Shown here: one piece after another, positions 1-64,000 of the stretch
How positions within the stretch are numbered: position 1 is the first letter of the stretch
Layout: the number at the start of each line of letters is the position of its first letter
The notes under the pieces: model-generated
Told to the model about the DNA's origin: nothing
Seen by the model: the letters and a program-made list of their open reading frames with translations, nothing else
Databases searched by the model: none
Assembly (NCBI RefSeq): GCF_021295345.1
Contig: NZ_JAIMJB010000012.1
Coordinates: 1-64,000, forward strand
Origin: Motilimonas eburnea
GTDB lineage: Bacteria; Pseudomonadota; Gammaproteobacteria; Enterobacterales; CBDFNC01
Length of the DNA stretch: 64,000 bases
Reading direction: 5' to 3'
Program-made: the position numbers and the translations under genes

Positions 1-747
1 GCCCCATTCCCCACCCATGTACTTAATGTAATAACCAAATAACGCCATAAGTAACAAGTAAAGCCCAGCCAGCATCAATAAGCTGCTATGAAACACCACT
101 TCACGAGACACATAGATACGCGCAGTCCAATGGGTTGTTCGCCGGGTTGCCAACACTAATAGAGGCAAGCAAACACAGTGAACAAATCCCCTCACCTGCC
201 AAATATCTTGGTCAAATTGATTAAATAAGGCGGCTTGCGCATAGAAGAAAAAGTCAAAACCAAAAATCACCCCTAAATACAAGACCAACGGCTTCAGGCG
301 CCAACGGTGCTCGGGTGTAAGATGACGATAAACTCGCTCAAGTTTCATCATCACCTGTATCACTAAGAAAATATTAAGGTAGTAACTCCACGCAGGAGCC
401 AAAAAAGGCTCGAAATAAAAGCAAATAACCAAAAATACCCAAGCAAACAAGGATAGCCAAACACTGCTGCTGTGGAAAAGCTGCTGTCGGATCCTCACCT
501 CAGGTTGCATCAAACAAACAATGAACACCAGCCAACTCAAACTCCGCAGACCATCAAACAACAAAAATAGCGACACCTCTCCCCAATCGAGTTCAAAGTA
601 AACCAGCACCTGCAAAGCCCAAGCAACCGCAACTAGGCTTACCAAGAGCAATAACCGGCCCGAATTAGATTTGGCCCTAGCAGCCAGCAGCAAGGCAGCA
701 AAAAAAAGATAAGCTAAACCAGCCGAAAAATAGCTCAAAAATGCCAT
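1..747 (-). CDS. prsK: PrsK-like PEP-CTERM system sensor histidine kinase, N-terminal part
   Basis: The frame is open from an ATG at 747 to the left edge (249 codons), so the C-terminal kinase domains lie outside the window. The visible part is a very hydrophobic multi-pass membrane region, with stretches such as FFAALLLAA and LLLMALFGYYIKYMGG, plus the segment VSREVVFHSSLLMLAGLYLL. These match my memory of the membrane sensor region of PrsK, the histidine kinase paired with PrsR in exosortase A (XrtA)/PEP-CTERM loci. The start follows a GGAGATAAGC-type ribosome site. It lies 9 bp downstream of the nucleotidyltransferase gene and is probably co-transcribed with it. The kinase assignment rests on family resemblance because the catalytic part is not visible. 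Confidence 0.72.
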   Translation of the reverse strand, partial: MAFLSYFSAGLAYLFFAALLLAARAKSNSGRLLLLVSLVAVAWALQVLVYFELDWGEVSLFLLFDGLRSLSWLVFIVCLMQPEVRIRQQLFHSSSVWLSLFAWVFLVICFYFEPFLAPAWSYYLNIFLVIQVMMKLERVYRHLTPEHRWRLKPLVLYLGVIFGFDFFFYAQAALFNQFDQDIWQVRGFVHCVCLPLLVLATRRTTHWTARIYVSREVVFHSSLLMLAGLYLLLMALFGYYIKYMGGEWG

Positions 748-756
748 GCTTATCTC

Positions 757-1812
757 CTATGTGTGACGCTGACGAGTGATGGCCTTGCGCAACAAATGCG
801 GTAACAGCAATGACAGCGGCATACGCAACAGGTGACCCCGACAATAAAAACTCAGCTTGGCCCACGTCACATCCCAAGGCTGATTAAACTGGCTCGGAGG
901 CAACATGGCTTTTAATGCCCATCCTTTATCAAATCGCGGTTGTAACCTCGACTGAGTACTGGCTTGTGAGTCAGATGAAATTTCACCAAATAATTGATTC
1001 GCTAGCAGGTGAGTTCGAGCAAATGGCTGGATTAAATTCAGCTCAGAGGCGCGCAGAAATAATTGCTCCGATGTCACCGCTTGTGACAACAAAAAGATGT
1101 CCCTGAGATCACGCCAGCCCTTATCCCCTTCTCCTCCAAGCCATAAATGCGCACAAGCATGCAAGCAAAGGTCAATCGGATCAGGTAACGAAAAAGCCAT
1201 ATCGGCGAGGGGCTGGGCCCGGCTTCTCACTCGCTCAATATCAAACTGCCAACGGCAATCATTCGGTAGCCAATGATGGTGTAAATCCAGCACAATCCCC
1301 GTCTTCTTATGCACAAAAGGCGGCAACTCATGCATCCAAGCTCGATAATATTGCTCATCATAAGCCGACTTACCACGATTATCCCAACCATGTAACCACA
1401 AGCTTCGTTCTGCGCGTTCAAGATCTTGCTTAGGGATTAAGACGTCGATATCCGACATCATTCGCCCCGACGCATTGCGGGTATTGGCGACGTGATAGGC
1501 CGCCCCCTTCAGCAGCATAGGCGAATAGGGCGCTAACGCTTCACCTAACTGCTGTAAGGCCATATTGACGCTCTGCTGCTGATGCCTAACCATTTGTTGC
1601 GCCCAATCTAGCCGCTGAATGGCTCGTTCAGGCAGCCTCGCTTTAAAGGGCAGTAAGTACTCGGCTAACACTCCTATAAGCTGAGTGCGCTCACCAAGCA
1701 ACAAAATTTGATTCCAAACACTGGCGCTAAAGCTTAAATCGCCGTCATCTTGGCGCAACAAGGCCAAAAAGCATTGCGTGGCGTTAGTGTGATCAAGCGG
1801 CAAGGGCGTCAT
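757..1812 (-). CDS. NTP_transf_5-type nucleotidyltransferase family protein
   Basis: This 351-aa soluble protein has a Leu-Lys-Gly segment near residues 101-103 and a Ser-Asp-Ile-Asp-Val-Leu motif at about 120-125. The latter is the paired-aspartate metal site of the nucleotidyltransferase fold. The layout fits the uncharacterised nucleotidyltransferase family (NTP_transf_5), which recurs beside HPr-kinase-like and PqqD-like genes in exosortase and some peptide-modification loci. Its start codon overlaps the stop of the HprK-related gene by 4 bp, so the two are translationally coupled. Substrate and product are unknown. Adenylyl or other nucleotidyl transfer to a small molecule, peptide or phospho-group is the family-level expectation only. 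Confidence 0.75.
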   Translation of the reverse strand: MTPLPLDHTNATQCFLALLRQDDGDLSFSASVWNQILLLGERTQLIGVLAEYLLPFKARLPERAIQRLDWAQQMVRHQQQSVNMALQQLGEALAPYSPMLLKGAAYHVANTRNASGRMMSDIDVLIPKQDLERAERSLWLHGWDNRGKSAYDEQYYRAWMHELPPFVHKKTGIVLDLHHHWLPNDCRWQFDIERVRSRAQPLADMAFSLPDPIDLCLHACAHLWLGGEGDKGWRDLRDIFLLSQAVTSEQLFLRASELNLIQPFARTHLLANQLFGEISSDSQASTQSRLQPRFDKGWALKAMLPPSQFNQPWDVTWAKLSFYCRGHLLRMPLSLLLPHLLRKAITRQRHT

Positions 1813-2744
1813 ATCCCCCCCTCAAGCTCGGCCAGTACACAACTAAAATCTGAATAATCCAGTTGATAAGCACGGCTCTGCGCCACAATATCCGCCAGAC
1901 AAGAGAAAGCTTGCTGCCCTAAAATCGCAAAATTAAAGCTGTTATCCGCAAGCAGCATTAAACACTGTGCAGGGCTCATCGCTTCAAAGCGGCACGCTTG
2001 CTGGGGGGTAAAACGCGGAAAAATCACCCGCTTTATTGGATAGGTTTTCCCCTGCGGGGCGTGGCTGCTTACCGGCGGAGAATAGAGCGCTACCCTCCCT
2101 TTACTGGTTCCACAAAACTCAGAAGAAAGAATACCTTGGCACACACCTGCTTTCTGCCCTTGTTGTAAGCTTGTTTTAACCACTTCTATCGACTCATTTT
2201 TAAGGCTAATCGGGCGCGGCAGCGGGCTCACTTCACCCGACGTTAAATCAATCATGGCAAACTCATCGGAGAGCAGATGCCAGCCATGTAAGCAAAGTAA
2301 GGCACAAAAAGTGCTTTTACCTGAGCCTGGTGGTGCAGGGATCACCATGGCCTGCCCCCCTTTTGCGACCACTGCCGCATGCAAGGTTAAGCAACCATGA
2401 AATTTAGATGCAATACAATAATTCAGCCCCCACTCCCACAATATAGGCAGGTGCGTGCTAGGCATGGAATAAAAGGGAGCGGATTCGCTTTGATAAAATC
2501 GAATTTGAGGTTTAATTAAGCGTCGCCAGCTGTTTTCATATTTTATTTCAATATCAAAACTCGCCACTTGCGGCTCAACGGAGCAAAGGTGATGGGGGTA
2601 ATGCTGCAACAGAAATGTAGCAAAGCTCGCCAAGGGGCTGCGCACTCTAACCAAAAAAGGGGGGATCTCAATGAATAAACCTTGCGCGGCTAACGCACTA
2701 ACGAGGGCATCTTGGGTTGAAGCAATTGTTAGCATCCGTGCCAC
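1809..2744 (-). CDS. HprK-related kinase A
   Basis: This 311-aa protein has a P-loop (Ala-Pro-Pro-Gly-Ser-Gly-Lys-Ser-Thr, residues 137-145) and a following Leu-Ser-Asp-Glu segment (158-161) that resembles the second acidic site of HPr kinase/phosphorylase. The N-terminal ~110 residues are not HPr-kinase-like. This matches the HprK-related kinase A family (HPr-rel-A), defined by its company with a PqqD-like protein and nucleotidyltransferase in PEP-CTERM-encoding genomes. A true HPr kinase is unlikely, since no PTS gene is near. The overlap with the downstream nucleotidyltransferase implies joint translation. The phosphoacceptor is not known. Confidence 0.8.
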   Translation of the reverse strand: MARMLTIASTQDALVSALAAQGLFIEIPPFLVRVRSPLASFATFLLQHYPHHLCSVEPQVASFDIEIKYENSWRRLIKPQIRFYQSESAPFYSMPSTHLPILWEWGLNYCIASKFHGCLTLHAAVVAKGGQAMVIPAPPGSGKSTFCALLCLHGWHLLSDEFAMIDLTSGEVSPLPRPISLKNESIEVVKTSLQQGQKAGVCQGILSSEFCGTSKGRVALYSPPVSSHAPQGKTYPIKRVIFPRFTPQQACRFEAMSPAQCLMLLADNSFNFAILGQQAFSCLADIVAQSRAYQLDYSDFSCVLAELEGGI

Positions 2745-2776
2745 CTTGTGCTGATATTCCAGACCATAACACTCTG

Positions 2777-2806
2777 TTATAACTATAGCACTATATACCC
2801 AATCAA
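2777..2806 (-). promoter_or_regulatory. Possible promoter of the HprK-related kinase gene
   Basis: Reading the minus strand, TTGATT (2801-2806) is followed after 18 bases by TTATAA (2777-2782), about 33 bases before the kinase ATG. This is a weak sigma-70-like arrangement in the 209-bp gap separating the kinase from the PqqD-like gene. The gap holds no ORF. The call rests on hexamer resemblance alone. Confidence 0.25.
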
Positions 2807-2953
2807 CCTGAAGAGGCGTGATTTCAGCAAGGATTTACAGACGTTTTGGCAAGGCATTGAGTGCAGATAATGGTTGTTCCCTTATCGAGATCAATAACGT
2901 GGCATAAACGCCTGTAAAACTTGCCCTTTGGGAACGCCATCGAGCGTTAACCA

Positions 2954-3250
2954 TCAATGCAGATAACGACAACTGATGATGTTCAAGGCGAGCCACTGCC
3001 TAAGTAGCGCATTAAAGCTGGCTTCGGGCTCATCAGAGGCAAGATTCAAAGACTGGTAAACCGCTTTAAGGTCATCTATCGACACACCAGAGCCGGCAGA
3101 AAAACAACTTAGCAAAGGCAATAAAGACGCCTGCATGATGTGCAAGCTATTATCAAATGGGTTGAACACCACTAACTCATCACCAAACAAGCGCCAATCC
3201 AATTGACTCTGAGTATGATAAATACGCTCTTGCGCTGGGCGCTCAGACAT
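2954..3250 (-). CDS. PqqD-like peptide chaperone, HPr-rel-A system type
   Basis: This small 98-aa protein has the layout of PqqD/RiPP-recognition-like winged-helix proteins: an N-terminal strand region with WRLFGDELVVFNP, a middle segment with DNSLHIMQASLLPLL, and a helical C-terminus. In peptide-modification systems such proteins bind a leader peptide. In the HPr-rel-A subfamily the partner is unknown. The start overlaps the end of the upstream 253-aa gene by 8 bp, so the two are translationally coupled, which suggests that protein as its first candidate partner. The family call comes from the hydrophobic pattern plus neighbourhood, not a unique motif. Confidence 0.7.
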   Translation of the reverse strand: MSERPAQERIYHTQSQLDWRLFGDELVVFNPFDNSLHIMQASLLPLLSCFSAGSGVSIDDLKAVYQSLNLASDEPEASFNALLRQWLALNIISCRYLH

Positions 3251-4004
3251 ATAGGCTATCTAAAAATGTTTTAATCGAACCATTCGCAAAGCTAGGCAAA
3301 TTGTATTCATCGTCGCGTCCCTCCAGCATGGCTTCAATCAGCTCACAGCCAAAATCGTAATCTATCGGGTAAGTTAATTCTGGATGATGGGCTAAATGCA
3401 CAATATTAAAGTAAGTGGCAATAGCGATAAATTCTTCCGAGCCTTCTTTCTGCCACAACACCTCCATGATGGGCATGCTGGTAAAGGGGGATGCTGCAAA
3501 GCAGCTAATTTCCCCCAATAAAGTCACTGGCGTCACAGAGACAACCGGCATGGCCCCATTAAGTGTCCCTTGAAACCAGTTTTTACCATTGTTGGTCAAC
3601 ATACCACGGTCATTGATGCCATCTAAAGCTGGCTTACTATAACGAGGAATGCCATTTTCAGCCCCACAGTAATAATGGGCATCCCCATATGCGGGCCAAC
3701 CTAGGTTCCATTCATCGCCAATTTTAGCGCCTACATGTACCTTGTAGTAGCCAGGGCTTCTGCCTGATGCAATACAACTGTCTGGCTCTCGTGCAGAGGA
3801 AGGCGCTAACGAGTGAGCAGCACTGGCGGTATAGCAGGTGCCCGCCCCCATCGCAGAGCGGCTAAAGAAGCTAGACATTAATGGAAGGCCTACACCTAAC
3901 TTACTGCCTCGAATAAGAAATTTCCTGCGACTATCCTGAGCGGCTTGTACTTGGTCCGTTTTATTACTTGCTTGTCTCATCGCTACGTCCATTTTTTCGC
4001 CCAT
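3243..4004 (-). CDS. Tat-type exported protein of unknown function linked to the HPr-rel-A genes
   Basis: This 253-aa protein has a twin-arginine signal: S-R-R-K-F-L at residues 25-30, then a moderately hydrophobic stretch ending near SRSAMGA at about residue 54. The mature part has several cysteines (57, 77, one in a Tyr-Tyr-Cys-Gly segment, one in Ile-Ser-Cys-Phe, one near the C-terminus) and a Gly-Arg-Ser-Pro-Gly-Tyr-Tyr-Lys motif at 81-88. I do not recognise a family. It is first in a tight cluster with the PqqD-like protein, so it may be the exported client of the locus. Starts at codon 1 or Met5 (3992) are both possible. Confidence 0.7.
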   Translation of the reverse strand: MGEKMDVAMRQASNKTDQVQAAQDSRRKFLIRGSKLGVGLPLMSSFFSRSAMGAGTCYTASAAHSLAPSSAREPDSCIASGRSPGYYKVHVGAKIGDEWNLGWPAYGDAHYYCGAENGIPRYSKPALDGINDRGMLTNNGKNWFQGTLNGAMPVVSVTPVTLLGEISCFAASPFTSMPIMEVLWQKEGSEEFIAIATYFNIVHLAHHPELTYPIDYDFGCELIEAMLEGRDDEYNLPSFANGSIKTFLDSLYV

Positions 4005-4325
4005 CGATTAGTAATAGTATAGTAACGAAAACCACTTTGTGACCAATCGCACATTGGATATTTATTAATCAATTTGCCCCTCACCCTGCCATATGTGTGT
4101 CACATAGGCCCAATATGCTGGCAGGCCTAGGTCAACCGGCATACGCCTCAAATGAATTTTCGGTTTATCCACTGACATTAGGCAATAATTGCCACCGATA
4201 TTGATTTAGACGCTCGCACCCGACTTGGTTTTAGGTATATACTGAGAAAGTTTCAAGCGGGGACAAAACAAATAAATTCAATTAGTTTGGTCGCCACCAC
4301 TGCCATTTTAGTAAGGTGAAATACA
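4005..4325. other. Intergenic region between the Tat-protein gene and rraA
   Basis: This 321-bp divergent control region has no convincing ORF. It contains a CRP-like palindrome near the Tat-protein start and a perfect TATGTG/CACATA inverted repeat with a 3-base spacer at 4092-4106. An AAGGTG ribosome site precedes the rraA ATG. I could not place confident -35/-10 pairs. Confidence 0.6.
4038..4053. promoter_or_regulatory. CRP-like binding site
   Basis: TGTGA-N6-GCACA matches the CRP consensus TGTGA-N6-TCACA except for one base. It is centred about 41 bases upstream of the Tat-protein ATG at 4004, so it could act at that promoter. The evidence is sequence resemblance only. Confidence 0.35.
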
Positions 4326-4811
4326 ATGGAATACAATACTTCAGAACTATGTGACACCTATGCCGATACCATTGATGTAGTGGAACCTATGTTCGCCAAT
4401 TTTGGGGGTAGGCATTCATTTGGTGGCGAAATCACAACGATTAAATGCTTTGAATCTAATGGGTTAATCCGTCAAGCATTGCAAGAATCGGGAATCGGTA
4501 AAGTATTACTCATCGATGGAGGGGGCTCAGTGCGCCGCGCCCTGATTGATGCGGAGCTGGCCGAGCTCGCTGCGGATAACGAATGGGAAGGGATCGTCGT
4601 TTTTGGTGCCGTACGTGATGTGGATGCCATTGAAGAATGCGAAGTCGGCATTCAGGCCCTTGCTTCTATTCCCGTTGGCGCCGATGATACCCAGATTGGT
4701 GAAGTGGATGTGCCAGTGAATTTTGGCGGCGTCAGCTTTCTGCCTGAAGACCACCTTTATGCCGATAGCACAGGTATTATCTTGTCACCTGAGCCCCTCG
4801 ATATCGAATAA
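4326..4811 (+). CDS. rraA: Regulator of ribonuclease E activity A
   Basis: The 161-aa length equals that of Escherichia coli RraA, and the characteristic blocks are present in order: [12 protein letters not shown] at the start, [48 protein letters not shown] and a DPLDIE-like end (EPLDIE). RraA forms a trimeric ring that binds the C-terminal scaffold of RNase E and lowers degradosome activity in the cytoplasm. It is followed by its own terminator, and zapB lies convergent just beyond, a pairing common in gammaproteobacteria. Confidence 0.97.
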
Positions 4812-4827
4812 GCCATTTCAGGCCAAC

Positions 4828-4858
4828 AAAAAAGCCCAACATAAACGTGGGCTTTTTT
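4828..4858. terminator. Bidirectional terminator between rraA and zapB
   Basis: The arm AAAAAAGCCCA (4828-4838) pairs with TGGGCTTTTTT (4848-4858) around a 9-base loop. The A/T flanks give a U-tract in either direction, serving rraA and the convergent zapB. Confidence 0.85.
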
Positions 4859-4882
4859 GGCGCTGCACTGGCTTAACAGTGC

Positions 4883-5098
4883 TTAGCTAGTTTGTTCCAT
4901 TTGGTCCATTTTACCAAGTAAGGTACGTAAACGCTCTTGCCAAAGCTGGTGCTCGCCCTGTAGCTTTTCATTTTGCTCCGTTAAGCTAACATTGGTTTGC
5001 TTTAACTCATCAATTTCCATCTGTAGGATAGAAATAGTATCAACGGCACTTTGTACTTTAGCTTCTAACTGTTCTAATACTTCAAAAGACATAATCAT
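4883..5098 (-). CDS. zapB: Cell division protein ZapB
   Basis: This 71-aa protein is almost entirely coiled coil: heptads run from [26 protein letters not shown] to the C-terminal [13 protein letters not shown] block that is typical of ZapB. ZapB links ZapA and MatP at the septum, stabilising the Z-ring in the cytoplasm. It is slightly shorter than the E. coli protein because one stretch of the coil is missing. Starts at ATG 5098 or at the second Met (5092) are both possible. The gene lies convergent to rraA. Confidence 0.92.
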
Positions 5099-5247
5099 TT
5101 AACCCTTAAACAAGACACTATCGATGAATGTGACTGAGCATAAGCGTTAGCTTGATGTTATTCAACCCTAGTGAGGCTAGGCTAGAAAAAAATCGAGAAA
5201 AATGCCCTATCGCGCAGCAGCCACACCGCCAACGCAACGAGGTAAAG

Positions 5248-5469
5248 ATGAAACCCACTCTCAAGTCAGGTATCTACCAACACTATAAAGGCAACCGCTA
5301 TCAGGTTCTCGATCTGGCCATCCACAGCGAAACAGAACAATGGATGGTGCTATATCGTCCCCTTTACGGCGCGGGCGAATTATGGGTCAGACCTTATGAC
5401 ATGTTTGTAGAGAATCTCACCATCGCGGGTGAGGAAGTACCGCGTTTTGAGTTTCTCAGCGCAGAATAA
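5248..5469 (+). CDS. DUF1653 domain protein
   Basis: This 73-aa protein is a single DUF1653 domain: SGIYQHYKGNRYQVLDLAIHSET, then VLYRPLYGAGELWVRPYDMFVE. These small beta-rich proteins are widespread and have no firm function. I chose the ATG at 5248 because a GAGGT ribosome site sits just upstream and the domain begins directly after it. The same frame stays open to 5152, but those 32 residues are not domain-like. It is bracketed by divergent zapB and convergent cysE, so it is probably monocistronic. Confidence 0.85.
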   Translation: MKPTLKSGIYQHYKGNRYQVLDLAIHSETEQWMVLYRPLYGAGELWVRPYDMFVENLTIAGEEVPRFEFLSAE

Positions 5470-5470
5470 C

Positions 5471-5489
5471 CAGGGGGCTTAGCCCCCTG
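5471..5489. terminator. Hairpin between the DUF1653 gene and cysE
   Basis: CAGGGGGCT (5471-5479) and AGCCCCCTG (5481-5489) form a GC-rich perfect inverted repeat right after the DUF1653 stop and before the convergent cysE stop. No long T-tract follows, so termination strength is uncertain. Confidence 0.5.
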
Positions 5490-5513
5490 ATCATATTGAT
5501 AAATTAGGCGTGT

Positions 5514-6293
5514 TTATAGATTTTGACTCATGTCCAAAGAAGGCTTATCACTACTCGGGATCCCGACCACCTTGGCAGGCACCCCAGTTACCGTGGTATG
5601 GGCAGGCACGTTTTTAAGCACCACACTGCCAGCGCCCACTTTCGCTCCTGCGCCCACTTCAATATTACCCAACACCTTAGCACCGGCCCCTATCATTACC
5701 CCTTCACGGATTTTAGGATGGCGATCACCGCACTCTTTGCCAGTACCGCCTAAGGTGACGTTTTGTAATATCGACACATCGTCTTCAATCACCGCGGTTT
5801 CACCCACCACGATCCCCGTTGCATGGTCAAACATAATGCCTTTACCAATACGTGAAGCCGGATGCACATCTACCCCAAACACCACCGCAATTTGGCTTTG
5901 AATATACATCGCGAGCGGGCGGCGGTTTTGATGCCACAGCCAATGAGCAACGCGGTAACCTTGAATCGCATGAAACCCTTTTAGATAAAGAAGTGGTGTA
6001 GAGAAAAACTCCACCGCGGGATCACGCTCTTGCACCGCCACAATATCCGCCACCACCGAGCTTAAGATGGTTTCATCAGCGGTAAAAGCCGATTCAATAA
6101 TTTCACGCATCAAAATCGCCGGCATGGTAGGGCTGTCTAAACGATTCGCTAACTGAAAACTCAGGGCTGCTAACAGGGTGTCATGATTAAGAATCGTCGA
6201 ATAAAAAAAGCTGGCCAGCATCGGCTCATCTTGTGCCATTTGCATGGCTTCTTCGCGAATCCGCTGCCAAGTTTGCTGTTGCAGTGCGTCCAT
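5514..6293 (-). CDS. cysE: Serine O-acetyltransferase
   Basis: This 259-aa protein has the N-terminal helical SATase domain followed by a left-handed beta-helix of hexapeptide repeats (about residues 145-235). It carries the catalytic segment IMFDHATGIVVGETAVIEDDV and the acetyl-CoA region NVTLGGTGKECGDRHPKI. It acetylates L-serine with acetyl-CoA, the committed step of cysteine synthesis, and normally binds CysK through a C-terminal Ile. Here the last residues are SQNL, so the extreme end deviates from the usual ...Ile tail. Length is close to the E. coli protein (273 aa). Confidence 0.95.
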   Translation of the reverse strand: MDALQQQTWQRIREEAMQMAQDEPMLASFFYSTILNHDTLLAALSFQLANRLDSPTMPAILMREIIESAFTADETILSSVVADIVAVQERDPAVEFFSTPLLYLKGFHAIQGYRVAHWLWHQNRRPLAMYIQSQIAVVFGVDVHPASRIGKGIMFDHATGIVVGETAVIEDDVSILQNVTLGGTGKECGDRHPKIREGVMIGAGAKVLGNIEVGAGAKVGAGSVVLKNVPAHTTVTGVPAKVVGIPSSDKPSLDMSQNL

Positions 6294-6339
6294 GTAACTA
6301 CCTTGGTAAAAAATTAAAAAAACGAAATACCCTGTCTCA

Positions 6340-7242
6340 CTACGGCCTTGCTAATCGGCTTGCCGGTTTAACCACAGAAACGGGATCAAGATGGATAATA
6401 ATGTCTGCTGGTGCAAACGTTTGCGCTAATTGGGCCTCTAATTTATCGGCTATTTCATGAGCATCAAACAGCGATAAATGATCGTCTAGCTCTAAATGTA
6501 ACTGAATAAACTTAGTACTGCCAGACTGTCGGGTGCGCAAATCATGCAACCCTTTCACTTTGGCTTGTTGGTAGGCTAGCTCAATAATCTGAGCCTCCTC
6601 TTCAGGAAGCAAGGTTTTATCCATCAAGGAATCCACCGATTCTCGACCTATTTGCCACGCGCCAAATAAAATATAACCGCCCACGCCAATAGCGAACACG
6701 CCGTCTGCCCAGTTAAAGCCAATGGCGGCTAACGCCAAGGCTAACAGCACCGCAGCATTCATAAAGATATCGGACTTGTAGTGCAAAGAATCGGCCTTAA
6801 TCGCCACGCTGCCGGTTTTCTTCACCACATAAGTTTGAAACATCACCAACAATACGGTAATCACAATCGACGCCACCATCACCCAAATACCCAAGCCTGG
6901 ATCTTGTACTGGTGTACCCTTAATCAAGGCATTAAAGCCGCCCAAAATCAGCAAACAAGCACTGCCTGAAATAAACGCGGCTTGTGCTAAACCGGCCAAA
7001 CTTTCGGCTTTGCCGTGACCAAACTTATGGTCATCGTCTGCTGGCGTCAGCGCAACTTTAATTGCAATAAGATTGATAACGGAGGCCGCAACGTCCATTA
7101 AGGAATCGGTTAATGAGGCGAGAATACTGCTCGAGCCAGTATAAAACCAAGCGATCAGCTTGATGGTGATTAACAACGTAGCCGTCGAGGCGGCAGCCCA
7201 TCCTGCTACGGTAACCAATTTAGAATAGTCAGCTTGCTGCAC
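6340..7242 (-). CDS. fieF: Cation-efflux pump FieF (CDF family)
   Basis: This 300-aa cation diffusion facilitator has six predicted membrane helices and a cytosolic C-terminal domain. It shows the D-S-L-M-D site in the second helix (around residues 45-49), the D-D-D-H-K-F-G-H-G-K-A-E loop, a second D-xx-xD site (HYKSDIFMNA), and the C-terminal HDLRTRQSGSTKFIQLHLELDD metal-binding block. It is expected to export Zn2+/Fe2+ in exchange for protons at the inner membrane. Translation appears to start at a GTG (7242). It lies directly downstream of cpxP in the same orientation, as in enterobacteria. Confidence 0.95.
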   Translation of the reverse strand: MQQADYSKLVTVAGWAAASTATLLITIKLIAWFYTGSSSILASLTDSLMDVAASVINLIAIKVALTPADDDHKFGHGKAESLAGLAQAAFISGSACLLILGGFNALIKGTPVQDPGLGIWVMVASIVITVLLVMFQTYVVKKTGSVAIKADSLHYKSDIFMNAAVLLALALAAIGFNWADGVFAIGVGGYILFGAWQIGRESVDSLMDKTLLPEEEAQIIELAYQQAKVKGLHDLRTRQSGSTKFIQLHLELDDHLSLFDAHEIADKLEAQLAQTFAPADIIIHLDPVSVVKPASRLARP

Positions 7243-7358
7243 GTTTCGCCCAATCGAAAAATCAATGAGGGCGAAATTATACCCAATCTACTTCAAGATG
7301 CACGATCCCAAGCCAACAAAGTCTTGCTGAGCTGGCTTGAGCAGATGAAGCCAGAGGA

Positions 7359-7796
7359 TTACTGGCGCTTACCTCGTCCTTTGCCTTGTGCCATCAAATC
7401 GGCAAACTTGGCTTGTTGCTCCGGGGTTAATACCTGATAAATTTCATGTTGAGTGCGAAGCATCTGTAATTTTCGCTCTGTCATAGTGGCTTGATGACGC
7501 TCAATCATATCCTTGGCTTTAGCCTCATCAAATTCAGGCGCCGTTAACAGCGCTAACCGCTCGGCTTGATGCTCTGCGCGCATGGCTTGGCGGCTGGCGC
7601 GATCCATACTGCCTTTCATTTGCTGCATAATGTCGCGCACTTGTTGCTGCTGGGCATCGGACAAATCTAATTGAGTCATGATTTGCTTCATACCACCACG
7701 ATGATGGCCCTGTCCCATCTCCATATTTTGCGCATTGACTGATAAACTCAATGGCAATGCCATGCTTAGGGCGGCGACTTTTATCCACTTGTTCAT
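7359..7796 (-). CDS. cpxP: CpxP/Spy-family periplasmic regulator
   Basis: This 145-aa protein has a Sec signal (residues 1-22, ending near SVNA) and a Spy/CpxP helical hairpin. It shows the two LTxxQ-like motifs: LDLSDAQQQQVRDIM near 43-57 and LTPEQQAKFADLM near 121-133. CpxP binds misfolded envelope proteins and dampens the CpxA sensor. Its divergent placement from cpxRA across a CpxR box supports the name over Spy. The mature part is rich in Met, Gln and basic residues. Confidence 0.9.
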   Translation of the reverse strand: MNKWIKVAALSMALPLSLSVNAQNMEMGQGHHRGGMKQIMTQLDLSDAQQQQVRDIMQQMKGSMDRASRQAMRAEHQAERLALLTAPEFDEAKAKDMIERHQATMTERKLQMLRTQHEIYQVLTPEQQAKFADLMAQGKGRGKRQ

Positions 7797-7877
7797 GTTG
7801 TGTTTCCTCGATAGTTGTTGGTTGACTTAACTGTTAATAAGTCTACGCCATGCAATGAAAACCAACGTCACGACAGT

Positions 7878-7892
7878 GTAAATATAAGTAAA
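7878..7892 (+). promoter_or_regulatory. CpxR box in the cpxP-cpxR intergenic region
   Basis: GTAAA-N5-GTAAA is an exact match to the CpxR consensus. It lies 60 bases upstream of the cpxR ATG and about 82 bases upstream of the cpxP ATG, so it can serve autoregulation of cpxRA and induction of cpxP. Confidence 0.85.
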
Positions 7893-7952
7893 GCCTAACG
7901 AGGGAGCCCTAGACTCGCGATATGCTATAAGTAAGCTAATTTGGAGGTCTAA

Positions 7953-8663
7953 ATGTATCAACTGTTATTGATTGATGATGATCGCGAACTCGCCGCGTTA
8001 CTCAAAGAATTTCTCAGCCTAGAGGGTTTTGATACTGAACTGGCTCACGACGGCGAAGCGGGGTTAGCCAAAGCGCAACAAGGCAAATATGATTTAATCT
8101 TACTTGATGTCATGATGCCTAAACTAAACGGCTTTGACACCCTCAAACAACTGCGCCAAACCAGCCAACAGCCGGTATTAATGCTCACCGCCAAGGGCGA
8201 TGAAATCGATCGCGTATTGGGTCTCGAAATGGGCGCTGACGATTATCTGGCCAAACCGTTTAGTGACCGCGAACTGGTCGCCCGCATTAAAGCCATCTTG
8301 CGTCGCACCGCAACCCATCCTCAATCTAACCAAGCCACCACAACCGCCGCAGGGGTACTAAAACACCTTGATATCGAGCTGAACCCCGGCAAACAAACCG
8401 TGCAGTGCCAACGTCAACACATTGAACTGACGGGCACCGAGTTTTTATTGCTGCAAGAATTTATCGAGCACCCCGGCCAAGTGTTGTCAAAATCCGAGCT
8501 GAGCGAGCGCGTGCTAGGTAAAAAGCTCATGCCCTTTGATCGCAGTATCGACATGCATTTAAGCAACCTAAGACGCAAACTGCCCGAGCGCGAAGACGGC
8601 CAAGATCGCGTAAAAACCCTAAGAGGACGCGGTTATATCTGGCTCGAAGGCAGTGAAAATTAA
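7953..8663 (+). CDS. cpxR: Response regulator CpxR
   Basis: This 236-aa OmpR-type regulator has a receiver domain (about 1-115) with acidic pair D8-D9, phosphoacceptor D52 in LLDVMMP and the LTAK switch lysine. The winged-helix DNA-binding domain runs from about 138 to 232 (TGTEFLLLQEFIEHPGQVLSKSELSERVLGK, then DMHLSNLRRKLP and VKTLRGRGYIW). It controls the envelope-stress regulon in response to CpxA. A GGAGG-type ribosome site precedes the ATG. The end overlaps the start of cpxA. Confidence 0.96.
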   Translation: MYQLLLIDDDRELAALLKEFLSLEGFDTELAHDGEAGLAKAQQGKYDLILLDVMMPKLNGFDTLKQLRQTSQQPVLMLTAKGDEIDRVLGLEMGADDYLAKPFSDRELVARIKAILRRTATHPQSNQATTTAAGVLKHLDIELNPGKQTVQCQRQHIELTGTEFLLLQEFIEHPGQVLSKSELSERVLGKKLMPFDRSIDMHLSNLRRKLPEREDGQDRVKTLRGRGYIWLEGSEN

Positions 8664-10008
8664 AATGAAGATTCCATTTAATAGCTTATTTTTTAAAATA
8701 TTTACCGGCTTTTGGTCGCTGATCTTTATCTTGGTCGCCATCCTAGTGGCCCTGCCCATGCTCGACAATCGCACCGTCAGGCCCATTGACCAATTTGGCA
8801 TCGAGCTATTAAATAAATCCAGTCACCACCTGATTTTACGCCTTGGTCGCCACCCCGAGCGCGATTTGGCTAGCACCTTACAGCATTTTCGCCCCAAAAA
8901 TGGCTTTCGCTTTTATGCCCTCGATCAGCAAGGCCGCTTTCTCAATGACAGAGTCCCTAAGGCCGTTCGCCGCTTTGCCATCGACAGTGAAAGCGTCACC
9001 TTACCGCAAATGTGGCAACGCCATGATGGCGTGGTATTGGGCCCGGTGCAATTTATCTACAATGGCCAACCCTTACTGATTTACGCTCACAAATATGTCG
9101 ATCAACAAACCGGCCGTCTCATTATACGTTGGTTGTTAGACAACCCCGGCTTATTGGTGCTGATTGCCCTAATTGTCAGTACGCCCATTTGTTTATTATT
9201 GGCATGGCATCTCACCTCACCGCTGCGCCAATTGCAAAGTGCTTCCCATCAAATTGCCAAGGGGGAGCTGGCCACGCAGATCCCGCAACTGAGTCGACGC
9301 GATGAAATTGGCCAGCTTGCCAACAGTATGGACAAGATGGTGCTTTCCCTAAAAACCATGTTATCCAGCCAGCAGCGCCTGCTCAGTGATATCTCCCACG
9401 AGCTGCGCTCACCTCTCACACGGTTACGCCTTGCCTTGGCCATTAGCCGCAAGCATCAAGGGGAATCCAATGAGCTTAATCGGATAGATGTAGAAGCCGA
9501 GCGATTAGAGCAAATGATCAGTGATTTGCTGAGCTTATCGCGCACTCAATTTCAGCCTCAAGCGATGCAAACCATCCGCTTAGATAGTTTGCTCGAAGCC
9601 TTATTAGAAGACGCACAATTTGAAGCCGAGCAAACCGGTAAGGCGTTTCACTACGACCCGCCCCCCGCGATTGAGCTACAGGCATACCCAGCCTTACTGT
9701 CGAGCGCGATCGAAAACGTCATCCGTAACGCCATACATTACGGCCAGCACGACATCCGTTTAACAATAGAGCAAACGCCTAACGTCCTCATGATAATGGT
9801 ACAAGACGACGGCCTGGGGATCCCAGAGCATGAATTAACGGAAATTTTCCGGCCATTTTATCGCGTCTCACAAGCCCGTGACCGTGAATCCGGCGGCACC
9901 GGATTAGGCTTAGCCATTTGTGACAACGCCATGCACAAACACGGCGGCAGCGTTAAAGCAGAAAACGTCAATCCGGGGTTAAAGGTAAGCTTAATGTTGC
10001 CGCGTTAA
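8653..10008 (+). CDS. cpxA: Sensor histidine kinase CpxA
   Basis: This 451-aa kinase has TM helix 1 (about 17-38), a periplasmic sensor of about 125 residues, TM helix 2 (about 165-187) and a HAMP linker. It also has a dimerisation/phosphoacceptor domain with DISHELRSPLTRLRLAL (His249) and a Bergerat ATPase domain (ENVIRNAIHYG, DDGLGIPEHE, GGTGLGLAI). The GTG at 8653 overlaps cpxR. An ATG at 8665, one base after the cpxR stop, is an equally plausible start and would shorten the protein by four residues. It is convergent with, and overlaps by 4 bp, the small membrane-protein gene downstream. Confidence 0.96.
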   Translation: MKIKMKIPFNSLFFKIFTGFWSLIFILVAILVALPMLDNRTVRPIDQFGIELLNKSSHHLILRLGRHPERDLASTLQHFRPKNGFRFYALDQQGRFLNDRVPKAVRRFAIDSESVTLPQMWQRHDGVVLGPVQFIYNGQPLLIYAHKYVDQQTGRLIIRWLLDNPGLLVLIALIVSTPICLLLAWHLTSPLRQLQSASHQIAKGELATQIPQLSRRDEIGQLANSMDKMVLSLKTMLSSQQRLLSDISHELRSPLTRLRLALAISRKHQGESNELNRIDVEAERLEQMISDLLSLSRTQFQPQAMQTIRLDSLLEALLEDAQFEAEQTGKAFHYDPPPAIELQAYPALLSSAIENVIRNAIHYGQHDIRLTIEQTPNVLMIMVQDDGLGIPEHELTEIFRPFYRVSQARDRESGGTGLGLAICDNAMHKHGGSVKAENVNPGLKVSLMLPR

Positions 10009-10280
10009 TCCTCGCCAGCGGGGTTGGCTTGCCACCCGCTTGGCTCAAACAAGCCCGGCATCACCATGCCCGGAAACATCTTTTCTGCAAATCGGCGCGA
10101 TTCAATGCGCGCCTTGTTTTGATAATAATGCGCTAGCTCACGCTGCTTTTTCTCTGCAGCGAGCTGGTTATCTAAATTGGCAAAATATTCATTAATCACA
10201 AAATTTAAAGTAATAGGTAAGGCGCTCACTAAAATGACTGCTGGCGCAACCCACTTAAACTCTTTCATATCCGGGTCCAT
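10005..10280 (-). CDS. Small single-pass membrane protein, unknown function
   Basis: This 91-aa protein has one hydrophobic helix near the N-terminus (about residues 9-29, WVAPAVILVSALPITLNFVI) followed by a charged, helical tail rich in Lys, Arg and Glu (LAAEKKQRELAHYYQNKARIE). I do not recognise a family. An internal ATG at 10268 (codon 5) could be the true start. It stands between cpxA (convergent, 4-bp overlap) and trmL (divergent). The AT-rich 94-bp gap upstream holds the shared promoter region. Confidence 0.6.
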   Translation of the reverse strand: MDPDMKEFKWVAPAVILVSALPITLNFVINEYFANLDNQLAAEKKQRELAHYYQNKARIESRRFAEKMFPGMVMPGLFEPSGWQANPAGED

Positions 10281-10374
10281 TGATTCAATCCAGCGCTATC
10301 TTAACGGAAAAAGAGCAGATCCAGCAAAAGGCATTATGCTATTCTAGCGCCTCGTTTTTGATTGAGTAACCATC

Positions 10375-10839
10375 ATGCTAGAAGTTGCACTATACCAACC
10401 TGAGATCCCGCCAAACACGGGCAATATCATACGTCTATGCGCTAACACCGGCAGTAAGCTGCACTTAATTGAGCCTTTAGGGTTTGATTTAGATGACAAA
10501 AAAGTGCGACGCGCCGGCTTGGATTACCATGAAATGACCCATGTTACGCGCCATGCAAGTTACCAAGATTTTCTCGCTTATGTGGGCAACCGACGCCTAT
10601 TTGCTTGCACCACCAAAACCACCACCTTCCACAGCGATTGCGCCTTTGAAGATGGCGATATCTTGCTATTTGGCCCGGAAACCCGCGGCCTACCGCCAGA
10701 AATATTAGATAACTTACCCGTCGATCAAAAACTGCGGATCCCCATGAACCCCAACAGCCGCTCAATGAACTTATCCAATGCGGTATCGGTATTTGTTTAC
10801 GAAGGATGGCGCCAACTGGGTTACCCAGGGGCGGTGTAA
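10375..10839 (+). CDS. trmL: tRNA (cytidine(34)-2'-O)-methyltransferase TrmL
   Basis: This 154-aa minimal SPOUT methyltransferase has the knot motifs in order: [18 protein letters not shown] (9-26), FGPETRGLP, and [22 protein letters not shown] near the end. Length and motifs match TrmL, which methylates the wobble ribose of tRNA-Leu isoacceptors using SAM. It is a monocistronic gene in the cytoplasmic RNA-modification set. Confidence 0.94.
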
Positions 10840-10847
10840 CTAAACCA

Positions 10848-11585
10848 CTACAGCGGCTCGGTTAAGCTGTGTTGGCCCATTAACTTGGCGGTTTTCATCA
10901 CCAAAGCGCATTGGGGTTGCTGCGCAAGAAAATCGGCAATCGCAGCTTCATCATTGAGGGCGTCTTGAGTCATCAGCTCTACGCGACAGGCATTGTATTG
11001 ACGTTTTAGTGCTGCTTGGTTACTCAGTAGGTAGGAAACTTGTTGGGTTTGCTGTTGACCTAAAGCGGTTTGGGCTACATAGCACAAGGCGCGAACGTAA
11101 TGCTCACCGCCACGACAACGCTGAGCAACTAGGCCCTCTAATTCGACCAGCTTAAAACCGTTACGCAGCCGCGCGACTTCCTTGGCAAACATGTCATCTT
11201 CAATATCGCTGGCAACTTGACATAATAAGGTCACATCAGACCAACCACATCCGCCATTTACTGCGGCATATTCAGCATAACTTAGGGCGAGCAACTGCTG
11301 TTTTTGCTCATCGTATTGCTGCAAGGCTTGATGATCGACTCGCTGCTGCAGCACTTGCAATTGGCGATGCTTTTCTACTAAACGGGCTTTTCGAGCGGCT
11401 TCGCACTCTTTGTCGGCAAACGTTAGCTGAGTGAGATCACTGGGAACATTTTCAGCAGAAAAGTAATTAAAGCTGCATTCTACCAGCTTAGACTTGGCTT
11501 CATCTTCATTTAACTCGTAGTAAGCAGTGGTCTTTTCAGTACAAGCAAATAAAAAAAACACTAACCATCCAAGGCGCCATTGCAT
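10848..11585 (-). CDS. Putative lipoprotein of unknown function
   Basis: This 245-aa protein has a short signal ending in a lipobox-like L-F-A-C (Cys15). The mature part is largely helical and Gln/Glu-rich with scattered cysteines (VECSFNYF, KECEAAR, NGGCGW, LLCQVAS, QRCRGG, LCYVAQ, NACRVEL, QPQCALV), suggesting disulphides in the periplasm. I recognise no domain. It ends 8 bp from the convergent trmL stop. The 217 bp upstream is shared with nnrS in divergent orientation. Confidence 0.6.
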   Translation of the reverse strand: MQWRLGWLVFFLFACTEKTTAYYELNEDEAKSKLVECSFNYFSAENVPSDLTQLTFADKECEAARKARLVEKHRQLQVLQQRVDHQALQQYDEQKQQLLALSYAEYAAVNGGCGWSDVTLLCQVASDIEDDMFAKEVARLRNGFKLVELEGLVAQRCRGGEHYVRALCYVAQTALGQQQTQQVSYLLSNQAALKRQYNACRVELMTQDALNDEAAIADFLAQQPQCALVMKTAKLMGQHSLTEPL

Positions 11586-11723
11586 TGTTAAATAACTCCA
11601 AGCTTTTGTTATTAAATCTACTGGTCAAATAAATGTCATGGAAAGTCTAACGAAGTCTAGTGATATTTCAATCAACCAATATTATTAATTTAGCGCTCCC
11701 TCTTTTAAGGAAGGGCCGAAAGG

Positions 11724-11738
11724 TACCCCTAAAGGGTA
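11724..11738. promoter_or_regulatory. TACCC/GGGTA palindrome upstream of nnrS
   Basis: TACCC-N5-GGGTA ends 64 bases before the nnrS ATG. The half-sites resemble NarL/NarP heptamers (TACYYMT and its complement), but the spacing is one base shorter than the canonical 7-2-7 arrangement. A nitrate/nitrite-responsive role would fit NnrS but is unproven. Confidence 0.3.
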
Positions 11739-11802
11739 ATTTTTAGGTTGTCTCAAACTATTGTTATTACAGCGCAATTTTTACTGACCCGAGTAAGCTA
11801 AG

Positions 11803-13047
11803 ATGGCCAACCAGAGCACTGCCGCCATAACAAGGAAGATAATGTTAAACATCGTAGATAAAGCCCAAGAAGATAAGGTTTTGCCTCTTTTTCGCTTAGG
11901 CTTTCGCCCCTTTTTCTTACTCGCTAGCTTGTATGCTATTGTTTGTGTGCCGGTTTGGCTGTGGTTACGCAGCCACGGCCAACTTGACCTATTAGCCGTG
12001 CCGGCGCTGTGGTGGCATGCTCACGAGCTGCTCTTTGGCTTTGCCATGGCGGTGGTGATGGGGTTTGTGCTCACGGCGGTGCAAAATTGGACAGGCGTGC
12101 CCGGCACAAAAAGCTTGTCGTTGGCGGGTTTAGTTGGTCTATGGTTGCTGCCTCGTGTGCTGTTTTGGATCCCCGCCCCTTTGTGGCTGATCTTACTGTG
12201 CGAATCCGTCTTTATCTTGGCATGCGCTAGTGCGGTAGGTAAGCGGGTGATAGCCATGAAACGCTGGCGAAATTTGTTTTTTATCCCCTTATTTCTCGCC
12301 GCTATGCTAGTCAATGCTCTGAGCTACTTAAGTATTCCCGGACAACCCCTTGCCAATATCGATCTTCCTTTTACCAGCTCAACAATATGGCAAGGAATGA
12401 TTTGGTGGTTTGTACTACTCCTTTCCATCATGGGCGCCAGAGTGATTCCGTTTTTCACCTCGAAGCGGCTACAAACCGAGCAAGCAAAACCAATCCGCTG
12501 GTTAGAATGGGCTGCTAATACGCCGTTAATTGCTCTGTTTATATTCAGCTTTACACCGAGTATGAACAGCGATTGGATAAATAGTGCAATCTTGCTTGTT
12601 GGTGCTTTATTTCAAACCCTGCGCTTATGTCGCTGGCAAGGCAATAAAACCTTACACGAACCACTGCTGTGGTCGCTGCACCTAGGCTATGCCTTTATTC
12701 CTGTCAGCTTGCTGGTGTTTGGCCTGAACTTGATTCCCGGTTATTGGCCAATCTTACTGCATTTAATCGCTATTGGTAGCTTAGGTGGGATTATCTTAGC
12801 CATGATAGCTCGCGTCACCATGGGCCATACTGGCCGTAACATTTACCAAGGGCCAAGCATGGGGTGGGCGTTTGCCGCTCTCACCTGTGCCGCTCTATTA
12901 AGAACATTTGCAGTGATTATGTGGCCACACTGGATGATCGAACTGCTATGGCTCAGTGCGGCCCTATGGTGCTTTGCCTTTGCCTTATTTGTCTATCACT
13001 TTGGCCCTATGTTGATTAAACCTCGTGTTGATGGTCATCCGGGTTAA
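11803..13047 (+). CDS. nnrS: NnrS family heme-copper membrane protein
   Basis: This 414-aa polytopic membrane protein has about 12 hydrophobic helices and the family features LFRLGFRPFFLLASLYA at residues 27-43 and WHAHELLFGFAMAVVMGFVLTAVQNWTG around 70-97. NnrS proteins are inner-membrane heme/copper proteins that help cells withstand nitric oxide under anaerobic conditions. Met14 (11842) is an alternative start. It is convergent with, and overlaps by 32 bp, the LysR gene. No NsrR site was recognised upstream. Confidence 0.85.
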   Translation: MANQSTAAITRKIMLNIVDKAQEDKVLPLFRLGFRPFFLLASLYAIVCVPVWLWLRSHGQLDLLAVPALWWHAHELLFGFAMAVVMGFVLTAVQNWTGVPGTKSLSLAGLVGLWLLPRVLFWIPAPLWLILLCESVFILACASAVGKRVIAMKRWRNLFFIPLFLAAMLVNALSYLSIPGQPLANIDLPFTSSTIWQGMIWWFVLLLSIMGARVIPFFTSKRLQTEQAKPIRWLEWAANTPLIALFIFSFTPSMNSDWINSAILLVGALFQTLRLCRWQGNKTLHEPLLWSLHLGYAFIPVSLLVFGLNLIPGYWPILLHLIAIGSLGGIILAMIARVTMGHTGRNIYQGPSMGWAFAALTCAALLRTFAVIMWPHWMIELLWLSAALWCFAFALFVYHFGPMLIKPRVDGHPG

Positions 13048-13912
13048 TATTGGCAGTAATAAAATCAATCATGGTTTTAACCCGCCGAGGCAGTAAACCG
13101 CGGCGGTGATAACACAAGTAAAGCGGCTCACTAACGGGAGTCGCTAAGGTATGGACTTTAAGTAAGTCGCGGCGCGAAAAAGAGTGCACCACATTAATCG
13201 GCAATACGGTAAAGCCCAAACCTCGGCTCACGGGCTCTAATATCAAACTGATTTGGTTAGAAAAGCCACGCTGGACAAACTGGGCACTCGACTCAAACTC
13301 ACCAAAATTAGCACTTAATAACAACTGGCTATGATGATGCCCATCGGGGTGAGCAATAAACCCAAGCTTCAACAACCCCTGCCAATCTAGTTCCTGCTGA
13401 TCATGCGACGTTACCAGCACCAAGGGCTCACTGCCTATTTTTTGCGTGACTAGCTCATCTAAACCGCTTAACTGCGTCACTATGCCTAAGTCAAAGCTCC
13501 GCTTGGCCACCCCTTGCTCAATTGAGCGATTGGGGGCAAAGGTGTGAGCGAAGGAAAGGTCGGGATGCAACTGCTGAAAGTCTAATAACTTGGGATATAA
13601 ATGCAGACCAATGCTACCCGGCGAGGCCAAACTGATCGCACCGACAAAAGGCGGATCTTGTTGCACACCTTGGCTCAGTGCATTTAAGGAAGACAAAATA
13701 TCTTGCCCTTGGCTAAACACCTGCTTACCGGCCGAAGTAAGGCTAAAGCGCTTACCTTCACGGATCAATAACTCACAACCTAACTGCTGTTCCAGCTTTT
13801 TGACATGCTGACTCACCCCAGATTGAGTCATAAATAACTTGTCCGCCGTTTGGGTGAAGTGCCCTGTCTCAACCAAGGTACAAAAAGTGCGTAGCCATAT
13901 CGGGTTAATCAT
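13016..13912 (-). CDS. LysR-family transcriptional regulator
   Basis: This 298-aa protein has an N-terminal helix-turn-helix (residues 4-62: LRTFCTLVETGHFTQTADKLFMTQSGVSQHVKKLEQQLGCELLIREGKRFSLTSAG split over the usual helices) and a periplasmic-binding-like effector domain (about 88-290). It is divergent from the VOC gene, so it most likely regulates that gene and itself through the 120-bp intergenic region. The ligand cannot be told from sequence. Length is normal for the family. Confidence 0.9.
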   Translation of the reverse strand: MINPIWLRTFCTLVETGHFTQTADKLFMTQSGVSQHVKKLEQQLGCELLIREGKRFSLTSAGKQVFSQGQDILSSLNALSQGVQQDPPFVGAISLASPGSIGLHLYPKLLDFQQLHPDLSFAHTFAPNRSIEQGVAKRSFDLGIVTQLSGLDELVTQKIGSEPLVLVTSHDQQELDWQGLLKLGFIAHPDGHHHSQLLLSANFGEFESSAQFVQRGFSNQISLILEPVSRGLGFTVLPINVVHSFSRRDLLKVHTLATPVSEPLYLCYHRRGLLPRRVKTMIDFITANINPDDHQHEV

Positions 13913-13985
13913 TACAAAACATACTCAAAAAGATAACATTTGATAATTTTTAATACTAACATTACCCGCGTATATTTACCTCATC

Positions 13986-14005
13986 GCGATTAGGTAGCCA
14001 ATCGC
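13986..14005. promoter_or_regulatory. Operator-like inverted repeat between the LysR and VOC genes
   Basis: GCGATT (13986-13991) and AATCGC (14000-14005) form perfect 6-base arms around an 8-base spacer, ending 27 bases before the VOC ATG. Its place in the divergent LysR intergenic region suggests a regulator or repressor site. Confidence 0.35.
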
Positions 14006-14032
14006 AAACAAATTAACAACAAGGTAAATATC

Positions 14033-14536
14033 ATGACGCAAGCATACCCAAGAACCTTTTCACACATCGGCATTTCAGTACCCGATTTAGAGAAAGCAGT
14101 TGAGTTTTACACCCAAGTATTAGGTTGGTATCTGATCATGGAGCCCACCGAAATAGTAGAAGATGATAGCGCCATTGGCGAGATGTGTACCGATGTGTTC
14201 GGCAGCGGCTGGGAATCGTTCAAAATTGCCCATCTATCAACAGGCGATAAAATAGGGGTGGAATTATTCCAGTTTAAAAACCAACAAAATCCTGAAGATA
14301 ACTTTGAATACTGGAAGACGGGTATTTTCCACTTCTCGATTCAAGACCCTGACTTAGAAGGCATGGCAGCTAAGATTGAAGCGGCAGGCGGTAAACGTAG
14401 AATGAAAGAGCCGCGCTTATATTACCCAGGTGAGAAACCTTACCGCATGATTTACATGGAAGACCCGTTTGGCAACATTTTAGAAATTTATAGCCACAGC
14501 TACGAGCTAACTTACTCAGAAGGCGCTTATAAATAA
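14033..14536 (+). CDS. VOC (glyoxalase/dioxygenase-fold) family protein
   Basis: This 167-aa protein has the two beta-alpha-beta-beta-beta modules of the vicinal oxygen chelate fold. Likely metal ligands are His11 (FSHIGISVPDLEKAVEFY), a Glu in IGVELFQF, a His in GIFHFSIQD, and the Glu in DPFGNILEIYSH. This resembles lactoylglutathione lyase-like enzymes, but the substrate is not set; an extradiol-type or isomerase role is possible. A divergent LysR gene is its probable regulator. AAGGT precedes the ATG, and a terminator follows. Confidence 0.85.
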   Translation: MTQAYPRTFSHIGISVPDLEKAVEFYTQVLGWYLIMEPTEIVEDDSAIGEMCTDVFGSGWESFKIAHLSTGDKIGVELFQFKNQQNPEDNFEYWKTGIFHFSIQDPDLEGMAAKIEAAGGKRRMKEPRLYYPGEKPYRMIYMEDPFGNILEIYSHSYELTYSEGAYK

Positions 14537-14544
14537 ATGAATTG

Positions 14545-14569
14545 AAGGGGGCATTTTCAGCCCCTTTTT
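14545..14569 (+). terminator. Terminator after the VOC gene
   Basis: AAGGGG (14545-14550) pairs with CCCCTT (14561-14566) around a 10-base loop, with a run of T after it (14565-14569). It lies just past the VOC stop. Confidence 0.75.
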
Positions 14570-14579
14570 GCTGTCTCGG

Positions 14580-14825
14580 CTAAGCGGCAAAATCATTAAA
14601 TTCAGCAATGAGTTGATCAAAGGAATACTCCACCACATGATCACCCCCCTCGCTTTGGATCATACGTAGGGCCTGAACTTTAGCTTGTGCATGCTCTAAT
14701 GCCATCAGGCCGGCTATGATCACCTCACGCTCGGAGCGGTAACGCCCACTGGCAAGCTGACGAGTAACAAAACTATCGAAGTGACTATCTAAGGTCATTT
14801 GTATATCCATGGTCATCGCACGCAC
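14580..14825 (-). CDS. ParD-like type II antitoxin, without a partner toxin
   Basis: This 81-aa protein has an N-terminal ribbon-helix-helix-like region: MTLDSHFDSFVTRQLASGRYRSEREVIIAGLMALE resembles ParD/CopG antitoxins, in which the strand and two helices bind DNA. The C-terminal tail is acidic, as in toxin-binding tails. A parE gene normally follows parD directly, but only a terminator and the VOC gene lie downstream, and no RelE/ParE-like ORF lies upstream. It may be an orphan antitoxin or a stand-alone regulator. Met3 or Met5 could be the true start. Confidence 0.65.
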   Translation of the reverse strand: MRAMTMDIQMTLDSHFDSFVTRQLASGRYRSEREVIIAGLMALEHAQAKVQALRMIQSEGGDHVVEYSFDQLIAEFNDFAA

Positions 14826-15045
14826 CTACACATAAAAAAAGCGTCTAAAACGATATTAGACTATCACCTAGGAAGCGCCAGACAATTAATCCAACAAAAT
14901 ACCTAAAAAGTAATAATTAATTGAAATGAAAGCCAAACAACAATCTCAATACATTAATAATAATGACGAATAAATTATCGATTTAAACAGCAAATTTTTT
15001 GTCCGCCGCATTTTGTGATAATTCTAGCGAGCCATTATCTTCAGA

Positions 15046-15684
15046 CTAATTACTGACAATAGTGTGAAAATCTTTCACTAATTGCGCCATATCCACCGCC
15101 GGTACACTGCCGGGTTCAAACTCAGGGCGAAACATGGCTTGCAGCTGACCTTGTGGGTTTAATAATGCAATAGAAGCGCTGTGATCGACCAAGTAACTGC
15201 CTTCGGTGCCTTCTTCCACTATGCTGTACACCATGCCCATAGCGCGGGTTAACGGGAACAGGACTTCGTGGGCAGCGGTCACGCCAATAAACTCTGGATT
15301 AAAATAATGGCTGTATTCAGCCAAGTTTTTTGGGATATCACGGTTGGGATCCACCGAAATGAACACCACTTGCACCTCATCCCCTGCAGGATTGGCTTTG
15401 AGCTTAGGATAAATGCGATTTAAATCGGCTAAGGTCGTCGGACAGATATCCGGGCAAAAGGTATAGCCAATAAACACCACGCTCCACTTGCCTTGTAAGT
15501 CTGCGGGGGTAAATGCGCCGCTATCACGATTTAATACAAAATCCGGTAGCGCCTTGGCTTGCTCGTAATACACGGCCTTGACCGCAGGCGGGCGATTCGC
15601 AACTTGCTGCCATGTCCATACTCCCGCGATTAAGGCTAACACGCCGATAAAAATCCACGACGACATCCCTGTTTTTAATTTCAT
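15046..15684 (-). CDS. SCO family copper chaperone for cytochrome oxidase
   Basis: This 212-aa membrane-anchored thioredoxin-fold protein has one N-terminal TM helix. It carries the SCO copper site C-P-D-I-C (Cys77 and Cys81) plus the distal His168 in [15 protein letters not shown] proteins deliver copper to, or reduce, the CuA cysteines of subunit II on the periplasmic side. I chose the ATG at 15684, which overlaps the ctaB stop as ATGA; the frame extends to a TTG at 15693. It is the last gene of the oxidase operon. Confidence 0.92.
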
Positions 15685-16616
15685 AACAACCAATGATCCA
15701 ACAATAAAGCTAAAAACAGGATCATGAGGTGAATGATGGAAAATTTAAAGGTATTTATTGCACTATTGGGCTGCGGCTTAAATTTTAAGCACCACGCGTG
15801 TTGTAAAAAGCGCAAGTTAAGCGCCATCACCACAGCGCCATACAGCCAAGACGACAGTCCAGTTAAACAAGGTAACAAGGCAACCGCACATAACAGCAAG
15901 GTATATAGTAATACGCAGGTTTTGGTGAAATCGATGCCATGGGTGACAGGCAACATAGGGATATTGGCCTTGGCATAATCATCGCGGCGATGAATGGCCA
16001 GCGCCCAAAAATGCGGCGGCGTCCAAGTAAAAATAATCATCACCAGCAGCAAGGCATTGCCATCTAATTGCCCGGTCATGGCGGTCCAACCAAGCAGCGG
16101 CGGCATCGCCCCCGCAAGGCCGCCTATGACAATATTTTGCGGCGTAGCACGTTTTAAAAACAAGGTGTACACCACGGCATAACCGAGCATGCTCGCTAAT
16201 GTAAGCCAAGCCGTTAGGGCATTGGCCGCGATAAACAACAAGCTAAAACCAAGCAAAGCCAAGATGGCGGAAAACACACTGGCGTGCAGCACATCCACGC
16301 GCCCTTTTGGCAAAGGCCGACCTTGGGTGCGCGCCATCTTGTCGTCTATATTGCGATCCAGAATTTGATTGATCGCTGCCGCCGAGGCACAAACCAAGCC
16401 AATGCCGAGCAAAGACAAGCTCGCCGTTAATGGCGGAACCCAAGTCTCTACGGCCAAACACATGCCGACCAAGGCCGTTAGCATTAACAGGTAAATTACC
16501 TTAGGTTTAGTCAGTTGATAATAGTCGCGCCAGCTACTGCTGTACCTATCGAGTTGCGCAGTCGTGACTGAGCTAGTTCTGACCGTACGAGGGATGACAT
16601 TCATTGATTTAGCCAT
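15681..16616 (-). CDS. ctaB: Protoheme IX farnesyltransferase
   Basis: This 311-aa polytopic prenyltransferase of the UbiA superfamily carries the aspartate-rich [15 protein letters not shown] motif near residues 84-98 and a second motif around [14 protein letters not shown]. It farnesylates heme b to heme o, the first step of heme A synthesis, in the inner membrane. A strong AGGAGG site precedes its ATG. It overlaps ctaA (8 bp) upstream and the SCO gene downstream (ATGA), so translation is coupled along the operon. It is equivalent to cyoE in other nomenclature. Confidence 0.95.
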
Positions 16617-17664
16617 GTTGACCTCCTGATAAAACGGGAGACCCCGTTAACGTTGACACGCATGTGGGTTTATTCACCAGCACAGCTTTGGCTTGCAGCA
16701 AACGCCATAACAACGCCACTAAAATGAGCACTAAACTGGCCGCGACCAAGCTATGGCCAACCGCGATGGCGATGGGTAATTGCAGCACCACATTACTAAT
16801 GCCTAGCCCGATTTGAGTGCATAAGGCCAACACCAACGCCACGGCTAAGCCCTTGCTCAATCCATCTTGACTGCTGCGCCACCACGACAGGGCTAATAGT
16901 AACAAAAAACAGGCCGTGACCACTGCGCCCAAGCGATGAGTAACATGAATAGTGGTGCGCGCGCCGTAATCTAACACGCCGTATTGATAAGTTTCGGCGG
17001 GAGGCACATGCAAGGCGGCGCTCACATTATAATTTTGCCACCAGTTGCCTTCACACAAGGGCAGTTGGGTACACACCACGGCGGCATAATTGGCCGATGT
17101 CCACCCGCCCAAGGCAATTTGTGCCACCAGCACCATTAATCCGCTCCAAACCAAGACGGTTAAGCGCGGTGTAACGCTTATATTGGGGGAAGAAACATCC
17201 CACTGCTTCAATACCAGTAGCCAAAGCAAAGCCAATACCAAAAAGCCACCCAATAAATGCCCCATCACCACCAGCGGCATGAGATTTAGGGTCACCGTCC
17301 ACATGCCTAAGGCCGCTTGAAATATCACCACTAAGACTAAGCTAATGCACAAGATACGCTCGCGTCGCTGCCTGACGGCTTGCACAGCCAGCGCCAAGAT
17401 CAACAGGCCTAAACTGCCCGCCAAGTATCGGTGGATCATCTCGTTCCAAGCCTTGTGAGGCTCTAAGGGTACATCAGGAAAAGCGGCCGTGGCTTTAGCG
17501 ATTTCAGCCTCACTGGTGGGCACACTATGATGCCCATAACAACCCGGCCAATCGGGACAGCCTAAGCCCGCCTCGGTCAAGCGGGTATAAGCGCCCATCC
17601 CAACCACCAGCACGGCCAAGACTAAGGCCACGACAGCCATTACTTTAAGCTTGATACTTGTCAT
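16609..17664 (-). CDS. ctaA: Heme A synthase (COX15/CtaA)
   Basis: This polytopic protein of about 351 aa has eight hydrophobic helices and the paired histidine segments [30 protein letters not shown] and [10 protein letters not shown] that hold the hemes. The segment [18 protein letters not shown] near residue 30 is the family signature and includes the external cysteines. It oxidises the heme o methyl group to formyl, giving heme A. ATG 17664 is preferred to a GTG at 17667. The product feeds subunit I of the oxidase encoded in the same operon. Confidence 0.94.
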
Positions 17665-17695
17665 CACACCCTCCCTAGCCAGTTTGGCGCTAAGC

Positions 17696-18139
17696 TCATC
17701 CCACCTTAGACATTTTTAACAATCGGCGCAGATCCGTTTGCATGGCCTTGGCCATTTGCAGCTTTTCTGTCTCGGTGGGTGGAATCACGTAACGCAATAA
17801 CACCAACCCCGTTGGATCGCAGATATACCAATAATCTGGGCTCAAACGCAGCTGCTCTTGCTCTGATAATTGACTGATGGCAAAGGCTCTTACCCTGTGT
17901 TGTTCTCGACCCAATGAGCTAATTAGTTGCGGTAATAATTGCGAGGCTTGCGCCGTGGCTGGATGTAATAGCAACCATTGGCGATTTTCGGGTAGCAATA
18001 GCATCACCTGTTCAGGTAAAAATTCGCCTTGATTTAGCTCACCCTCTCGATACCAATGCTGGTGATGAACCAAATTGGCCAACACAAAGGGCAATACAAA
18101 AATTAAGACCATCAGCAATAAGGATTTATTCTTTAACAT
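17696..18139 (-). CDS. Membrane-anchored thioredoxin-like protein of the oxidase operon, cysteine-poor
   Basis: This 147-aa protein has one N-terminal TM helix (about 5-22, SLLLMVLIFVLPFVLANL) and a periplasmic domain. The pattern WLLLHPATAQASQLLPQLI ... VRAFAISQ ... WYICDPTGLVLLRYVIPP looks like a thioredoxin/SCO fold whose active-site cysteines are gone. Only a single cysteine remains, in YICDP. It is translated through a 14-bp overlap with SURF1, and a conserved gene of this kind often sits between SURF1 and ctaA in marine gammaproteobacteria. A role in oxidase assembly is inferred from position and fold impression only. Confidence 0.7.
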   Translation of the reverse strand: MLKNKSLLLMVLIFVLPFVLANLVHHQHWYREGELNQGEFLPEQVMLLLPENRQWLLLHPATAQASQLLPQLISSLGREQHRVRAFAISQLSEQEQLRLSPDYWYICDPTGLVLLRYVIPPTETEKLQMAKAMQTDLRRLLKMSKVG

Positions 18140-18854
18140 ACATACCTCCTCGCCGATAAAACCAAATAAATAAGCCTGTTGAAGCCAGTGCCATCAAAAA
18201 CCACTGCACCGCATAACCTTGATGCTTAGCGGGCGTCATTACCACAATAGGCCACTGTTTTATAAAGCCTAGTTGAGAATCTTCGGAAATACGTAATATC
18301 ACAGGTGACAATTGCCAGCCGAGCTCAGCATAAAAGGCTACCAAGGGCTCCATGACCAAACCTTGTAAGCGCTGCGGCCAAGCTTGCTGCAACTCATCTT
18401 GGTTCAATAGCCAAGGCTGACTCGGGGAATACACTTGGCCCGTTAAATTCAACATGGATTGCCACTGCCCTAAGGCCGACAGATCTGGCCATTGCTCGCG
18501 ATCTGCACCCGCGGGGATCCAACCTAGGTTCACCAAGATGCGCTGATTAGCTGCAGCTTCAGGGGTAAGGGCCAGCAGCACCTCATAACCCACTTGACCT
18601 TGATGTACCTTGTTATCCAGCAACCACACTTGCTCGGTATTCAACTGGCCGCGCAGCGCTACCCACTTAGCTTGCTGCTGAGGAGCCTCAAGTGACCACA
18701 ATAAGGCAGTATCCCCTAACCTCGCCTGCTGCTGATTTTGGTTTATCATGGCTTGCTTTTGCGCGGCTCGATCCAACTGCCAAAAACCGGCCTTGACCAT
18801 CACGGCAATTAAGACCAGATTTAACAATAGAAATGAGATCCGTCTCCAAGCCAT
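18126..18854 (-). CDS. SURF1 family cytochrome oxidase assembly protein
   Basis: This 242-aa protein has TM helices at both ends (about 7-24 and about 212-232) and a periplasmic domain between them, the usual SURF1 plan. Family features include GFWQLDRAAQKQAM near 23-36, WLLDNKVHQGQVGYEVLLAL, ILVNLGWIPAGADREQWP, and the C-terminal GYAVQWFLMAL. SURF1 helps heme A insertion into subunit I. The ATG lies 31 bp from the divergent DUF2909 gene, so the two share a promoter region unless transcription reads through from coxC. Confidence 0.92.
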   Translation of the reverse strand: MAWRRISFLLLNLVLIAVMVKAGFWQLDRAAQKQAMINQNQQQARLGDTALLWSLEAPQQQAKWVALRGQLNTEQVWLLDNKVHQGQVGYEVLLALTPEAAANQRILVNLGWIPAGADREQWPDLSALGQWQSMLNLTGQVYSPSQPWLLNQDELQQAWPQRLQGLVMEPLVAFYAELGWQLSPVILRISEDSQLGFIKQWPIVVMTPAKHQGYAVQWFLMALASTGLFIWFYRRGGMYVKE

Positions 18855-18885
18855 AGCATCCTCAATTCATCCCTTAGGCGGCAGC

Positions 18886-19131
18886 ATGATTAAACTCGTT
18901 ATCATCGGCATCTTAGTCTTGGTCATCGCCAATCTCGCCATGGCACTACCGACCTTACTAAGACAAAACGACCAAAGCAAACTCACACAGTTTTTAGGGC
19001 GACGTTTGCTCGGCTCTAGCATCATTTTGTTGCTGCTGTTTATCGCTATCGCCTTGGGCTGGATCCAACCTAACCCTGCGCCTTGGCACACCAATTCAAC
19101 TACGCCCCCAGCAACCAGAACAAACTCATGA
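18886..19131 (+). CDS. DUF2909 twin-transmembrane protein
   Basis: This 81-aa protein has two hydrophobic helices (MIKLVIIGILVLVIANLAMAL and ILLLLFIAIALGW) joined by a short polar hairpin with KLTQFLGRRLLGSS. It matches the DUF2909 family that lies between the coxC and SURF1 genes in many gammaproteobacteria, on the opposite strand as here. Function is unknown; an oxidase accessory role is inferred from synteny. I chose the ATG at 18886, with a GGCGG site upstream, because the longer frame from 18748 only adds antisense of SURF1. Confidence 0.85.
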   Translation: MIKLVIIGILVLVIANLAMALPTLLRQNDQSKLTQFLGRRLLGSSIILLLLFIAIALGWIQPNPAPWHTNSTTPPATRTNS

Positions 19132-19170
19132 TTATTTTTAACGATAAGTGGTCTTTTCTTAGACGAATAT

Positions 19171-19190
19171 CTGCCGCAAGGATGCGGCAG
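19171..19190. terminator. Hairpin between the DUF2909 gene and coxC
   Basis: CTGCCGCA (19171-19178) and TGCGGCAG (19183-19190) give a perfect 8-bp stem with a 4-base loop in the convergent gap. No clear T-tract is present, so it may attenuate rather than fully stop transcription. Confidence 0.45.
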
Positions 19191-19292
19191 TTAAGCCATC
19201 AAGGATGATTTCACGGCGTTTCGTATAAGAAAAATCCACTTAGTCCGTTAGATCACTTAGATTCTTTGCACACGCTCGCCACACCAACCTGC

Positions 19293-20183
19293 TCACAAAA
19301 TATAAACAAACACGAATAAGCACAGCCAAACCACATCGACAAAGTGCCAATACCAACTGCCCGCCTGAAAACCAAAATGCTGTGCTGGGGTAAAGTGACC
19401 CTTAAGCACACGGCAAAACAACACAAATAAAATAATGGTGCCCAGCGTCACATGCAGGCCGTGAAAGCCAGTTAATAAAAAGAAAGTGTTGCCATAAAGC
19501 CCAGAGCTCAGGGTTAAGCCCATTTCTTGGTAAGCATGAATATACTCTTCGACCTGTAACACCAAGAAGATAATGCCGAGCAACACGGTTAAACCTAAGC
19601 CTAATTTGGTTTCGGTGCGTCGACCTTTTTCTAAACTGACATGGCCATAATGCAAGGTAACCGACGACACCAATAAGATCACCGTATTCATCAGTGGTAG
19701 GCCTTGCCATGGCATCGCCGTGGTAGTGGTACCATCCGGGGTGGTAACCAGCGGCCAATGGGCGACAAATTCGGGCCAAAGCAGCTCGTGGGTCATGCCA
19801 TTATTGCCCGCCCCACCAAGCCAAGGCACGGCTATCATGCGGGCATAAAATAACGCGCCAAAAAAGGCTAAGAAAAACATCACCTCAGAGAAAATAAACC
19901 AGCTCATGCCTTGGCGAAATGACCTGTCCATTTGCGCACTATAAAGGCCGGTCATCGACTCGGTGATGACATTGCCAAACCAACCAAATAGCATAAACAC
20001 GATGATCACAGCGCCAAAAAACAATAGCCAACTGTACTGGGCGGCCCCATCTGCTATCCACATTGCCGCCCCTAGGGCCATCAAAAACAAACCGACGGCA
20101 CCAACAATCGGCCAAATACTCTGACTCGGCACATAATAATTTGTCGCCTTATCGCTAGATTGATGCTGGGCTGAACTAGACAT
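19293..20183 (-). CDS. coxC: Cytochrome c oxidase subunit III
   Basis: This 296-aa protein has seven hydrophobic helices and the family blocks YYVPSQSIWPIVGAVGLF, SWFIFSEVMFFLAFFGALFYAR, TGFHGLHVTLGTIIL and the C-terminal SWYWHFVDVVWLCLF. Subunit III stabilises the oxidase core and the proton-uptake path in the inner membrane. It starts 2 bp downstream of the cox11 stop, so it belongs to the same transcript. Confidence 0.96.
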   Translation of the reverse strand: MSSSAQHQSSDKATNYYVPSQSIWPIVGAVGLFLMALGAAMWIADGAAQYSWLLFFGAVIIVFMLFGWFGNVITESMTGLYSAQMDRSFRQGMSWFIFSEVMFFLAFFGALFYARMIAVPWLGGAGNNGMTHELLWPEFVAHWPLVTTPDGTTTTAMPWQGLPLMNTVILLVSSVTLHYGHVSLEKGRRTETKLGLGLTVLLGIIFLVLQVEEYIHAYQEMGLTLSSGLYGNTFFLLTGFHGLHVTLGTIILFVLFCRVLKGHFTPAQHFGFQAGSWYWHFVDVVWLCLFVFVYIL

Positions 20184-20185
20184 AA

Positions 20186-20731
20186 CTAAACTCCTTTCGC
20201 CTTTTGCTCAGGCGCAGGCAATTCGTATAAGGTGTAAGACAAGGTCAATGTCTGGATCCCTTGTGGCAGGTCGGTTGCAACAAAAAATCGCAGCGGCAAG
20301 GATGCGCTGTCACCGGCTTTTAATGGCTGCTGGTTAAAGCAAAAACACTCGGTTTTATTAAAGTAATTCGCCCCTTGCCCCGGTGACACCGAAGGCACAG
20401 CTTGACCGACTTGATCTTCACGGCTTAAATTTGTGGCAATAAATTCCATGTCGATCATTTGCCCCGGATGCACCTGCATTTGTTCGACTTGTGGTGTTAG
20501 CTGCCACTGCATGCCCTTGCTGATATAGGTAACAAACTCCACCGTCACCAAACGGGAATAATCGACCCCATCACTTCCCTGCGTTTGCGCTTGCACTATA
20601 TTGCTGGTGTTGCCGTTAAAGCCCGTGATATCGCAAAACACTTGATACAAGGGCACCAGAGCAAAGCCAAAGCCAAACATGGCCACCACGGTGGCACATA
20701 AGCCAGTGATTAAACGCCGTGAGGAAGCCAT
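20186..20731 (-). CDS. ctaG: Cytochrome c oxidase assembly protein Cox11/CtaG
   Basis: This 181-aa protein has one N-terminal TM helix (about 8-30), then an immunoglobulin-like periplasmic domain with the copper-binding C-F-C-F motif (Cys129 and Cys131). It inserts the CuB copper into subunit I. It starts 2 bp after the coxA stop. The conserved VPLYQVFCDITGFNG block lies at 26-40. Confidence 0.95.
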   Translation of the reverse strand: MASSRRLITGLCATVVAMFGFGFALVPLYQVFCDITGFNGNTSNIVQAQTQGSDGVDYSRLVTVEFVTYISKGMQWQLTPQVEQMQVHPGQMIDMEFIATNLSREDQVGQAVPSVSPGQGANYFNKTECFCFNQQPLKAGDSASLPLRFFVATDLPQGIQTLTLSYTLYELPAPEQKAKGV

Positions 20732-20733
20732 AA

Positions 20734-22341
20734 CTATTTAATCTCAGGCGGTGTGGTATGAGTGTGATACGGCGCGGGCGACGGCATTTCCCATTCAAGC
20801 CCCTCTGCACCTTCCCACGGCTTGGCACTGGCGCGTTCGCCCTTGCCGCGCATACATTTGATCACCACCACCAAAAAAATCAGCTGCGACAAGCCAAAGG
20901 CAAAGCCGCCAATGCTCACCACCGCATTCACGTTAGCAAACTGCAAGGCGTAGTCGGGAATACGACGCGGCATTCCCGCCAACCCCAAAAAGTGCATCGG
21001 GAAGAACAAGATATTCACCGAAATCAGCGAGCACCAAAAATGCCACTTAGCCAGATAGTCGTCGTACATATAGCCGGTCCACTTAGGCAGCCAGTAATAA
21101 CTCGCCGCCATGATGGAAAAAATCGCCCCCGACACCAACACATAATGAAAATGCGCCACCACAAAATAGGTGTCGTGATACTGAAAATCGACCGGCGTAA
21201 TGGCCAGCATCAAGCCAGAAAAACCGCCTATGGTGAACAGCACAATAAAGGCGATGGCAAACAGCATAGGCACTTCAAAGGTCAATGAGCCACGCCACAT
21301 GGTCGCCACCCAGTTAAACACCTTGACCCCAGTGGGCACCGAAATCAGCATGGTGCAATACATAAAAAACAACTCGGCCGCCACCGGCATGCCTGTGGTA
21401 AACATATGATGCGCCCACACCAAAAAGCTCAGGCCAGCAATGGAGGCAGTGGCATACACCATAGAGGCATAACCAAACAACGGCTTGCGCGAAAAGGTAG
21501 GAATAATGGCCGAGATAATGCCAAACGACGGCAAGATCATGATGTACACCTCGGGATGGCCAAAAAACCAAAAGATATGCTGAAACATCACGGGATCGCC
21601 GCCGCCCGCAGCATCAAAAAAGCTGGTGCCAAAATACTTATCCGTGAGCACCATGGTCACCGCTCCCGCCAGTACCGGCATCACGGCAATCAACAAAAAC
21701 GCAGTAATAAGCCAAGTCCACACAAACAGCGGCAACTTCATCATGGTCATGCCCGGCGCACGTAAATTTACGATAGTAACAATGACATTAATCGCCCCCA
21801 TGATGGAGCTAATGCCCATCAAGTGCACCGCAAACACAAATACCGCCGTGCTGTCTGGGCTGTATTTGGTCGACAGCGGCGCATAAAAGGTCCAACCAAA
21901 ATTGGGGCCGCCACCTTCCATAAAGAGGGTCATCAGCATCAAGCTAAAGGCAAAGGGTAAGATCCAAAAGCTCCAGTTGTTCATCCGCGGTAACGCCATA
22001 TCGGGCGCCCCTATCATTACCGGGATCATCCAGTTCGCTAAGCCGACAAAAGCGGGCATCACCGCACCAAACACCATGATCAAACCGTGTACCGTGGTCA
22101 TCTGGTTAAAAAAGTTAGGCTCAACCAATTGCAAACCGGGTTGAAATAACTCGGCGCGGATCACCATGGCCATGGCGCCGCCGGTTAAAAACATGGCAAA
22201 GCTAAACAGCAAATATAAGCTGCCAATATCCTTGTGATTGGTGGTCAATACCCAGCGGGCGAAAAAGCCACTGGGCTTGTGATCATGATGCTCATGAGCG
22301 TCATCACTCACACCCGTATTAATTGCGGCATCTGTACTCAT
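20734..22341 (-). CDS. coxA: Cytochrome c oxidase subunit I
   Basis: This 535-aa heme-copper oxidase catalytic subunit has 12 predicted helices. Visible are the DIGSLYLLFS start block, the low-spin heme region TTVHGLIMVFG, the CuB histidine and cross-linked Tyr segment WFFGHPEVYIMILP, the tandem His motif in WAHHMF, and the heme a3/a histidines in DTYFVVAHFHYVLV. It reduces O2 to water with proton pumping at the inner membrane. The sequence is a normal type A aa3-class enzyme. The start ATG lies right after the coxB stop. Confidence 0.97.
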   Translation of the reverse strand: MSTDAAINTGVSDDAHEHHDHKPSGFFARWVLTTNHKDIGSLYLLFSFAMFLTGGAMAMVIRAELFQPGLQLVEPNFFNQMTTVHGLIMVFGAVMPAFVGLANWMIPVMIGAPDMALPRMNNWSFWILPFAFSLMLMTLFMEGGGPNFGWTFYAPLSTKYSPDSTAVFVFAVHLMGISSIMGAINVIVTIVNLRAPGMTMMKLPLFVWTWLITAFLLIAVMPVLAGAVTMVLTDKYFGTSFFDAAGGGDPVMFQHIFWFFGHPEVYIMILPSFGIISAIIPTFSRKPLFGYASMVYATASIAGLSFLVWAHHMFTTGMPVAAELFFMYCTMLISVPTGVKVFNWVATMWRGSLTFEVPMLFAIAFIVLFTIGGFSGLMLAITPVDFQYHDTYFVVAHFHYVLVSGAIFSIMAASYYWLPKWTGYMYDDYLAKWHFWCSLISVNILFFPMHFLGLAGMPRRIPDYALQFANVNAVVSIGGFAFGLSQLIFLVVVIKCMRGKGERASAKPWEGAEGLEWEMPSPAPYHTHTTPPEIK

Positions 22342-22342
22342 G

Positions 22343-23506
22343 CTATTGGTCCTTCTGCTGCATCGCGGCTTTCACTTGTGCCGGTTGGATCACATCGCCG
22401 GTATTGTTGCCCCAAGCATTACGCTCATAGCCAATCACCGCAGCGAGTTCTTTTAAGGTTAACTGTTTGGCGAAGGCTTGCATTGCCGTGCCCGACTTGC
22501 CATTCACCACTATGTCTATGTGCGCGGCGACATCTTGGGTCACCATTTGGCTGCCTTTTAATGCGGGGAACACGCCAGCTAACCCTTCACCGTTAGGCTG
22601 ATGGCAAGCCGCACAGTGCTTGTTGTAAACCTGCTCGCCCAATTGCATCATTTCGTCCATATCCATGCTCATGGCCAACATGGTTTGCTCTTCGGCCTTG
22701 GCCTCTATCGCTTTTTGTTGCTGCGCAGCCAGCCATAGGTCAAATTCCTCTTGGGGTTTGGCAATCACCACAATCGGCATAAAGCCGTGATCTTTACCGC
22801 ACAGCTCGGCGCATTGACCGCGATAGATGCCCGGCTCGTTAATGCGAGTCCACGCCTCATTAATAAACCCTGGGTTGGCGTCTTTCTTCACCGCAAAAGC
22901 AGGTACCCACCAAGAGTGGATAACGTCTTCAGAGGTCACCAAAAAACGTACCTTTTTACCCACCGGCAACACCAAGGGGTAATCCACCTCAAGCAGGTAG
23001 TTTTCACGTTTCTTTTTTTGGTTATGAATTTGATCTTGGCGGCTGGCCAGCAAACTATAGAACTCAACATCGTGGCCAAAATACTTGTAATGCCATTTCC
23101 ACTGCGAGCCGGTGACTTGGATGGTTAAATCGGCATTGCTCGGATCTTCCATCGCTATCAAGGTTTTGGTGGCGGGGATCGCCATACCAATCAAGATCAC
23201 AAAGGGAATTGCGGTCCAAATGATTTCAACCTTGGTATTTTCATGAAACTGCGCCGCTTGTGCGCCTTTGTCTTTGCGGTGGTGAATAATGGCCCAAAAC
23301 ATAGCGGCAAACACCACCAAGCCAATCACGCAGCAGATAATAAAAATCGTCATGTGCAAGTCATACACTTGCTGACTGATGTCCGTTACCCCTTCGGTTA
23401 GGTTAAACGGCATAGATTTAGCGCTCACCTGCGTTGCATACAGCATGCTACAAACAAGCAAACAACCCCACTGCCAACGCAGCAAGCATAGATTAAGCTG
23501 GCTCAC
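22343..23506 (-). CDS. coxB: Cytochrome c oxidase subunit II with fused cytochrome c domain
   Basis: This 387-aa protein has a signal (1-29), two TM helices (about 50-72 and 93-113) and a cupredoxin domain with CuA ligands H197, C232, C236, H240 and M243. A C-terminal cytochrome c domain follows with C-A-A-C-H at 298-302. The fusion makes this a caa3-type subunit that can pass electrons from its own heme c to CuA. Translation starts at a GTG (23506) behind a GGAGAGG site. It is the first gene of the oxidase/assembly operon, so the main promoter lies in 23507-23882. Confidence 0.96.
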   Translation of the reverse strand: MSQLNLCLLRWQWGCLLVCSMLYATQVSAKSMPFNLTEGVTDISQQVYDLHMTIFIICCVIGLVVFAAMFWAIIHHRKDKGAQAAQFHENTKVEIIWTAIPFVILIGMAIPATKTLIAMEDPSNADLTIQVTGSQWKWHYKYFGHDVEFYSLLASRQDQIHNQKKKRENYLLEVDYPLVLPVGKKVRFLVTSEDVIHSWWVPAFAVKKDANPGFINEAWTRINEPGIYRGQCAELCGKDHGFMPIVVIAKPQEEFDLWLAAQQQKAIEAKAEEQTMLAMSMDMDEMMQLGEQVYNKHCAACHQPNGEGLAGVFPALKGSQMVTQDVAAHIDIVVNGKSGTAMQAFAKQLTLKELAAVIGYERNAWGNNTGDVIQPAQVKAAMQQKDQ

Positions 23507-23882
23507 ATGACCTCTCCTCTGTCATCGCCAACGGTGCAAAGGCAAGATCCCCCAAACTAGCACCGAATGCTGTGAGCTTATAAACGCCAATCAATAAAGG
23601 CCGAAATGGCATTGGCGCGTGGCTCACTTGATCCAAGTAAAGCAGCTTTTAACAGTTTGTAAAACTTATGTTAATTTTTATCAGCGAGAAAAAAGGGCGT
23701 AGTCGAGAGGTTAAAAAATATCCAGTTCTAGATTAGGGAAAAAGCAATGTAGATTTTATTAAAACGACATCTTAACCATATATTTCAATATTTTAATGTG
23801 TATATATAAACCACTGATAAGTCTTGATTCAAGTTTGATAGAATGAACAACTTGCTAATTGATAATAATGGAATAGATCAAA
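23507..23882. other. Intergenic control region of the oxidase operon and a divergent lipoprotein gene
   Basis: This 376-bp stretch has no ORF of note. It becomes strongly AT-rich from about 23640 to 23880 and must hold the coxB promoter (minus strand) and that of the lipoprotein at 23883 (plus strand). I did not find a site I could name with confidence. Confidence 0.6.
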
Positions 23883-24527
23883 ATGCCACTGCAAAACCGC
23901 GCTTGCCGTTTAGGCGCTATCGCTTTACTGACGCTATTGATATCGGCCTGTGCCGCGAACGACGCCCCTGTCACGGCGGAGCAAACGACTCACCCCACTC
24001 CCAAAGAGCAAGTCACCACACAAATCACGGATGACGCTTTGTCGCCAAGTGTCATAGCAGCACTGCGCTTTGCTCGAAATCTAGGTTTAGGAGAGCTCAC
24101 TTTATCACGGCTTAAACAAAAACTAGACGCTATGGCCATAGAGCAACCAGAATTAGCAGAGACAGTTAAATATGTATTAAAAAATGCAAATTCAGAAGAT
24201 TTAGAGCTGGGTTTTGCTAAAGTTTATGCTCGCTATATACCTTATGAAGCTCTAAATGAACTAGCCAATAGCTCAGAAAAAGGGTCAACTCAGCGTATGT
24301 TTCATTACATCCGCGACTCACTTATGCAAGCCCAAAAAATTGATGACAAAGAATTTTTACGTATTTTTACCGCTGATGAATTAAAAGAAATAGAACAATT
24401 CGCCCAAACCAAAGGGTTTAAGGCACTGTTAGCACTAAATCACCCTACCATTCAAGCTGCGATTGAATTAAGCGGTGAAGACTATGGCGAACGACTAATG
24501 CAAGAATACATTAACAAACAACAATAG
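23883..24527 (+). CDS. Putative lipoprotein of unknown function
   Basis: This 214-aa protein has a lipoprotein signal ending in L-I-S-A-C (Cys23). The mature part is almost all helical and charged (ARNLGLGELTLSRLKQKLDAMAIEQ, then ELAETVKYVLKNANSEDLELGFAKVYARYIPYEALNELA), probably a helical repeat or bundle in the periplasm. I recognise no family. Codon use is more AT-rich towards the 3' half than in the oxidase operon. It is monocistronic, with a strong hairpin 68 bp after its stop. Confidence 0.65.
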   Translation: MPLQNRACRLGAIALLTLLISACAANDAPVTAEQTTHPTPKEQVTTQITDDALSPSVIAALRFARNLGLGELTLSRLKQKLDAMAIEQPELAETVKYVLKNANSEDLELGFAKVYARYIPYEALNELANSSEKGSTQRMFHYIRDSLMQAQKIDDKEFLRIFTADELKEIEQFAQTKGFKALLALNHPTIQAAIELSGEDYGERLMQEYINKQQ

Positions 24528-24595
24528 CCCTTCCACTCGCTGGCACCTTATGGTGCTAGCTCGCCCTTTTAGCCGTCATAACAGTAGTAACAAGC

Positions 24596-24627
24596 CGCTG
24601 AATAAGGTGCATGAAGCTTATTCAGCG
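24596..24627. terminator. Hairpin downstream of the 214-aa lipoprotein gene
   Basis: CGCTGAATAAG (24596-24606) and CTTATTCAGCG (24617-24627) form a perfect 11-bp stem with a 10-base loop. There is no T-tract, so it may be a transcript-stabilising hairpin or weak terminator. Confidence 0.45.
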
Positions 24628-24775
24628 ATTCACGCCCCTCCCTGCCTTTATCCCGTCCACTCAAACCACACATTTCCTTACAATCCCTAACAAAAGTGCC
24701 ACGATTTCAAACGGTTTTTAGCGGCCAATCTTCCTATGCTGTCAACTCAAGGTTAATAGCAAGGAGCAGCAAACA

Positions 24776-26221
24776 ATGAAATTTTCTCAAGTAGGTACTA
24801 TCGCGTTAATTGGCCTATCGTTAGGTCTATATGGTTGCGGTGGCAGCGACAGCAAAAAAGCTGTCAAAAAGGTGGAAGACAAGGTGAAAGAGGCGGTTCT
24901 GGATGGCATTTGGCAATCGCAAACCCATGGTTTTTATCTTGATATCAATAATGAACAGTTTACCGCTTACGATGTAACCCCTTCATATTGCATAAAAAGC
25001 CTGACCTTAAGTGCGTTTGAATATGAGGTGATCAAGCAATCTTCTGTGTTTAACCAGGTGGATGAGATCGCCGTCGATTTCAATGACATTAAAATCGTGC
25101 CGATCAAGTTTAACCGTGTTGAAAAATTGCCCGAGCCTTGCCAAAGCGAGCATTTGTTAGACCACCAAAGTGACGTGTTTAACCCCCTCGCTACGTTTAA
25201 CCTGTTCTGGGAAACCTACCAAACCCACTTTGCTTTTAACCGCTTCAAGCGTGTTGACTGGGTAAACGATTACCAAGCCTACAGTAACCGCATTAGTGCA
25301 GACGCCACGCCACCGGAAGTGATTATGCTGATTGATGAAATATTGGCCGAGCTAAGAGATGGCCACAGCAGCTTTGTTTATGCGCAGGGCGAGGATATCA
25401 GTTATGACCCACGGGGTGAGTTAGAGCAAAGCATCTATACCTCGTTTTATGAGCAAGATGACATCGACGATGTAGATGACTATTTTGCTATCTGGATGCA
25501 AGCGCACCATCAGACCCGCGCCACGTATTTTGAGCCCAGTTTTGCCACCTTAGCCCCCCATAATGGCAAGCTGCAACTGAATATGCTGCAAGACAATATT
25601 GCCTACCTTAACGTTAGCGATATGCACAGTATCATTGGCGATGCGGGCCTGGAAGATGTTGAAATAGCCGATGATGTCGCTGCTATTCATGACATCATGA
25701 ACCAGATGATCCCAACCATTAACGGTAGCCAAGGTTTGATCTTAGATTTACGCCTTAATGGCGGAGGCCATGATCATGTTGCAATGCAGTTGTTCTCGCA
25801 CTTTATTGACGCAGAAACCGTGATTGGACGTAAACGCATCAAAACCGATGATGGTTTTACCGAATTCTTTGATATTAAGGTGAAGCCCGCACCAGGCGAG
25901 CGCTACTTAGGCCCTATCGTGGTGCTGACCAGTGAGTACACCGCCAGCGCTGCCGAGGTGTTTAGCTTAGCGCTATTAGCCAGAGACAAGGTGACTTTTG
26001 TTGGCGAAAACACCAATGGCTCGTTCAGTGACAGTTTGCCGAAAACCTTACCTAACGGCTGGTCTTTTGCCTTGTCTAACGAGCAATACCAAGACATCAA
26101 GGGCAACGACTATGAGTCCATCGGCATTCCAGTGCAGCACAGTGCGCCATTATTTGCGCCTGAGAAAATCGAACAAGGGATCGATGCAGGTATCGAGCAA
26201 GGCATCGCGATTTTGAAGTAA
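24776..26221 (+). CDS. S41-family peptidase lipoprotein (tail-specific protease type)
   Basis: This 481-aa protein has a lipobox at Cys21 (GLYGCGG). A polar linker (KKAVKKVEDKVKEA) and an N-terminal domain of about 140 residues follow. The S41 protease domain then shows LILDLRLNGGGHDH, the catalytic Ser segment TSEYTASAAEVFSLAL near 383-398, and VGENTNGSFSD. An HSSF element (GHSSFVY) lies before it, as in the interphotoreceptor-retinol-binding/TSP family. No PDZ domain is evident. It is expected to cleave non-polar C-termini in the periplasm. It is convergent with the XRE gene across a long hairpin. Confidence 0.85.
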   Translation: MKFSQVGTIALIGLSLGLYGCGGSDSKKAVKKVEDKVKEAVLDGIWQSQTHGFYLDINNEQFTAYDVTPSYCIKSLTLSAFEYEVIKQSSVFNQVDEIAVDFNDIKIVPIKFNRVEKLPEPCQSEHLLDHQSDVFNPLATFNLFWETYQTHFAFNRFKRVDWVNDYQAYSNRISADATPPEVIMLIDEILAELRDGHSSFVYAQGEDISYDPRGELEQSIYTSFYEQDDIDDVDDYFAIWMQAHHQTRATYFEPSFATLAPHNGKLQLNMLQDNIAYLNVSDMHSIIGDAGLEDVEIADDVAAIHDIMNQMIPTINGSQGLILDLRLNGGGHDHVAMQLFSHFIDAETVIGRKRIKTDDGFTEFFDIKVKPAPGERYLGPIVVLTSEYTASAAEVFSLALLARDKVTFVGENTNGSFSDSLPKTLPNGWSFALSNEQYQDIKGNDYESIGIPVQHSAPLFAPEKIEQGIDAGIEQGIAILK

Positions 26222-26239
26222 TAACCGAACGGGCATTTT

Positions 26240-26294
26240 GTTTAAGCTGACTGGCCGTCATTGTATATTGACGATGCGGCTAGTCGGCTTAAAC
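26240..26294. terminator. Bidirectional terminator between the S41 peptidase and XRE genes
   Basis: Eighteen-base arms (26240-26257 and 26277-26294) pair with two G-U wobbles, and an inner GTCA/TGAC adds to the stem. It fills the convergent gap and runs to the last base before the XRE gene's stop codon. Confidence 0.7.
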
Positions 26295-26295
26295 G

Positions 26296-26967
26296 CTAAA
26301 CAATATCCCCACCGTGAAACAGGCACTCATACACTTTCTCTTGCAAAAAGAAGATCTGCTCACGGCCGCTAAACCAATTGAAATCCCCCTCGACCAAACA
26401 ATGATAGGTGTAATCCCCTTGCGCAAATAACTGCGGCCCGCGATAAGGCAAATGGGTTTCAACGGCACTTAACGCCTGCTTTAGAAAGTCACTGGAAAAA
26501 CGAGTTGATAGCACGCGCCCAACATAATTCATCGCCCAAACCGGGGTATCATCCAGCCAGATTGCTTCTTCACCCACAAACTTTTCATTCCCCAAATAAG
26601 TATCCAAGTAAGTTAACTGGCCTTCCTGATAACGCAAATCATGAGAGCCGAGGCGACAAGAAGCCACTTCAGCCCCTTTACCGGCGTAAGTTTTTACCTT
26701 GGCTCGACATAAAAATGCGATAAGTTGCTGTTGCTGATAAACCTGCTTAGCCTGCGCAGGCGTGCAATCATCGCTGCCATGAATAAGCACATCCAGCGGC
26801 ACACCAAACACATTACTCAACCGAACCAGCTTTTCCAGCTCAGGCACGGCTTCACCCGATTCCCACTTCGCGACCGCTTGCCTTGACACCGCTAACCACT
26901 CAGCCAGTTGCTCCTGAGTCAGCCCGTTCGCCTTACGTAACCTGACAATCTCACCCTTAAGTTTCAT
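26296..26967 (-). CDS. XRE-family regulator with a DUF5680 C-terminal domain
   Basis: This 223-aa protein has an N-terminal Cro/CI-type helix-turn-helix (residues 4-62: IVRLRKANGLTQEQLAEWL, VSRQAVAKWESGEAVPELEKLVRLSNVF) and a C-terminal domain matching DUF5680. That domain has the features TYAGKGAEVASCRLGSHDLRY, YLDTYLGNEKFVGEEAIW, PYRGPQLFAQGDYTYHCLVEGDFNWFSG and a terminal helix. It is presumably a ligand-responsive repressor. It is not adjacent to an obvious target. An AAAGGAGA-like site precedes the ATG. Confidence 0.85.
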   Translation of the reverse strand: MKLKGEIVRLRKANGLTQEQLAEWLAVSRQAVAKWESGEAVPELEKLVRLSNVFGVPLDVLIHGSDDCTPAQAKQVYQQQQLIAFLCRAKVKTYAGKGAEVASCRLGSHDLRYQEGQLTYLDTYLGNEKFVGEEAIWLDDTPVWAMNYVGRVLSTRFSSDFLKQALSAVETHLPYRGPQLFAQGDYTYHCLVEGDFNWFSGREQIFFLQEKVYECLFHGGDIV

Positions 26968-27072
26968 ACGCTTTCTCCTTTTAAGGGTTATCTTACTCGC
27001 CTTATAGAGCGGTGCTCTATCATGCTAGCGTTGCGTTTTGGCAACCGTTGGTTGCTTTATTACAAATAAAAC

Positions 27073-27648
27073 CTATTGTATGGCATCACTGCGTTGATCC
27101 TTGATAAAACTAGCCAGTTCAGCAAAGTCTTTAAGTAGACCTTCGGGGTCGGTGTCCGTCCACTCATAAACCCCAAATAGCTCAAGACTTCCATCAGGCG
27201 CCTTCATAGATTGCGCTAGATTGCCTATTTCGCCGACACCTTGATGAACAAGAAAAGGGATGGCAAACATCCTATATTCACCTAAGGATAGATCATACTG
27301 ATTAAGCATCTCTACAGGCCAATTGATATGCTCACCAAACGCCCCCTGAATAAATGTTGATGGAACGTGAATACGCGACTTGCCATTAGCGACCAGATTT
27401 AAAGCCGTCGGATCATTAACGTTAACGAGCGCATACATGGCCAGCCAAGGTGTTGTGCCTTTTTGATTAATCAGATATTGAGGCTCAACGGCAGTACCGC
27501 TTGAAATAACGGCGTTAAGGTTAACCATAGAAAGCAGGCCGCTCATTTGTGCCTGTGTTAAATCAATTTGATTGACCGACTGCTTGGTGATGCCGGCAAA
27601 GTACATATGCCTCCATTCAGTCGCAGACATCCCTATGGTCTCGCTCAT
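27073..27648 (-). CDS. Conserved-looking protein of unknown function (191 aa)
   Basis: This soluble protein has no signal or membrane helix and begins MSETIGMSATEWRHMYFAGI. Features are a small-residue-rich central part (NLNAVISSGTAVEPQYLI), TPWLAMYALVNVNDPTALNLV and an acidic C-terminal stretch ending with DTDPEGLLKDFAELASFIKDQ. I do not recognise a domain. A good AAGGAGT site precedes the ATG. It opens a run of minus-strand accessory genes at 27.0-30.1 kb, but a 104-bp gap separates it from the next, so it may be an independent unit. Confidence 0.6.
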   Translation of the reverse strand: MSETIGMSATEWRHMYFAGITKQSVNQIDLTQAQMSGLLSMVNLNAVISSGTAVEPQYLINQKGTTPWLAMYALVNVNDPTALNLVANGKSRIHVPSTFIQGAFGEHINWPVEMLNQYDLSLGEYRMFAIPFLVHQGVGEIGNLAQSMKAPDGSLELFGVYEWTDTDPEGLLKDFAELASFIKDQRSDAIQ

Positions 27649-27752
27649 TACTCACTCCTTGTTTCGCTCAATAGATAGGCAGCATATCATTACAGCCTAT
27701 AATATAATGACAAACACTTAGGCTAATTTTTTGCGAGTGTGAATACATGAAA

Positions 27753-28169
27753 TTATTTGTATTCATTAAACATCTCACGCTCTTGTTCGGTGATATCACA
27801 AGCTTCCCAGTTGATAGCTTCACAAATTAGATTAATCCGAGCGCAGCCCTCATATACGTTTATATGCCACAGCTTGTCGGGCAATTCATCATAGAAATCT
27901 ACATGTATCATATCGACAAGGCTAGATTTTGACCTGCGTGTGATATCAGCTTCAAACACTGTGTACAGTGGTAATTCATCCGAGGGCTGATCCACACAGA
28001 ATTTTGTTGGCTTACAGCACTCTACTACTACCTTTTTCCTGATACCGAACACGTAGAATGTCAGCGTTACCACACAACCATTTCTGCCCGTTTTAATGCT
28101 GATATCCAAATCAGCATTAGCAAGCCACTTTGTACAAATTTCTGAAAGGTTATCCATATTAAAATCCAA
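27753..28169 (-). CDS. Unknown small soluble protein (138 aa), possible immunity-type protein
   Basis: This acidic, mixed alpha/beta protein carries several cysteines (EICTKW, NGCVVTL, VECCKPTKFC, EGCARINLICEA, EACDI). Strands such as GCVVTLTFYVFGIRKKVVVECC lead, with a C-terminal helix ending EQEREMFNEYK. I do not recognise a family. Its low-GC coding and position directly before the RraB-like and Imm8-like genes suggest membership of a cluster of small intracellular protective proteins, which is inference. It is 17 bp downstream of the RraB-like gene. Confidence 0.55.
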   Translation of the reverse strand: MDFNMDNLSEICTKWLANADLDISIKTGRNGCVVTLTFYVFGIRKKVVVECCKPTKFCVDQPSDELPLYTVFEADITRRSKSSLVDMIHVDFYDELPDKLWHINVYEGCARINLICEAINWEACDITEQEREMFNEYK

Positions 28170-28186
28170 ATGAATAATAACGCCGT

Positions 28187-28552
28187 TTATGAATCAGCTT
28201 TAAACAACTCGCCTGCCAAGCTGGCATTACCGAAGGTTCCCCAGCCATCACTTTTTGCACCATAAGGATTAGATATGTCATTCAATCGCTTTTGGATGTC
28301 AATAATCGTGGCGTATGCCGGAATGACCAAGATAAAACAATATAACGTCCAATCAGACGTTTCTTCATCTTGCTCTAAGGAACATTCAAATCCGAGCGGC
28401 TCAATTAATGGTTTTAGTAACGCTCCAATTTCAGGGTTTGGAACCGCGACAAAAAAGTCTATTTCCATTGGCTTGGATAAATTAGAACCATGCTCCCTAA
28501 GGTTTATCAATGACATTCCGTCTGCATCTTTTGGGATACTTTCCATATTCAT
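28187..28552 (-). CDS. RraB-like (ribonuclease E inhibitor B family) protein
   Basis: This 121-aa protein has the RraB pattern: a strand M-E-I-D-F-F-V-A-V-P-N (29-39), a helix LLKPLIEPLGFECSLEQ, a second strand DWTLYCFILVIP, a helix TIIDIQKRLNDISNPYGAKS, and the C-terminal S-D-G-W-G-T-F-G (103-110) that closely resembles the RraB end. The canonical rraB neighbourhood is absent; here it lies among small unknown genes. Known RraB binds RNase E and alters its activity. Whether this paralogue does so is open; immunity against a nuclease is an alternative. Confidence 0.7.
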   Translation of the reverse strand: MNMESIPKDADGMSLINLREHGSNLSKPMEIDFFVAVPNPEIGALLKPLIEPLGFECSLEQDEETSDWTLYCFILVIPAYATIIDIQKRLNDISNPYGAKSDGWGTFGNASLAGELFKADS

Positions 28553-28631
28553 TTCATCCTCTTCTAATAGTAGCCCTCGTCCAACTCAGACGCGGCGACT
28601 GCCAGTTACATTTAATCTTTTAGTCGATCAT

Positions 28632-28988
28632 TCACTTAGGAAAACAGCTCATGCTGACAGGCCTCATTTGACCATTTAAATTAAACGCGACTTGTTGCCA
28701 GCTAGTTGCACCATTCGCATGATCTAACAACTTTATCACTCTACTATTTATCTCTGCCCAATTGAATTCTTCCAGGATCAAAGTTGGCGACATGAAGGTA
28801 TTAACAGCACGAGATAACAGTGCGTTTGGTGAAGCCACATAAAACTCAAAAAACACACTGTCTACTTCATGCCCCTCAAAACAAACATCAACTTCAACTC
28901 TCACATCGAATCTTTCCCCATCTTTCGGAAGCTCTGCCCCTACCGGATTTAGCTCATCACTATAAATTCTTAATAGCTTTAATTTCAT
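28632..28988 (-). CDS. Imm8-like immunity protein
   Basis: This 118-aa protein has the outline of the Imm8 family: an N-terminal strand MKLKLLRIYSDELNP, an acidic PKDGERFDVRVEVDVCFEG segment, then SVFFEFYVASPNAL, a TLILEEFNWAEINSRVIKLLDHANGATSWQQVAFNL block, and a short hydrophobic end. Imm8 proteins neutralise contact-dependent or type VI effector toxins in the cytoplasm. No toxin or delivery gene is next to it. The assignment rests on the EEFNW and GATSWQQVAFNL features and is moderate. Confidence 0.6.
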   Translation of the reverse strand: MKLKLLRIYSDELNPVGAELPKDGERFDVRVEVDVCFEGHEVDSVFFEFYVASPNALLSRAVNTFMSPTLILEEFNWAEINSRVIKLLDHANGATSWQQVAFNLNGQMRPVSMSCFPK

Positions 28989-29042
28989 CGCTCAATTCCA
29001 AGTTAAACTAACGCTGTGCAATAGGGCTGACCATTGTGAGGT

Positions 29043-29510
29043 TCATCTCTCATATTGCATATGAATTAATGCTACCGGTTCAAGATTAACCCCCTCTCTT
29101 TGCTCAATAGCATAGGGCTTGAAGCCAAGCTGGGTATACATTAGCAGCGCACGCGTATTGTAATTAAAAACAGAAAGACGTGGCGTAGCTTGGTATTCAT
29201 TCATACAAACCTCGCACATATATTCGGTGATCCTCTTGCCAAGCCCTTTGCCTCGCCACGCTTGTGAGACTAGAACATTTCCGATGAAAGCACTCTCTTC
29301 AGGGCAAATATGGTATAGATTAGCAAAACCAACCACTTCACCGTTTGCTATCGCGACCGTAAAATTTGAGCGAAGCCTGAACAGCTCATCAAGCTGGGCT
29401 GAGTCGAGCGGGTAACGCCCTTTGGGATAGAACAAGTAGAGTTCTTCAGGCGATGAAACCATATCAATGATTTGGTCATAATGAGCCGTTGTAGCAGAAC
29501 AAAATTTCAT
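29043..29510 (-). CDS. GNAT-family acetyltransferase
   Basis: This 155-aa single GNAT domain shows NGEVVGFANLYHICPEESAFIGNVLVSQAWRGKGLGKRITEYM. The R-G-K-G-L-G acetyl-CoA loop is at about 89-94, followed by the late strand RLSVFNYNTRALLMYTQLGFKPY typical of the fold. The substrate is not predictable. It is coupled by a 4-bp ATGA overlap to the upstream membrane-protein gene. Confidence 0.85.
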   Translation of the reverse strand: MKFCSATTAHYDQIIDMVSSPEELYLFYPKGRYPLDSAQLDELFRLRSNFTVAIANGEVVGFANLYHICPEESAFIGNVLVSQAWRGKGLGKRITEYMCEVCMNEYQATPRLSVFNYNTRALLMYTQLGFKPYAIEQREGVNLEPVALIHMQYER

Positions 29511-30115
29511 TTAATCCCTCCTAACTCACCTGTAATTTCAATATTCCCATTACTTGTTATGGTCAACATGGCGTTTCCCCCCATACCATGAGTAATATAG
29601 CCGAACATAAGCCCTGTTTTAGCCACGCCGTTTAGCGAGAGCTTGTACTCTACTCCTCCTTCATATTTAAAACGAAAATACTCGGTGACTTCTTCTCCCG
29701 GCGCGATAGGCGGAAAGTGATAAGTGCGATCTCTTTCTTTTAGCACCAAATCGGTTACCTCAAATGCAGAGTGATTGAAAACCGTCACTACGCTTACGCT
29801 AACGATATACATGACAGAGAGCACACCCAATATCGCCGCAGGGAAATTGAATAGCAAGATCCCCAGTAAAATACCCACTTGTTTGATGGGATAACAATGC
29901 CCACTTTTTCGTGCTTGTAGCCCGTACACCATTAAGCAACCAAGGCCAGCGATGAACAGCACCAAACCTACCTGAATGTTGTAGATACCAGCCTGCATAA
30001 GCCAATCAGCTCGGCTAACGAGCCATGAAACAAAAATAAGACCGCCAGTCATTAACGGCGTTAATCCGCAAACCAATGCAAGTTTGTACCAGATGTTCAT
30101 ATCAAACAGAGCCAC
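29507..30115 (-). CDS. Membrane protein of unknown function (202 aa)
   Basis: Four hydrophobic helices (about 9-30, 42-63, 78-100 and 101-114) precede a C-terminal soluble domain rich in strands (FEVTDLVLKERDRTYHFPPIAPGEEVTEYFRFKYEGGVEYKLSLNGV, then NAMLTITSNGNIEITGEL). I do not recognise a family. It is coupled to the acetyltransferase gene. It is divergent from the RidA-like gene across 229 bp. Topology suggests the C-terminal beta domain faces one side of the inner membrane. Confidence 0.6.
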   Translation of the reverse strand: MALFDMNIWYKLALVCGLTPLMTGGLIFVSWLVSRADWLMQAGIYNIQVGLVLFIAGLGCLMVYGLQARKSGHCYPIKQVGILLGILLFNFPAAILGVLSVMYIVSVSVVTVFNHSAFEVTDLVLKERDRTYHFPPIAPGEEVTEYFRFKYEGGVEYKLSLNGVAKTGLMFGYITHGMGGNAMLTITSNGNIEITGELGGIK

Positions 30116-30344
30116 CCTTTCCCATCATTAAGGTGAAAACACGCGCTAAATTGAGGCCTGAAGCGAACGAGCGTAGAAGGCAAAAAAATTAATCACATAA
30201 AAGTCAATAATATTTTGCAGTGTACATACCTTTCTGGCAACCTAATGCTTTGAAAATAATAACTTAGTTTATTGCTTTAGGGATATTTTCCTGCGCTAAA
30301 GCTTAACTAGGCATTTACGTAGCAACAGACAACAAGGAGCAAGG

Positions 30345-30806
30345 ATGAGTATTGAAGCAAGGCTCAGTGAGCTGGGTTTAAGCTTACCTAACGCCAGTGA
30401 TCCTCAAGGTAGCTACTGCAATTGTGTCCGTACGGGTAATTTACTGTATGTATCAGGTAAGGGGCCTGTAGCCGGTTTAAGTGTGGTGCCTAAGGGCAAG
30501 CTGGGCCAAGAGTATACAGTGGCACAGGGGTACGATTTTGCTAGGGCAACGGGGTTAGACATTTTAGCCGCCGTCAAGCTGGAGTTAGGCTCATTAGACA
30601 AGGTGGCTCGCGTGGTTAAGTTACAAGGCTTCGTCAATGCAACCGCCGACTTTGAACAACATCCTAAGGTGTTAGATGGCTGCTCAGACCTGATGGCGGA
30701 TGTGTTTGGCGAAAAAGGGATACATGCACGCTCGGTGTTTGGTGCCCTATCGGTCAGGGGCAACTTGCCCATCATCATAGATTCAATATTTGAAGTCGCA
30801 GATTAA
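30345..30806 (+). CDS. RidA/YjgF-like family protein
   Basis: This 153-aa protein of the YjgF/Yer057c/UK114 superfamily belongs to the longer endoribonuclease-L-PSP-like subgroup. It begins with ARLSELGLSLPNASDP, then NCVRTGNLLYVSGKGPV, a central helical pair DFARATGLDILAAVKLELGSLDKVARVVKLQGFVNA, and ends FGALSVRGNLPIIIDSIFEV. RidA-type enzymes hydrolyse reactive enamine/imine intermediates. The catalytic Arg seen in canonical RidA (R-x-x-V/x-P) is not placed the same way here, so activity is uncertain. It is followed by a GNAT gene, probably co-transcribed. Confidence 0.85.
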   Translation: MSIEARLSELGLSLPNASDPQGSYCNCVRTGNLLYVSGKGPVAGLSVVPKGKLGQEYTVAQGYDFARATGLDILAAVKLELGSLDKVARVVKLQGFVNATADFEQHPKVLDGCSDLMADVFGEKGIHARSVFGALSVRGNLPIIIDSIFEVAD

Positions 30807-30834
30807 CCCAACCGATCTGCACACGGGAGTGAAT

Positions 30835-31311
30835 ATGCATATCCAACAAGTCGCTGCAACAGATTTAGAAAGCGTCACCCGTCTGGTGGCAGCAGTAGCA
30901 AAAACCGACATATTGCCGCACTTTAATCAGCAAGGGCAGCAAGAATTTAATGAGCGTGCATTGCCCGATCTGCGCAATGTGTTTGAGGGCGATAACTTCC
31001 TTGCCGTTAAGGCCGTGGCCGATGGCAAACTACTTGGCTTTGCCGCCCTGCGTGACGGCAACTATTTGACCCATTTATTTGTGGCCAATGAAGCCCGTGG
31101 CACAGGTCTTGGTCGAGAATTACTCCAGCATTTGTTAGCAACCACAGCGAGTGAAATCAGGCTACGCTCTTCGGTCAACGCGGTTGGCTTCTATCAACAT
31201 AACGGTTTTGTGGCCACCGGCGAGGAAGCCGAGTTTAACGGCATTCGCTTTGTGCCTATGTTGTTATCGCCTGTAGGATCGCCCAATGCTTGTCCAACGA
31301 CTATCGAATAA
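30835..31311 (+). CDS. GNAT-family acetyltransferase
   Basis: This 158-aa N-acetyltransferase shows LLGFAALRDGNYLTHLFVANEARGTGLGRELLQHLL with the R-G-T-G-L-G acetyl-CoA loop, and a C-terminal SEIRLRSSVNAVGFYQHNGFVATGEE that matches the fold's end strands. I prefer ATG 30835 with a GGGAG ribosome site; the frame extends to 30790, which would overlap the RidA-like gene. Substrate unknown. Its stop codon falls within an imperfect hairpin (31291-31330) that may terminate transcription. Confidence 0.88.
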   Translation: MHIQQVAATDLESVTRLVAAVAKTDILPHFNQQGQQEFNERALPDLRNVFEGDNFLAVKAVADGKLLGFAALRDGNYLTHLFVANEARGTGLGRELLQHLLATTASEIRLRSSVNAVGFYQHNGFVATGEEAEFNGIRFVPMLLSPVGSPNACPTTIE

Positions 31312-31330
31312 CATTCGAATAGCCATTGGA
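31291..31330. terminator. Imperfect hairpin between convergent genes
   Basis: GTCCAAcGaCTAT/CGAAT pairs with ATTCG/A/ATAGcCaTTGGAC with one bulge and two mismatches around a short loop. It covers the acetyltransferase stop and precedes the convergent GDPD gene. No T-run follows. Confidence 0.5.
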
Positions 31331-31353
31331 CGGCACAATGAAAAGACTTGAGA

Positions 31354-32646
31354 TTACTTATCCATGCAGTTGGCGTAATAAGTCACCGTGGCTGGCCAGT
31401 CAGAGAATACACCAATGACTCCGACTTGTTGAGCCAGCACATCCAGCACTTCAAAGGTGTCACCCTCGTTGTCGATAGCGTTAGCGATGGACTGGTGATA
31501 CCAACCACCGTTGGCTTTACTTAACAGGCCTGAGCGCTCTAAAGTCCAGGTGATGATTTTCAAATCTGCCGCTTTAGCCGCCTTGGCATACTCAGATGGC
31601 ACTATGTTGTTATTGCTATCTAGAGCTAATAAAACCCATAACGGCGGGGCAATAATTTTAACGCCATCTGCGGTCAGCTGCGCCATTGAGGGCGACCAAG
31701 TATTGGCATCTTGCGGATCAAAATCGGCTAAATCGTAGCGATCGTCAAGGTAAACGGCTTGCTGCGCAAACTCCGGCGCGTTGGCAATCCAATATTTAAC
31801 ATCCTCTAGATTAAACGACTGCGGGTAAACATCGGTTGGAGCCACGCCCGCCGCGGTATATTCGTTAAGCATCTTTTGGGCATAATCTTGTTGGCTAAAA
31901 CCATCGAACGGCATTTCGACACTGGCTGATTTCAGTTCGGGCGTCATTTTCACTCCTGCCGCTTTAAACATGGCGATGCTTTGAGCATGAGTCATTAGTG
32001 TGCCCTTAGCCGAATAGAGGTCAGTGCGCCATGATGGTGTGCCAGCCATAAACTCGGCCACCGTGGTTGCATTTAGGTTACTGCCGTCCATCTTGCCTTC
32101 TAAGGTGAGAAACTCATCCAAGGTAATGTCACTGGTACAACAGGTGGCACTGGCGGCAATGCCATTGGCTGGATCAGCAGGTGAAAATGGCACGCTACAC
32201 TTGCTGGCCAACTCAGGCACAGCCAAAATATTGGTGGTGGTGGCTAAGTCACATTGCGAATGACGGCAAACCAACTCTTTGTCTTTGGTAAAGGTAACAT
32301 CACATTCCAGTATTCCCGCACCGGTATCGATGGCGGCTTGGTAAGACTCTTTGGTGTGTTCAGGAAATTGCATGGCTGCGCCGCGATGACCAATAGAAAA
32401 ATCACTGCGGTAAAACGGCCCTGTTTTGCATTGTTCTAACTTAGTCTTTAGCGCACTGTCCTGCATTTCTGCCACTAAAAATAACGGACGCGGGCCAACA
32501 GTAACCTTAGTCGCTTCAGCTGGCTTAACTGAGCCTTCTTGCTGTGCGCTAGATGCGACCTTGTCGTTATCATCGCACGCACTCAGTAGCAGCGCGCCAC
32601 TTAACACTCCCAACACGCCCCATTTATTTGTCCCGTTGATTAACAT
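31354..32646 (-). CDS. Glycerophosphodiester phosphodiesterase lipoprotein
   Basis: This 430-aa protein has a lipobox at Cys24 ([12 protein letters not shown]). Its GDPD TIM-barrel domain contains [18 protein letters not shown], where His88-Arg89 are the catalytic pair. A metal-binding segment follows ([26 protein letters not shown]), and other family features come later, such as [10 protein letters not shown]. It cleaves glycerophosphodiesters to glycerol-3-phosphate and alcohol in the periplasm. Several cysteine clusters (ATCCTS) may be disulphide bonded. It is close in layout to GlpQ, with a longer insertion. Confidence 0.88.
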
Positions 32647-32877
32647 AGTTTCGCTCCATGACCTGATTCAATCGATAATTGGTAAACCATGGCCAAGCTA
32701 AGTGATTAATATGACGACACTAACAACTACGCATGAAAGTTTTTTTAGTTTAACTGAGTGGTTTAATTGTAGCCATGATGCGTGGCTCAAAGAAGCGCCT
32801 TTACCATGCTGATGATGAGCTTTAATGTCAAAGCAGCAAGCAAACTTTGATTAACTGCACGTGACAACGATAGAAAT

Positions 32878-32905
32878 AACAAGGGGCTAAACCTAGCCCC
32901 TTGTT
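32878..32905. terminator. Terminator after the amidohydrolase gene
   Basis: AACAAGGGGCTA (32878-32889) pairs perfectly with TAGCCCCTTGTT (32894-32905) around a 4-base loop. On the minus strand it lies just downstream of the amidohydrolase stop at 32927. Confidence 0.75.
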
Positions 32906-32926
32906 CGTTTCAATTACGTTAATCAA

Positions 32927-34669
32927 TTAACGCTGGAAAACGGTTTCCCCTCGGCTAATGGTTGCCTGCACTTGAAGATCTTTTAAGGTAGCGGGTTCAA
33001 CTTTTAGCGGGTTTTTATCCAAGATGATTAAGTCCGCATTTTTACCCACTTCTAAGCTGCCTTTGGTTGCCTCTTCAAAATGTTGATAGGCCGACCAAAT
33101 GGTCATGGCTTGCAACGCGGTGTAAACATCCACCCGTTGATCTGGGCCTATCACCTTGTTGGTGCGGCTGGTGCGATTGACCGTGGCATCTAAAACGCGA
33201 AATGAACTCGGCAACGCCACTGGGGCATCATGGTGCGACGTGAACATGAGTCCAGCATCGCGCACCGCTTTGGTTGGCGAGATAAAGTTCGCTCTAGGTA
33301 GCCCCAATACCGATTGGGTATGCCAATCTCCCCAATAGAAGGTATGCATTGGGAATAATGAAGGGAAGATGCCTAATTCGGCGAGGCGAACGATTTGATC
33401 TTGGCGTATGGTTTGGCCATGGATCAGCACCGGGCGACGGTCTTTTTTACCTAGTTTTTCATTGGCTTGGGCAACCGCATCAATGAACTGCTCGATAGCG
33501 GCGTCACCATTTGAGTGGGTTAATACCTGCCAATTGTTTTTAAACGCGGTCTCAACATATTGATACGCTTGCTCATCTTTAAAGGTTGGGTATCCGGCGT
33601 AAGTTTTAGTTTGACCATGTGGCGGGTGGAAATACGGCTGACTTAGCCAAGCGGTTTTACCTTGTGGAGAGCCGTCAAAGTTAAGCTTTACGCCGCCGAT
33701 GCGAAAATGGTTGGTGTAATTGGGCGAATTATATTCCGAGCTCATAAAGTCGCTACTGGACACCATGTCGGCGTAAGCCACCAAGTCTATCATTAGCTTA
33801 CCTTGCTGCGAGGCGCGCTTCATGGCTTCATAGCCTTCGGTGGTGGCACGACCTTCTTGCGCTGTGGTGTAACCAAATTCAGCGTACATTTTTTGCGCTG
33901 CTGCCAACATTAAGTCTTGCAGCTCCGTATCTATCACCTTAGCCATAGCGAATACCATGGCAAAGTGGGCGTTTTCTTCTAGCACGCCATTGGGCTCTTG
34001 GCTGCCATCCATTCTACGGATCACCCCACCCTGCGGGTTGTTAGATTCTGCGGTGATCCCAGCCAGCTCCAGCGCCTTGCTGTTCGCCACACTCAGATGA
34101 CCGGAAGTATGAATAATCAATACCGGCAGCTCGGTGCTTACCTTATCGAGATCGGCCTTGGTGGGGTAACGATCAAGCTGAGCATCGTCATAGCCAAAAC
34201 CTAAGATCCAACCGGTCTTTTCAATAAACTGACGTTGGGTGGGATCTTGATCCGCGGCTTTTAAAATTTGCACGATTTTATCGACCGAGTCAGCATCGCC
34301 ATCGGGCGAAGGCAACACATTCGCCACCATGGCCTGCAGGCCAACACCATAAACATGACTGTGGGGATCAATAAAACCGGGCAGCAATGTCCTGCCAGCT
34401 AAATCGACCAGTTGGGTTTTACCAAACTTGTGCTGCATGGCTTCTTCTTTGCTACCCACAAAGATGATCTTTTCACCTAAAGTCGCAATGGCTTGGGCAT
34501 ATTGCGGACTGTCACCCGCCATGGTGAGAATATCGCCGCCAAAATAGATTTTGTCCGCAGCAGTCACTTGAAGTGGCTCAGCAACAGCTTGGGTTGATTT
34601 GTTAGGCTCTGATAGACAGCCGGCCAAGACAAGGCTAGCAAGGGTTAGCGGGATCCACTGCGATCTCAT
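32927..34669 (-). CDS. Amidohydrolase-family lipoprotein (YtcJ-like)
   Basis: This 580-aa protein has a signal with lipobox L-V-L-A-G-C (Cys18, numbered from the preferred ATG). Family features are a short N-terminal beta part with VDLAGRTLLPGFIDPHSHVYG (H-S-H metal motif), YTTAQEGRAT, LNFDGSPQGKTAWL, VLTHSNGDAAIEQF, and the C-terminal KGSLEVGKNADLIILDKNPL. YtcJ-like proteins are exported or cytoplasmic amidohydrolases of unknown substrate. I prefer the ATG at 34669 with a GGAGA site; the frame runs to 34720 but would lengthen the basic N-terminus. Confidence 0.88.
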   Translation of the reverse strand: MRSQWIPLTLASLVLAGCLSEPNKSTQAVAEPLQVTAADKIYFGGDILTMAGDSPQYAQAIATLGEKIIFVGSKEEAMQHKFGKTQLVDLAGRTLLPGFIDPHSHVYGVGLQAMVANVLPSPDGDADSVDKIVQILKAADQDPTQRQFIEKTGWILGFGYDDAQLDRYPTKADLDKVSTELPVLIIHTSGHLSVANSKALELAGITAESNNPQGGVIRRMDGSQEPNGVLEENAHFAMVFAMAKVIDTELQDLMLAAAQKMYAEFGYTTAQEGRATTEGYEAMKRASQQGKLMIDLVAYADMVSSSDFMSSEYNSPNYTNHFRIGGVKLNFDGSPQGKTAWLSQPYFHPPHGQTKTYAGYPTFKDEQAYQYVETAFKNNWQVLTHSNGDAAIEQFIDAVAQANEKLGKKDRRPVLIHGQTIRQDQIVRLAELGIFPSLFPMHTFYWGDWHTQSVLGLPRANFISPTKAVRDAGLMFTSHHDAPVALPSSFRVLDATVNRTSRTNKVIGPDQRVDVYTALQAMTIWSAYQHFEEATKGSLEVGKNADLIILDKNPLKVEPATLKDLQVQATISRGETVFQR

Positions 34670-34878
34670 AGGTCTTCTCCGTCTAAATACATGATTAAGT
34701 TGCTTACTAACATGAGCCATAGGGCTAAGACCGCTTTAACTCGCCCCCATCGCTCACAACACAGCAAGTATGTCTAATTTATCAATAAAAACAAAAACCT
34801 CTACCTTTGTTATCGCGTTTTGAAAAAAATGAGTAGTTTGTACTAAGCGCATTTTCATGGCCATCAATAGTCAAAAAA

Positions 34879-34903
34879 ATCCGGAGGCGATGGCACTCCG
34901 GAT
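34879..34903 (-). terminator. Terminator after the alkylsulfatase gene
   Basis: ATCCGGAG (34879-34886) and CTCCGGAT (34896-34903) form a perfect 8-bp stem with a 9-base loop. On the minus strand the stem is followed by seven T, a typical intrinsic terminator. Confidence 0.88.
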
Positions 34904-34954
34904 GTTTAGTTTCTTGCTTGAGCGATTACCCACTCAACATAACCATAAGCTGAT

Positions 34955-36976
34955 TTACTTGGTTGGCATTGGCAATATTTCAAACATGCCATCGAACTTA
35001 TCTAAGGTTGCCGCTAGTTGACCCAGTAATGCGGCGTCCCCTTTTACACTGGCCTGTTTTGACTTAAATAGCTCGTCTAGTGTGGTTTGACCTAACACCA
35101 CTTTAGTAAAGTCCGCCTTATCGATGATAAGTTCAAAGTCCACTTTTGGTAGCTCATCCACTTGTATATTGGCCATATTGGCATTGGAAACTTCGCCGTA
35201 GTAACGCTCTTCAAGATCTGGATGGTACACGCCAAAGTTGAAGTTTAGCCCTGCCGTTTCCGCTTTGGGTGCATTTAAGGTAACAGCAATATAGTCTAAG
35301 AACATGCCCGTTGGCGTGTTAGCGATGACATCGGCAGAGGCTAACTTAATCGACTCTTGGATTTCGCCGGTACGAAGTTCAACCGCGCCTTGTAAGTAGC
35401 TGTTACGCCATGCCATTGTTTCTGATTGATAACCTTGCTGCTCAAAGCTGTCTGCTAACGCAAAGCGATAGGTAATATTGTCTGGATCACACTGCACCAA
35501 ATCGTTAAACAGCTGAGAGGCCTCTTGGTATTCGCCAGCTTTAAAGTGTGCTTGACCCGCTTTGTAAAGCACATCTGCCCCTGCGGCATTAACATAAACA
35601 CATGACTTATCTTTGCTCTGCAATGGGTTGGTATTTACCGGGTTCATATCATGGTAGCCAAGGTAGAGGTTAACCACCGCACGCGCATTGTGGCTGTATG
35701 AACCGTGGTAACCATTGGTGTGCCATGTATCAAGCTGCGACTGCGGAATGATCTTTTCAATCTCACGGCCCACATCGTGGATGGTTACGCCATGGTTTGC
35801 CAAACGCATTGCTTGGTTATGGATAAAGCCATAATTGTCACGTTGCAATGTCATGTATTGCGAGATTTCGTTCACCTCTGTATCCGGCTTGTTCCAAACC
35901 GGCGCCGAGTGTGCAGCATGAATATTGTCAACGAGACCACTGTCAACAAAGCGCAATTTCAGTTCTGTTAAATACTTGGTCCACACCAATGAGTCACGAA
36001 CCTTAGCACCACGGAAGGTATAAATATTGTGCATACCATCGTAGGTTAACTCTGCGGTATTGAGTGAACGATACTTAGGTACATACAAAACAATCTCTGC
36101 AGGCGCTTCTGCACCAGGCATATTAATGGCGTGGAAATCTAAACCATCAATATTGATCACTTTCTCACGCTCTTGGATCTCGACCGTGGGCGCAACTAAG
36201 GTCACTTCTCCGCGCGAAGTGCCTAAGCCCAGTGCGTTGTCAACGATACCTTTGGTGTTATTGTCTAGGGTGGTGCCATATTGATAATTTGCCCGACGAC
36301 CCATTGCCGTACCGGCTATCACGTTTTCATCGGCCAGCTCTTTGATGAAGTCTTTCGGCGCATAAATCGGTGCGTCTTTCACAAAGTCACCGGATTCATA
36401 AATACCACGAGAGCCACCAAAGTGATCGGCATGCATGTGCGAATAAATCATGCCGGTAATTTTGTGCTCACCGTTAATGGCAGGAAGATGCTGTTTAGCA
36501 AATTCCCAAGAAGCTGCAGAGGCTTGACGAGACAACAGAGGATCGTGAATAACATAGCCATTATCAGCGCGATAGATAGTCATATTTGAAAGATCCGCAC
36601 CGCGAATTTGATAAACGCCGTCGGTCACTTCGTAAAGGCCACCCGCAGCATAATTCAACATGCCTTGACGCCAAATGGATGGGTTAACCGTTGATGGCAA
36701 GTCTTGCGGCGACATATCTGCCATGTATTCGAATCGGTTCTTAAGCTCACCCGCCTCATGGGTACCAAACTCAGCAATTAAACCCCGTGTTGTCCGCTCA
36801 AAAGCCGATGTATCTTGCCACGGAAGGCGCTTAGCTAACGCAGCGTTAGCAGTAACAGTGTGCTTAGATGCAGGTTTACCTTCGTAGGTATCAATTGAAG
36901 CGTAGTCATTAGCGACTGCACCAAACGAAACAACAATAGCAAGAGCAAGTACTGATGGAGTAAAACGCGTTTTCAT
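34955..36976 (-). CDS. Alkyl sulfatase (metallo-beta-lactamase fold, SdsA/BDS1 type)
   Basis: This 673-aa exported protein has a Sec signal (1-22). The N-terminal metallo-beta-lactamase domain carries Y-S-H-M-H-A-D-H-F-G-G (ligands His180, His182, Asp184, His185). An alkylsulfatase dimerisation region and a C-terminal SCP2-like domain (KADFTKVVLGQTTLDELFKSKQASVKGDAALLGQL) follow. Such enzymes hydrolyse sodium dodecyl sulfate and other primary alkyl sulfates in the periplasm, freeing sulfate and alcohol. The length is close to the known family (650-700 aa). A divergent LysR gene is the probable regulator, and a terminator follows. Confidence 0.93.
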   Translation of the reverse strand: MKTRFTPSVLALAIVVSFGAVANDYASIDTYEGKPASKHTVTANAALAKRLPWQDTSAFERTTRGLIAEFGTHEAGELKNRFEYMADMSPQDLPSTVNPSIWRQGMLNYAAGGLYEVTDGVYQIRGADLSNMTIYRADNGYVIHDPLLSRQASAASWEFAKQHLPAINGEHKITGMIYSHMHADHFGGSRGIYESGDFVKDAPIYAPKDFIKELADENVIAGTAMGRRANYQYGTTLDNNTKGIVDNALGLGTSRGEVTLVAPTVEIQEREKVINIDGLDFHAINMPGAEAPAEIVLYVPKYRSLNTAELTYDGMHNIYTFRGAKVRDSLVWTKYLTELKLRFVDSGLVDNIHAAHSAPVWNKPDTEVNEISQYMTLQRDNYGFIHNQAMRLANHGVTIHDVGREIEKIIPQSQLDTWHTNGYHGSYSHNARAVVNLYLGYHDMNPVNTNPLQSKDKSCVYVNAAGADVLYKAGQAHFKAGEYQEASQLFNDLVQCDPDNITYRFALADSFEQQGYQSETMAWRNSYLQGAVELRTGEIQESIKLASADVIANTPTGMFLDYIAVTLNAPKAETAGLNFNFGVYHPDLEERYYGEVSNANMANIQVDELPKVDFELIIDKADFTKVVLGQTTLDELFKSKQASVKGDAALLGQLAATLDKFDGMFEILPMPTK

Positions 36977-37092
36977 AAGGAACCTCTTTGCGATTCGGTA
37001 ATGGGTATGGCGTTACTTTAACGGGTTGACACATATTGATATATAAATGAAACTGTATTCAATACATCATGAATTGTTATGTTTGAGCGCCC

Positions 37093-37983
37093 ATGCTAGC
37101 TAATATTGATTTGAATTTATTAAAAGTGTTTGTGGCGGTCTATCGCCATCAATCCATTACCTTAGCGGCAGAGGAAATGGGCCTAACCCAACCAGGGGTA
37201 AGCGGATTACTTAAGCGCTTACAACAACAAGTGGGCTGTCCACTGTTTATTCGCGCTGGACGTGGCATCGCTCCAACCCATAATGCGCAAGCCTTGATGC
37301 GCCATATTGAGCCGGCATTAGTGCAGATCAGCAATGCTCTGGAAAGCCTAGAAGGGTTTTCAACCCAATTTCCGAGAAAGTTTGTGGTGTATACAACTGA
37401 GCCTGTGATGCTGATGATCTTGCCTAAGATAGAGGCCGATACCCGCCTAGGAAATGTCACGATTGAATTACAGCCTACCCATAGTAATGAAGATAAGTTG
37501 TTCCAAACATTAAACCAACATCAGGCCGATCTTGCGATCGAGCTTTCTAACTATTCAATGTCTTCCTTTTTCACTGAAGCCTTGTTTGAAGATCAGATCT
37601 GTCTCATAGCAAGAAAACAACACCCCAGAATACAAGGCAAAGTCACAAGGCAGCAGTTCTATCAAGAAAAGCATATTACCTTGAAACTGCGCCGAGAAGA
37701 TGCCTACATGGCCGACTATTTTACCGAAGAAACCATGGATGAACGCCTCGTTGCAGCGGAATGCACTTCATTGGTCTCGCAAATGTCCATGGTCGCGACC
37801 AGTGATTGTATTGCTATCATGACAGCCAGTATCGCGAGCTTGTTTGCCGATAAGCTGGATATTCAAGTTTTACCGCCGCCATTTACGTCTAAGCCAGTAA
37901 AATATCAGCTACTCGCTCACAACAGAGAGAAAAAAAGCCCTGCCAATATTTGGCTCAGAGATAAGATTCGCGCTTACTTTTAG
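37093..37983 (+). CDS. LysR-family regulator, probable control of the alkylsulfatase gene
   Basis: This 296-aa LysR regulator has an HTH at 5-63 (LLKVFVAVYRHQSITLAAEEMGLTQPGVSGLLKRLQQQVGCPLFIRAGRGIAPT in sections) and an effector-binding domain. It lies 116 bp from the divergent alkylsulfatase gene, the standard position for a LysR activator such as SdsB of the Pseudomonas SDS system. Its ligand may be an alkyl sulfate or its alcohol product, which is inference. A terminator follows. Confidence 0.9.
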   Translation: MLANIDLNLLKVFVAVYRHQSITLAAEEMGLTQPGVSGLLKRLQQQVGCPLFIRAGRGIAPTHNAQALMRHIEPALVQISNALESLEGFSTQFPRKFVVYTTEPVMLMILPKIEADTRLGNVTIELQPTHSNEDKLFQTLNQHQADLAIELSNYSMSSFFTEALFEDQICLIARKQHPRIQGKVTRQQFYQEKHITLKLRREDAYMADYFTEETMDERLVAAECTSLVSQMSMVATSDCIAIMTASIASLFADKLDIQVLPPPFTSKPVKYQLLAHNREKKSPANIWLRDKIRAYF

Positions 37984-38019
37984 CAGTGTGAACGCAATAA
38001 GAAGATTAGCGGTATGAAA

Positions 38020-38065
38020 GCCTATCAATCAACTCATAATGGTTGATTAATAGGCCATGGTTTTT
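38020..38065 (+). terminator. Terminator after the LysR gene
   Basis: Arms of 14 bases (38020-38033 and 38042-38055) pair with one mismatch around an 8-base loop, with a run of T at 38060-38065. It ends transcription of the LysR gene and may also serve the convergent subtilisin gene. Confidence 0.72.
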
Positions 38066-38080
38066 TCACAGGTAAGCTAG

Positions 38081-39805
38081 CTAGGGCTTATAAACCGTCA
38101 CGGTCTCCCCTTGATCACTAACAAACTCAACATTGGATTGTTGCTTTCTGATACCACTTAGGGTGCAAGTGTTTGCGCTGCAACTGCCCGCTCCCGAAGA
38201 CCAAACACCATTTAGCTCATCATTGGTTTCGTAGTAAACAGTAGCCGTCCATGTTGAGCCATTGTTGCTACTTGATGTCAATAATGTGGGCGAGTTGACG
38301 TCACTCACGTGCACTTGAGCCTGAGCTTCACCTATTGCCGAATCATCATCTGTCACCGTCAAAACGATGTTATAAGTTCCTTCAACAGCATACGAGTGGG
38401 AGATATTAACACCACTGCCCGTGTTACCGTCGCCAAAATCCCAATGGTAAGATGTGATTGAACCATCACTGTCTGATGATGTTGTGGCATCAAAACTACA
38501 AGCTAACAATGAGCAAGAGGAGTTAAATAAAGCGCTTGGCGGGTTATTACCCCCACCCCCCTGCAACACCCACTTAGGTGAAAAAGTAGATGAGCTAATA
38601 TCAAGCAAGGGCTCTAAAATACCGTCGCCCGAATCATCTAACCAATTATAATTACCACTGTTGATTAAGGTGTCCCATATCATTTGTGGACCATGGTTAT
38701 GACTCGCGAGTAATGCTGCTGCCCCTGCGACATGGGGCGATGCCATTGAGGTACCACTAATGGTGCCATAGCCACCTCTTTCTATTGGGTAGGTCGACAG
38801 AATACAAACGCCGGGAGCAGCAATGTCTACCTCAGCGCCCCAATTACTAAAACCAGCTAAGGTGTCGTCTTGGTCGCTGCGACAAGTTGGTGCGCCTAAA
38901 TAGCCAGCAAGGCCATCAAAGTCAGCCAAAGCCGAGACGGTAATTGCTTTTGGTGCATTGGCTGGCGTAAAATTGGTGCTATCGGCATTGCTATTACCTG
39001 CCGCTACCACTACGGTTACGCCGCTGTTAAATGCCGAATCTATCGCTTGATTCATTGCACTGCTCGAACCTGAGCCACCTAAGCTCATATTGATCACTTC
39101 AATATCGCCTTGCGCCACCACCCAATCAATGCCCGCAATAATTCCCGAAAGCGAGCCTGAACCTTGTGCATCGAGTACCTTGACCGCCCAAAGCCGCGCT
39201 CCAGGGGCAACCCCGACCACACCTATGTTGTTATCGAGTGCAGCTATGGTTCCAGCCACATGAGTACCGTGGTAATGGTCATCGTCACCACCCAGAGATT
39301 CATCACAAAAATACGACCTTCTATGAGGTGGACCACCAGAGTGATAGAGACAATTTGCCCCGCCAATTACGTTTAAATCAGCATGCTCCATATCGATGCC
39401 AGTATCCAACACAGCGACATCAACATCGACACGAACATTATCGTTACCGTCAATGTCCAAGGCGGTGAGATCGGCATAAATACGCTCAACCCCAGTCGGC
39501 AACTGCTGCACAAATGCATTGATGGGAATATCGTCTTCGACATACGACACTTTGGGATGATGTAAGATGCCATTGAGAGCTTGCTCAGGCACCGCAATTG
39601 AGAACCCCTTAATGACATGTTCAAACACATACCCCACACGTCCATTCGCTTTTTGCGCTATCTCGGTGGCGACCTCTTGCGGTACTGCATGATCGTACAC
39701 AACGACTATATAGCGTTGTAAATCAGGAGGGGAAGCGTATGTGAAAAGAGGCAAACAAACAGTAAGGATCAAAGTGGCATAAAGGGATTGAAATGAAGCT
39801 CGCAT
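38081..39805 (-). CDS. Secreted subtilisin-family (S8) serine protease with PKD domain
   Basis: This 574-aa preproprotein has a signal (1-24) and an Inhibitor_I9-like propeptide (about 30-98: YIVVVYDHAVPQEVATEIAQKANGRVGYVFE). The S8 catalytic domain has Asp134 (AVLDTGIDMEHAD), His182 (HYHGTHVAGTIAAL), Asn271 (AAGNSNAD) and Ser353 (SGTSMASPHVAGAAAL). A PKD domain (about 425-500: YHWDFGDGNTGSG, HSYAVEGTYNIVLTVTDDD) and a short C-terminal module with paired cysteines follow. It is an exported general protease. No C-terminal sorting signal such as PEP-CTERM or GlyGly-CTERM is visible. Confidence 0.93.
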   Translation of the reverse strand: MRASFQSLYATLILTVCLPLFTYASPPDLQRYIVVVYDHAVPQEVATEIAQKANGRVGYVFEHVIKGFSIAVPEQALNGILHHPKVSYVEDDIPINAFVQQLPTGVERIYADLTALDIDGNDNVRVDVDVAVLDTGIDMEHADLNVIGGANCLYHSGGPPHRRSYFCDESLGGDDDHYHGTHVAGTIAALDNNIGVVGVAPGARLWAVKVLDAQGSGSLSGIIAGIDWVVAQGDIEVINMSLGGSGSSSAMNQAIDSAFNSGVTVVVAAGNSNADSTNFTPANAPKAITVSALADFDGLAGYLGAPTCRSDQDDTLAGFSNWGAEVDIAAPGVCILSTYPIERGGYGTISGTSMASPHVAGAAALLASHNHGPQMIWDTLINSGNYNWLDDSGDGILEPLLDISSSTFSPKWVLQGGGGNNPPSALFNSSCSLLACSFDATTSSDSDGSITSYHWDFGDGNTGSGVNISHSYAVEGTYNIVLTVTDDDSAIGEAQAQVHVSDVNSPTLLTSSSNNGSTWTATVYYETNDELNGVWSSGAGSCSANTCTLSGIRKQQSNVEFVSDQGETVTVYKP

Positions 39806-40227
39806 AAGTTGTTCCTCAATTAATACACAGAAACAAGCTTATTAAGTATAGTTCGATATAACAGGGCCCCAAAAAGCGAACAGAAGGACAGCGAACAAAC
39901 TTTTCTAATTTTAAAGCAACATAAATGTATTTATGCCGCTTAACTAAGCGCTATCCTACTCATATATTAATCACTTTTACCCTTGGTGTTGCGATAATAA
40001 CAACAATATTGACTGGCTAAGAACCATAATGACCAAGTCCAAGTCAAACGCTATGGCAAACAGGGGGGGCAATACGAAAACTAACCACCCATACCAGCGC
40101 GCAATGAATCAAATTAGGCGACAAATATGACGCCCTGCACATGACCAAATGAAAGTTTTATTGAAATAATTAAGCAACTTAATTGTAAACACTAGCATGG
40201 CTTTCGAACAATCTGGCCAGCCAACAC
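39806..40227. other. Intergenic region with a gene remnant
   Basis: This 422-bp stretch lies between the subtilisin gene and the DinB gene. It holds the upstream region of the subtilisin gene and the gene remnant at 39948-40130. No other ORF or element was seen. Confidence 0.6.
39948..40130 (+). pseudogene. Remnant of a paralogue of the aromatic lipoprotein gene at 41563
   Basis: Bases 39970-40018 align with 41687-41735 at 41 of 49 positions by hand count, without gaps. In the same reading frame the remnant encodes H-F-Y-P-W-C-C-D-N-N-N-N-I-D-W-L against H-Y-Y-P-W-C-C-D-N-D-N-D-I-A-W-L in the intact gene. The frame is open from 39948 (after a TAA) to a TGA at 40128 but has no start codon or lipoprotein signal. 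The end resembles the intact gene's end (QRAMNQIRRQ against QRPMARPGRRR), suggesting a copy with an internal deletion and a lost N-terminus. Confidence 0.7.
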
Positions 40228-40776
40228 TCAACTACCCACACTTTCTTCGTCAGGCAGTAAAACAACTAAGTCCGTCACCCCGATATCAAGATCAAGCTGT
40301 GTCAGTAATGTGCTCACTTGACCACGATGATGGGTTTGATGATTAAATAAATGCATGACTAAACTAAACAGGTTTTTACTGGCGGGGACGCCTTTGCTAT
40401 TTTTATAGGTGATAGTCCGATGCAAAGAGGCTTCGTCTACTTCACGTGAGAGTGCCAGTAATCCCTGATCAAGTAATTCTCTTCGGCGCGCTAGCTCAGT
40501 CAACTCCGTAAACAACACCGCGTCGAGCGACCGAGGTGGCGGCAGTTGGCTAATCGGCGCTAATGCTTGTAAGCCGATCCCTGCGCTAAAGAAGCGTTGT
40601 AACCAGAGGGTATCTCCCACCACTAAATGATTTAACGTTCCCAGTATCGAATGAAAAAAAGCACCGCGATCTTGATTTAACGCTTCATTGGAAAGCGAGG
40701 CACAGGCGTGGTAAACCTGCTGATTCATCACTTGGTTATACTGCGCCATTTGTTGCACATGAGCTGTTAATTGCAA
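40228..40776 (-). CDS. DinB-family protein
   Basis: This 182-aa four-helix-bundle protein of the DinB/YfiT-like superfamily has the metal-site histidines in LNHLVVGDTLWL (helix 2 start) and the HLFNHQTHHRGQVSTLLTQL helix. DinB-like proteins include thiol-dependent S-transferases and damage-inducible proteins. No function can be assigned here. Its ATG lies 12 bp downstream of the SPOUT methyltransferase gene, so they are probably co-transcribed. Confidence 0.88.
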   Translation of the reverse strand: MQLTAHVQQMAQYNQVMNQQVYHACASLSNEALNQDRGAFFHSILGTLNHLVVGDTLWLQRFFSAGIGLQALAPISQLPPPRSLDAVLFTELTELARRRELLDQGLLALSREVDEASLHRTITYKNSKGVPASKNLFSLVMHLFNHQTHHRGQVSTLLTQLDLDIGVTDLVVLLPDEESVGS

Positions 40777-40788
40777 AGCTTTTACTCC

Positions 40789-41394
40789 TTAAGAAAGTGT
40801 TTTGCGAGGTCCTCTATTCGCGCGTTTATACTTGGCTTGATAATCACGTCTTTGCTTAGTTACTTCGTACAATACTATGCCTGTAGTCGTCGCTAAATTT
40901 AGGCTTTCTATGATGCCAAACATAGGAATTGAGACACAAAAGTCACTGCGTTCAACAACGATATCACTGATGCCACGGGCCTCATTTCCAAACCAAACCG
41001 CTAATCGCGTTTGTGTATAGTCGGCTTCATGAAGGATGTAATTTTCCTTCCCTTTAATATGAGGAGAAGTCACGATCGAAGTGAATCTATGCTTTTCCAG
41101 ATGTGCTAGGCATGCTTCAGTGCTATCAAAGCGCTTCACAAAGGTCCACTTAGACGCTGAAACGGAGATTTTGGACAAAGATTTTCTTTCTCTTAACTCA
41201 TCCCAATCATCTGGTAGCGATTTTCTGCTGTCTACGATATAGATTTTTTCTACGCCAAGTCCATTGGCATTTCTTATCACTGCACCAATATTTTTAATAT
41301 CCATTGGGTTTTCAAGCACTGCGACAAGGTTTTTGCATTGATAGTCTTTAATTTCATCCGCTCGTTGACGAATTTTACTTTTTTCGTTTTCCAT
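40789..41394 (-). CDS. TrmH/SpoU-family RNA methyltransferase
   Basis: This 201-aa SPOUT methyltransferase shows the three motifs of the family: N-I-G-A-V-I-R-N-A-N-G-L-G at 35-47, WFGNEARGIS at about 133-142, and IPMFGIIESLNLATTTGIVLYE near 156-177. The C-terminal tail is basic (YKRANRGPRK). It methylates ribose 2'-OH in tRNA or rRNA using SAM. The target is not determined; similarity to TrmH is plausible because of the N-terminal charged extension. Confidence 0.85.
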   Translation of the reverse strand: MENEKSKIRQRADEIKDYQCKNLVAVLENPMDIKNIGAVIRNANGLGVEKIYIVDSRKSLPDDWDELRERKSLSKISVSASKWTFVKRFDSTEACLAHLEKHRFTSIVTSPHIKGKENYILHEADYTQTRLAVWFGNEARGISDIVVERSDFCVSIPMFGIIESLNLATTTGIVLYEVTKQRRDYQAKYKRANRGPRKTLS

Positions 41395-41562
41395 CAGACT
41401 TTCGCTCCTTCAACGTAAGTGCATATTGTACCCCAGCAAACTTGCATTGACTGCTGTAACATATTTATTTTATTGGCAAATATATTACCAATCGAGACAA
41501 AGCTTGATCCTTTCCAGCGCAAGCAGCAAAATATCGAAAACCCTTTATGTGAGATTTCTGTG

Positions 41563-42096
41563 ATGAGGATCTTTTTCTTAGTACTGGCTGTTGTGCTCAG
41601 CGGCTGTGCACAACAGCCACGCTCCGACAACCCTAGCCACTACGGCAGCTACCCTTGGTGGTACGATGATTACTTATATTATTGGGATCACTATTACCCT
41701 TGGTGTTGTGATAATGACAACGACATAGCATGGCTGATCAAAGATTGGTGGCACAGCTTAGATGAAGGCCAGCAACAAGCCATTAAAGATAAATTTGACG
41801 ACTGGCAAGGCGACCACCAGCAAGCTGATATCACTGCGTTAAAAAGCGAATTTCAGCAACGTTGGGCGCAAATTAGCCCAGAGCAACAAGCGAATTTGCG
41901 CGCTCGTCGCGATGAGCTAAAAAATTTACCGCGCCCGAGTAATAAACTAGTCGAGCATCCTAAGCTGCAAGAGCGGCCAGTAAATAAGCCTGAATTACCT
42001 AAAACACGACCCGCGACTAAACCCACCACCAGACCTGCGGTGCGTCCAGTTCATTTTCCCCAGCGACCCATGGCTCGCCCGGGGCGCCGACGCTAA
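41563..42096 (+). CDS. Aromatic-rich lipoprotein of unknown function (177 aa)
   Basis: This 177-aa protein has a lipoprotein signal with lipobox V-L-S-G-C (Cys15), chosen at ATG 41563; the longer frame to 41419 adds nothing domain-like. After it lies an exceptionally aromatic segment (YPWWYDDYLYYWDHYYPWCC, about residues 31-50) followed by acidic residues. A helical region follows (about 60-125: DDWQGDHQQADITALKSEFQQRW). The C-terminal tail is Pro/Arg/Lys-rich, ending PRP/RPGRRR. The layout suggests an outer-membrane lipoprotein with a flexible basic tail. No family recognised. The remnant at 39948 is its decayed paralogue. Confidence 0.7.
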   Translation: MRIFFLVLAVVLSGCAQQPRSDNPSHYGSYPWWYDDYLYYWDHYYPWCCDNDNDIAWLIKDWWHSLDEGQQQAIKDKFDDWQGDHQQADITALKSEFQQRWAQISPEQQANLRARRDELKNLPRPSNKLVEHPKLQERPVNKPELPKTRPATKPTTRPAVRPVHFPQRPMARPGRRR

Positions 42097-42110
42097 TCTG
42101 ATTCGATGAG

Positions 42111-42848
42111 CTAAACCTTGCCCGGTGTTGTCGCCGCAATGGCGCGAAACTCTCGCGTCATATGGGCTTGGTCGCTAAAACCAAATTGCAATGACACATC
42201 GGCTAAACACACTTCTCTGTGGGTTCGCAAATACTCAATGGCCTGCTTCACGCGCAAAATGCGTTGGTATTGTTTCGGTGAGAGTTGCAACCAGCGTTTA
42301 AACAAACGCTCAATTTGACGCTGACTTAAGGGTACTTGCTGAGTAAGCTCGGCTTGTGAAGCGTGTAGATCGATTTCCGCTAACGCTTGGTATAACGAAT
42401 GGGGCAAGATTTGACTAAGCTGAAAGGCTTGCTCTGCCCAATGGGTTATTTCATTGATGCGGGCTTGATAACAAGGCTGCTGTTGCAATGAGGCATAAAG
42501 GGCATCTAGCTTATCTAATTGCCCGATGCCACTGGTTAACAAGCTCGGCGAATTAAGGTGTTGGCCAAACACCCCATAACTCACAGCAGGATGAAAACGC
42601 AGCCCAGCCAATTGCGATCCGGGCATTAAGGTGACTTGCTGCGACACTTTACTGACGGGCAAGGCAATTACGCCATGGGGCAGCGAGAGTTCGCCAATGC
42701 AGACCTCTCCGGCGAGATGAAACAAAATGCCACTGCCCGCATCTGAATAAAGCGCACGCGTCACCGGCTCGGTTTGCTCGTCACCGACACTGGCCGACCA
42801 TATGCCTTGCAGCAGCCCACCTAGCTGCCCCTGAGGTTGGGACAGCAA
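42111..42848 (-). CDS. AraC-family transcriptional regulator
   Basis: This protein of about 245 aa has an N-terminal sensing domain (AGEVCIGELSLPHGVIALPVSKVSQQVTLMPGSQLAGLRFHPAVSYGVFG) and a C-terminal pair of AraC helix-turn-helix motifs (SQAELTQQVPLSQRQIERLFKRWLQLSPKQYQRILRVKQAIEYL, then LADVSLQFGFSDQAHMTREFRAIAATTPGKV). No ATG or GTG lies in frame before the domain, so translation begins at a TTG (42848) or nonstandard codon. It follows the AhpD-like gene by 25 bp in the same orientation. Confidence 0.85.
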   Translation of the reverse strand: MLSQPQGQLGGLLQGIWSASVGDEQTEPVTRALYSDAGSGILFHLAGEVCIGELSLPHGVIALPVSKVSQQVTLMPGSQLAGLRFHPAVSYGVFGQHLNSPSLLTSGIGQLDKLDALYASLQQQPCYQARINEITHWAEQAFQLSQILPHSLYQALAEIDLHASQAELTQQVPLSQRQIERLFKRWLQLSPKQYQRILRVKQAIEYLRTHREVCLADVSLQFGFSDQAHMTREFRAIAATTPGKV

Positions 42849-42873
42849 GAAATTAAGCGCTGGGGCCGAATGA

Positions 42874-43332
42874 TTATGACTTATAACTACCTACCTCAGG
42901 TTTAAACATCTTAACGATGCGGTTCCAACTATTTATGGCGTTGATGGCAATGGTTAAATCAACCAAACCTTGCTCGCCTAACACGTCACGTGCGCGCTGG
43001 TAAGTGTGATCATCTACCGCCTTGCCTGAGCTTACATGCTCGGCTAACGCCAATGCCGTGGTTTCGATCTCGCTATACCATGGCATATCTCGCCATGCAT
43101 TTAAACCAAGAATTCGCTCTACACTTTCTCCTTGGGCCATGGCCTCTTTACTGTGCATATCGATACAAAAAGCACATTGATTTAGCTGTGAAATGCGCAG
43201 TTTCACCAGCTCCCAAACCGTTAGGCTAAGGGTATTAGAGCCACTAAATTGCTCGCGTAAATACCCCTCTTGCGCCATCAAAATGTCCATCGCGGGGGCA
43301 GCTAAGGCCATGTAATTTGCTCGTAATGTCAT
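42874..43332 (-). CDS. Carboxymuconolactone decarboxylase/AhpD-like protein
   Basis: This 152-aa helical protein has the AhpD-type redox motif C-A-F-C-I-D-M-H-S near residues 56-64 and the flanking KLRISQLNQ and KEAMAQGESVERI helices. It probably acts as a peroxidase-like or alkylhydroperoxidase-linked thiol protein. It is paired with the AraC gene downstream and divergent from a small protein gene, an arrangement repeated in other genomes. Length is typical of the family. Confidence 0.88.
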   Translation of the reverse strand: MTLRANYMALAAPAMDILMAQEGYLREQFSGSNTLSLTVWELVKLRISQLNQCAFCIDMHSKEAMAQGESVERILGLNAWRDMPWYSEIETTALALAEHVSSGKAVDDHTYQRARDVLGEQGLVDLTIAINAINSWNRIVKMFKPEVGSYKS

Positions 43333-43505
43333 GCTATGTCTCCTTCCTTTAAAGTTCTATGGCACAATAACAATGACCCATCATCTGGTATTGAATAATT
43401 TCGACACCGTAAAATTGTTCACTCAAATATCACCCTACTGACACAGTCTGACACTCCCTGCCCTTATGCTTATCTCGTTGATAACACAAACACAAAGGAA
43501 ACAAG

Positions 43506-43820
43506 ATGAACACAGTTATTGAAATGGTCAGCTTTAAATTGTCAGCAGGCGTCACTGAACAAGATTTGTTAGCAGCCACGAAACAAAGCCATGCTTTTGT
43601 CGCTGGTCTAGACGGTTTTCAATACCGTTCCCTTAGCTATAATGAAGCGTCGCAGACATGGACGGATATTGTTTATTGGCAATCAATGGAAACAGCAAAA
43701 GCCGCAGCTGAAGCCTTTATGGCCAGTGCTGACTGCCAAGCCCTCATTGCATTGATTGATAAAGACTCGGTGGTGATGCAGCACCAGACCGTGCAATTTT
43801 CATCCTGCGATGCGGCGTAG
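43506..43820 (+). CDS. Small dimeric alpha-beta-barrel-like protein (104 aa)
   Basis: This 104-aa cytoplasmic protein has the two-helix, four-strand outline of ABM-type monooxygenase or EthD-like proteins: VIEMVSFKLSAGVTEQDLLAATKQSHAFVAGLDGFQYRSLSYNEASQTWTDIVYWQSMETAKAAAEAF in pieces. No His or cofactor motif decides its chemistry. It is divergent from the AhpD-like/AraC pair and may be part of the same regulon. A GGAAACAAG-type ribosome site precedes its ATG. Confidence 0.7.
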   Translation: MNTVIEMVSFKLSAGVTEQDLLAATKQSHAFVAGLDGFQYRSLSYNEASQTWTDIVYWQSMETAKAAAEAFMASADCQALIALIDKDSVVMQHQTVQFSSCDAA

Positions 43821-43834
43821 TTAAGTAAATCAGG

Positions 43835-43898
43835 CACGGGCTTTGCTAATCACGGGCTTTGCTAATCACGGGCTTTGCTAATCACGGGCTTTACTAAT
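43835..43898. repeat. Four tandem copies of a 16-bp repeat
   Basis: CACGGGCTTTGCTAAT occurs four times in a row (43835-43850, 43851-43866, 43867-43882, 43883-43898), the last with one change (ACTAAT for GCTAAT). The array lies between the 104-aa gene and the WYL gene. Confidence 0.95.
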
Positions 43899-43930
43899 GT
43901 TGTTGGTTTGGCCCGTAATAAGGATGATAA

Positions 43931-44620
43931 GTGAGTAAATCAGAGCGGCTATTTGCATTATTAACCCTGCTACGCAGTAAACGCTATGCCGTCACAGCGG
44001 CGCAGCTAGCCCAGACCATGGAAGTCAGCGAGCGCACCATTTATCGCGATATCCAATCGTTGATCTTATCGGGTGTGCCAATTGCGGGCGAGGCCGGTGT
44101 CGGTTATGTGTTACAAGCAGGCTCACATTTACCGCCCCTGATGTTTAACGAGCAAGAAATGGTCGCACTAGAACTGGGCATGAGAATGGTCAGGGCATGG
44201 TCCGATCCTGAATTAGCCAGCGCCAGCACCACGGCATCCCACAAAATTTTGTCTGTCTTGCCCGATCACTTAAAGCGCCAACTGGAGAGCTTTCCGATCC
44301 TAGTACCGGATTATCACATCCAGTCCAAAACCGCCGCCCATAGCCAACAGCTTCGTCACGCTACCGATGCCATGCAAAAAATCTGCATTGACTACACGGC
44401 CGAAGACGGCGCATTAACCTCACGCGTATTACAGCCCCTTGGGCAAATATTTTGGGGTAAGGTTTGGACCTTGATCGCTTGGTGTGAACTAAGAGATGCC
44501 TATCGTCACTTTCGCATTGATAGGATCCAGCATCTTTCATTGCTACCGGATCATTTCACCACGGGGCCAGAAAAGTCTTTGCCTCACTATATAGCGCAAT
44601 ATGTGCCGCCAGATAGTTAA
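43931..44620 (+). CDS. WYL-domain HTH regulator (YafY-like)
   Basis: This 229-aa protein has an N-terminal winged-helix HTH_11 domain (RLFALLTLLRSKRYAVTAAQLAQTMEVSERTIYRDIQSLILSGVPI in pieces, residues 5-50) and a C-terminal WYL domain. In the latter the usual Trp-Tyr-Leu centre is replaced by a variant (VLQPLGQIFWGKVWTLIAWCELRDAYRHFRIDRIQHLSLL). Such proteins respond to small molecules or nucleic acids in DNA-damage or phage-defence settings. A GTG start (43931) is used, with AAGGAT upstream. The 16-bp repeat array ends 32 bases before the start. Confidence 0.85.
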   Translation: MSKSERLFALLTLLRSKRYAVTAAQLAQTMEVSERTIYRDIQSLILSGVPIAGEAGVGYVLQAGSHLPPLMFNEQEMVALELGMRMVRAWSDPELASASTTASHKILSVLPDHLKRQLESFPILVPDYHIQSKTAAHSQQLRHATDAMQKICIDYTAEDGALTSRVLQPLGQIFWGKVWTLIAWCELRDAYRHFRIDRIQHLSLLPDHFTTGPEKSLPHYIAQYVPPDS

Positions 44621-44718
44621 AACAGGGCTGCAAACATGGACTCTTCATTACTTTCAATATTGAGCGAACTCAGGCCGCACAAATTGATGCCATTGGCTGC
44701 CCATTACTCGGCATAAAA

Positions 44719-44740
44719 AAACCGCCTGAAATGGCGGTTT
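44719..44740 (-). terminator. Terminator of lexA
   Basis: AAACCGCC (44719-44726) and GGCGGTTT (44733-44740) form an 8-bp stem with a 6-base loop. On the minus strand a run of T follows directly, making an intrinsic terminator just past the lexA stop. Confidence 0.9.
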
Positions 44741-44768
44741 CTCTTAAATTCTATTGAACAAATTGCGA

Positions 44769-45395
44769 CTACATCCAATCAGCGTTACGAATCACGCCTA
44801 CCGCGATACCTTCCACGTCAAAGTGCTCGCTGGCTAAGTCCACTTTGATAGGGCTAAACTCTTCATTTTCTGCGTGCAGTAGCACTTGGCGTCCATCGCG
44901 CTGGAAGCGTTTTACGGTGACTTCGTCTTCAACGCGGGCGACAATCACTTGGCCATTGTGGACATCTTTGGTTTTATGCACAGCCAGTAAATCACCGTCC
45001 ATAATCCCGATGTCTTTCATACTCATACCGCTCACGCGTAGCAGGAAGTCGGCACTTGGATGAAATAAATTAGGGTCAACCTTGTAATTACATTCTACGT
45101 GCTCTTGAGCAAGGATGGGCTCACCGGCCGCAACACGACCAATCAAAGGCAAGCCTTCTTCTTCGTTGGCGGCTTCTTCGACTTCAACAAGACGAATCCC
45201 CCGAGAGGTGCCCGGCATCATTTCAATTGCGCCTTTTTTAGCCAGCGCTTTTAGGTGCTCTTCGGCTGAGTTAGCACTCTTAAAGCCAAGTTGCTTTGCG
45301 ATTTCTGCTCGCGTAGGTGGCAAGCCAGTCGCGGCGATATTGTCTTTGATCAGTTCCAGAATTTCAGCTTGGCGCGGTGTTAATGGTTTCATCAT
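44769..45395 (-). CDS. lexA: LexA repressor
   Basis: This 208-aa SOS repressor has a winged-helix DNA-binding domain (about 1-70: [47 protein letters not shown] in pieces) and a C-terminal S24 peptidase domain. The Ala90-Gly91 cleavage site (GRVAAGEP), catalytic Ser125 ([10 protein letters not shown]) and Lys162 (TVKRF) are all present. RecA-DNA filaments trigger self-cleavage and open the SOS regulon. The usual start may be the second Met (45392). Two LexA boxes lie upstream, giving autorepression. Confidence 0.98.
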
Positions 45396-45401
45396 TTTAG
45401 C

Positions 45402-45417
45402 CTGTTTTTATATACAG
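45402..45417. promoter_or_regulatory. LexA (SOS) box 1 upstream of lexA
   Basis: CTG-N10-CAG palindrome with an AT-rich spacer (CTGTTTTTATATACAG) matches the consensus, 7 bases upstream of the lexA ATG at 45395. Confidence 0.9.
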
Positions 45418-45421
45418 TTAA

Positions 45422-45437
45422 CTGTGAGTATATACAG
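45422..45437. promoter_or_regulatory. LexA (SOS) box 2 upstream of lexA
   Basis: CTGTGAGTATATACAG matches CTG-N10-CAG and lies 4 bases after box 1, giving the tandem operator usual for lexA. Confidence 0.9.
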
Positions 45438-45666
45438 TGAGGTTAAGCTAAGCAAGCTGTCGCCTTGATAAAAAGTGCTTCAAAAGCAGATAGAATCTAA
45501 AGTGTAGCTACAACAAAGCTCCCCGATGTGCAGATATACATTTCAATAACAGCCTCGGAATAACAATATATATCACGTTATTGGTTATTCCATTGTTGGT
45601 CCAAGTAGGTTCACACTCTAAAAATGATAAATTAATCCCTCACCCTCAGAACTATATAGCCCAAAT

Positions 45667-46566
45667 ATGACTAAAGACTTCAACTTGCTACGCTTATTAT
45701 TGGTACTTAGCGAAGAGCAACAAACCATCACTGCGGCCAGGCGCTTGCATGTCAGTCAACCTTCTATCAGTGTGATGCTAAAAAAACTGCGCGAACAGTT
45801 CAACGATCCTCTATTTATTCGCAACAACAATAAGCTAGAGCCGACCCCTAGATGTGTTGACATCTTAAACCAGCTTCCCACATTGCTCGATCAGATGGAT
45901 GCACTTTACCTCGATGATCATATTTGGGACATAAAAAACCTGAGCGGTGAATACACATTTATCTTTTCACCGCAGCTAATGACGACAATAGGTGTCCCCA
46001 TTATTGAACAATTTACGTCTTTGGCTCCCAATATCACTTTAGATTGCTACCAATGGGGCTTTGACGCGTTAAGAGATTTGGAGCTAAAAACTAACTGCTG
46101 GGGCTTTTCTTATCTGCCAATGGAAACCAGCAAAAACATCATGAAAAAAGATATCGGCAGAGATGAATTCATGGCGATTGTGAGACAAGAGCATCCAATC
46201 GTATCCGAAGCCTTGGCTGAATTGCTCAAATACCCTCTTTGCATTAATTTAATCCATGGTGAAACAGAGTCTTCTCGTAGTGAAAAAATGATTAAAAAGC
46301 TTGGTCTGACTAAGCAAATTAGCGTCCGGACCAGCGACCTGAGTATGATGATGTCTTTGGTAGAAACAACCAACTACATAGGCATTATCTCGAAGCACAA
46401 TATGACTCGATTACAGGGACGTTTCAGGTTTATTCCATTACCTCAAGAGCTAACAGATGAATCTCGCTATCGCGAAATGGCATTATTTACCCACCAGAGA
46501 AATCGCGCGAATCCTTTAACTAAGTGGCTCCATCAGCATAGCCATAAAATACTCCATGCGTATTAA
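45667..46566 (+). CDS. LysR-family regulator of the DUF1254-FadL cluster
   Basis: This 299-aa LysR regulator has a canonical N-terminal HTH (LLRLLLVLSEEQQTITAARRLHVSQPSISVMLKKLREQFNDPLFIRNNNKLEPT in pieces) and a C-terminal effector domain. It is followed after 98 bp by the first DUF1254 gene in the same direction, so it is a probable local regulator of the envelope cluster. The ligand is unknown; a lipid-like or aromatic ligand would suit the neighbouring FadL-type porin, by inference only. Confidence 0.85.
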   Translation: MTKDFNLLRLLLVLSEEQQTITAARRLHVSQPSISVMLKKLREQFNDPLFIRNNNKLEPTPRCVDILNQLPTLLDQMDALYLDDHIWDIKNLSGEYTFIFSPQLMTTIGVPIIEQFTSLAPNITLDCYQWGFDALRDLELKTNCWGFSYLPMETSKNIMKKDIGRDEFMAIVRQEHPIVSEALAELLKYPLCINLIHGETESSRSEKMIKKLGLTKQISVRTSDLSMMMSLVETTNYIGIISKHNMTRLQGRFRFIPLPQELTDESRYREMALFTHQRNRANPLTKWLHQHSHKILHAY

Positions 46567-46664
46567 AAATCTTAATAATTGATATAAAAACACTTCGATT
46601 CTTTAACGCGTCAAAGGGCTTTATCCTTGCCTATGTGTCTTATCAGCATATAAAAGGGTTAGCC

Positions 46665-48041
46665 ATGAAAAAATCATTAATCGCACTTTCGCTCTTGTCT
46701 GCTTTTTGCTTTCCGACGCAGGCAGAAACAAACATCTCGCCTGAAGAGGAGCTAGCCTATCACTTAGGTCTACAAGCCTTTATTTATGGCGCGGGACCAC
46801 TTACGGTTGCAGCCGTTAGAGAAACATCAACCGCAGTATCTGAGCCGATGGATAATGCCATGGCACCTTTAAATAAGATGGGCAAAACTCGCCAGCTATC
46901 TGGCCCACAAGATCGCATTGTACCCACGGTCAATAACGACACCATGTACTCACAAGCTCATTACGATCTCGATCTAGCAGGGCCTATGGTGATCGAGATC
47001 CCTCCGACAGAAAACCGCTACTATATTGTGCAATTACTCGATGCATACTCGGATTCAATTACCGATCTTTTTCAGGCTAATACTGGTAGCAAAGGCAGTA
47101 AGGTACTGTTAGTTAAGAATGACTGGGAAGGTGTCGTACCTGCCAACATAGATCATGTCGTTCGCTCTCGTACACCTATGGTGTGGTTAATTCATCGTAC
47201 CGGTGTTTTCGGCCCTAGTGACCAAGCTGCAGCGCTAGAGGTACACGATCGTTTCATCACCTACCCACTTGACGAGCTTGGCAAGGCCCATGGTCCTATG
47301 AAACTGGCTAAAGCTAAAGGTCGCATTCCCCCAATGACAACACCTCAAGGCTTGGATTGGTATGCTTTGATAGATCGTGAACTACGTAAAAATCCCTTAC
47401 CCGAAGCACAAGCCATGGTAGAACAATTTAAGTATATAGGCATAGGTGATGATGAACCTTTTGATGCCAACAAGCTATCAAGAGACCAACAACGAGGTTT
47501 GCTAAGGGCTTTAAAATCTGCTCAATCTATTATTCACTATGCTGGTCGCAGCGTTGGTACAAGCAACAATGGTTGGTCAATGATGTTTGAAGGTGGCCTC
47601 TATGGTAACGACTACCTCAGCCGCGCTAGCATTAACTTGCGAGCCGCAGGACTCAATGTCCCAGAGCGAGCACTCTATCCTAATCGTTATACTGATAGCA
47701 AAGGCAACCAACTCAATGGTAAGCACAAATACCGAATGACGATGCCTGCAGATGCCCCTGCTAATGCTTTTTGGTCTTTAACTATGTATGACGCCGAAAA
47801 TCTGTTTATGGTCGAAAATGAAATAGATCGTTACTCGATTTCAACCAATCGTAAAGAAGAATTACGATACGCCGTCGACGGTACTTTACCTATATGTATT
47901 CAACACGATAAACCAGCAGATAAAACTTGTAACTGGCTTCCAGCCCCCGATGACGACTTCTATTTGCACATTCGTTTGTATGAACCAACACAAGCCGTAC
48001 TCGATAACAAGTACAAGATGCCTCAAGTCTATAAGTTGTAA
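46665..48041 (+). CDS. Secreted DUF1254/DUF1214 domain protein 1
   Basis: This 458-aa protein has a Sec signal (1-20, ending TQA). The N-terminal DUF1254 domain (YHLGLQAFIYGAGPLTVAAVRETS at the start, NDTMYSQAHYDLDLAGPMVIEIP) and the C-terminal DUF1214 domain (DSKGNQLNGKHKYRMTMPADAPANAFWSLTMYDAENLFMVENEIDRYSIS) are both complete. The family has no proven enzyme activity. I chose ATG 46665 over the GTG at 46635. A second full copy of the family lies at 51742-53163 on the other strand. Confidence 0.9.
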   Translation: MKKSLIALSLLSAFCFPTQAETNISPEEELAYHLGLQAFIYGAGPLTVAAVRETSTAVSEPMDNAMAPLNKMGKTRQLSGPQDRIVPTVNNDTMYSQAHYDLDLAGPMVIEIPPTENRYYIVQLLDAYSDSITDLFQANTGSKGSKVLLVKNDWEGVVPANIDHVVRSRTPMVWLIHRTGVFGPSDQAAALEVHDRFITYPLDELGKAHGPMKLAKAKGRIPPMTTPQGLDWYALIDRELRKNPLPEAQAMVEQFKYIGIGDDEPFDANKLSRDQQRGLLRALKSAQSIIHYAGRSVGTSNNGWSMMFEGGLYGNDYLSRASINLRAAGLNVPERALYPNRYTDSKGNQLNGKHKYRMTMPADAPANAFWSLTMYDAENLFMVENEIDRYSISTNRKEELRYAVDGTLPICIQHDKPADKTCNWLPAPDDDFYLHIRLYEPTQAVLDNKYKMPQVYKL

Positions 48042-48112
48042 TCATCACCTGCTACTTCACGCCTCCACTCGGGAGGCGTTGTTTTTCCAATCTAGTAAAA
48101 ATCGGAGTGCCT

Positions 48113-49276
48113 ATGTCACTTATTCTACCCAAGTTAAGCGCTTTAACCTTAGCCTTATTCACCAGCAATACTTATGCTGCTGCAACATTAGTAGCTGAAA
48201 TGAGTCATTTGAATGTAGCAACCGCAGGAGCTGGATCAGCAATTTTGGCTGAAGATGCATCAACAGCCTACTCAAACCCAGCAGCAATGACGTATTTGAA
48301 TAACACGCATATCTCGGTCAATTTGGCCACCATGGCTCTAAATGTTGAATATCAGGATGATAGAAATTCGAATTTGAGTAGTAATAACGCTGGAGGTGTG
48401 CAGCCTTATGGTTCAGTTTATCTTGTCACCCCCATTAATGACCGCTATCGTATGGGGCTCTCTCTCGTAGCCACAGGTGGCAGTGGCCTCGACTATGGCA
48501 ATGAGTATGCCGGTAAATTGGGATTGAATGACCTTACATTGAGCGTTATGCAGTTCAATCCTTCATTTAGCTATAAAGTGAATGAAAAACTCAGCCTTGG
48601 GGCAGGCATTCAAATAGATAGAGCAACTTTTGAACAACGATTTCTCGCTAAACAAGCCTCCATTGATTCAACCTCTTACGCTGTGGGTTACAATTTTGGG
48701 GCAACCTATAAGTACACAGAAGATAATAAGTTTGGCGTAACCTACCGTTCAAAAATAGAACACGATCTTGAAGGTGAACTTGCACTGTTCACCCAGCAAA
48801 TAGATACTCGGATTGGGTTAGTTAACGCAGCCAAACTTGAAGTTTCAGGTTTTCATCAATTAAGCCAGCCATTGGCGTTAGTATGGAGTGTCGGTAAGGA
48901 ATTTTGGAGTGCTAACGAGGTGACCAGGCTTAGCGTTGACGATATCCAAGTCTCTAAAGCACGAAACTTCGAAGACGTATGGTTTGCGTCTCTTGGCAGC
49001 AAAATTGCGGTTAGTCCTAAACTGACTTTTGAGGTGGGACTGGGGTATACCGGCTCACCACTTGATGACGCCACATTTCAATCAACTGATCTCCCCGTTG
49101 ATAAGCAAATCAGATATAGCACGGGCGCTCGCTATCTATGGAATGAATCAATCAATTTAAACGTCTATTACAGTTACGTTGATTACGGTTCACCAAAGAT
49201 CAATAACGGCGCACTACAAGGTCGTTATGACAACCATAATCACTTTGTTGGTATCACGCTGGATTATCAGTTTTAA
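48113..49276 (+). CDS. FadL-family outer-membrane transport protein
   Basis: This 387-aa protein has a signal (1-23), then the FadL/OmpP1 start (LNVATAGAGSAILAEDASTAYSNPAAMTYL) with a shortened hatch domain. Alternating strands of a 14-strand barrel follow, ending with the aromatic terminus LDYQF. FadL-type channels carry long-chain fatty acids and other hydrophobic molecules across the outer membrane. I chose ATG 48113 because CGGAG lies six bases upstream; the GTG at 48107 is less likely. The stop codon lies inside a long hairpin. Confidence 0.9.
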   Translation: MSLILPKLSALTLALFTSNTYAAATLVAEMSHLNVATAGAGSAILAEDASTAYSNPAAMTYLNNTHISVNLATMALNVEYQDDRNSNLSSNNAGGVQPYGSVYLVTPINDRYRMGLSLVATGGSGLDYGNEYAGKLGLNDLTLSVMQFNPSFSYKVNEKLSLGAGIQIDRATFEQRFLAKQASIDSTSYAVGYNFGATYKYTEDNKFGVTYRSKIEHDLEGELALFTQQIDTRIGLVNAAKLEVSGFHQLSQPLALVWSVGKEFWSANEVTRLSVDDIQVSKARNFEDVWFASLGSKIAVSPKLTFEVGLGYTGSPLDDATFQSTDLPVDKQIRYSTGARYLWNESINLNVYYSYVDYGSPKINNGALQGRYDNHNHFVGITLDYQF

Positions 49277-49326
49277 CAGATCCTTCAACATCGCCGCCTA
49301 TGCGGTGATGTTGAAGGATCTGTTAA
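49273..49326. terminator. Long hairpin at the end of the FadL-family gene
   Basis: Two arms of 25 bases (49273-49297 and 49302-49326) pair with only one G-U wobble around a 4-base loop, and a TTTT follows. The FadL stop codon is inside the first arm. It is symmetric and could act in either direction. Confidence 0.88.
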
Positions 49327-49427
49327 TTTTCAATTAAGCTAACCTTTCAGTATCAAAATCCCTAGCAATACCATCACACCAATATCTCTCAATTTTATCT
49401 ATCATTTCATTCTTTGAAGAAAACAAT

Positions 49428-49451
49428 AACCACCTACTGAAGCAGGTGGTT
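49428..49451. repeat. Hairpin in the FadL-HlyD convergent gap
   Basis: AACCACCT (49428-49435) and AGGTGGTT (49444-49451) are 8-base arms around an 8-base loop. It is a second stem-loop in the gap. Function unknown; it may assist termination. Confidence 0.6.
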
Positions 49452-49458
49452 TAAGGCT

Positions 49459-49482
49459 GAAAAAAAGGCCCATCGTGGGCCT
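49459..49482 (-). terminator. Terminator of the HlyD-like gene
   Basis: AGGCCCA (49466-49472) and TGGGCCT (49476-49482) form a tight stem with a 3-base loop. On the minus strand, seven T follow. It lies 20 bp past the HlyD-like stop. Confidence 0.88.
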
Positions 49483-49501
49483 ATTGAAATTACGACATAT
49501 T

Positions 49502-50533
49502 TTAAAACGCTGACAGAAATGATTTTGCCGCGGTAAGTCGCAAGGTGGCGCCGCCTATAATGTCGATAAACCCAAGCAAGGGATGCGGTTTATTAGCACT
49601 GATCCAAGCGGAACCGGTTGCACCAATAGGAGCTATCGCCATGGTATCGGGATCCATTTCCAAAATCACGGTGCGCCCCACCGGAGCCGCACCACGTTGA
49701 ATATGACTTGATACGGCTTGTTCTCTTGGCAACAAACTACCTTGCGCTTCGCCAGTGGCTTTCACCACACTGTGCACTCGCGTACGAAAGATCTGTCCAG
49801 GAAAGGCATCAACATAAAATTCACTAAACTGACCCGGTTCAATATTGCCATATGCTTGGTCTGGGATCCGCATCTCCACAAACTTCTTGTTGGTGTCCCA
49901 TAAGTGTAAAGAGCCAACTCGAGTCCCATCTGCAACATATATATGTGTCACCATGCCATCAAAAGGAGCCTGTACCGTTAAACGAGATAAATCGAATTCC
50001 AGACTGCCACGTTTTGCAATTAAGCCATCGTACTTGGCTTGTAACACGTCCATTTCGGCTTTTAGAATTTCAACCAAATCTTGGGCATTCTCTAAATCCC
50101 TGATGCTGACATGATTTCCCATCGACTGATTACGTCTTAAATCGCGTTTGGCTTGTGACAACTGCACTTTTTTCGCCTCAATTGTCCGCGCGACCTCATT
50201 AAGCCCAGATTCTACTTCGGTGATCGCAGCAGAAATCTTGTCATCTTTAAGCCGATACAGCACCTCTCCCTTTTTCACTTCTTGGTTGTGTCTAACATAG
50301 ATTTTCTCCATATGTTGGCCTAGAGCTGGTGATAAGACCGCATGGGGAGCTTTCACTGTCGTAGAGTTGGTCAAATCAATTGGTGAATAAAACCTATGGC
50401 CCAAAAACAAGGCCGAGGCAAGTAAGATACCTATGGTCGTGGTGATGAAGTAGTTTCTTGCTGTCGGTTTTAAGACGTTAAACTTAAACAGTAACCATAC
50501 AACAAGAAGATAGGGCAGCATGATTTCTTTCAT
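49502..50533 (-). CDS. HlyD/YiaV-like membrane fusion protein
   Basis: This 343-aa protein has two hydrophobic N-terminal segments (about 6-18 and 29-44) and then a periplasmic adaptor: a biotinyl-lipoyl-like half with APHAVLSPALGQHMEKIYVRHNQEVKKGEVLYRL, a long helical hairpin (AAITEVESGLNEVARTIEAKKVQLSQAKRDLRRN), and the second lipoyl half with LTVQAPFDGMVTHIYVADGTRVG. E. coli YiaV/YibH are like this. I chose ATG 50533 because it overlaps the DUF3302 stop as ATGA and has an AGAGG site; the frame runs to a TTG at 50554. Confidence 0.88.
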   Translation of the reverse strand: MKEIMLPYLLVVWLLFKFNVLKPTARNYFITTTIGILLASALFLGHRFYSPIDLTNSTTVKAPHAVLSPALGQHMEKIYVRHNQEVKKGEVLYRLKDDKISAAITEVESGLNEVARTIEAKKVQLSQAKRDLRRNQSMGNHVSIRDLENAQDLVEILKAEMDVLQAKYDGLIAKRGSLEFDLSRLTVQAPFDGMVTHIYVADGTRVGSLHLWDTNKKFVEMRIPDQAYGNIEPGQFSEFYVDAFPGQIFRTRVHSVVKATGEAQGSLLPREQAVSSHIQRGAAPVGRTVILEMDPDTMAIAPIGATGSAWISANKPHPLLGFIDIIGGATLRLTAAKSFLSAF

Positions 50534-50841
50534 ACACGAGTACCTCTTATCCAATGTTGAACTTTATCCCAATCAGTGACGATCGCGATCACAGCTAAAA
50601 CCCAAAGAGGTTTAAACACTAATCCAAGCAAACATAACCAAAACACTAATTTTGCTTGGGCTAAGCCCCGCTCTTTTGCTAAGTGCTTTGGAATTGAATG
50701 GACTTGCCACAGTTTTGCAATAACCCAAACCGCGATTGCCACCGTCACAACAATGACAAACCACATAAAAACCATGGATTCTAGTAAAGGAAAGACGCTA
50801 GGGTATGCCTCATAATCTAGAGTGGTAGGATGTATTTTCAT
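50530..50841 (-). CDS. DUF3302 (YiaW-like) inner-membrane protein
   Basis: This 103-aa protein has two hydrophobic helices (LESMVFMWFVIVVTVAIAVWVIAKLW at 20-45 and LVFWLCLLGLVFKPLWVLAVIAIV at 65-88) and a short cytosolic end, matching DUF3302/YiaW. Such genes come immediately before an HlyD-family gene (yiaW-yiaV, yibI-yibH), as here with a 4-bp overlap. The pair is likely a two-part efflux or envelope-traffic unit of unknown substrate. It is 61 bp downstream of the barrel gene in the same direction. Confidence 0.88.
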   Translation of the reverse strand: MKIHPTTLDYEAYPSVFPLLESMVFMWFVIVVTVAIAVWVIAKLWQVHSIPKHLAKERGLAQAKLVFWLCLLGLVFKPLWVLAVIAIVTDWDKVQHWIRGTRV

Positions 50842-50902
50842 AATCGTAGCCTCTAATATGGTACATCCTTGTACATCTACTTAGATTGAATCTGCTCGTG
50901 CT

Positions 50903-51682
50903 TTAGAGCTGATAGTTAAACTCAATACGATGTTCACCCGCTGAAAAACGAGTGTGCTCACTCCAGTTTGCAAAGTAACGCATGTTGAAACGAGGAGAGA
51001 TTTGATACGAAATAGCAAATTCATGCGCCAAGACACTATCGTCTCCCTCAAACCCATTCTCCTTATAACCATCTGAACCAGATAAAGTTTTCATGTACAT
51101 GGGATTATAGTTAAGCCAAATATTTTCGCTAAGTTCCACTTTGGCGTAAGTACCGACCACAACGAAAGTGCCGGGCACCGAATACCCGCTAACCACTTGA
51201 CCGTCATGGGTACTCACATTGTTACCAAACGCAACACCAGCGCCAGCAAGAGGAAATAACTGCAACGCCCCAAACTTAGGCAAGGCTTGAATCAAACTGT
51301 ACGACGCTAAGCCAAACTCTTGGTTTAGGTCATAGCTCAAATCAATCTGAGAACCACGACCGTTGATTAAGTTGGCAGTGAAGTTTCTTATTCGAAAGGA
51401 ATCGACACTATCATTTCTGAGCAATGGATTGTCATGCCAGCCCAAGAGCTCGCCGGCGATGCCTTTAATTTCTAGAACATTCATTCCAGCCACATTTTCT
51501 TTTCCGGTATCGTATGTTTTTCCAACTTTTAGGTTTAAACCTTTATCTGTTATCCCCCCACCTACTTGGGTATAAATAGCTAATGGATCAGACATATCTT
51601 GTACTTCATTGTCTGCAGCATAAACCGCACCTATGTCAACTAAGCACGCATACCACATTAGATAAATTAAGTATTGTTTCAT
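50903..51682 (-). CDS. Predicted outer-membrane beta-barrel protein, unknown family
   Basis: This 259-aa protein has an N-terminal signal (about 1-22, ending VYA). The mature part is made of short alternating strands with amphipathic patterns (FRIRNFTANLINGRGSQIDLSYDL, FVVVGTYAKVELSENIWLNYNPMYM, ISPRFNMRYFANWSEHTRFSAGEHRIEFNYQL). It ends in an outer-membrane-type C-terminus (aromatic-rich, Y-Q-L). I cannot name the family; a small porin or lipid-modifying barrel would fit. It lies between the DUF1254 copy at 51742 and the DUF3302-HlyD pair in the same orientation. Confidence 0.7.
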   Translation of the reverse strand: MKQYLIYLMWYACLVDIGAVYAADNEVQDMSDPLAIYTQVGGGITDKGLNLKVGKTYDTGKENVAGMNVLEIKGIAGELLGWHDNPLLRNDSVDSFRIRNFTANLINGRGSQIDLSYDLNQEFGLASYSLIQALPKFGALQLFPLAGAGVAFGNNVSTHDGQVVSGYSVPGTFVVVGTYAKVELSENIWLNYNPMYMKTLSGSDGYKENGFEGDDSVLAHEFAISYQISPRFNMRYFANWSEHTRFSAGEHRIEFNYQL

Positions 51683-51741
51683 GGTTCACCATATGAATCT
51701 GAACCAGCACACATTGGCTGTACTGGTTCGCTACGGGGGAA

Positions 51742-53163
51742 TTATTTAGCTTGTAACCCAGGGACTGTCCAATCCATGTTGAGGATCTCTTTACCTGGAA
51801 TATAGAGGCGAGTCAAAACGTAGAAACGCCCTTTAGGTGTTGGTAACCAGTTATTAATTTGCGTTTTGTTCTGGGGCTCTTGGTGCGACAGATGTAGCGA
51901 AAACGAACCGTCGGCATTTTTTGTCAAATCAGACAAGTTACTGATCGAGTACCGATCTATTGGATTGTCGACCAGCATCTTGCTTTGTGAGTCATACACT
52001 GTAACCGACCAGAAAGATCCGACTGGGGGCTCTTGATCAAACGTCATCACATAGTCATTTGCCCCAGTCAGTGGATTACCTTTGGCATCCACAGCGGCCA
52101 TTGGATAGATAGCCTCTTTGGGGCCTTGACCGCCTAAGTATGGGTGAGCAATGAGTGAACGCATTGCGTTATCATCACCAAATGTGTCTAACGCGAAGGT
52201 ATAGACCCAACCATCCTTCATCTCTAAATTAGCTGGGTTAGCCTGCTGCGCCATGACAATCTTGCGCCCCTCTTTTAAGGCATTAACAAGTGCTTTTTTC
52301 GTGGCATCTGATAGTTTACTCGCATCAAAGCCCTGCTCCGTCAGGCCAATTTTCGCAAATTGTCCTAGCATGGCTTTTTGTCTTTCATTGACTGGGTTAT
52401 CTGCCAAGTAAGCGCCTAGCTCAACATAAAATCGAAGCGGATCACTTGCTAATCCTGGGCGAGGTGATAATGCAGGCTCAACTTTACTCGGCTGACCTGT
52501 TATGTATTCACCTAACGGCGTTAGTTTGTATTGGTCTTGTACCCCATGCGCTTTAACATAGTCATGTTCACCCATGACTTGAGTTCGTCCCCACAACCAT
52601 ACTTTTGTTGTGGGAGCTTCAATCACACTAAGCTCACGAGGAATATTTTGGTTTGGCTGCCAACCAGGAGGCACAATCAAGAATTGCTTTGCTAGACTAC
52701 CAGTCTCGCGTGTGCCAACGTATTGAAACAAGTTGTGCCACATATCAAACATGTTGATCACGTAATAACGATCTGTGACCGCTGGAACTTCGAGCACTAT
52801 AGGCTCTAGACTTATATCAAGTACCGCACTGGAGTACAGAGTATCTCGGTTTGCCGTCGGCATGTCAGTATCATCAGGCGTGCTAAGGCGTCTTGCATGG
52901 CCGAATTTATTCAACGGACCGCGATAGCTAGTGTCGGCTTGCGATTCAGAAACATCTGTATATTGACGGCTAATTTGCTCCATCCTAACCAAGGTTGAGC
53001 CCCAAAGATAAGCACTCAACCCCAAATTATAAGCCTCATCATGCAAAGCTTGTTGAATAGGATTAAGTGAAATGCCTTGAGTATCAGCATAGCTAACGGG
53101 AACGGCAAAAGCACATGAAAGTGCAATTGCTAAACTAATGGTTTTAAAAGATGGTTTTAACAT
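51742..53163 (-). CDS. Secreted DUF1254/DUF1214 domain protein 2
   Basis: This 473-aa protein has a signal (1-26, ending SYA) and complete DUF1254 (YNLGLSAYLWGSTLVRMEQIS, NRDTLYSSAVLDISLEPIVLEVPAVTDRYYVINMFDMW) and DUF1214 (DYVMTFDQEPPVGSFWSVTVYDSQSKMLVDNPIDRYSIS) domains. It is a paralogue of the protein at 46665, similar in length and layout but clearly diverged. I chose ATG 53163, with a strong GGAGG site; the longer frame would start inside that site. It is first in the minus-strand set DUF1254-barrel-DUF3302-HlyD. Confidence 0.9.
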   Translation of the reverse strand: MLKPSFKTISLAIALSCAFAVPVSYADTQGISLNPIQQALHDEAYNLGLSAYLWGSTLVRMEQISRQYTDVSESQADTSYRGPLNKFGHARRLSTPDDTDMPTANRDTLYSSAVLDISLEPIVLEVPAVTDRYYVINMFDMWHNLFQYVGTRETGSLAKQFLIVPPGWQPNQNIPRELSVIEAPTTKVWLWGRTQVMGEHDYVKAHGVQDQYKLTPLGEYITGQPSKVEPALSPRPGLASDPLRFYVELGAYLADNPVNERQKAMLGQFAKIGLTEQGFDASKLSDATKKALVNALKEGRKIVMAQQANPANLEMKDGWVYTFALDTFGDDNAMRSLIAHPYLGGQGPKEAIYPMAAVDAKGNPLTGANDYVMTFDQEPPVGSFWSVTVYDSQSKMLVDNPIDRYSISNLSDLTKNADGSFSLHLSHQEPQNKTQINNWLPTPKGRFYVLTRLYIPGKEILNMDWTVPGLQAK

Positions 53164-53287
53164 AATGACCTCCAAATGTTTGAGGCCAATATACGTGAAT
53201 AAGCGTTTAGGGTGTTTTATACCCTATATTAAAAATTTTAATAGTCAGGTCCTATTTTTAGCGTCCAACACCCACTCCAAAAATCGG

Positions 53288-53644
53288 TTAAAACAGTAAA
53301 ATATCCGCCCACACATAAACCGTTAGGGTTAAGGCCACAAACACCGCGGCCGAGCCTAAATCTTTGGCGCGCCCTGCCAGTTCGTGTTTTTCCAAGCCAA
53401 CGCGGTCAACCACGGCCTCTACCGCCGAGTTCAGCAGCTCAACTATAATGACAATAAGCAGACAGGCGATCATTAAGATGCGCTCAATTTGGCTGACATC
53501 TAACCAGCAAGCTAAGGGGATAAATATCACGGCAAGTAGCAGCTCTTGGCGAAAAGCAGCCTCATGCTTAAAGGCATGACGGAATCCCTGTAATGAATAC
53601 ATGGCCGCCATCACAATCCGCTTCAAACCGGTATTTTTTTCCAT
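53288..53644 (-). CDS. dgkA: Diacylglycerol kinase
   Basis: This 118-aa integral membrane protein has three TM helices and the DgkA signature E-L-L-N-S-A-V-E-A-V-V-D-R (about 65-77) followed by HELAGRAKDLGSAAVF (about 83-98). It phosphorylates diacylglycerol to phosphatidic acid with ATP, recycling lipid from membrane-derived oligosaccharide and envelope turnover. It is divergent from plsB, a phospholipid-synthesis neighbour in many gammaproteobacteria. Length matches E. coli DgkA (122 aa). Confidence 0.96.
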   Translation of the reverse strand: MEKNTGLKRIVMAAMYSLQGFRHAFKHEAAFRQELLLAVIFIPLACWLDVSQIERILMIACLLIVIIVELLNSAVEAVVDRVGLEKHELAGRAKDLGSAAVFVALTLTVYVWADILLF

Positions 53645-53793
53645 TTTTATGTCCTTTTATTCACAAATTAACACTATTTTTAGTGTATTTTAGCGCCATT
53701 GGATGCAATAGCTTGAAGTGCAGATATGACAAGCTGACGACAGCATGATCAGGTTAATTTGATAATAATGAAAACAAGAGGTTAAGGGAATAA

Positions 53794-56250
53794 ATGAATT
53801 TTATGCAAGGTTTCTTCTTGAACCATCTCGTGACCAGCAAAACCGTCCCTGTTAACCCTCAGGCCGATCTGCATTTGGATTTAGACAAGCCCATTGTTTA
53901 TGCGTTAAAAACCTTATCATCCAGTGATTTACTAACCTTACAGCGCGCTTGTGGCGAATTGGGGCTGCCCGACCCATTAGCCCCCATGGTCATTAACGGC
54001 CAATCCCTTACCCGGTATGTTTGTTTAAACAAGCCTAGGCGATTATTTTCACGCACACAGCGCAAAGCCTATCAAGATCAATTTAAAACCTTGCTGCAAT
54101 TACATCAAGGCGATGCTGACATTGACGTGCAGTTAGTTCCAGTGACACTGTTTTGGGGTCGCGCGCCCGGTTATGAAGGCCATAAGCCTTGGTTTTCCAT
54201 TCTTAAAGCCAGCTCGCCCAATTGGATCAATAAAGCCTTCACCATTTTGTTTCGTGGTCGCGATAATCTGATCCGCTTTAGCAAGCCGATTTCGCTGCAG
54301 CGCTTAAATCGTGATTATGGCGATGATCCCAATCTGGCCACCAAGTTAGAAAAGATTGCCTACACCCATTTTGCACGGCAAAAACTGGCGGCCAAGGGGC
54401 CAAAATTACCCGATAGGAATAAAATGCGCCGCGCCTTGTTGGCCTCTAATGAGATCCATCAAGCCATCGTCAAAGCCAGCCAAGAACAAGGTATTTCGCT
54501 GGCACAAGCCGAGCAAAAAGCCACTCATTATCTCAATGAGATCGCATCAGACTTTTCTTACCCTATGGTACGTTTTGGCGACAAGGTGCTGACATGGATT
54601 TGGCATCGCATCTATCAAGGCATTGTGGTGAATAACGCCGAAACCGTGCGCAATTTAGCGCAAAAGGGCCATGAAATTGTGTTTCTGCCTTGCCATCGCA
54701 GCCACATGGATTACTTGTTGCTGTCGTCGGTGATTTACCAACAAGGCATGACCCCGCCACACATTGCTGCGGGGGTTAACCTGAACTTTTTTCCGGCGGG
54801 GCCGATATTTCGTCGCGGCGGTGCGTTCTTTATTCGCCGAACTTTCAAAGGCAACCCCTTATACGCCAGCGTGTTTAAAGCCTATTTAAGTTACTTATTC
54901 AGCAAGGGCTATTCACTGGAGTTTTTCACCGAAGGCGGCCGCAGCCGCACTGGCCGACTACTGCCTGCGAAAACCGGTATGCTGGGCATGACAATAGAAG
55001 CCATGCAGCAAAGCCCTAATCGCCCCATCGCTTTAATTCCCGTGTGTTTAGGCTATGACCATGTGATGGAAGTGGCCACGTATGTCAAGGAGCTGCAAGG
55101 GCAGAAAAAGCAGAAAGAGTCGTTTTTACAAGTGCTTTCCATTACCAAGAAACTCGGAAACTTTGGCCAAGGCTTTGTCAACTTTGGTGAGCCTATTTTA
55201 CTGAACCAATTTTTAGATCAGAGTCAACCGCAATGGCGCGAACAAGATGACCTAACCCAAAGCGCAGACTTTAGCCAAACCATTAACCAATTGGGACGCG
55301 CGGTAATGACAGGCATTAATAATGCCGCCGCCGTGAATGCCTTACCGCTATGCAGCTTGGTGCTCTTAGCCAGTAAACGCCACACCTTAAGTAAAGAGCA
55401 ATTAGTTACACAAGTAAGTGCTTACTTATCTTTATTGAGTCAGGTGCCTTTTAGTGCGCAAGTGAGTTTACCCATTGACAGCGCCGCTGGTGACGACATC
55501 ATGGACGAAGTCCACGCCTTACTCGATTCAGCACTGAACCTAAACAAGTTTCGTATTTACCAAGACAGCCTAGGCGATATCATCAGCATTGCTGACGACC
55601 AGAGCATGCTGCTTACCTTCTATCGAAATAATATCATTCACTTATTTGCGCTACCTGCGTTGATCACCAGCTTAGTTCAACACCATGAGGGGATCACACA
55701 AGACCAGCTGAAAGCCAAGTTAGATCGGGTCTACCCATTAATTCAGGCCGAGTTATTTTTACCTTGGAACACAGAGCAAATGTGGCAGCAAAGTCAGGGC
55801 TATCTCAAGCAGTTATTGGCCCTAGGCTGGTTAAATGAGCAGATCAACGACGCCGAACAACAAGTAAAATACGCCATTAATGCCAACCTTCGCACTCAGG
55901 CTTATCTGTTGGCCAATATTATTGATGAAACCATTCAGCGGTATCATATTGTACTGACCTTGCTGCAAACACCGAGCCCCGTTGAGCTCAACACGCTAGC
56001 CGAACAAAGTACCCAAGTGGCAGAGCGCCTTGCGCAAATTCACGGTATTCGCGCCCCCGAATTTTTTGATAAAAAAGTGCTGCAAGTGTTTATTGAGCAG
56101 CTGCAACAGCAGGCTTACATCAATCACGAAGGTAAGATAAATCAACTCGCACTGACCGAGCTGCACCAATTAACGCGCCAGTTATTGTCCGATGAAGTGC
56201 TCTGGACCATCGAGCACACCATAGACAATCAATATCACCAAGCCAGTTAA
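53794..56250 (+). CDS. plsB: Glycerol-3-phosphate 1-O-acyltransferase
   Basis: This 818-aa protein has the PlsB acyltransferase core: H-R-S-H-M-D-Y (HX4D motif, about 304-309), [39 protein letters not shown] and [15 protein letters not shown]. The N-terminal ~150 residues and C-terminal helical part are of normal length for the family. It transfers the acyl chain from acyl-ACP or acyl-CoA to sn-1 of glycerol-3-phosphate at the inner membrane, the first step of phospholipid synthesis. It overlaps the convergent ubiA by 4 bp. Confidence 0.97.
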
Positions 56251-57125
56251 GCGCGCAGCGCCCAATCTAGTGCAATGCCAACAAAAATAACTAACCCAAC
56301 ATAGTTGTTATTTAAAAAGGCGCGAAAACAATCTGGCCCTTGGCGTGCACTGATTAAGTTTTGTTGATAAACAAACAGCCCCGCCGCAATCAATAAGCCC
56401 CAGTAAAAACTGGCGCCCGCTTGAGTTAGCCAAGCAAATATCAGCAAACACACTAAGGTGAGCGCTTGCAGTATGGCGGTGATCAGCTTGTCGAAGCGGC
56501 CAAACAAAATGGCGGTAGATTTAATGCCAATTTTCACATCATCATCCCTGTCGACCATGGCATACATGGTGTCGTAGGCAATGGTCCAAGTAACATTGGC
56601 AATAAATAACAGCCATAGGCTGGCGGGTAAGGCATTGGTTTGCGCAGCATACGCCATGGGGATTGCCCAACTAAATGCGAGCCCTAACACCAGCTGAGGC
56701 AAATGGGTGTAGCGCTTCATGAAGGGGTAGCAAAACGCCAACGCAAGCGCGGCAAAAGACAATAAAATCGTCTTGGTATTCAGGGTTAATACCAAGGCAA
56801 ACGCGGCCAAACAAAGCAGGCCAAATAAAGTCAGTGCTTCCTTACTATTCACTAAGCCCGATGGCATTGGGCGATGTTTAGTTCGCGTAACATGGCCATC
56901 CACTTTACGGTCGGCAAAATCGTTAATAACACAGCCCGCTGAGCGCATTAAAAAAACACCCAACACAAATACCAATAACACCCATAAATCAGGTACACCT
57001 TGCGCCGCCGACCACAGTGCCCAGCAGGTTGGCCACAATAATAATAAGCTGCCGATAGGGCGATCAAAACGGGTTAGTTGAATATAAGCTTGGCGTTTAG
57101 GTGCCGACAAAAAAGAGAGAGCCAT
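56247..57125 (-). CDS. ubiA: 4-hydroxybenzoate octaprenyltransferase
   Basis: This 292-aa polytopic prenyltransferase has eight to nine helices and the two aspartate motifs: [26 protein letters not shown] (about 65-90) and [23 protein letters not shown] (about 185-207). It attaches the octaprenyl chain to 4-hydroxybenzoate in ubiquinone synthesis. It follows ubiC with a TAATG-type overlap, so the chorismate-to-HBA and prenylation steps are co-expressed. Confidence 0.96.
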
Positions 57126-57754
57126 TATTCACCTGTTGAATGTTTATCTTGATGATTAGGTCGATACGCTAAGGCGGACGGTAAGAAAATCTCATGCACC
57201 AATAGGGGTTTATTGGCCAAATGGAACAGCGATCGCCGGCCCCACAGGCCAACTGTTGGTAACTCACTCACCGCCTTCACCGCCGCAACTATGTTGGCAT
57301 CCTCGGGCAAAGCCGCAATCACCAAATCTTCACGAGTCATATTTGGCGAATTAAATAAAGTGGCTCCCAGTGGTTGCTCACCCAGTTGCGCTAATTTTTG
57401 CTCTTCCCCGGTTAAGGTACTCACTGGGATCACGGTGCGCGCATAAACCCAAGGCGCACCATCGCAGCACAATAACACTTCGCGAATCAGGTGCTCAGAG
57501 GTAGCGATATAGTGAGGCGACAAAGCCAGGGCTTGCTGCTCTTGCTCGCTTGCACACAGGAAAGCTTGGCCAATCACATGCACGTGGAAATCCCGACTAT
57601 TGGCAATCAGCCGCGCCGTCAGCGAGCCAGAGTCTGTTAGCCAATCCAATAAACCCACAGGCAAATCGGGCTGCTGCGTATGCACCTGCCAACTTGCATC
57701 TGCACCAAGAGGAAAGGCCCCTTGAAGGTATGTGGTGAGTGACAATGGCGACAA
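57125..57754 (-). CDS. ubiC: Chorismate pyruvate-lyase
   Basis: This 209-aa single-domain protein has the UbiC features: [10 protein letters not shown] near the N-terminus, [39 protein letters not shown], and [25 protein letters not shown] at the C-terminus. It converts chorismate to 4-hydroxybenzoate and pyruvate, the first step in ubiquinone synthesis. The start is a TTG (57754) behind an AAGGA site; no ATG lies before the domain. It is about 40 aa longer than E. coli UbiC (165 aa). Confidence 0.9.
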
Positions 57755-57926
57755 AAGACGTCCTTGTGATTTAGCAAATAGTATTGATGGCAGATTTAGC
57801 TTAGTTTCAGCGGCAAATTGTAACCTGTGCAGCCAAAATCTTCTATGCTAATACTTAACAGCAGCAAGACTTTACCCTAAACTGCTGGTATCTATTTGTT
57901 TTCTAAATACCGACTGGAATTGAATC

Positions 57927-58325
57927 ATGAAAAAAGGGCTGCTTTGCTTATTTTTACTCTTGTTTATCAGTGCCCCTAGCCTAGCCGAAGAAGAGAAAGC
58001 CGGCGGCATTGCTTACTATGCCTTCGAACCCGATATTATCACCAACTACATCAAACCCGGCAAACGCATTGGTTATGTTCGCGTTGCCGTGGAATTTCAA
58101 CTCGCGAGCGCCAGTGATTTAGCCGTGATTGAACATCACGATCCCTTGCTGCGTGATGCCATGATCGAGATTTTTGGCCGCCAAGATGAGCAAAAAATTA
58201 AATCGTTAACCGGACGCGAAGAAATCCGTGATGCGTGTTTACAGCAAGTGAACAAATTATTAGTGCAAGAAGCGGGGATCAAGGGCGTCAGCAATGTGAT
58301 CTTCACTAAGTATATGTACCAGTAG
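57927..58325 (+). CDS. FliL-like exported protein
   Basis: This 132-aa protein has a cleavable signal (about 1-20, LFLLLFISAPSLAEE), then a FliL-type domain: YYAFEPDIITNYIKPGKRIGYVRVAVEFQLASASDLAVIEHHDPLLRDAMIEIFGRQDEQKIKSLTGREEIRDACLQQVNKLL in sections. FliL proteins normally keep an uncleaved TM anchor at the flagellar base; this one appears to be secreted to the periplasm, and no flagellar gene is nearby. It is divergent from ubiC. Confidence 0.85.
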   Translation: MKKGLLCLFLLLFISAPSLAEEEKAGGIAYYAFEPDIITNYIKPGKRIGYVRVAVEFQLASASDLAVIEHHDPLLRDAMIEIFGRQDEQKIKSLTGREEIRDACLQQVNKLLVQEAGIKGVSNVIFTKYMYQ

Positions 58326-58337
58326 CAGCCGCATCTT

Positions 58338-58500
58338 TCGCCGAGCGAGCTCGCCTCCCACAGGCTTCTAGGACCAACTAAACCTTTGCAGAGTATTTAA
58401 GTGGGTGATGCACGTAGGAGCCGCAGTAATGCGGCGATAATTGTAAGCGAAAATAGTAATGGTTAGAACACAAATCGCCCCATCACTGGGGCTCCCACAA
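58338..58500. repeat. REP-like repeat group (three units)
   Basis: Three related short palindromic units lie after the FliL-like gene: one minus-oriented (58338-58363), one plus-oriented (58413-58438), one minus-oriented (58474-58500). Each has a GGGAGC- or GGAGC-type end, a hairpin of about 4-6 bp (CCGC...GCGG in the second, CCCC...GGGG in the third), and a GGCGA end. Such alternating units resemble REP/BIME elements. No transposase (RAYT) was found here. Confidence 0.75.
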
Positions 58501-58560
58501 CATCCTATCAAAACCAGATTAATCGGTTGTTAGCTTCCACAAATGCCTACCAAGACAAGA

Positions 58561-59748
58561 TTAATCCGTGGTTAACACACGCAAAATTTCTAAACACGCC
58601 CCTATGGTGTGATAGTCAATTTTTGCGCCAGGGCGGGCGATAGTTGGATCTAACACTTGATTATTCGCATCCAATAAGCGCCACCAAGGCTGGTGTTTTT
58701 GCTCACAAAAATGCTGCCAGCTATAATCCCAAAGCTGATCGTAACATTGCCAGTAAACTTCTTTGTTGGTCGCTTTTGCTAGCAGCGCTGCCGCTGCCAT
58801 GGACTCGGCCTGTACCCAAAAGTACTTGTCATCATCACAAATATTACCATCTGGGCCAAACCCGTAATATAGGCCGCCATGCTCTTTATCCCATGCCGTG
58901 GTCCAAGCGGCATTAAACAAACTTTCAGCCGTGATCAACAACCAAGGCTGTGCACTATGGCGATATATCAGTAACAGTAATTTAGCCCACTCGGTTAAAT
59001 GGCCGGGCTGAAAGCCCCAAGGGCGATATAAATTTTTAGGATCGTCTTTGTTATAATCCCAATCTACTTGCCAGTGCTTGCTGTAATGCTCCCAAATCAG
59101 ACCATTGGTGGTTTGCGTTTGGCGGATACAGATGTTTTCAGCAATCAGTAAAGCACGATCGAGATAGCGCTGCTCCTGAGTGGCTTCATAAGCCGCTATC
59201 ATAGCCTCACAAGCATGCATATTGGCATTTTGACCACGATAGTCGCTGTAGTTTTGCCAATCCGTGCAGGCCTCGTCGGCATACAAACCATATTCGGGCT
59301 GCCAAAAACGCTGCTCAAGTAAGTCAAAAGTCGCTTCTAATCCTTGCTTAGCATCGCTTAGACCGGCATTTAACGCGCCCGCATGCATCAACAAAACAAA
59401 CGCCAAACCGTAACAATAGTTATCTTGATCTTGGGCTTGCTCGCCCTGCATCACCCAATTGTAGGCATTGCGCTTAGGATCAAAATGCTGCTTGCGCACA
59501 TAATCAAAGCCGTGTTGCGCACTTTCAAGCCATGAAGCTTGGCCAAACTCCTTGGCACAAGTTGCAAACACCCAAGTGAGGCGCGTTGAACTCACCAGCT
59601 GTTTTACCTCACCCTCTTGATGTTCTCCGGTGGGCAACAAGGTTTGGTAAAAACCGCCTTGTGGATCAATCGCGTGTTGTTGGTAAAACTGTGTAAGTTG
59701 TTCTATGTGCGTTTTGATAAAGCTAGGATCACGAAACTGACCTGTCAT
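58561..59748 (-). CDS. AGE-family sugar 2-epimerase/isomerase
   Basis: This 395-aa protein of the N-acylglucosamine 2-epimerase superfamily has a single (alpha/alpha)6 barrel: FYQQHAIDPQGGFYQTLLPTGEHQEG, YDYVRKQHFDPKRNAYNWVMQG-like segments, YSDYRGQNANMHACEAMIAAYEAT, WGFQPGHLTEWAKLLLLIY, GGLYYGFGPDGN and KYFWVQAESMAAAALL. The paired His in NMHAC and PGHLTEW are catalytic in relatives. It likely interconverts mannose/fructose or N-acyl sugars. I chose ATG 59748 with a GGGGAG site; the frame runs 18 codons further. It is 65 bp downstream of the sugar-kinase gene. Confidence 0.86.
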   Translation of the reverse strand: MTGQFRDPSFIKTHIEQLTQFYQQHAIDPQGGFYQTLLPTGEHQEGEVKQLVSSTRLTWVFATCAKEFGQASWLESAQHGFDYVRKQHFDPKRNAYNWVMQGEQAQDQDNYCYGLAFVLLMHAGALNAGLSDAKQGLEATFDLLEQRFWQPEYGLYADEACTDWQNYSDYRGQNANMHACEAMIAAYEATQEQRYLDRALLIAENICIRQTQTTNGLIWEHYSKHWQVDWDYNKDDPKNLYRPWGFQPGHLTEWAKLLLLIYRHSAQPWLLITAESLFNAAWTTAWDKEHGGLYYGFGPDGNICDDDKYFWVQAESMAAAALLAKATNKEVYWQCYDQLWDYSWQHFCEQKHQPWWRLLDANNQVLDPTIARPGAKIDYHTIGACLEILRVLTTD

Positions 59749-59813
59749 GCATTTCTCCCCAGTGTGGAATAATGGTTGCGATACCCAGTGAGACCCCATC
59801 AAGGGATCGTGTT

Positions 59814-60785
59814 CTATTGAATATCGTTTAAGCTAGGTAAAGCACTCCATGCTCCTTGATGGGTGACAGCAAACGCGCCGCCCATCACGGCCGTGTTCAT
59901 CGCCAACGACCAAATTGAATCACTGTTACTTGCAACCGCATCATGCAAAGTGGCCTTATTCACTAAGTTATTGGCCAACATGGCATACAACCAAGCACCA
60001 ATAAAGGCATCCCCCCCGCCTGTGGTATCCACCACCTTCACCTCAGGCGTGGCTTGACTGAGCTGACACTGCGGCAGGTAAAGTTGCACTGGATTGGGGC
60101 CATCGGTCACTAACACTAAACTTGGACCTAAGGTTAACAAGTATTGTGCAAACGCGTCGCTAGTTTCATCACCGGCTAAAAATGCCAGCTCTTCTAAGCT
60201 AAGTTTGACCATGTCGCAGTAACAAATGCAATCTAGCACGCGCGAGCGGATCCGACTTGGATCGCGCCACAACGGCAGACGCAAATTGACATCAAAGCTA
60301 GTTAAAAAGCCGGCCTGCTGAGCTTGCTGTAAGCCACGCAAGGTTGTATCAAATAAGGTTTCATGGGTTAAGGTGTTAGAGCAGATATGGAAAATACCTT
60401 CACCCTCAAAAATCCCCTGATCGAAATAGTCAGGATCAAAATGCAGATCGGCAGTGTTTTCACGAGCGAAGGTAAAAGAGCGCTCGCCGGATCCGTCTAA
60501 CGAAACAAAGGCCATCGGGGTCGCGTGTTTTGGATCGCGACATAAATGTTGGGTATTGACCCCCATCTGCGCTAATGATTGGCGTAAAAACTCACCGGCA
60601 TCGTCTTGGCCCACTGCCCCCACAAAACGCGCATCAACACCTAGCTTGGCCAAGGCCACCGCCACATTAGCAGGGGCACCACCTGGGAACTGACCTTTGA
60701 CTGGAATACTTAATTCACCAAATTGACGATTTTCAAGGGGGATCCAATCAACTAACAACTCACCAAAGGTAATCACATGGGCCAT
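59814..60785 (-). CDS. PfkB-family carbohydrate kinase (fructokinase-like)
   Basis: This 323-aa ribokinase-fold sugar kinase has GELLVDWIP (about 8-16), the GGAPANVAVALAKLG signature (about 35-49), and the anion-hole/catalytic DTTGGGDAFIGAWL (about 247-260) with the general base Asp. It closely resembles bacterial fructokinases. It is first of a two-gene unit with the AGE-type epimerase, suggesting mannose/fructose entry into glycolysis. Met4-5 (60785) is supported by GGAG; 60797 is less likely. No transporter gene is nearby. Confidence 0.88.
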   Translation of the reverse strand: MAHVITFGELLVDWIPLENRQFGELSIPVKGQFPGGAPANVAVALAKLGVDARFVGAVGQDDAGEFLRQSLAQMGVNTQHLCRDPKHATPMAFVSLDGSGERSFTFARENTADLHFDPDYFDQGIFEGEGIFHICSNTLTHETLFDTTLRGLQQAQQAGFLTSFDVNLRLPLWRDPSRIRSRVLDCICYCDMVKLSLEELAFLAGDETSDAFAQYLLTLGPSLVLVTDGPNPVQLYLPQCQLSQATPEVKVVDTTGGGDAFIGAWLYAMLANNLVNKATLHDAVASNSDSIWSLAMNTAVMGGAFAVTHQGAWSALPSLNDIQ

Positions 60786-60871
60786 AAACAACTCCAAATA
60801 AAACGCTACTGACCAAAGATAGTATCACTTCGCCAGAATATAAAAGTCGATTAGATTAATTTTTTACATAA

Positions 60872-60902
60872 AAAAAGAGAAAGTTACTAACTTTCTCTTT
60901 TT
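60872..60902. terminator. Terminator of the glpE-glpG operon
   Basis: A perfect 15-base inverted repeat (60872-60886 and 60888-60902) around a single centre base gives an A-rich arm and a T-rich arm, so it can act in either direction. It lies just past the glpG stop. Confidence 0.88.
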
Positions 60903-60929
60903 CCGTTTTTGTTTTAGCACAATCGTTTG

Positions 60930-61778
60930 TTACGACTGAATTTGCGTTATTCGCGTTTCCCAATAAGCTTGACCCAAGCCTATTAACAAGCCAAATAAAT
61001 GCACCATATTGGCAACCGATGGACCAACTAAATCAAAGAAGCCCAACACCAGCCATGCTGCCATAAAGATCATCAAGGGGTTGGGCAAACCTAAACCACC
61101 AGCAGGATTACGCACCCCAGTTAACCACACATACCCGGCTAACGCATACACTACCCCTGACAAGCCACCAAAGTTTGGCCCTTCCAGATAAAACTGAATG
61201 GTATTGGGAATGATGGAGGCGATTAAAAACAGTGAGAGTAGCTTGGCACTGCTTTTGTGTTTTTCTATTAACCCGCCTAAGTGCCACCACCATAATAAAT
61301 TGAATACGATGTGTAACACGCTGAAATGCAAGAGACTCGGGCTAAAGAATCGCCAAATCTCCATCGAGTGAAAACTACTAGCATGAGGGAAAAACTGCAG
61401 TGCTTGATATATTGGGCGAAAAAATCCCGAAATGCTGAGCAAATATATCACTAAACTCGCGGCAAAAATCACTAACGTTAAAGGGCCGGCATGAAACAAG
61501 AAATCACGCAGCAACAAGGCGCCACCACCTTGATAGCCTAAATCATCCTTAGCTTGTCCCACTTCCCAGCTGGCTTTTAAGTATTTATCTGCATTGGGGT
61601 TTTGCACAAACAAGCGCAACTCGGCTAACGCCGCTTCATAATCTTGTTCATTAACATCAATGGCGACCGAGGTTTCATCCCGTCGGATCCGACACGTCAC
61701 CCCTTGGGTTTGCATGTAATCCACATAAGCCTGTGCCAGCCTAGGGTTATCTAATACGATTAGCTCAATCAAGTTCAC
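60930..61778 (-). CDS. glpG: Rhomboid intramembrane protease GlpG
   Basis: This 282-aa protein has the N-terminal cytosolic GlpG domain (about 1-70: LIVLDNPRLAQAYVDYMQTQG, DYEAALAELRLFVQ) and then six TM helices. It carries the catalytic G-L-S-G (Ser in GGLSGVVYALAGY) and the later catalytic His in NMVHLFGLLIG. It cleaves transmembrane helices. The start is a GTG at 61778 or, with better spacing from GAGGTG, a TTG at 61772. It follows glpE by 12 bp; no glpD/glpR is near. Confidence 0.95.
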   Translation of the reverse strand: MNLIELIVLDNPRLAQAYVDYMQTQGVTCRIRRDETSVAIDVNEQDYEAALAELRLFVQNPNADKYLKASWEVGQAKDDLGYQGGGALLLRDFLFHAGPLTLVIFAASLVIYLLSISGFFRPIYQALQFFPHASSFHSMEIWRFFSPSLLHFSVLHIVFNLLWWWHLGGLIEKHKSSAKLLSLFLIASIIPNTIQFYLEGPNFGGLSGVVYALAGYVWLTGVRNPAGGLGLPNPLMIFMAAWLVLGFFDLVGPSVANMVHLFGLLIGLGQAYWETRITQIQS

Positions 61779-61790
61779 CTCAACGTCAGT

Positions 61791-62114
61791 CTATTGCGCC
61801 GCAACAACCTCAAAGCTACGACGCCAGATATCCATACCACCGTCCATGCTGTAAACCTCATCATAGCCTTGGTTGAGCAAAAACTGCGCCGCCCCTTGGC
61901 TTGAATTACCGTGATAGCACACCACGATCACCGGGGTCTCAAAATCAACCTGCTCAATAAAGGCACCCAGACGCTCATTGGTTAAATGAAATGCCCCTTC
62001 GATATGCCCCGCCTTAAAAGACTCAGGATCGCGAATATCCGCTATCACCACCTTGCCTTGTTTAATTTTTTCTGCCGTTTCCGGTACCGAAATATGACCA
62101 AACTGATCCATCAT
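61791..62114 (-). CDS. glpE: Thiosulfate sulfurtransferase GlpE
   Basis: This 107-aa single-domain rhodanese has the DIRDPESFKAGHIEGAFHLTNE segment and the active-site loop C-Y-H-G-N-S-S (persulfide-forming Cys near residue 66). It moves sulfur from thiosulfate to acceptors such as cyanide or thioredoxin. I chose the ATG at 62114 with a GGGAG site (the next codon is also ATG); an in-frame extension to 62141 lacks similarity to E. coli GlpE (108 aa). It is the first gene of glpEG. Confidence 0.93.
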   Translation of the reverse strand: MMDQFGHISVPETAEKIKQGKVVIADIRDPESFKAGHIEGAFHLTNERLGAFIEQVDFETPVIVVCYHGNSSQGAAQFLLNQGYDEVYSMDGGMDIWRRSFEVVAAQ

Positions 62115-62236
62115 GATTGATTGCTCCCACTTTTTTGCCATCAGTTTAACATGGCATGGAAAAAGCCCAACCCTGAAGATAATGGGGATATCACAAAGAA
62201 ATGAGGGTTAGCTAATAGAAATTTTCACTATTAGTA

Positions 62237-64000
62237 TCACTGCGCTCCGCAATTTTTATACTTGGAAAGTACACAACGCTCAGCCATGCTTTCAGCTATA
62301 ACTATTTCTTGCTGACTTAACCCCAAAAAAGCAGATTGAACAATAGGATAATCAAACACACCAGAGTTTACACCGCTTTTCTGTAATACTAACAACCACA
62401 TATATAATAATTTCGCGTCTGGTTTCAGTAGAAAACTCTTGGAAAATATGGTGTTTATCATGAATTGAGCTTGTGGGGTCCCTTGAGCTGCAGCCAATCT
62501 AAACCATTTCTTCGCTTTAGTGTAGCTTTGAGGAACGCCTAAACCTTTATAATGCATAAACCCAAGATTGTATTGTGACTCAGCACTTCCTTTATCGGCA
62601 GCAAGATTAAACCACTTAAAAGCCTCTGACTCGCTTTTTTTGATGCCTTTACCTGTAAAATATAGTGTTCCAACAGCATGCATAGCGTGTTCATCCCCTT
62701 GCTCAGCAGCTAGTAAAAACCATTGAAATGCTTTTTGAAAGTTTTGTGGCAATCCAACACCATCATAATACCTATTTCCAAGGTAATACTGTGCAGTCGG
62801 ATCCCCATTTTTCGCAGCAAGTTGATACCACTTCAAAGCCTCTTCAGGATCTTTAGCTCCCCCTTTTCCAACTGACAACATCCACCCAAGGAGAGCCTGC
62901 GCTTGAACGTAGTCCTGCTCAGCTGCAAGCCGACACCATTTCAAAGCAGTATCATACTCTTGAGGTACTCCCGTACCTTTAAGATACCTGCGAGCAAGCG
63001 CGTATTGTGCATTAGCCACACCTTGATCAGCTGCAAGACGATACCATTTCAGTGCTTCTTCGTGATTTTGTGCCTCTCCTTTTCCTTCAGCAAGCATCCA
63101 TCCTAGATTTGTTTGAGCTTGGGCTAAACCTTGGTTAGCCGATAACCGATACCATTTAATAGCCTCTTCATCGCTTTGGGGGACTCCTTCACCCTTTGCA
63201 AACATCAACCCTAAATTGAACTGTGAATCAACCCAGCCCTTCACCGCAGCAGAATGAAACCAATTAGCAGCATGACTTAGGTCTTTGTCTACACCTTGCC
63301 CCTCTCTATATATAACACCAAGATTATGCATAGCTGGCACATGCCCTTCCTTAGCAGCTCGTAAATACCACTTCAATGCCTGCTCATAACTTTGAACTAG
63401 CCCAAAGCCATTGTAATACCTGTTTCCAATTAAAAACTGTGCATTCGTTATGCCTTGCTCAGCTGCAAGCAGGTACCACTTCGAAGATTCTTGGAGATTT
63501 TTTGGCTCTCCTTTCCCCTTAGCTAACATCCAGCCCAAATTTGCCTGAGCCAGGGCGTACCCTTGATTAGCTGAAAGCCTATACCATTTGATAGCCTCTT
63601 TATAATCCCGAGGGGTCCCTAAGCCATTAGCATAGGTTATCCCCAAATTGTATTGTGATTTGGCAAACCCTTTTTCTGCCGCAGAGCGAAACCATGCTAT
63701 TGCGTCAGGATAACTTACTTTTACCCCCATACCTTCGGTATACATTCTCCCGAGATTATGCATGGCTTTAACATTACCTTGTTTAGCGGCCAAACTAGAC
63801 CATTTTAAGGCATTTTTGAAATCAGGAGGAACTCCATCGCCGTACAAATAGATCCATCCCAGTTGACCTTGAGCTAAGCTGTTACCTTGTAAGGCAGCAA
63901 GTCGATACCACTTAATAGACTCATCAATATTTTTAAATACTCCAATGCCATTCCAATACATATAACCCAATTTAAGTTGAGCCTCAGCCAGTCCCTGATT
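62237..64000 (-). CDS. Sel1-repeat (SLR/TPR-like) protein, N-terminus beyond the window
   Basis: The frame is open from the stop at 62237 to the right edge; the codons at 63971-64000 continue the repeat (NQGLAEAQLK). At least 14 full 36-residue Sel1 units are visible, each close to LGxMYxxGxGVxxxxxxAxxWYxxAAxxGxxxAQxx, then a non-repeat tail of about 70 residues (LLKPDAKLLYMWLLVLQKSGVNSG ... YKNCGAQ). Sel1 proteins are superhelical scaffolds for protein interaction. Four-unit blocks recur, indicating segmental duplication. No signal or start is visible. Confidence 0.92.
   Translation of the reverse strand, partial: NQGLAEAQLKLGYMYWNGIGVFKNIDESIKWYRLAALQGNSLAQGQLGWIYLYGDGVPPDFKNALKWSSLAAKQGNVKAMHNLGRMYTEGMGVKVSYPDAIAWFRSAAEKGFAKSQYNLGITYANGLGTPRDYKEAIKWYRLSANQGYALAQANLGWMLAKGKGEPKNLQESSKWYLLAAEQGITNAQFLIGNRYYNGFGLVQSYEQALKWYLRAAKEGHVPAMHNLGVIYREGQGVDKDLSHAANWFHSAAVKGWVDSQFNLGLMFAKGEGVPQSDEEAIKWYRLSANQGLAQAQTNLGWMLAEGKGEAQNHEEALKWYRLAADQGVANAQYALARRYLKGTGVPQEYDTALKWCRLAAEQDYVQAQALLGWMLSVGKGGAKDPEEALKWYQLAAKNGDPTAQYYLGNRYYDGVGLPQNFQKAFQWFLLAAEQGDEHAMHAVGTLYFTGKGIKKSESEAFKWFNLAADKGSAESQYNLGFMHYKGLGVPQSYTKAKKWFRLAAAQGTPQAQFMINTIFSKSFLLKPDAKLLYMWLLVLQKSGVNSGVFDYPIVQSAFLGLSQQEIVIAESMAERCVLSKYKNCGAQ

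Follow-up and report, generated by a model that had tools for sequence, protein, structure and literature searches.

A predicted Tat-exported protein as the likely client of an HprK-related kinase, PqqD-like protein and nucleotidyltransferase cassette in Motilimonas eburnea

On what do an HprK-related kinase, a PqqD-like protein and a nucleotidyltransferase act when they are encoded together with a protein that appears destined for export? The question is posed by the left end of the window, as we call the whole 64,000-nucleotide stretch of Motilimonas eburnea DNA analysed here. An earlier note had described five mostly tight genes at this end, and both the open reading frames and the family matches bear this out: a Tat-type protein (3243..4004), a PqqD-like protein (2954..3250), an HprK-related kinase (1809..2744), an NTP_transf_5 nucleotidyltransferase (757..1812) and PrsK (1..747), all on the minus strand. 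The first two genes overlap by 8 bp and the kinase and nucleotidyltransferase genes by 4 bp, with gaps of 9 bp before PrsK and of 209 bp between the PqqD-like and kinase genes. Within the larger gap lies a dispersed repeat (2793..2942, about 150 bp), which has 29 matches in its own genome, itself included; 11 other copies are 86-91% identical over 136-153 bp, and the repeat was aligned with six copies. PrsK is represented by its N-terminal part: only its first 249 residues are encoded, and residues 4-249 match TIGR02916 at 185.8 bits, under the NCBIfam cut-off of 300, and the contig end cuts the gene. Contig C3 ends at window position 1, and contig C2 opens with the remainder of PrsK, followed by PrsR; thus, C2:1 very probably continues leftwards from position 1.

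The two enzymes of the cassette have intact catalytic motifs. The kinase belongs to HprK-related kinase A (TIGR04352; 289.3 bits, NCBIfam cut-off 200), and its P-loop residues G140, G142, K143 and T145, together with H122, D160 and E161, are each kept in all 60 aligned kinases; judging by the roles of their HPr kinase counterparts, we take these residues to be catalytic. The nucleotidyltransferase (PF14907, E 5.6e-33 in Pfam) has K102 and G103 in 55/55 aligned proteins and the DxD pair D121 and D123 in 54 of them. In one locus (L059) kinase and nucleotidyltransferase are fused into a single protein of 706 amino acids. A TPR-sulfotransferase cluster, annotated from one representative, lies directly 3' of the kinase in eight loci. 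Counting against a joint function, no nucleotidyltransferase was found near seven of the 63 kinases, one of which (L049) stands at a contig end. Could the kinase instead be an HPr kinase with a role in adjusting carbon metabolism, its neighbours being incidental? Its own genome does encode two HPr-type proteins, both potential substrates, whose serines occupy the usual region. However, no HPr kinase family model matches the kinase at E <= 1 in NCBIfam or Pfam, which led us to reject a canonical HPr kinase identity, and the fusion and the persistent linkage to the PqqD-like protein, the Tat-type protein and the nucleotidyltransferase make this explanation very improbable. At E <= 1 the NCBIfam matches are TIGR04352 and the ScmC, HprK_rel_B and FomB models. 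The likeness to ScmC of the SynChlorMet system (TIGR04249, 28.9 bits) and to HprK_rel_B (TIGR04355, 20.6 bits) is weak, the scores falling under cut-offs of 125 and 200, respectively, and the neighbour genes differ from those of either system. A phmmer search of solved structures returned nothing useful for the kinase (best E 0.93).

The PqqD-like protein matches TIGR04353 weakly (E 8.9e-6, 26.6 bits, NCBIfam cut-off 35), and nothing in the whole genome matches PF05402, the PqqD model of Pfam, at E <= 0.001. The AlphaFold2 model of the protein (pLDDT 85.3) nevertheless points to the winged-helix fold of a RiPP recognition element (RRE), and both this fold and the place of the gene agree with a PqqD partner of the kinase. 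The top Foldseek match is TbiB1 (5v1v; E 2.8e-3, prob 1.00), followed by other RRE enzymes, with no match at E <= 0.001. VIA gave Z 8.7 against 5v1v (rmsd 3.2, 87 aligned) and Z 6.3 against PqqD (5sxy), but an oxygenase that is not an RRE protein scores Z 8.5 as well. Searched by phmmer, solved structures gave no match at E <= 5. That the window's protein scores under its family cut-off, and that in five loci nothing but a short open reading frame without a family match occupies the PqqD position, both count against a general role for such a guide.

Among solved structures, this model comes closest to those of lasso-peptide B1 proteins with leader peptides, and lasso clusters provide the nearest characterised precedent for the cassette. 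The available portions of two papers describe a kinase and nucleotidyltransferase, PsmK and PsmN, for pseudomycoidin (PMC9266682), and an RRE protein, BsfB1, that greatly accelerates phosphorylation by BsfK in a cluster that also encodes a predicted nucleotidyltransferase, BsfN (PMC10368454). As in those systems, the window combines an HprK-type or peptide kinase, a discrete PqqD-like RRE and a nucleotidyltransferase, there acting on a ribosomal precursor. The earlier note had pointed to this likeness, and in several loci an asparagine-synthase-like gene follows. The lasso leader peptidase (B2) domain PF13471, however, has no match in the M. eburnea genome at E <= 0.001, and in a relative the asparagine-synthase-like gene proved to be the XrtA amidotransferase type (TIGR03108, 870.6 bits) rather than the lasso cyclase (250.6 bits, cut-off 525); a lasso cluster was rejected on these two grounds. 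Moreover, the would-be precursor is a 253-amino acid protein with a Tat-type leader, and its relatives span 130-290 amino acids, unlike a short peptide that forms a threaded ring. That the locus makes a lasso peptide is therefore scarcely credible.

What, then, is the Tat-type protein? Neither Pfam nor NCBIfam assigns it to a family at E <= 1, and it is 61-68% identical to its relatives in three Motilimonas genomes. Its leader, RRKFLIRGSKLGVGLPLMSSFFSRSAMG (residues 26-53; 3846..3929, minus strand), contains SRRKFL, which conforms to the S-R-R-x-F-L Tat motif with a hydrophobic stretch and is present in 4/4 Motilimonas-group clients; a twin arginine and hydrophobic stretch are common to 55 aligned leaders. 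No TAT_signal model of Pfam or NCBIfam matches the window's protein, and in the single client where the Pfam model appeared its best E was only 0.089. From these leader features we judge the protein to be a probable Tat export substrate. Its AlphaFold2 model, made with four sequences as input, has a pLDDT of 34 and is therefore uninformative on fold, and phmmer against solved structures gave nothing useful (best a DMSO reductase, E 0.23).

Two motifs, both picked after the sequences had been inspected, distinguish the clients. The first, [ST]C[WFYI].S[FLIV] within the last 45 residues, occurs in 35/56 clients and in none of 1127 other proteins. The second, [ST]PG[YFW][WYFV], occurs in 11 of the 56 and in 1/1127 other proteins; clients from the same order or class carry this type of motif, and in the window it is represented by GRSPGYYK (residues 81-88; 3741..3764, minus strand), invariant in 4/4 aligned Motilimonas-group clients with a qualification at positions 87-88. 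The absence of the C-terminal motif from the window's own client, and of either motif from 10/56 clients, counts against a single shared site. The leaders may hold a further signal. A YxxPx[LIVMA] string, akin to the lasso leader motif YxxPxL given in the available part of PMC10368454, appears in 3/58 main leaders, and a looser form with one extra residue allowed in 6 of 12 leaders from loci whose kinases score below the cut-off, both counted without a control set; the string is only a lead. The shorter P.[LIVM] occurs in roughly 39 of the 58, a rough count in which several leaders were cut at the wrong RR, and for a mid-leader proline the set offered just two further Tat-like proteins as controls.

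The case for this protein as the client comes from its distribution. Among 397 genomes of the phylum, 53 hold a total of 54 kinase places over the TIGR04352 cut-off, and at 49/54 a Tat-type protein is encoded directly ahead of the PqqD position, as it is in 8/8 relatives from named records. In four of the exceptions (L056, L057, L061 and L074) both client and PqqD are absent from the locus, and L091 is the only locus with PqqD that lacks an adjacent client. In all five exceptional genomes the client is encoded elsewhere, so that 53/53 kinase genomes have a Tat-type protein; in G022, G069 and G248 the displaced client is again followed by PqqD. G081 and G201, where no PqqD was found beside the displaced client, count against an obligatory pair. 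The association also holds in reverse. A profile of the class A mature domain, whose genomes fall outside the window's class, found 26/397 genomes, all 26 of them kinase-positive, and a class B profile found 11/397 (one marginal), likewise all kinase-positive. The probability of such overlap by chance is 2e-26 for the 26 class A genomes and 8e-10 for 10 of class B, with kinship ignored; counts across loci are not independent because the loci are related by descent. Upstream of kinases below the cut-off, 11/20 loci encode small proteins with Tat-like leaders, as judged by eye. The earlier note had asked whether the Tat protein accompanies PqqD and the kinase, and had suggested that kinase and transferase modify a client that PqqD presents. 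The two proteins are not missing from most kinase genomes, so that reading is not refuted on this count, and the linkage, the universal presence and the predicted RRE fold make it well supported that the Tat protein is the client of the cassette.

A client could be served in more than one way. The Tat pathway typically carries proteins whose cofactors are inserted in the cytoplasm, and the kinase and nucleotidyltransferase might build an activated small prosthetic group that PqqD helps to load on one of the client's Cys or Ser residues, yielding an exported cofactor protein. Consistent with this, the cysteines C5, C23 and C106 of class A clients, and also Ser109, are invariant in 15/15 aligned rows, and kinase and nucleotidyltransferase stay paired in G022, G069 and G248, where client and PqqD have left. 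Against it, no gene for small-molecule synthesis is a recurrent neighbour of the cassette in different lineages, and, as far as the available text of PMC10368454 and PMC9266682 goes, the closest characterised RRE-partner kinase and nucleotidyltransferase act directly on their precursor. We regard cofactor loading as plausible but unlikely.

A second alternative concerns the genomic setting. The earlier note had proposed a tie to PEP-CTERM/exosortase surface polysaccharide and a search for exosortase genes left of position 1. XrtA is indeed encoded there (G000:C2:15931-16707; 303.6 bits, cut-off 208), some 18.7 kb to the left of the kinase, a distance inferred by joining contigs across the break; in three Motilimonas genomes the distance is 18-19 kb. 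PrsK, the next gene of the same operon, belongs to the XrtA/PEP-CTERM exopolysaccharide regulon of PrsK, PrsR and PrsT described in the available parts of PMC1569441 and PMC9850573. Across the 397 genomes, 27 have both XrtA over the cut-off and the kinase, 26 the kinase only, 11 XrtA only and 333 neither, a co-occurrence far above chance. The proposed tie holds to this extent, but 26 of the 53 kinase genomes, and all 26 class A genomes, lack XrtA over the cut-off, and in one lineage the cassette sits between phosphate-transport (pst) and glmU/glmS genes. Thus, the link to XrtA is strong but lineage-dependent. The client has no PEP-CTERM model match (NCBIfam, E <= 1), and we rejected it as a PEP-CTERM protein since it matches no NCBIfam family at that threshold.

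These genes might be co-regulated with XrtA/PrsKR exopolysaccharide genes without forming one pathway, the Tat protein being a surface protein and the enzymes acting on something else. The co-occurrence with XrtA would fit, as would sigma-54-like sites 5' of the client in 10/18 same-order or same-class loci, found in a scan that used our own weights and a region narrowed after the first scan; upstream of the window's client the best site (p about 0.08) was not significant, nor were any in L001-L003. However, in all 26 class A genomes, which have no XrtA over the cut-off, client and PqqD remain paired and the client still co-occurs with the kinase, and the linkage also holds in the lineage with pst and glmU/glmS neighbours. 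Mere co-regulation is thus distinctly doubtful.

With moderate confidence, we favour RRE-guided modification of the Tat client by kinase and transferase in the cytoplasm before export. The PqqD-like protein, as an RRE, would bind the client leader, which would double as the Tat signal; the HprK-like kinase would phosphorylate a Ser or Thr in the mature part, and we infer that the NTP_transf_5 enzyme would then add a nucleotide or sugar to the client phosphate. Modification would take place where ATP is available, in the cytoplasm, and Tat would then export the finished client, an order that fits Tat rather than Sec. For many clients of other classes, the conserved Ser of the C-terminal [ST]-C-x-x-S-[FLIV] would be the likely site; the window's client would have to be modified on a Ser elsewhere, such as the one in GRSPGYYK. 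In the window's lineage the operon runs on into PrsK/PrsR of the XrtA/exopolysaccharide region. A bolder version is speculative and rather unlikely: that an RRE-guided RiPP-like system equips a folded protein with a phospho-sugar and passes this protein on to Tat via one dual-purpose leader, the modified residue being, in exopolysaccharide-forming lineages, the covalent tie of the exported protein to surface polysaccharide.

NCBIfam names already acknowledge that kinase and PqqD go together (HPr-rel-A, PqqD-family peptide chaperone; TIGR04352/TIGR04353). Those names mention no client, nucleotidyltransferase or sulfotransferase and are silent on what the pair acts on. In the literature searched, outside which lie most subscription journals and all of bioRxiv, we found no paper on the HPr-rel-A kinase or its TIGR04353 partner, and only papers that, from their available portions, seem unrelated for PqqD or RRE paired with twin-arginine. 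New here are the Tat client, its co-occurrence, the client motifs and the kinase-nucleotidyltransferase fusion. Comparison has supplied a client whose co-occurrence holds in both directions, the RRE as its likely guide and a candidate site in 35 of the 56 clients; with these named, function is directly testable by co-expression and mass spectrometry. If the favoured reading is true, RRE-guided chemistry would reach beyond small peptides to proteins of 130-290 residues exported by Tat, and a protein-modification branch would be added to XrtA/exopolysaccharide loci.

Open reading frames and family searches confirmed the five minus-strand genes that the earlier note had described at the left end of the window. 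In NCBIfam, the kinase is TIGR04352, HprK-related kinase A (289.3 bits against a cut-off of 200), and the PqqD-like protein matches TIGR04353, "HPr-rel-A system PqqD family peptide chaperone", below cut-off (26.6 versus 35 bits). The transferase is PF14907 by Pfam search, and a PrsK family match in NCBIfam covers the first 249 residues of the gene product in the window, contig C3 ending at position 1. The 253-aa Tat-type protein, the presumed target of these enzymes (hereafter the client), has no family at E <= 1 in Pfam or NCBIfam. Within the 209-bp gap between pqqD and the kinase lies a dispersed repeat of ~150 bp (2793-2942; six copies aligned). The genome contains 28 more matches to it, of which 11 share 86-91% identity over 136-153 bp; the gap in the kinase/client locus L001 is 36 bp, without the repeat. 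This indicates that the 209-bp gap is an insertion and does not mark a split in the operon. As single-stranded DNA, the repeat folds better than its own shuffles (z -2.65).

Searching 397 genomes of the phylum with the TIGR04352 profile gave matches over cut-off at 54 places in 53 genomes. Surroundings were examined at 4.6 to 20 kb for 53 places, including the window; the remaining one (genome G030) lies in the 3.8-kb locus L037. A Tat-type protein, defined by twin arginines and a hydrophobic stretch, ends immediately before the PqqD position at 49/54 places and in a further 8/8 relatives (three Motilimonas, two alphaproteobacterial, three Phycisphaerae MAGs). A PqqD profile trained on these same loci found the gene for the PqqD-like protein, a RiPP recognition element (RRE) by predicted fold, in 44 of the 53 regions of 4.6 kb or more; five regions (L073, L075-L078) have a short ORF without a profile match at that spot, and four (L056, L057, L061, L074) have neither a PqqD by this profile nor an adjacent client. 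PqqD without an adjacent client occurs at L091 only. One genome, G383, carries two kinase cassettes with different clients (L073, L076).

The clients form three sequence classes (A, B and C, that of the window being class C), which have a common leader and share almost nothing else. In each of the five exceptional genomes, G022, G081, G069, G201 and G248, the client is encoded elsewhere. The class A profile finds it in the first three (E 1.4e-12, 1.3e-14 and 3.4e-4, respectively) and a profile search finds that of G201 (E 5.8e-44); the client of G248 is a 152-aa ORF with a leader match (E 5.5e-4), ending SCLNSFFPLGTIN. PqqD genes directly follow the displaced clients of G022, G069 and G248 (72.8, 68.3 and 46.6 bits, respectively); none was found beside that of G081, and in G201 PqqD remained with the kinase. 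The displaced clients, three with PqqD, indicate that every one of the 53 kinase genomes has a client and that client and PqqD move as a pair, which answers affirmatively the earlier note's question of whether the Tat protein accompanies PqqD. A second client-PqqD pair, far from the kinase, occurs in G137 (locus L140, G137:C66), with neither kinase nor nucleotidyltransferase in the 7 kb read around it.

The same genomes were searched from the client with profiles of the mature part only, leader left out, for classes A and B, class C (including the window's client) being too diverse for one profile. The class A profile found 26/397 genomes, 26/26 kinase-positive, and the class B profile 11/397, all kinase-positive, the class B match in G097 being marginal (E 8.1e-4, internal stop). 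The chance probability, kinship ignored, is 2e-26 for 26/26 (class A) and 8e-10 for 10/10 (class B), figures that overstate independence because genomes within lineages are related.

Clients of classes A and B end in [ST]C[WFY]xS[FLI], and C5, C23, G68, C106, W107 and S109 are invariant in 15/15 class A rows. The motif [ST]C[WFYI].S[FLIV] occurs within the last 45 residues of 35/56 clients versus 0/1127 other proteins of the same loci, and [ST]PG[YFW][WYFV] in 11/56 versus 1/1127, both motifs having been framed after the sequences had been read; 10/56 clients have neither. Within class A, leaders resemble one another more closely than mature parts do (57% versus 33%, 66 pairs), and so they do between classes (38% versus 27%, 36 pairs); within class B they do not (66% versus 72%, 21 pairs). 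The Phycisphaerae MAG clients (L006-L008), which adjoin PqqD and kinase, measure 72-144 aa stop to stop, with only ~10 residues after the leader. Small proteins with Tat-like leaders (61-189 aa, judged by eye) also lie upstream of other HprK-like kinases in 11/20 sub-cut-off loci (L115-L134); thus the leader-kinase logic may reach beyond the TIGR04352 family.

A Foldseek search with the predicted model of the window's PqqD-like protein (pLDDT 85.3) puts TbiB1, a lasso-peptide B1 protein, together with its leader peptides, in the first three places (best E 2.8e-3, prob 1.00); further enzymes with an RRE come next, and no match reaches E <= 0.001. With a second aligner, 5v1v (rmsd 3.2, 87 aligned) scored Z 8.7 and PqqD itself 6.3; because a ribosomal oxygenase also reaches 8.5, the fold match to this model is by itself no proof. 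The P-loop and H122, D160 and E161 are kept in 60/60 aligned kinases. A nucleotidyltransferase is in reach on the same strand for 56/63 kinases, its DxD is kept in 54/55, and at L059 the two enzymes form a single 706-aa protein. Immediately after the kinase, 8 loci encode a cluster of 555-754-aa proteins, the one representative scanned combining TPR with Sulfotransfer_3 (PF13469, E 1.1e-47). Nine loci (L040, L042, L043, L055, L064, L072, L073, L078, L079) encode a 254-280-aa protein no more than 3 kb from the kinase; in L040 it is a serine protease of the Trypsin_2 type. This protein is a candidate processing enzyme for the exported client.

The part of PrsK that the window lacks stands at the start of contig C2, where it corresponds to residues 247-668 of the L001 protein, and PrsR follows; C2 thus very probably continues the operon leftwards of position 1. 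The exosortase gene that the earlier note had proposed to seek there is found by this joining: XrtA lies at C2:15931-16707, ~18.7 kb from the kinase provided C3 and C2 abut. Three Motilimonas genomes carry XrtA 18-19 kb from the kinase, on contigs that, judged by their lengths, are those of the cassette. Across the phylum, 27 genomes have both kinase and XrtA over cut-off, 26 kinase only, 11 XrtA only and 333 neither (odds ratio 31), so the suggested exosortase tie holds only conditionally. Of the 27 with both, at least 9 have XrtA within 50 kb of the kinase, counting the window's genome via contig joining. The genomes with the kinase but no XrtA over cut-off coincide exactly with the 26 that carry class A clients; representatives of their neighbour genes are nevertheless XrtA-type glycosyltransferases and XrtA amidotransferase. 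In loci of class B, phosphate-transport genes flank the cassette on one side and glmU/glmS on the other. Thus, the cassette does not as such belong to the XrtA system. Sigma-54-like -24/-12 sites occur upstream of the client (p < 0.05) in 10/18 same-order/class loci (L043, L055, L064, L065, L070, L072, L073, L077, L078, L079), that of the window's client not being significant; such sites fit the control of PEP-CTERM genes by PrsK/PrsR and RpoN described in PMC1569441 and PMC9850573.

The nearest characterised case to the window's kinase, RRE and nucleotidyltransferase set is the Bsf lasso cluster. There, BsfK is the kinase for precursor residue Ser3 and works much faster with BsfB1, an RRE protein; the core peptide without leader is no substrate, and the cluster includes a predicted nucleotidyltransferase (PMC10368454). 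For pseudomycoidin, PMC9266682 describes phosphorylation of the C-terminal Ser by PsmK and links PsmN, an annotated nucleotidyltransferase, to a phosphate bearing one or two hexoses; in lasso-bearing genomes from the rumen, genes for a kinase, PqqD and an uncharacterised nucleotidyltransferase also turn up repeatedly (PMC7533575). NCBIfam already has names for the kinase-PqqD pairing; as far as the searches of open-access literature show, neither the client nor its two-way co-occurrence with the kinase has been described. So far as genomic evidence goes, the earlier note was right about a client, and that client is the Tat-type protein. The analysis shows the linkage of the genes, the predicted fold and the motifs; by analogy with the lasso cases, we infer every chemical step: the RRE would hold the client's Tat-type leader, the kinase would mark its mature part, the nucleotidyltransferase would extend that mark, and Tat would export the modified client.
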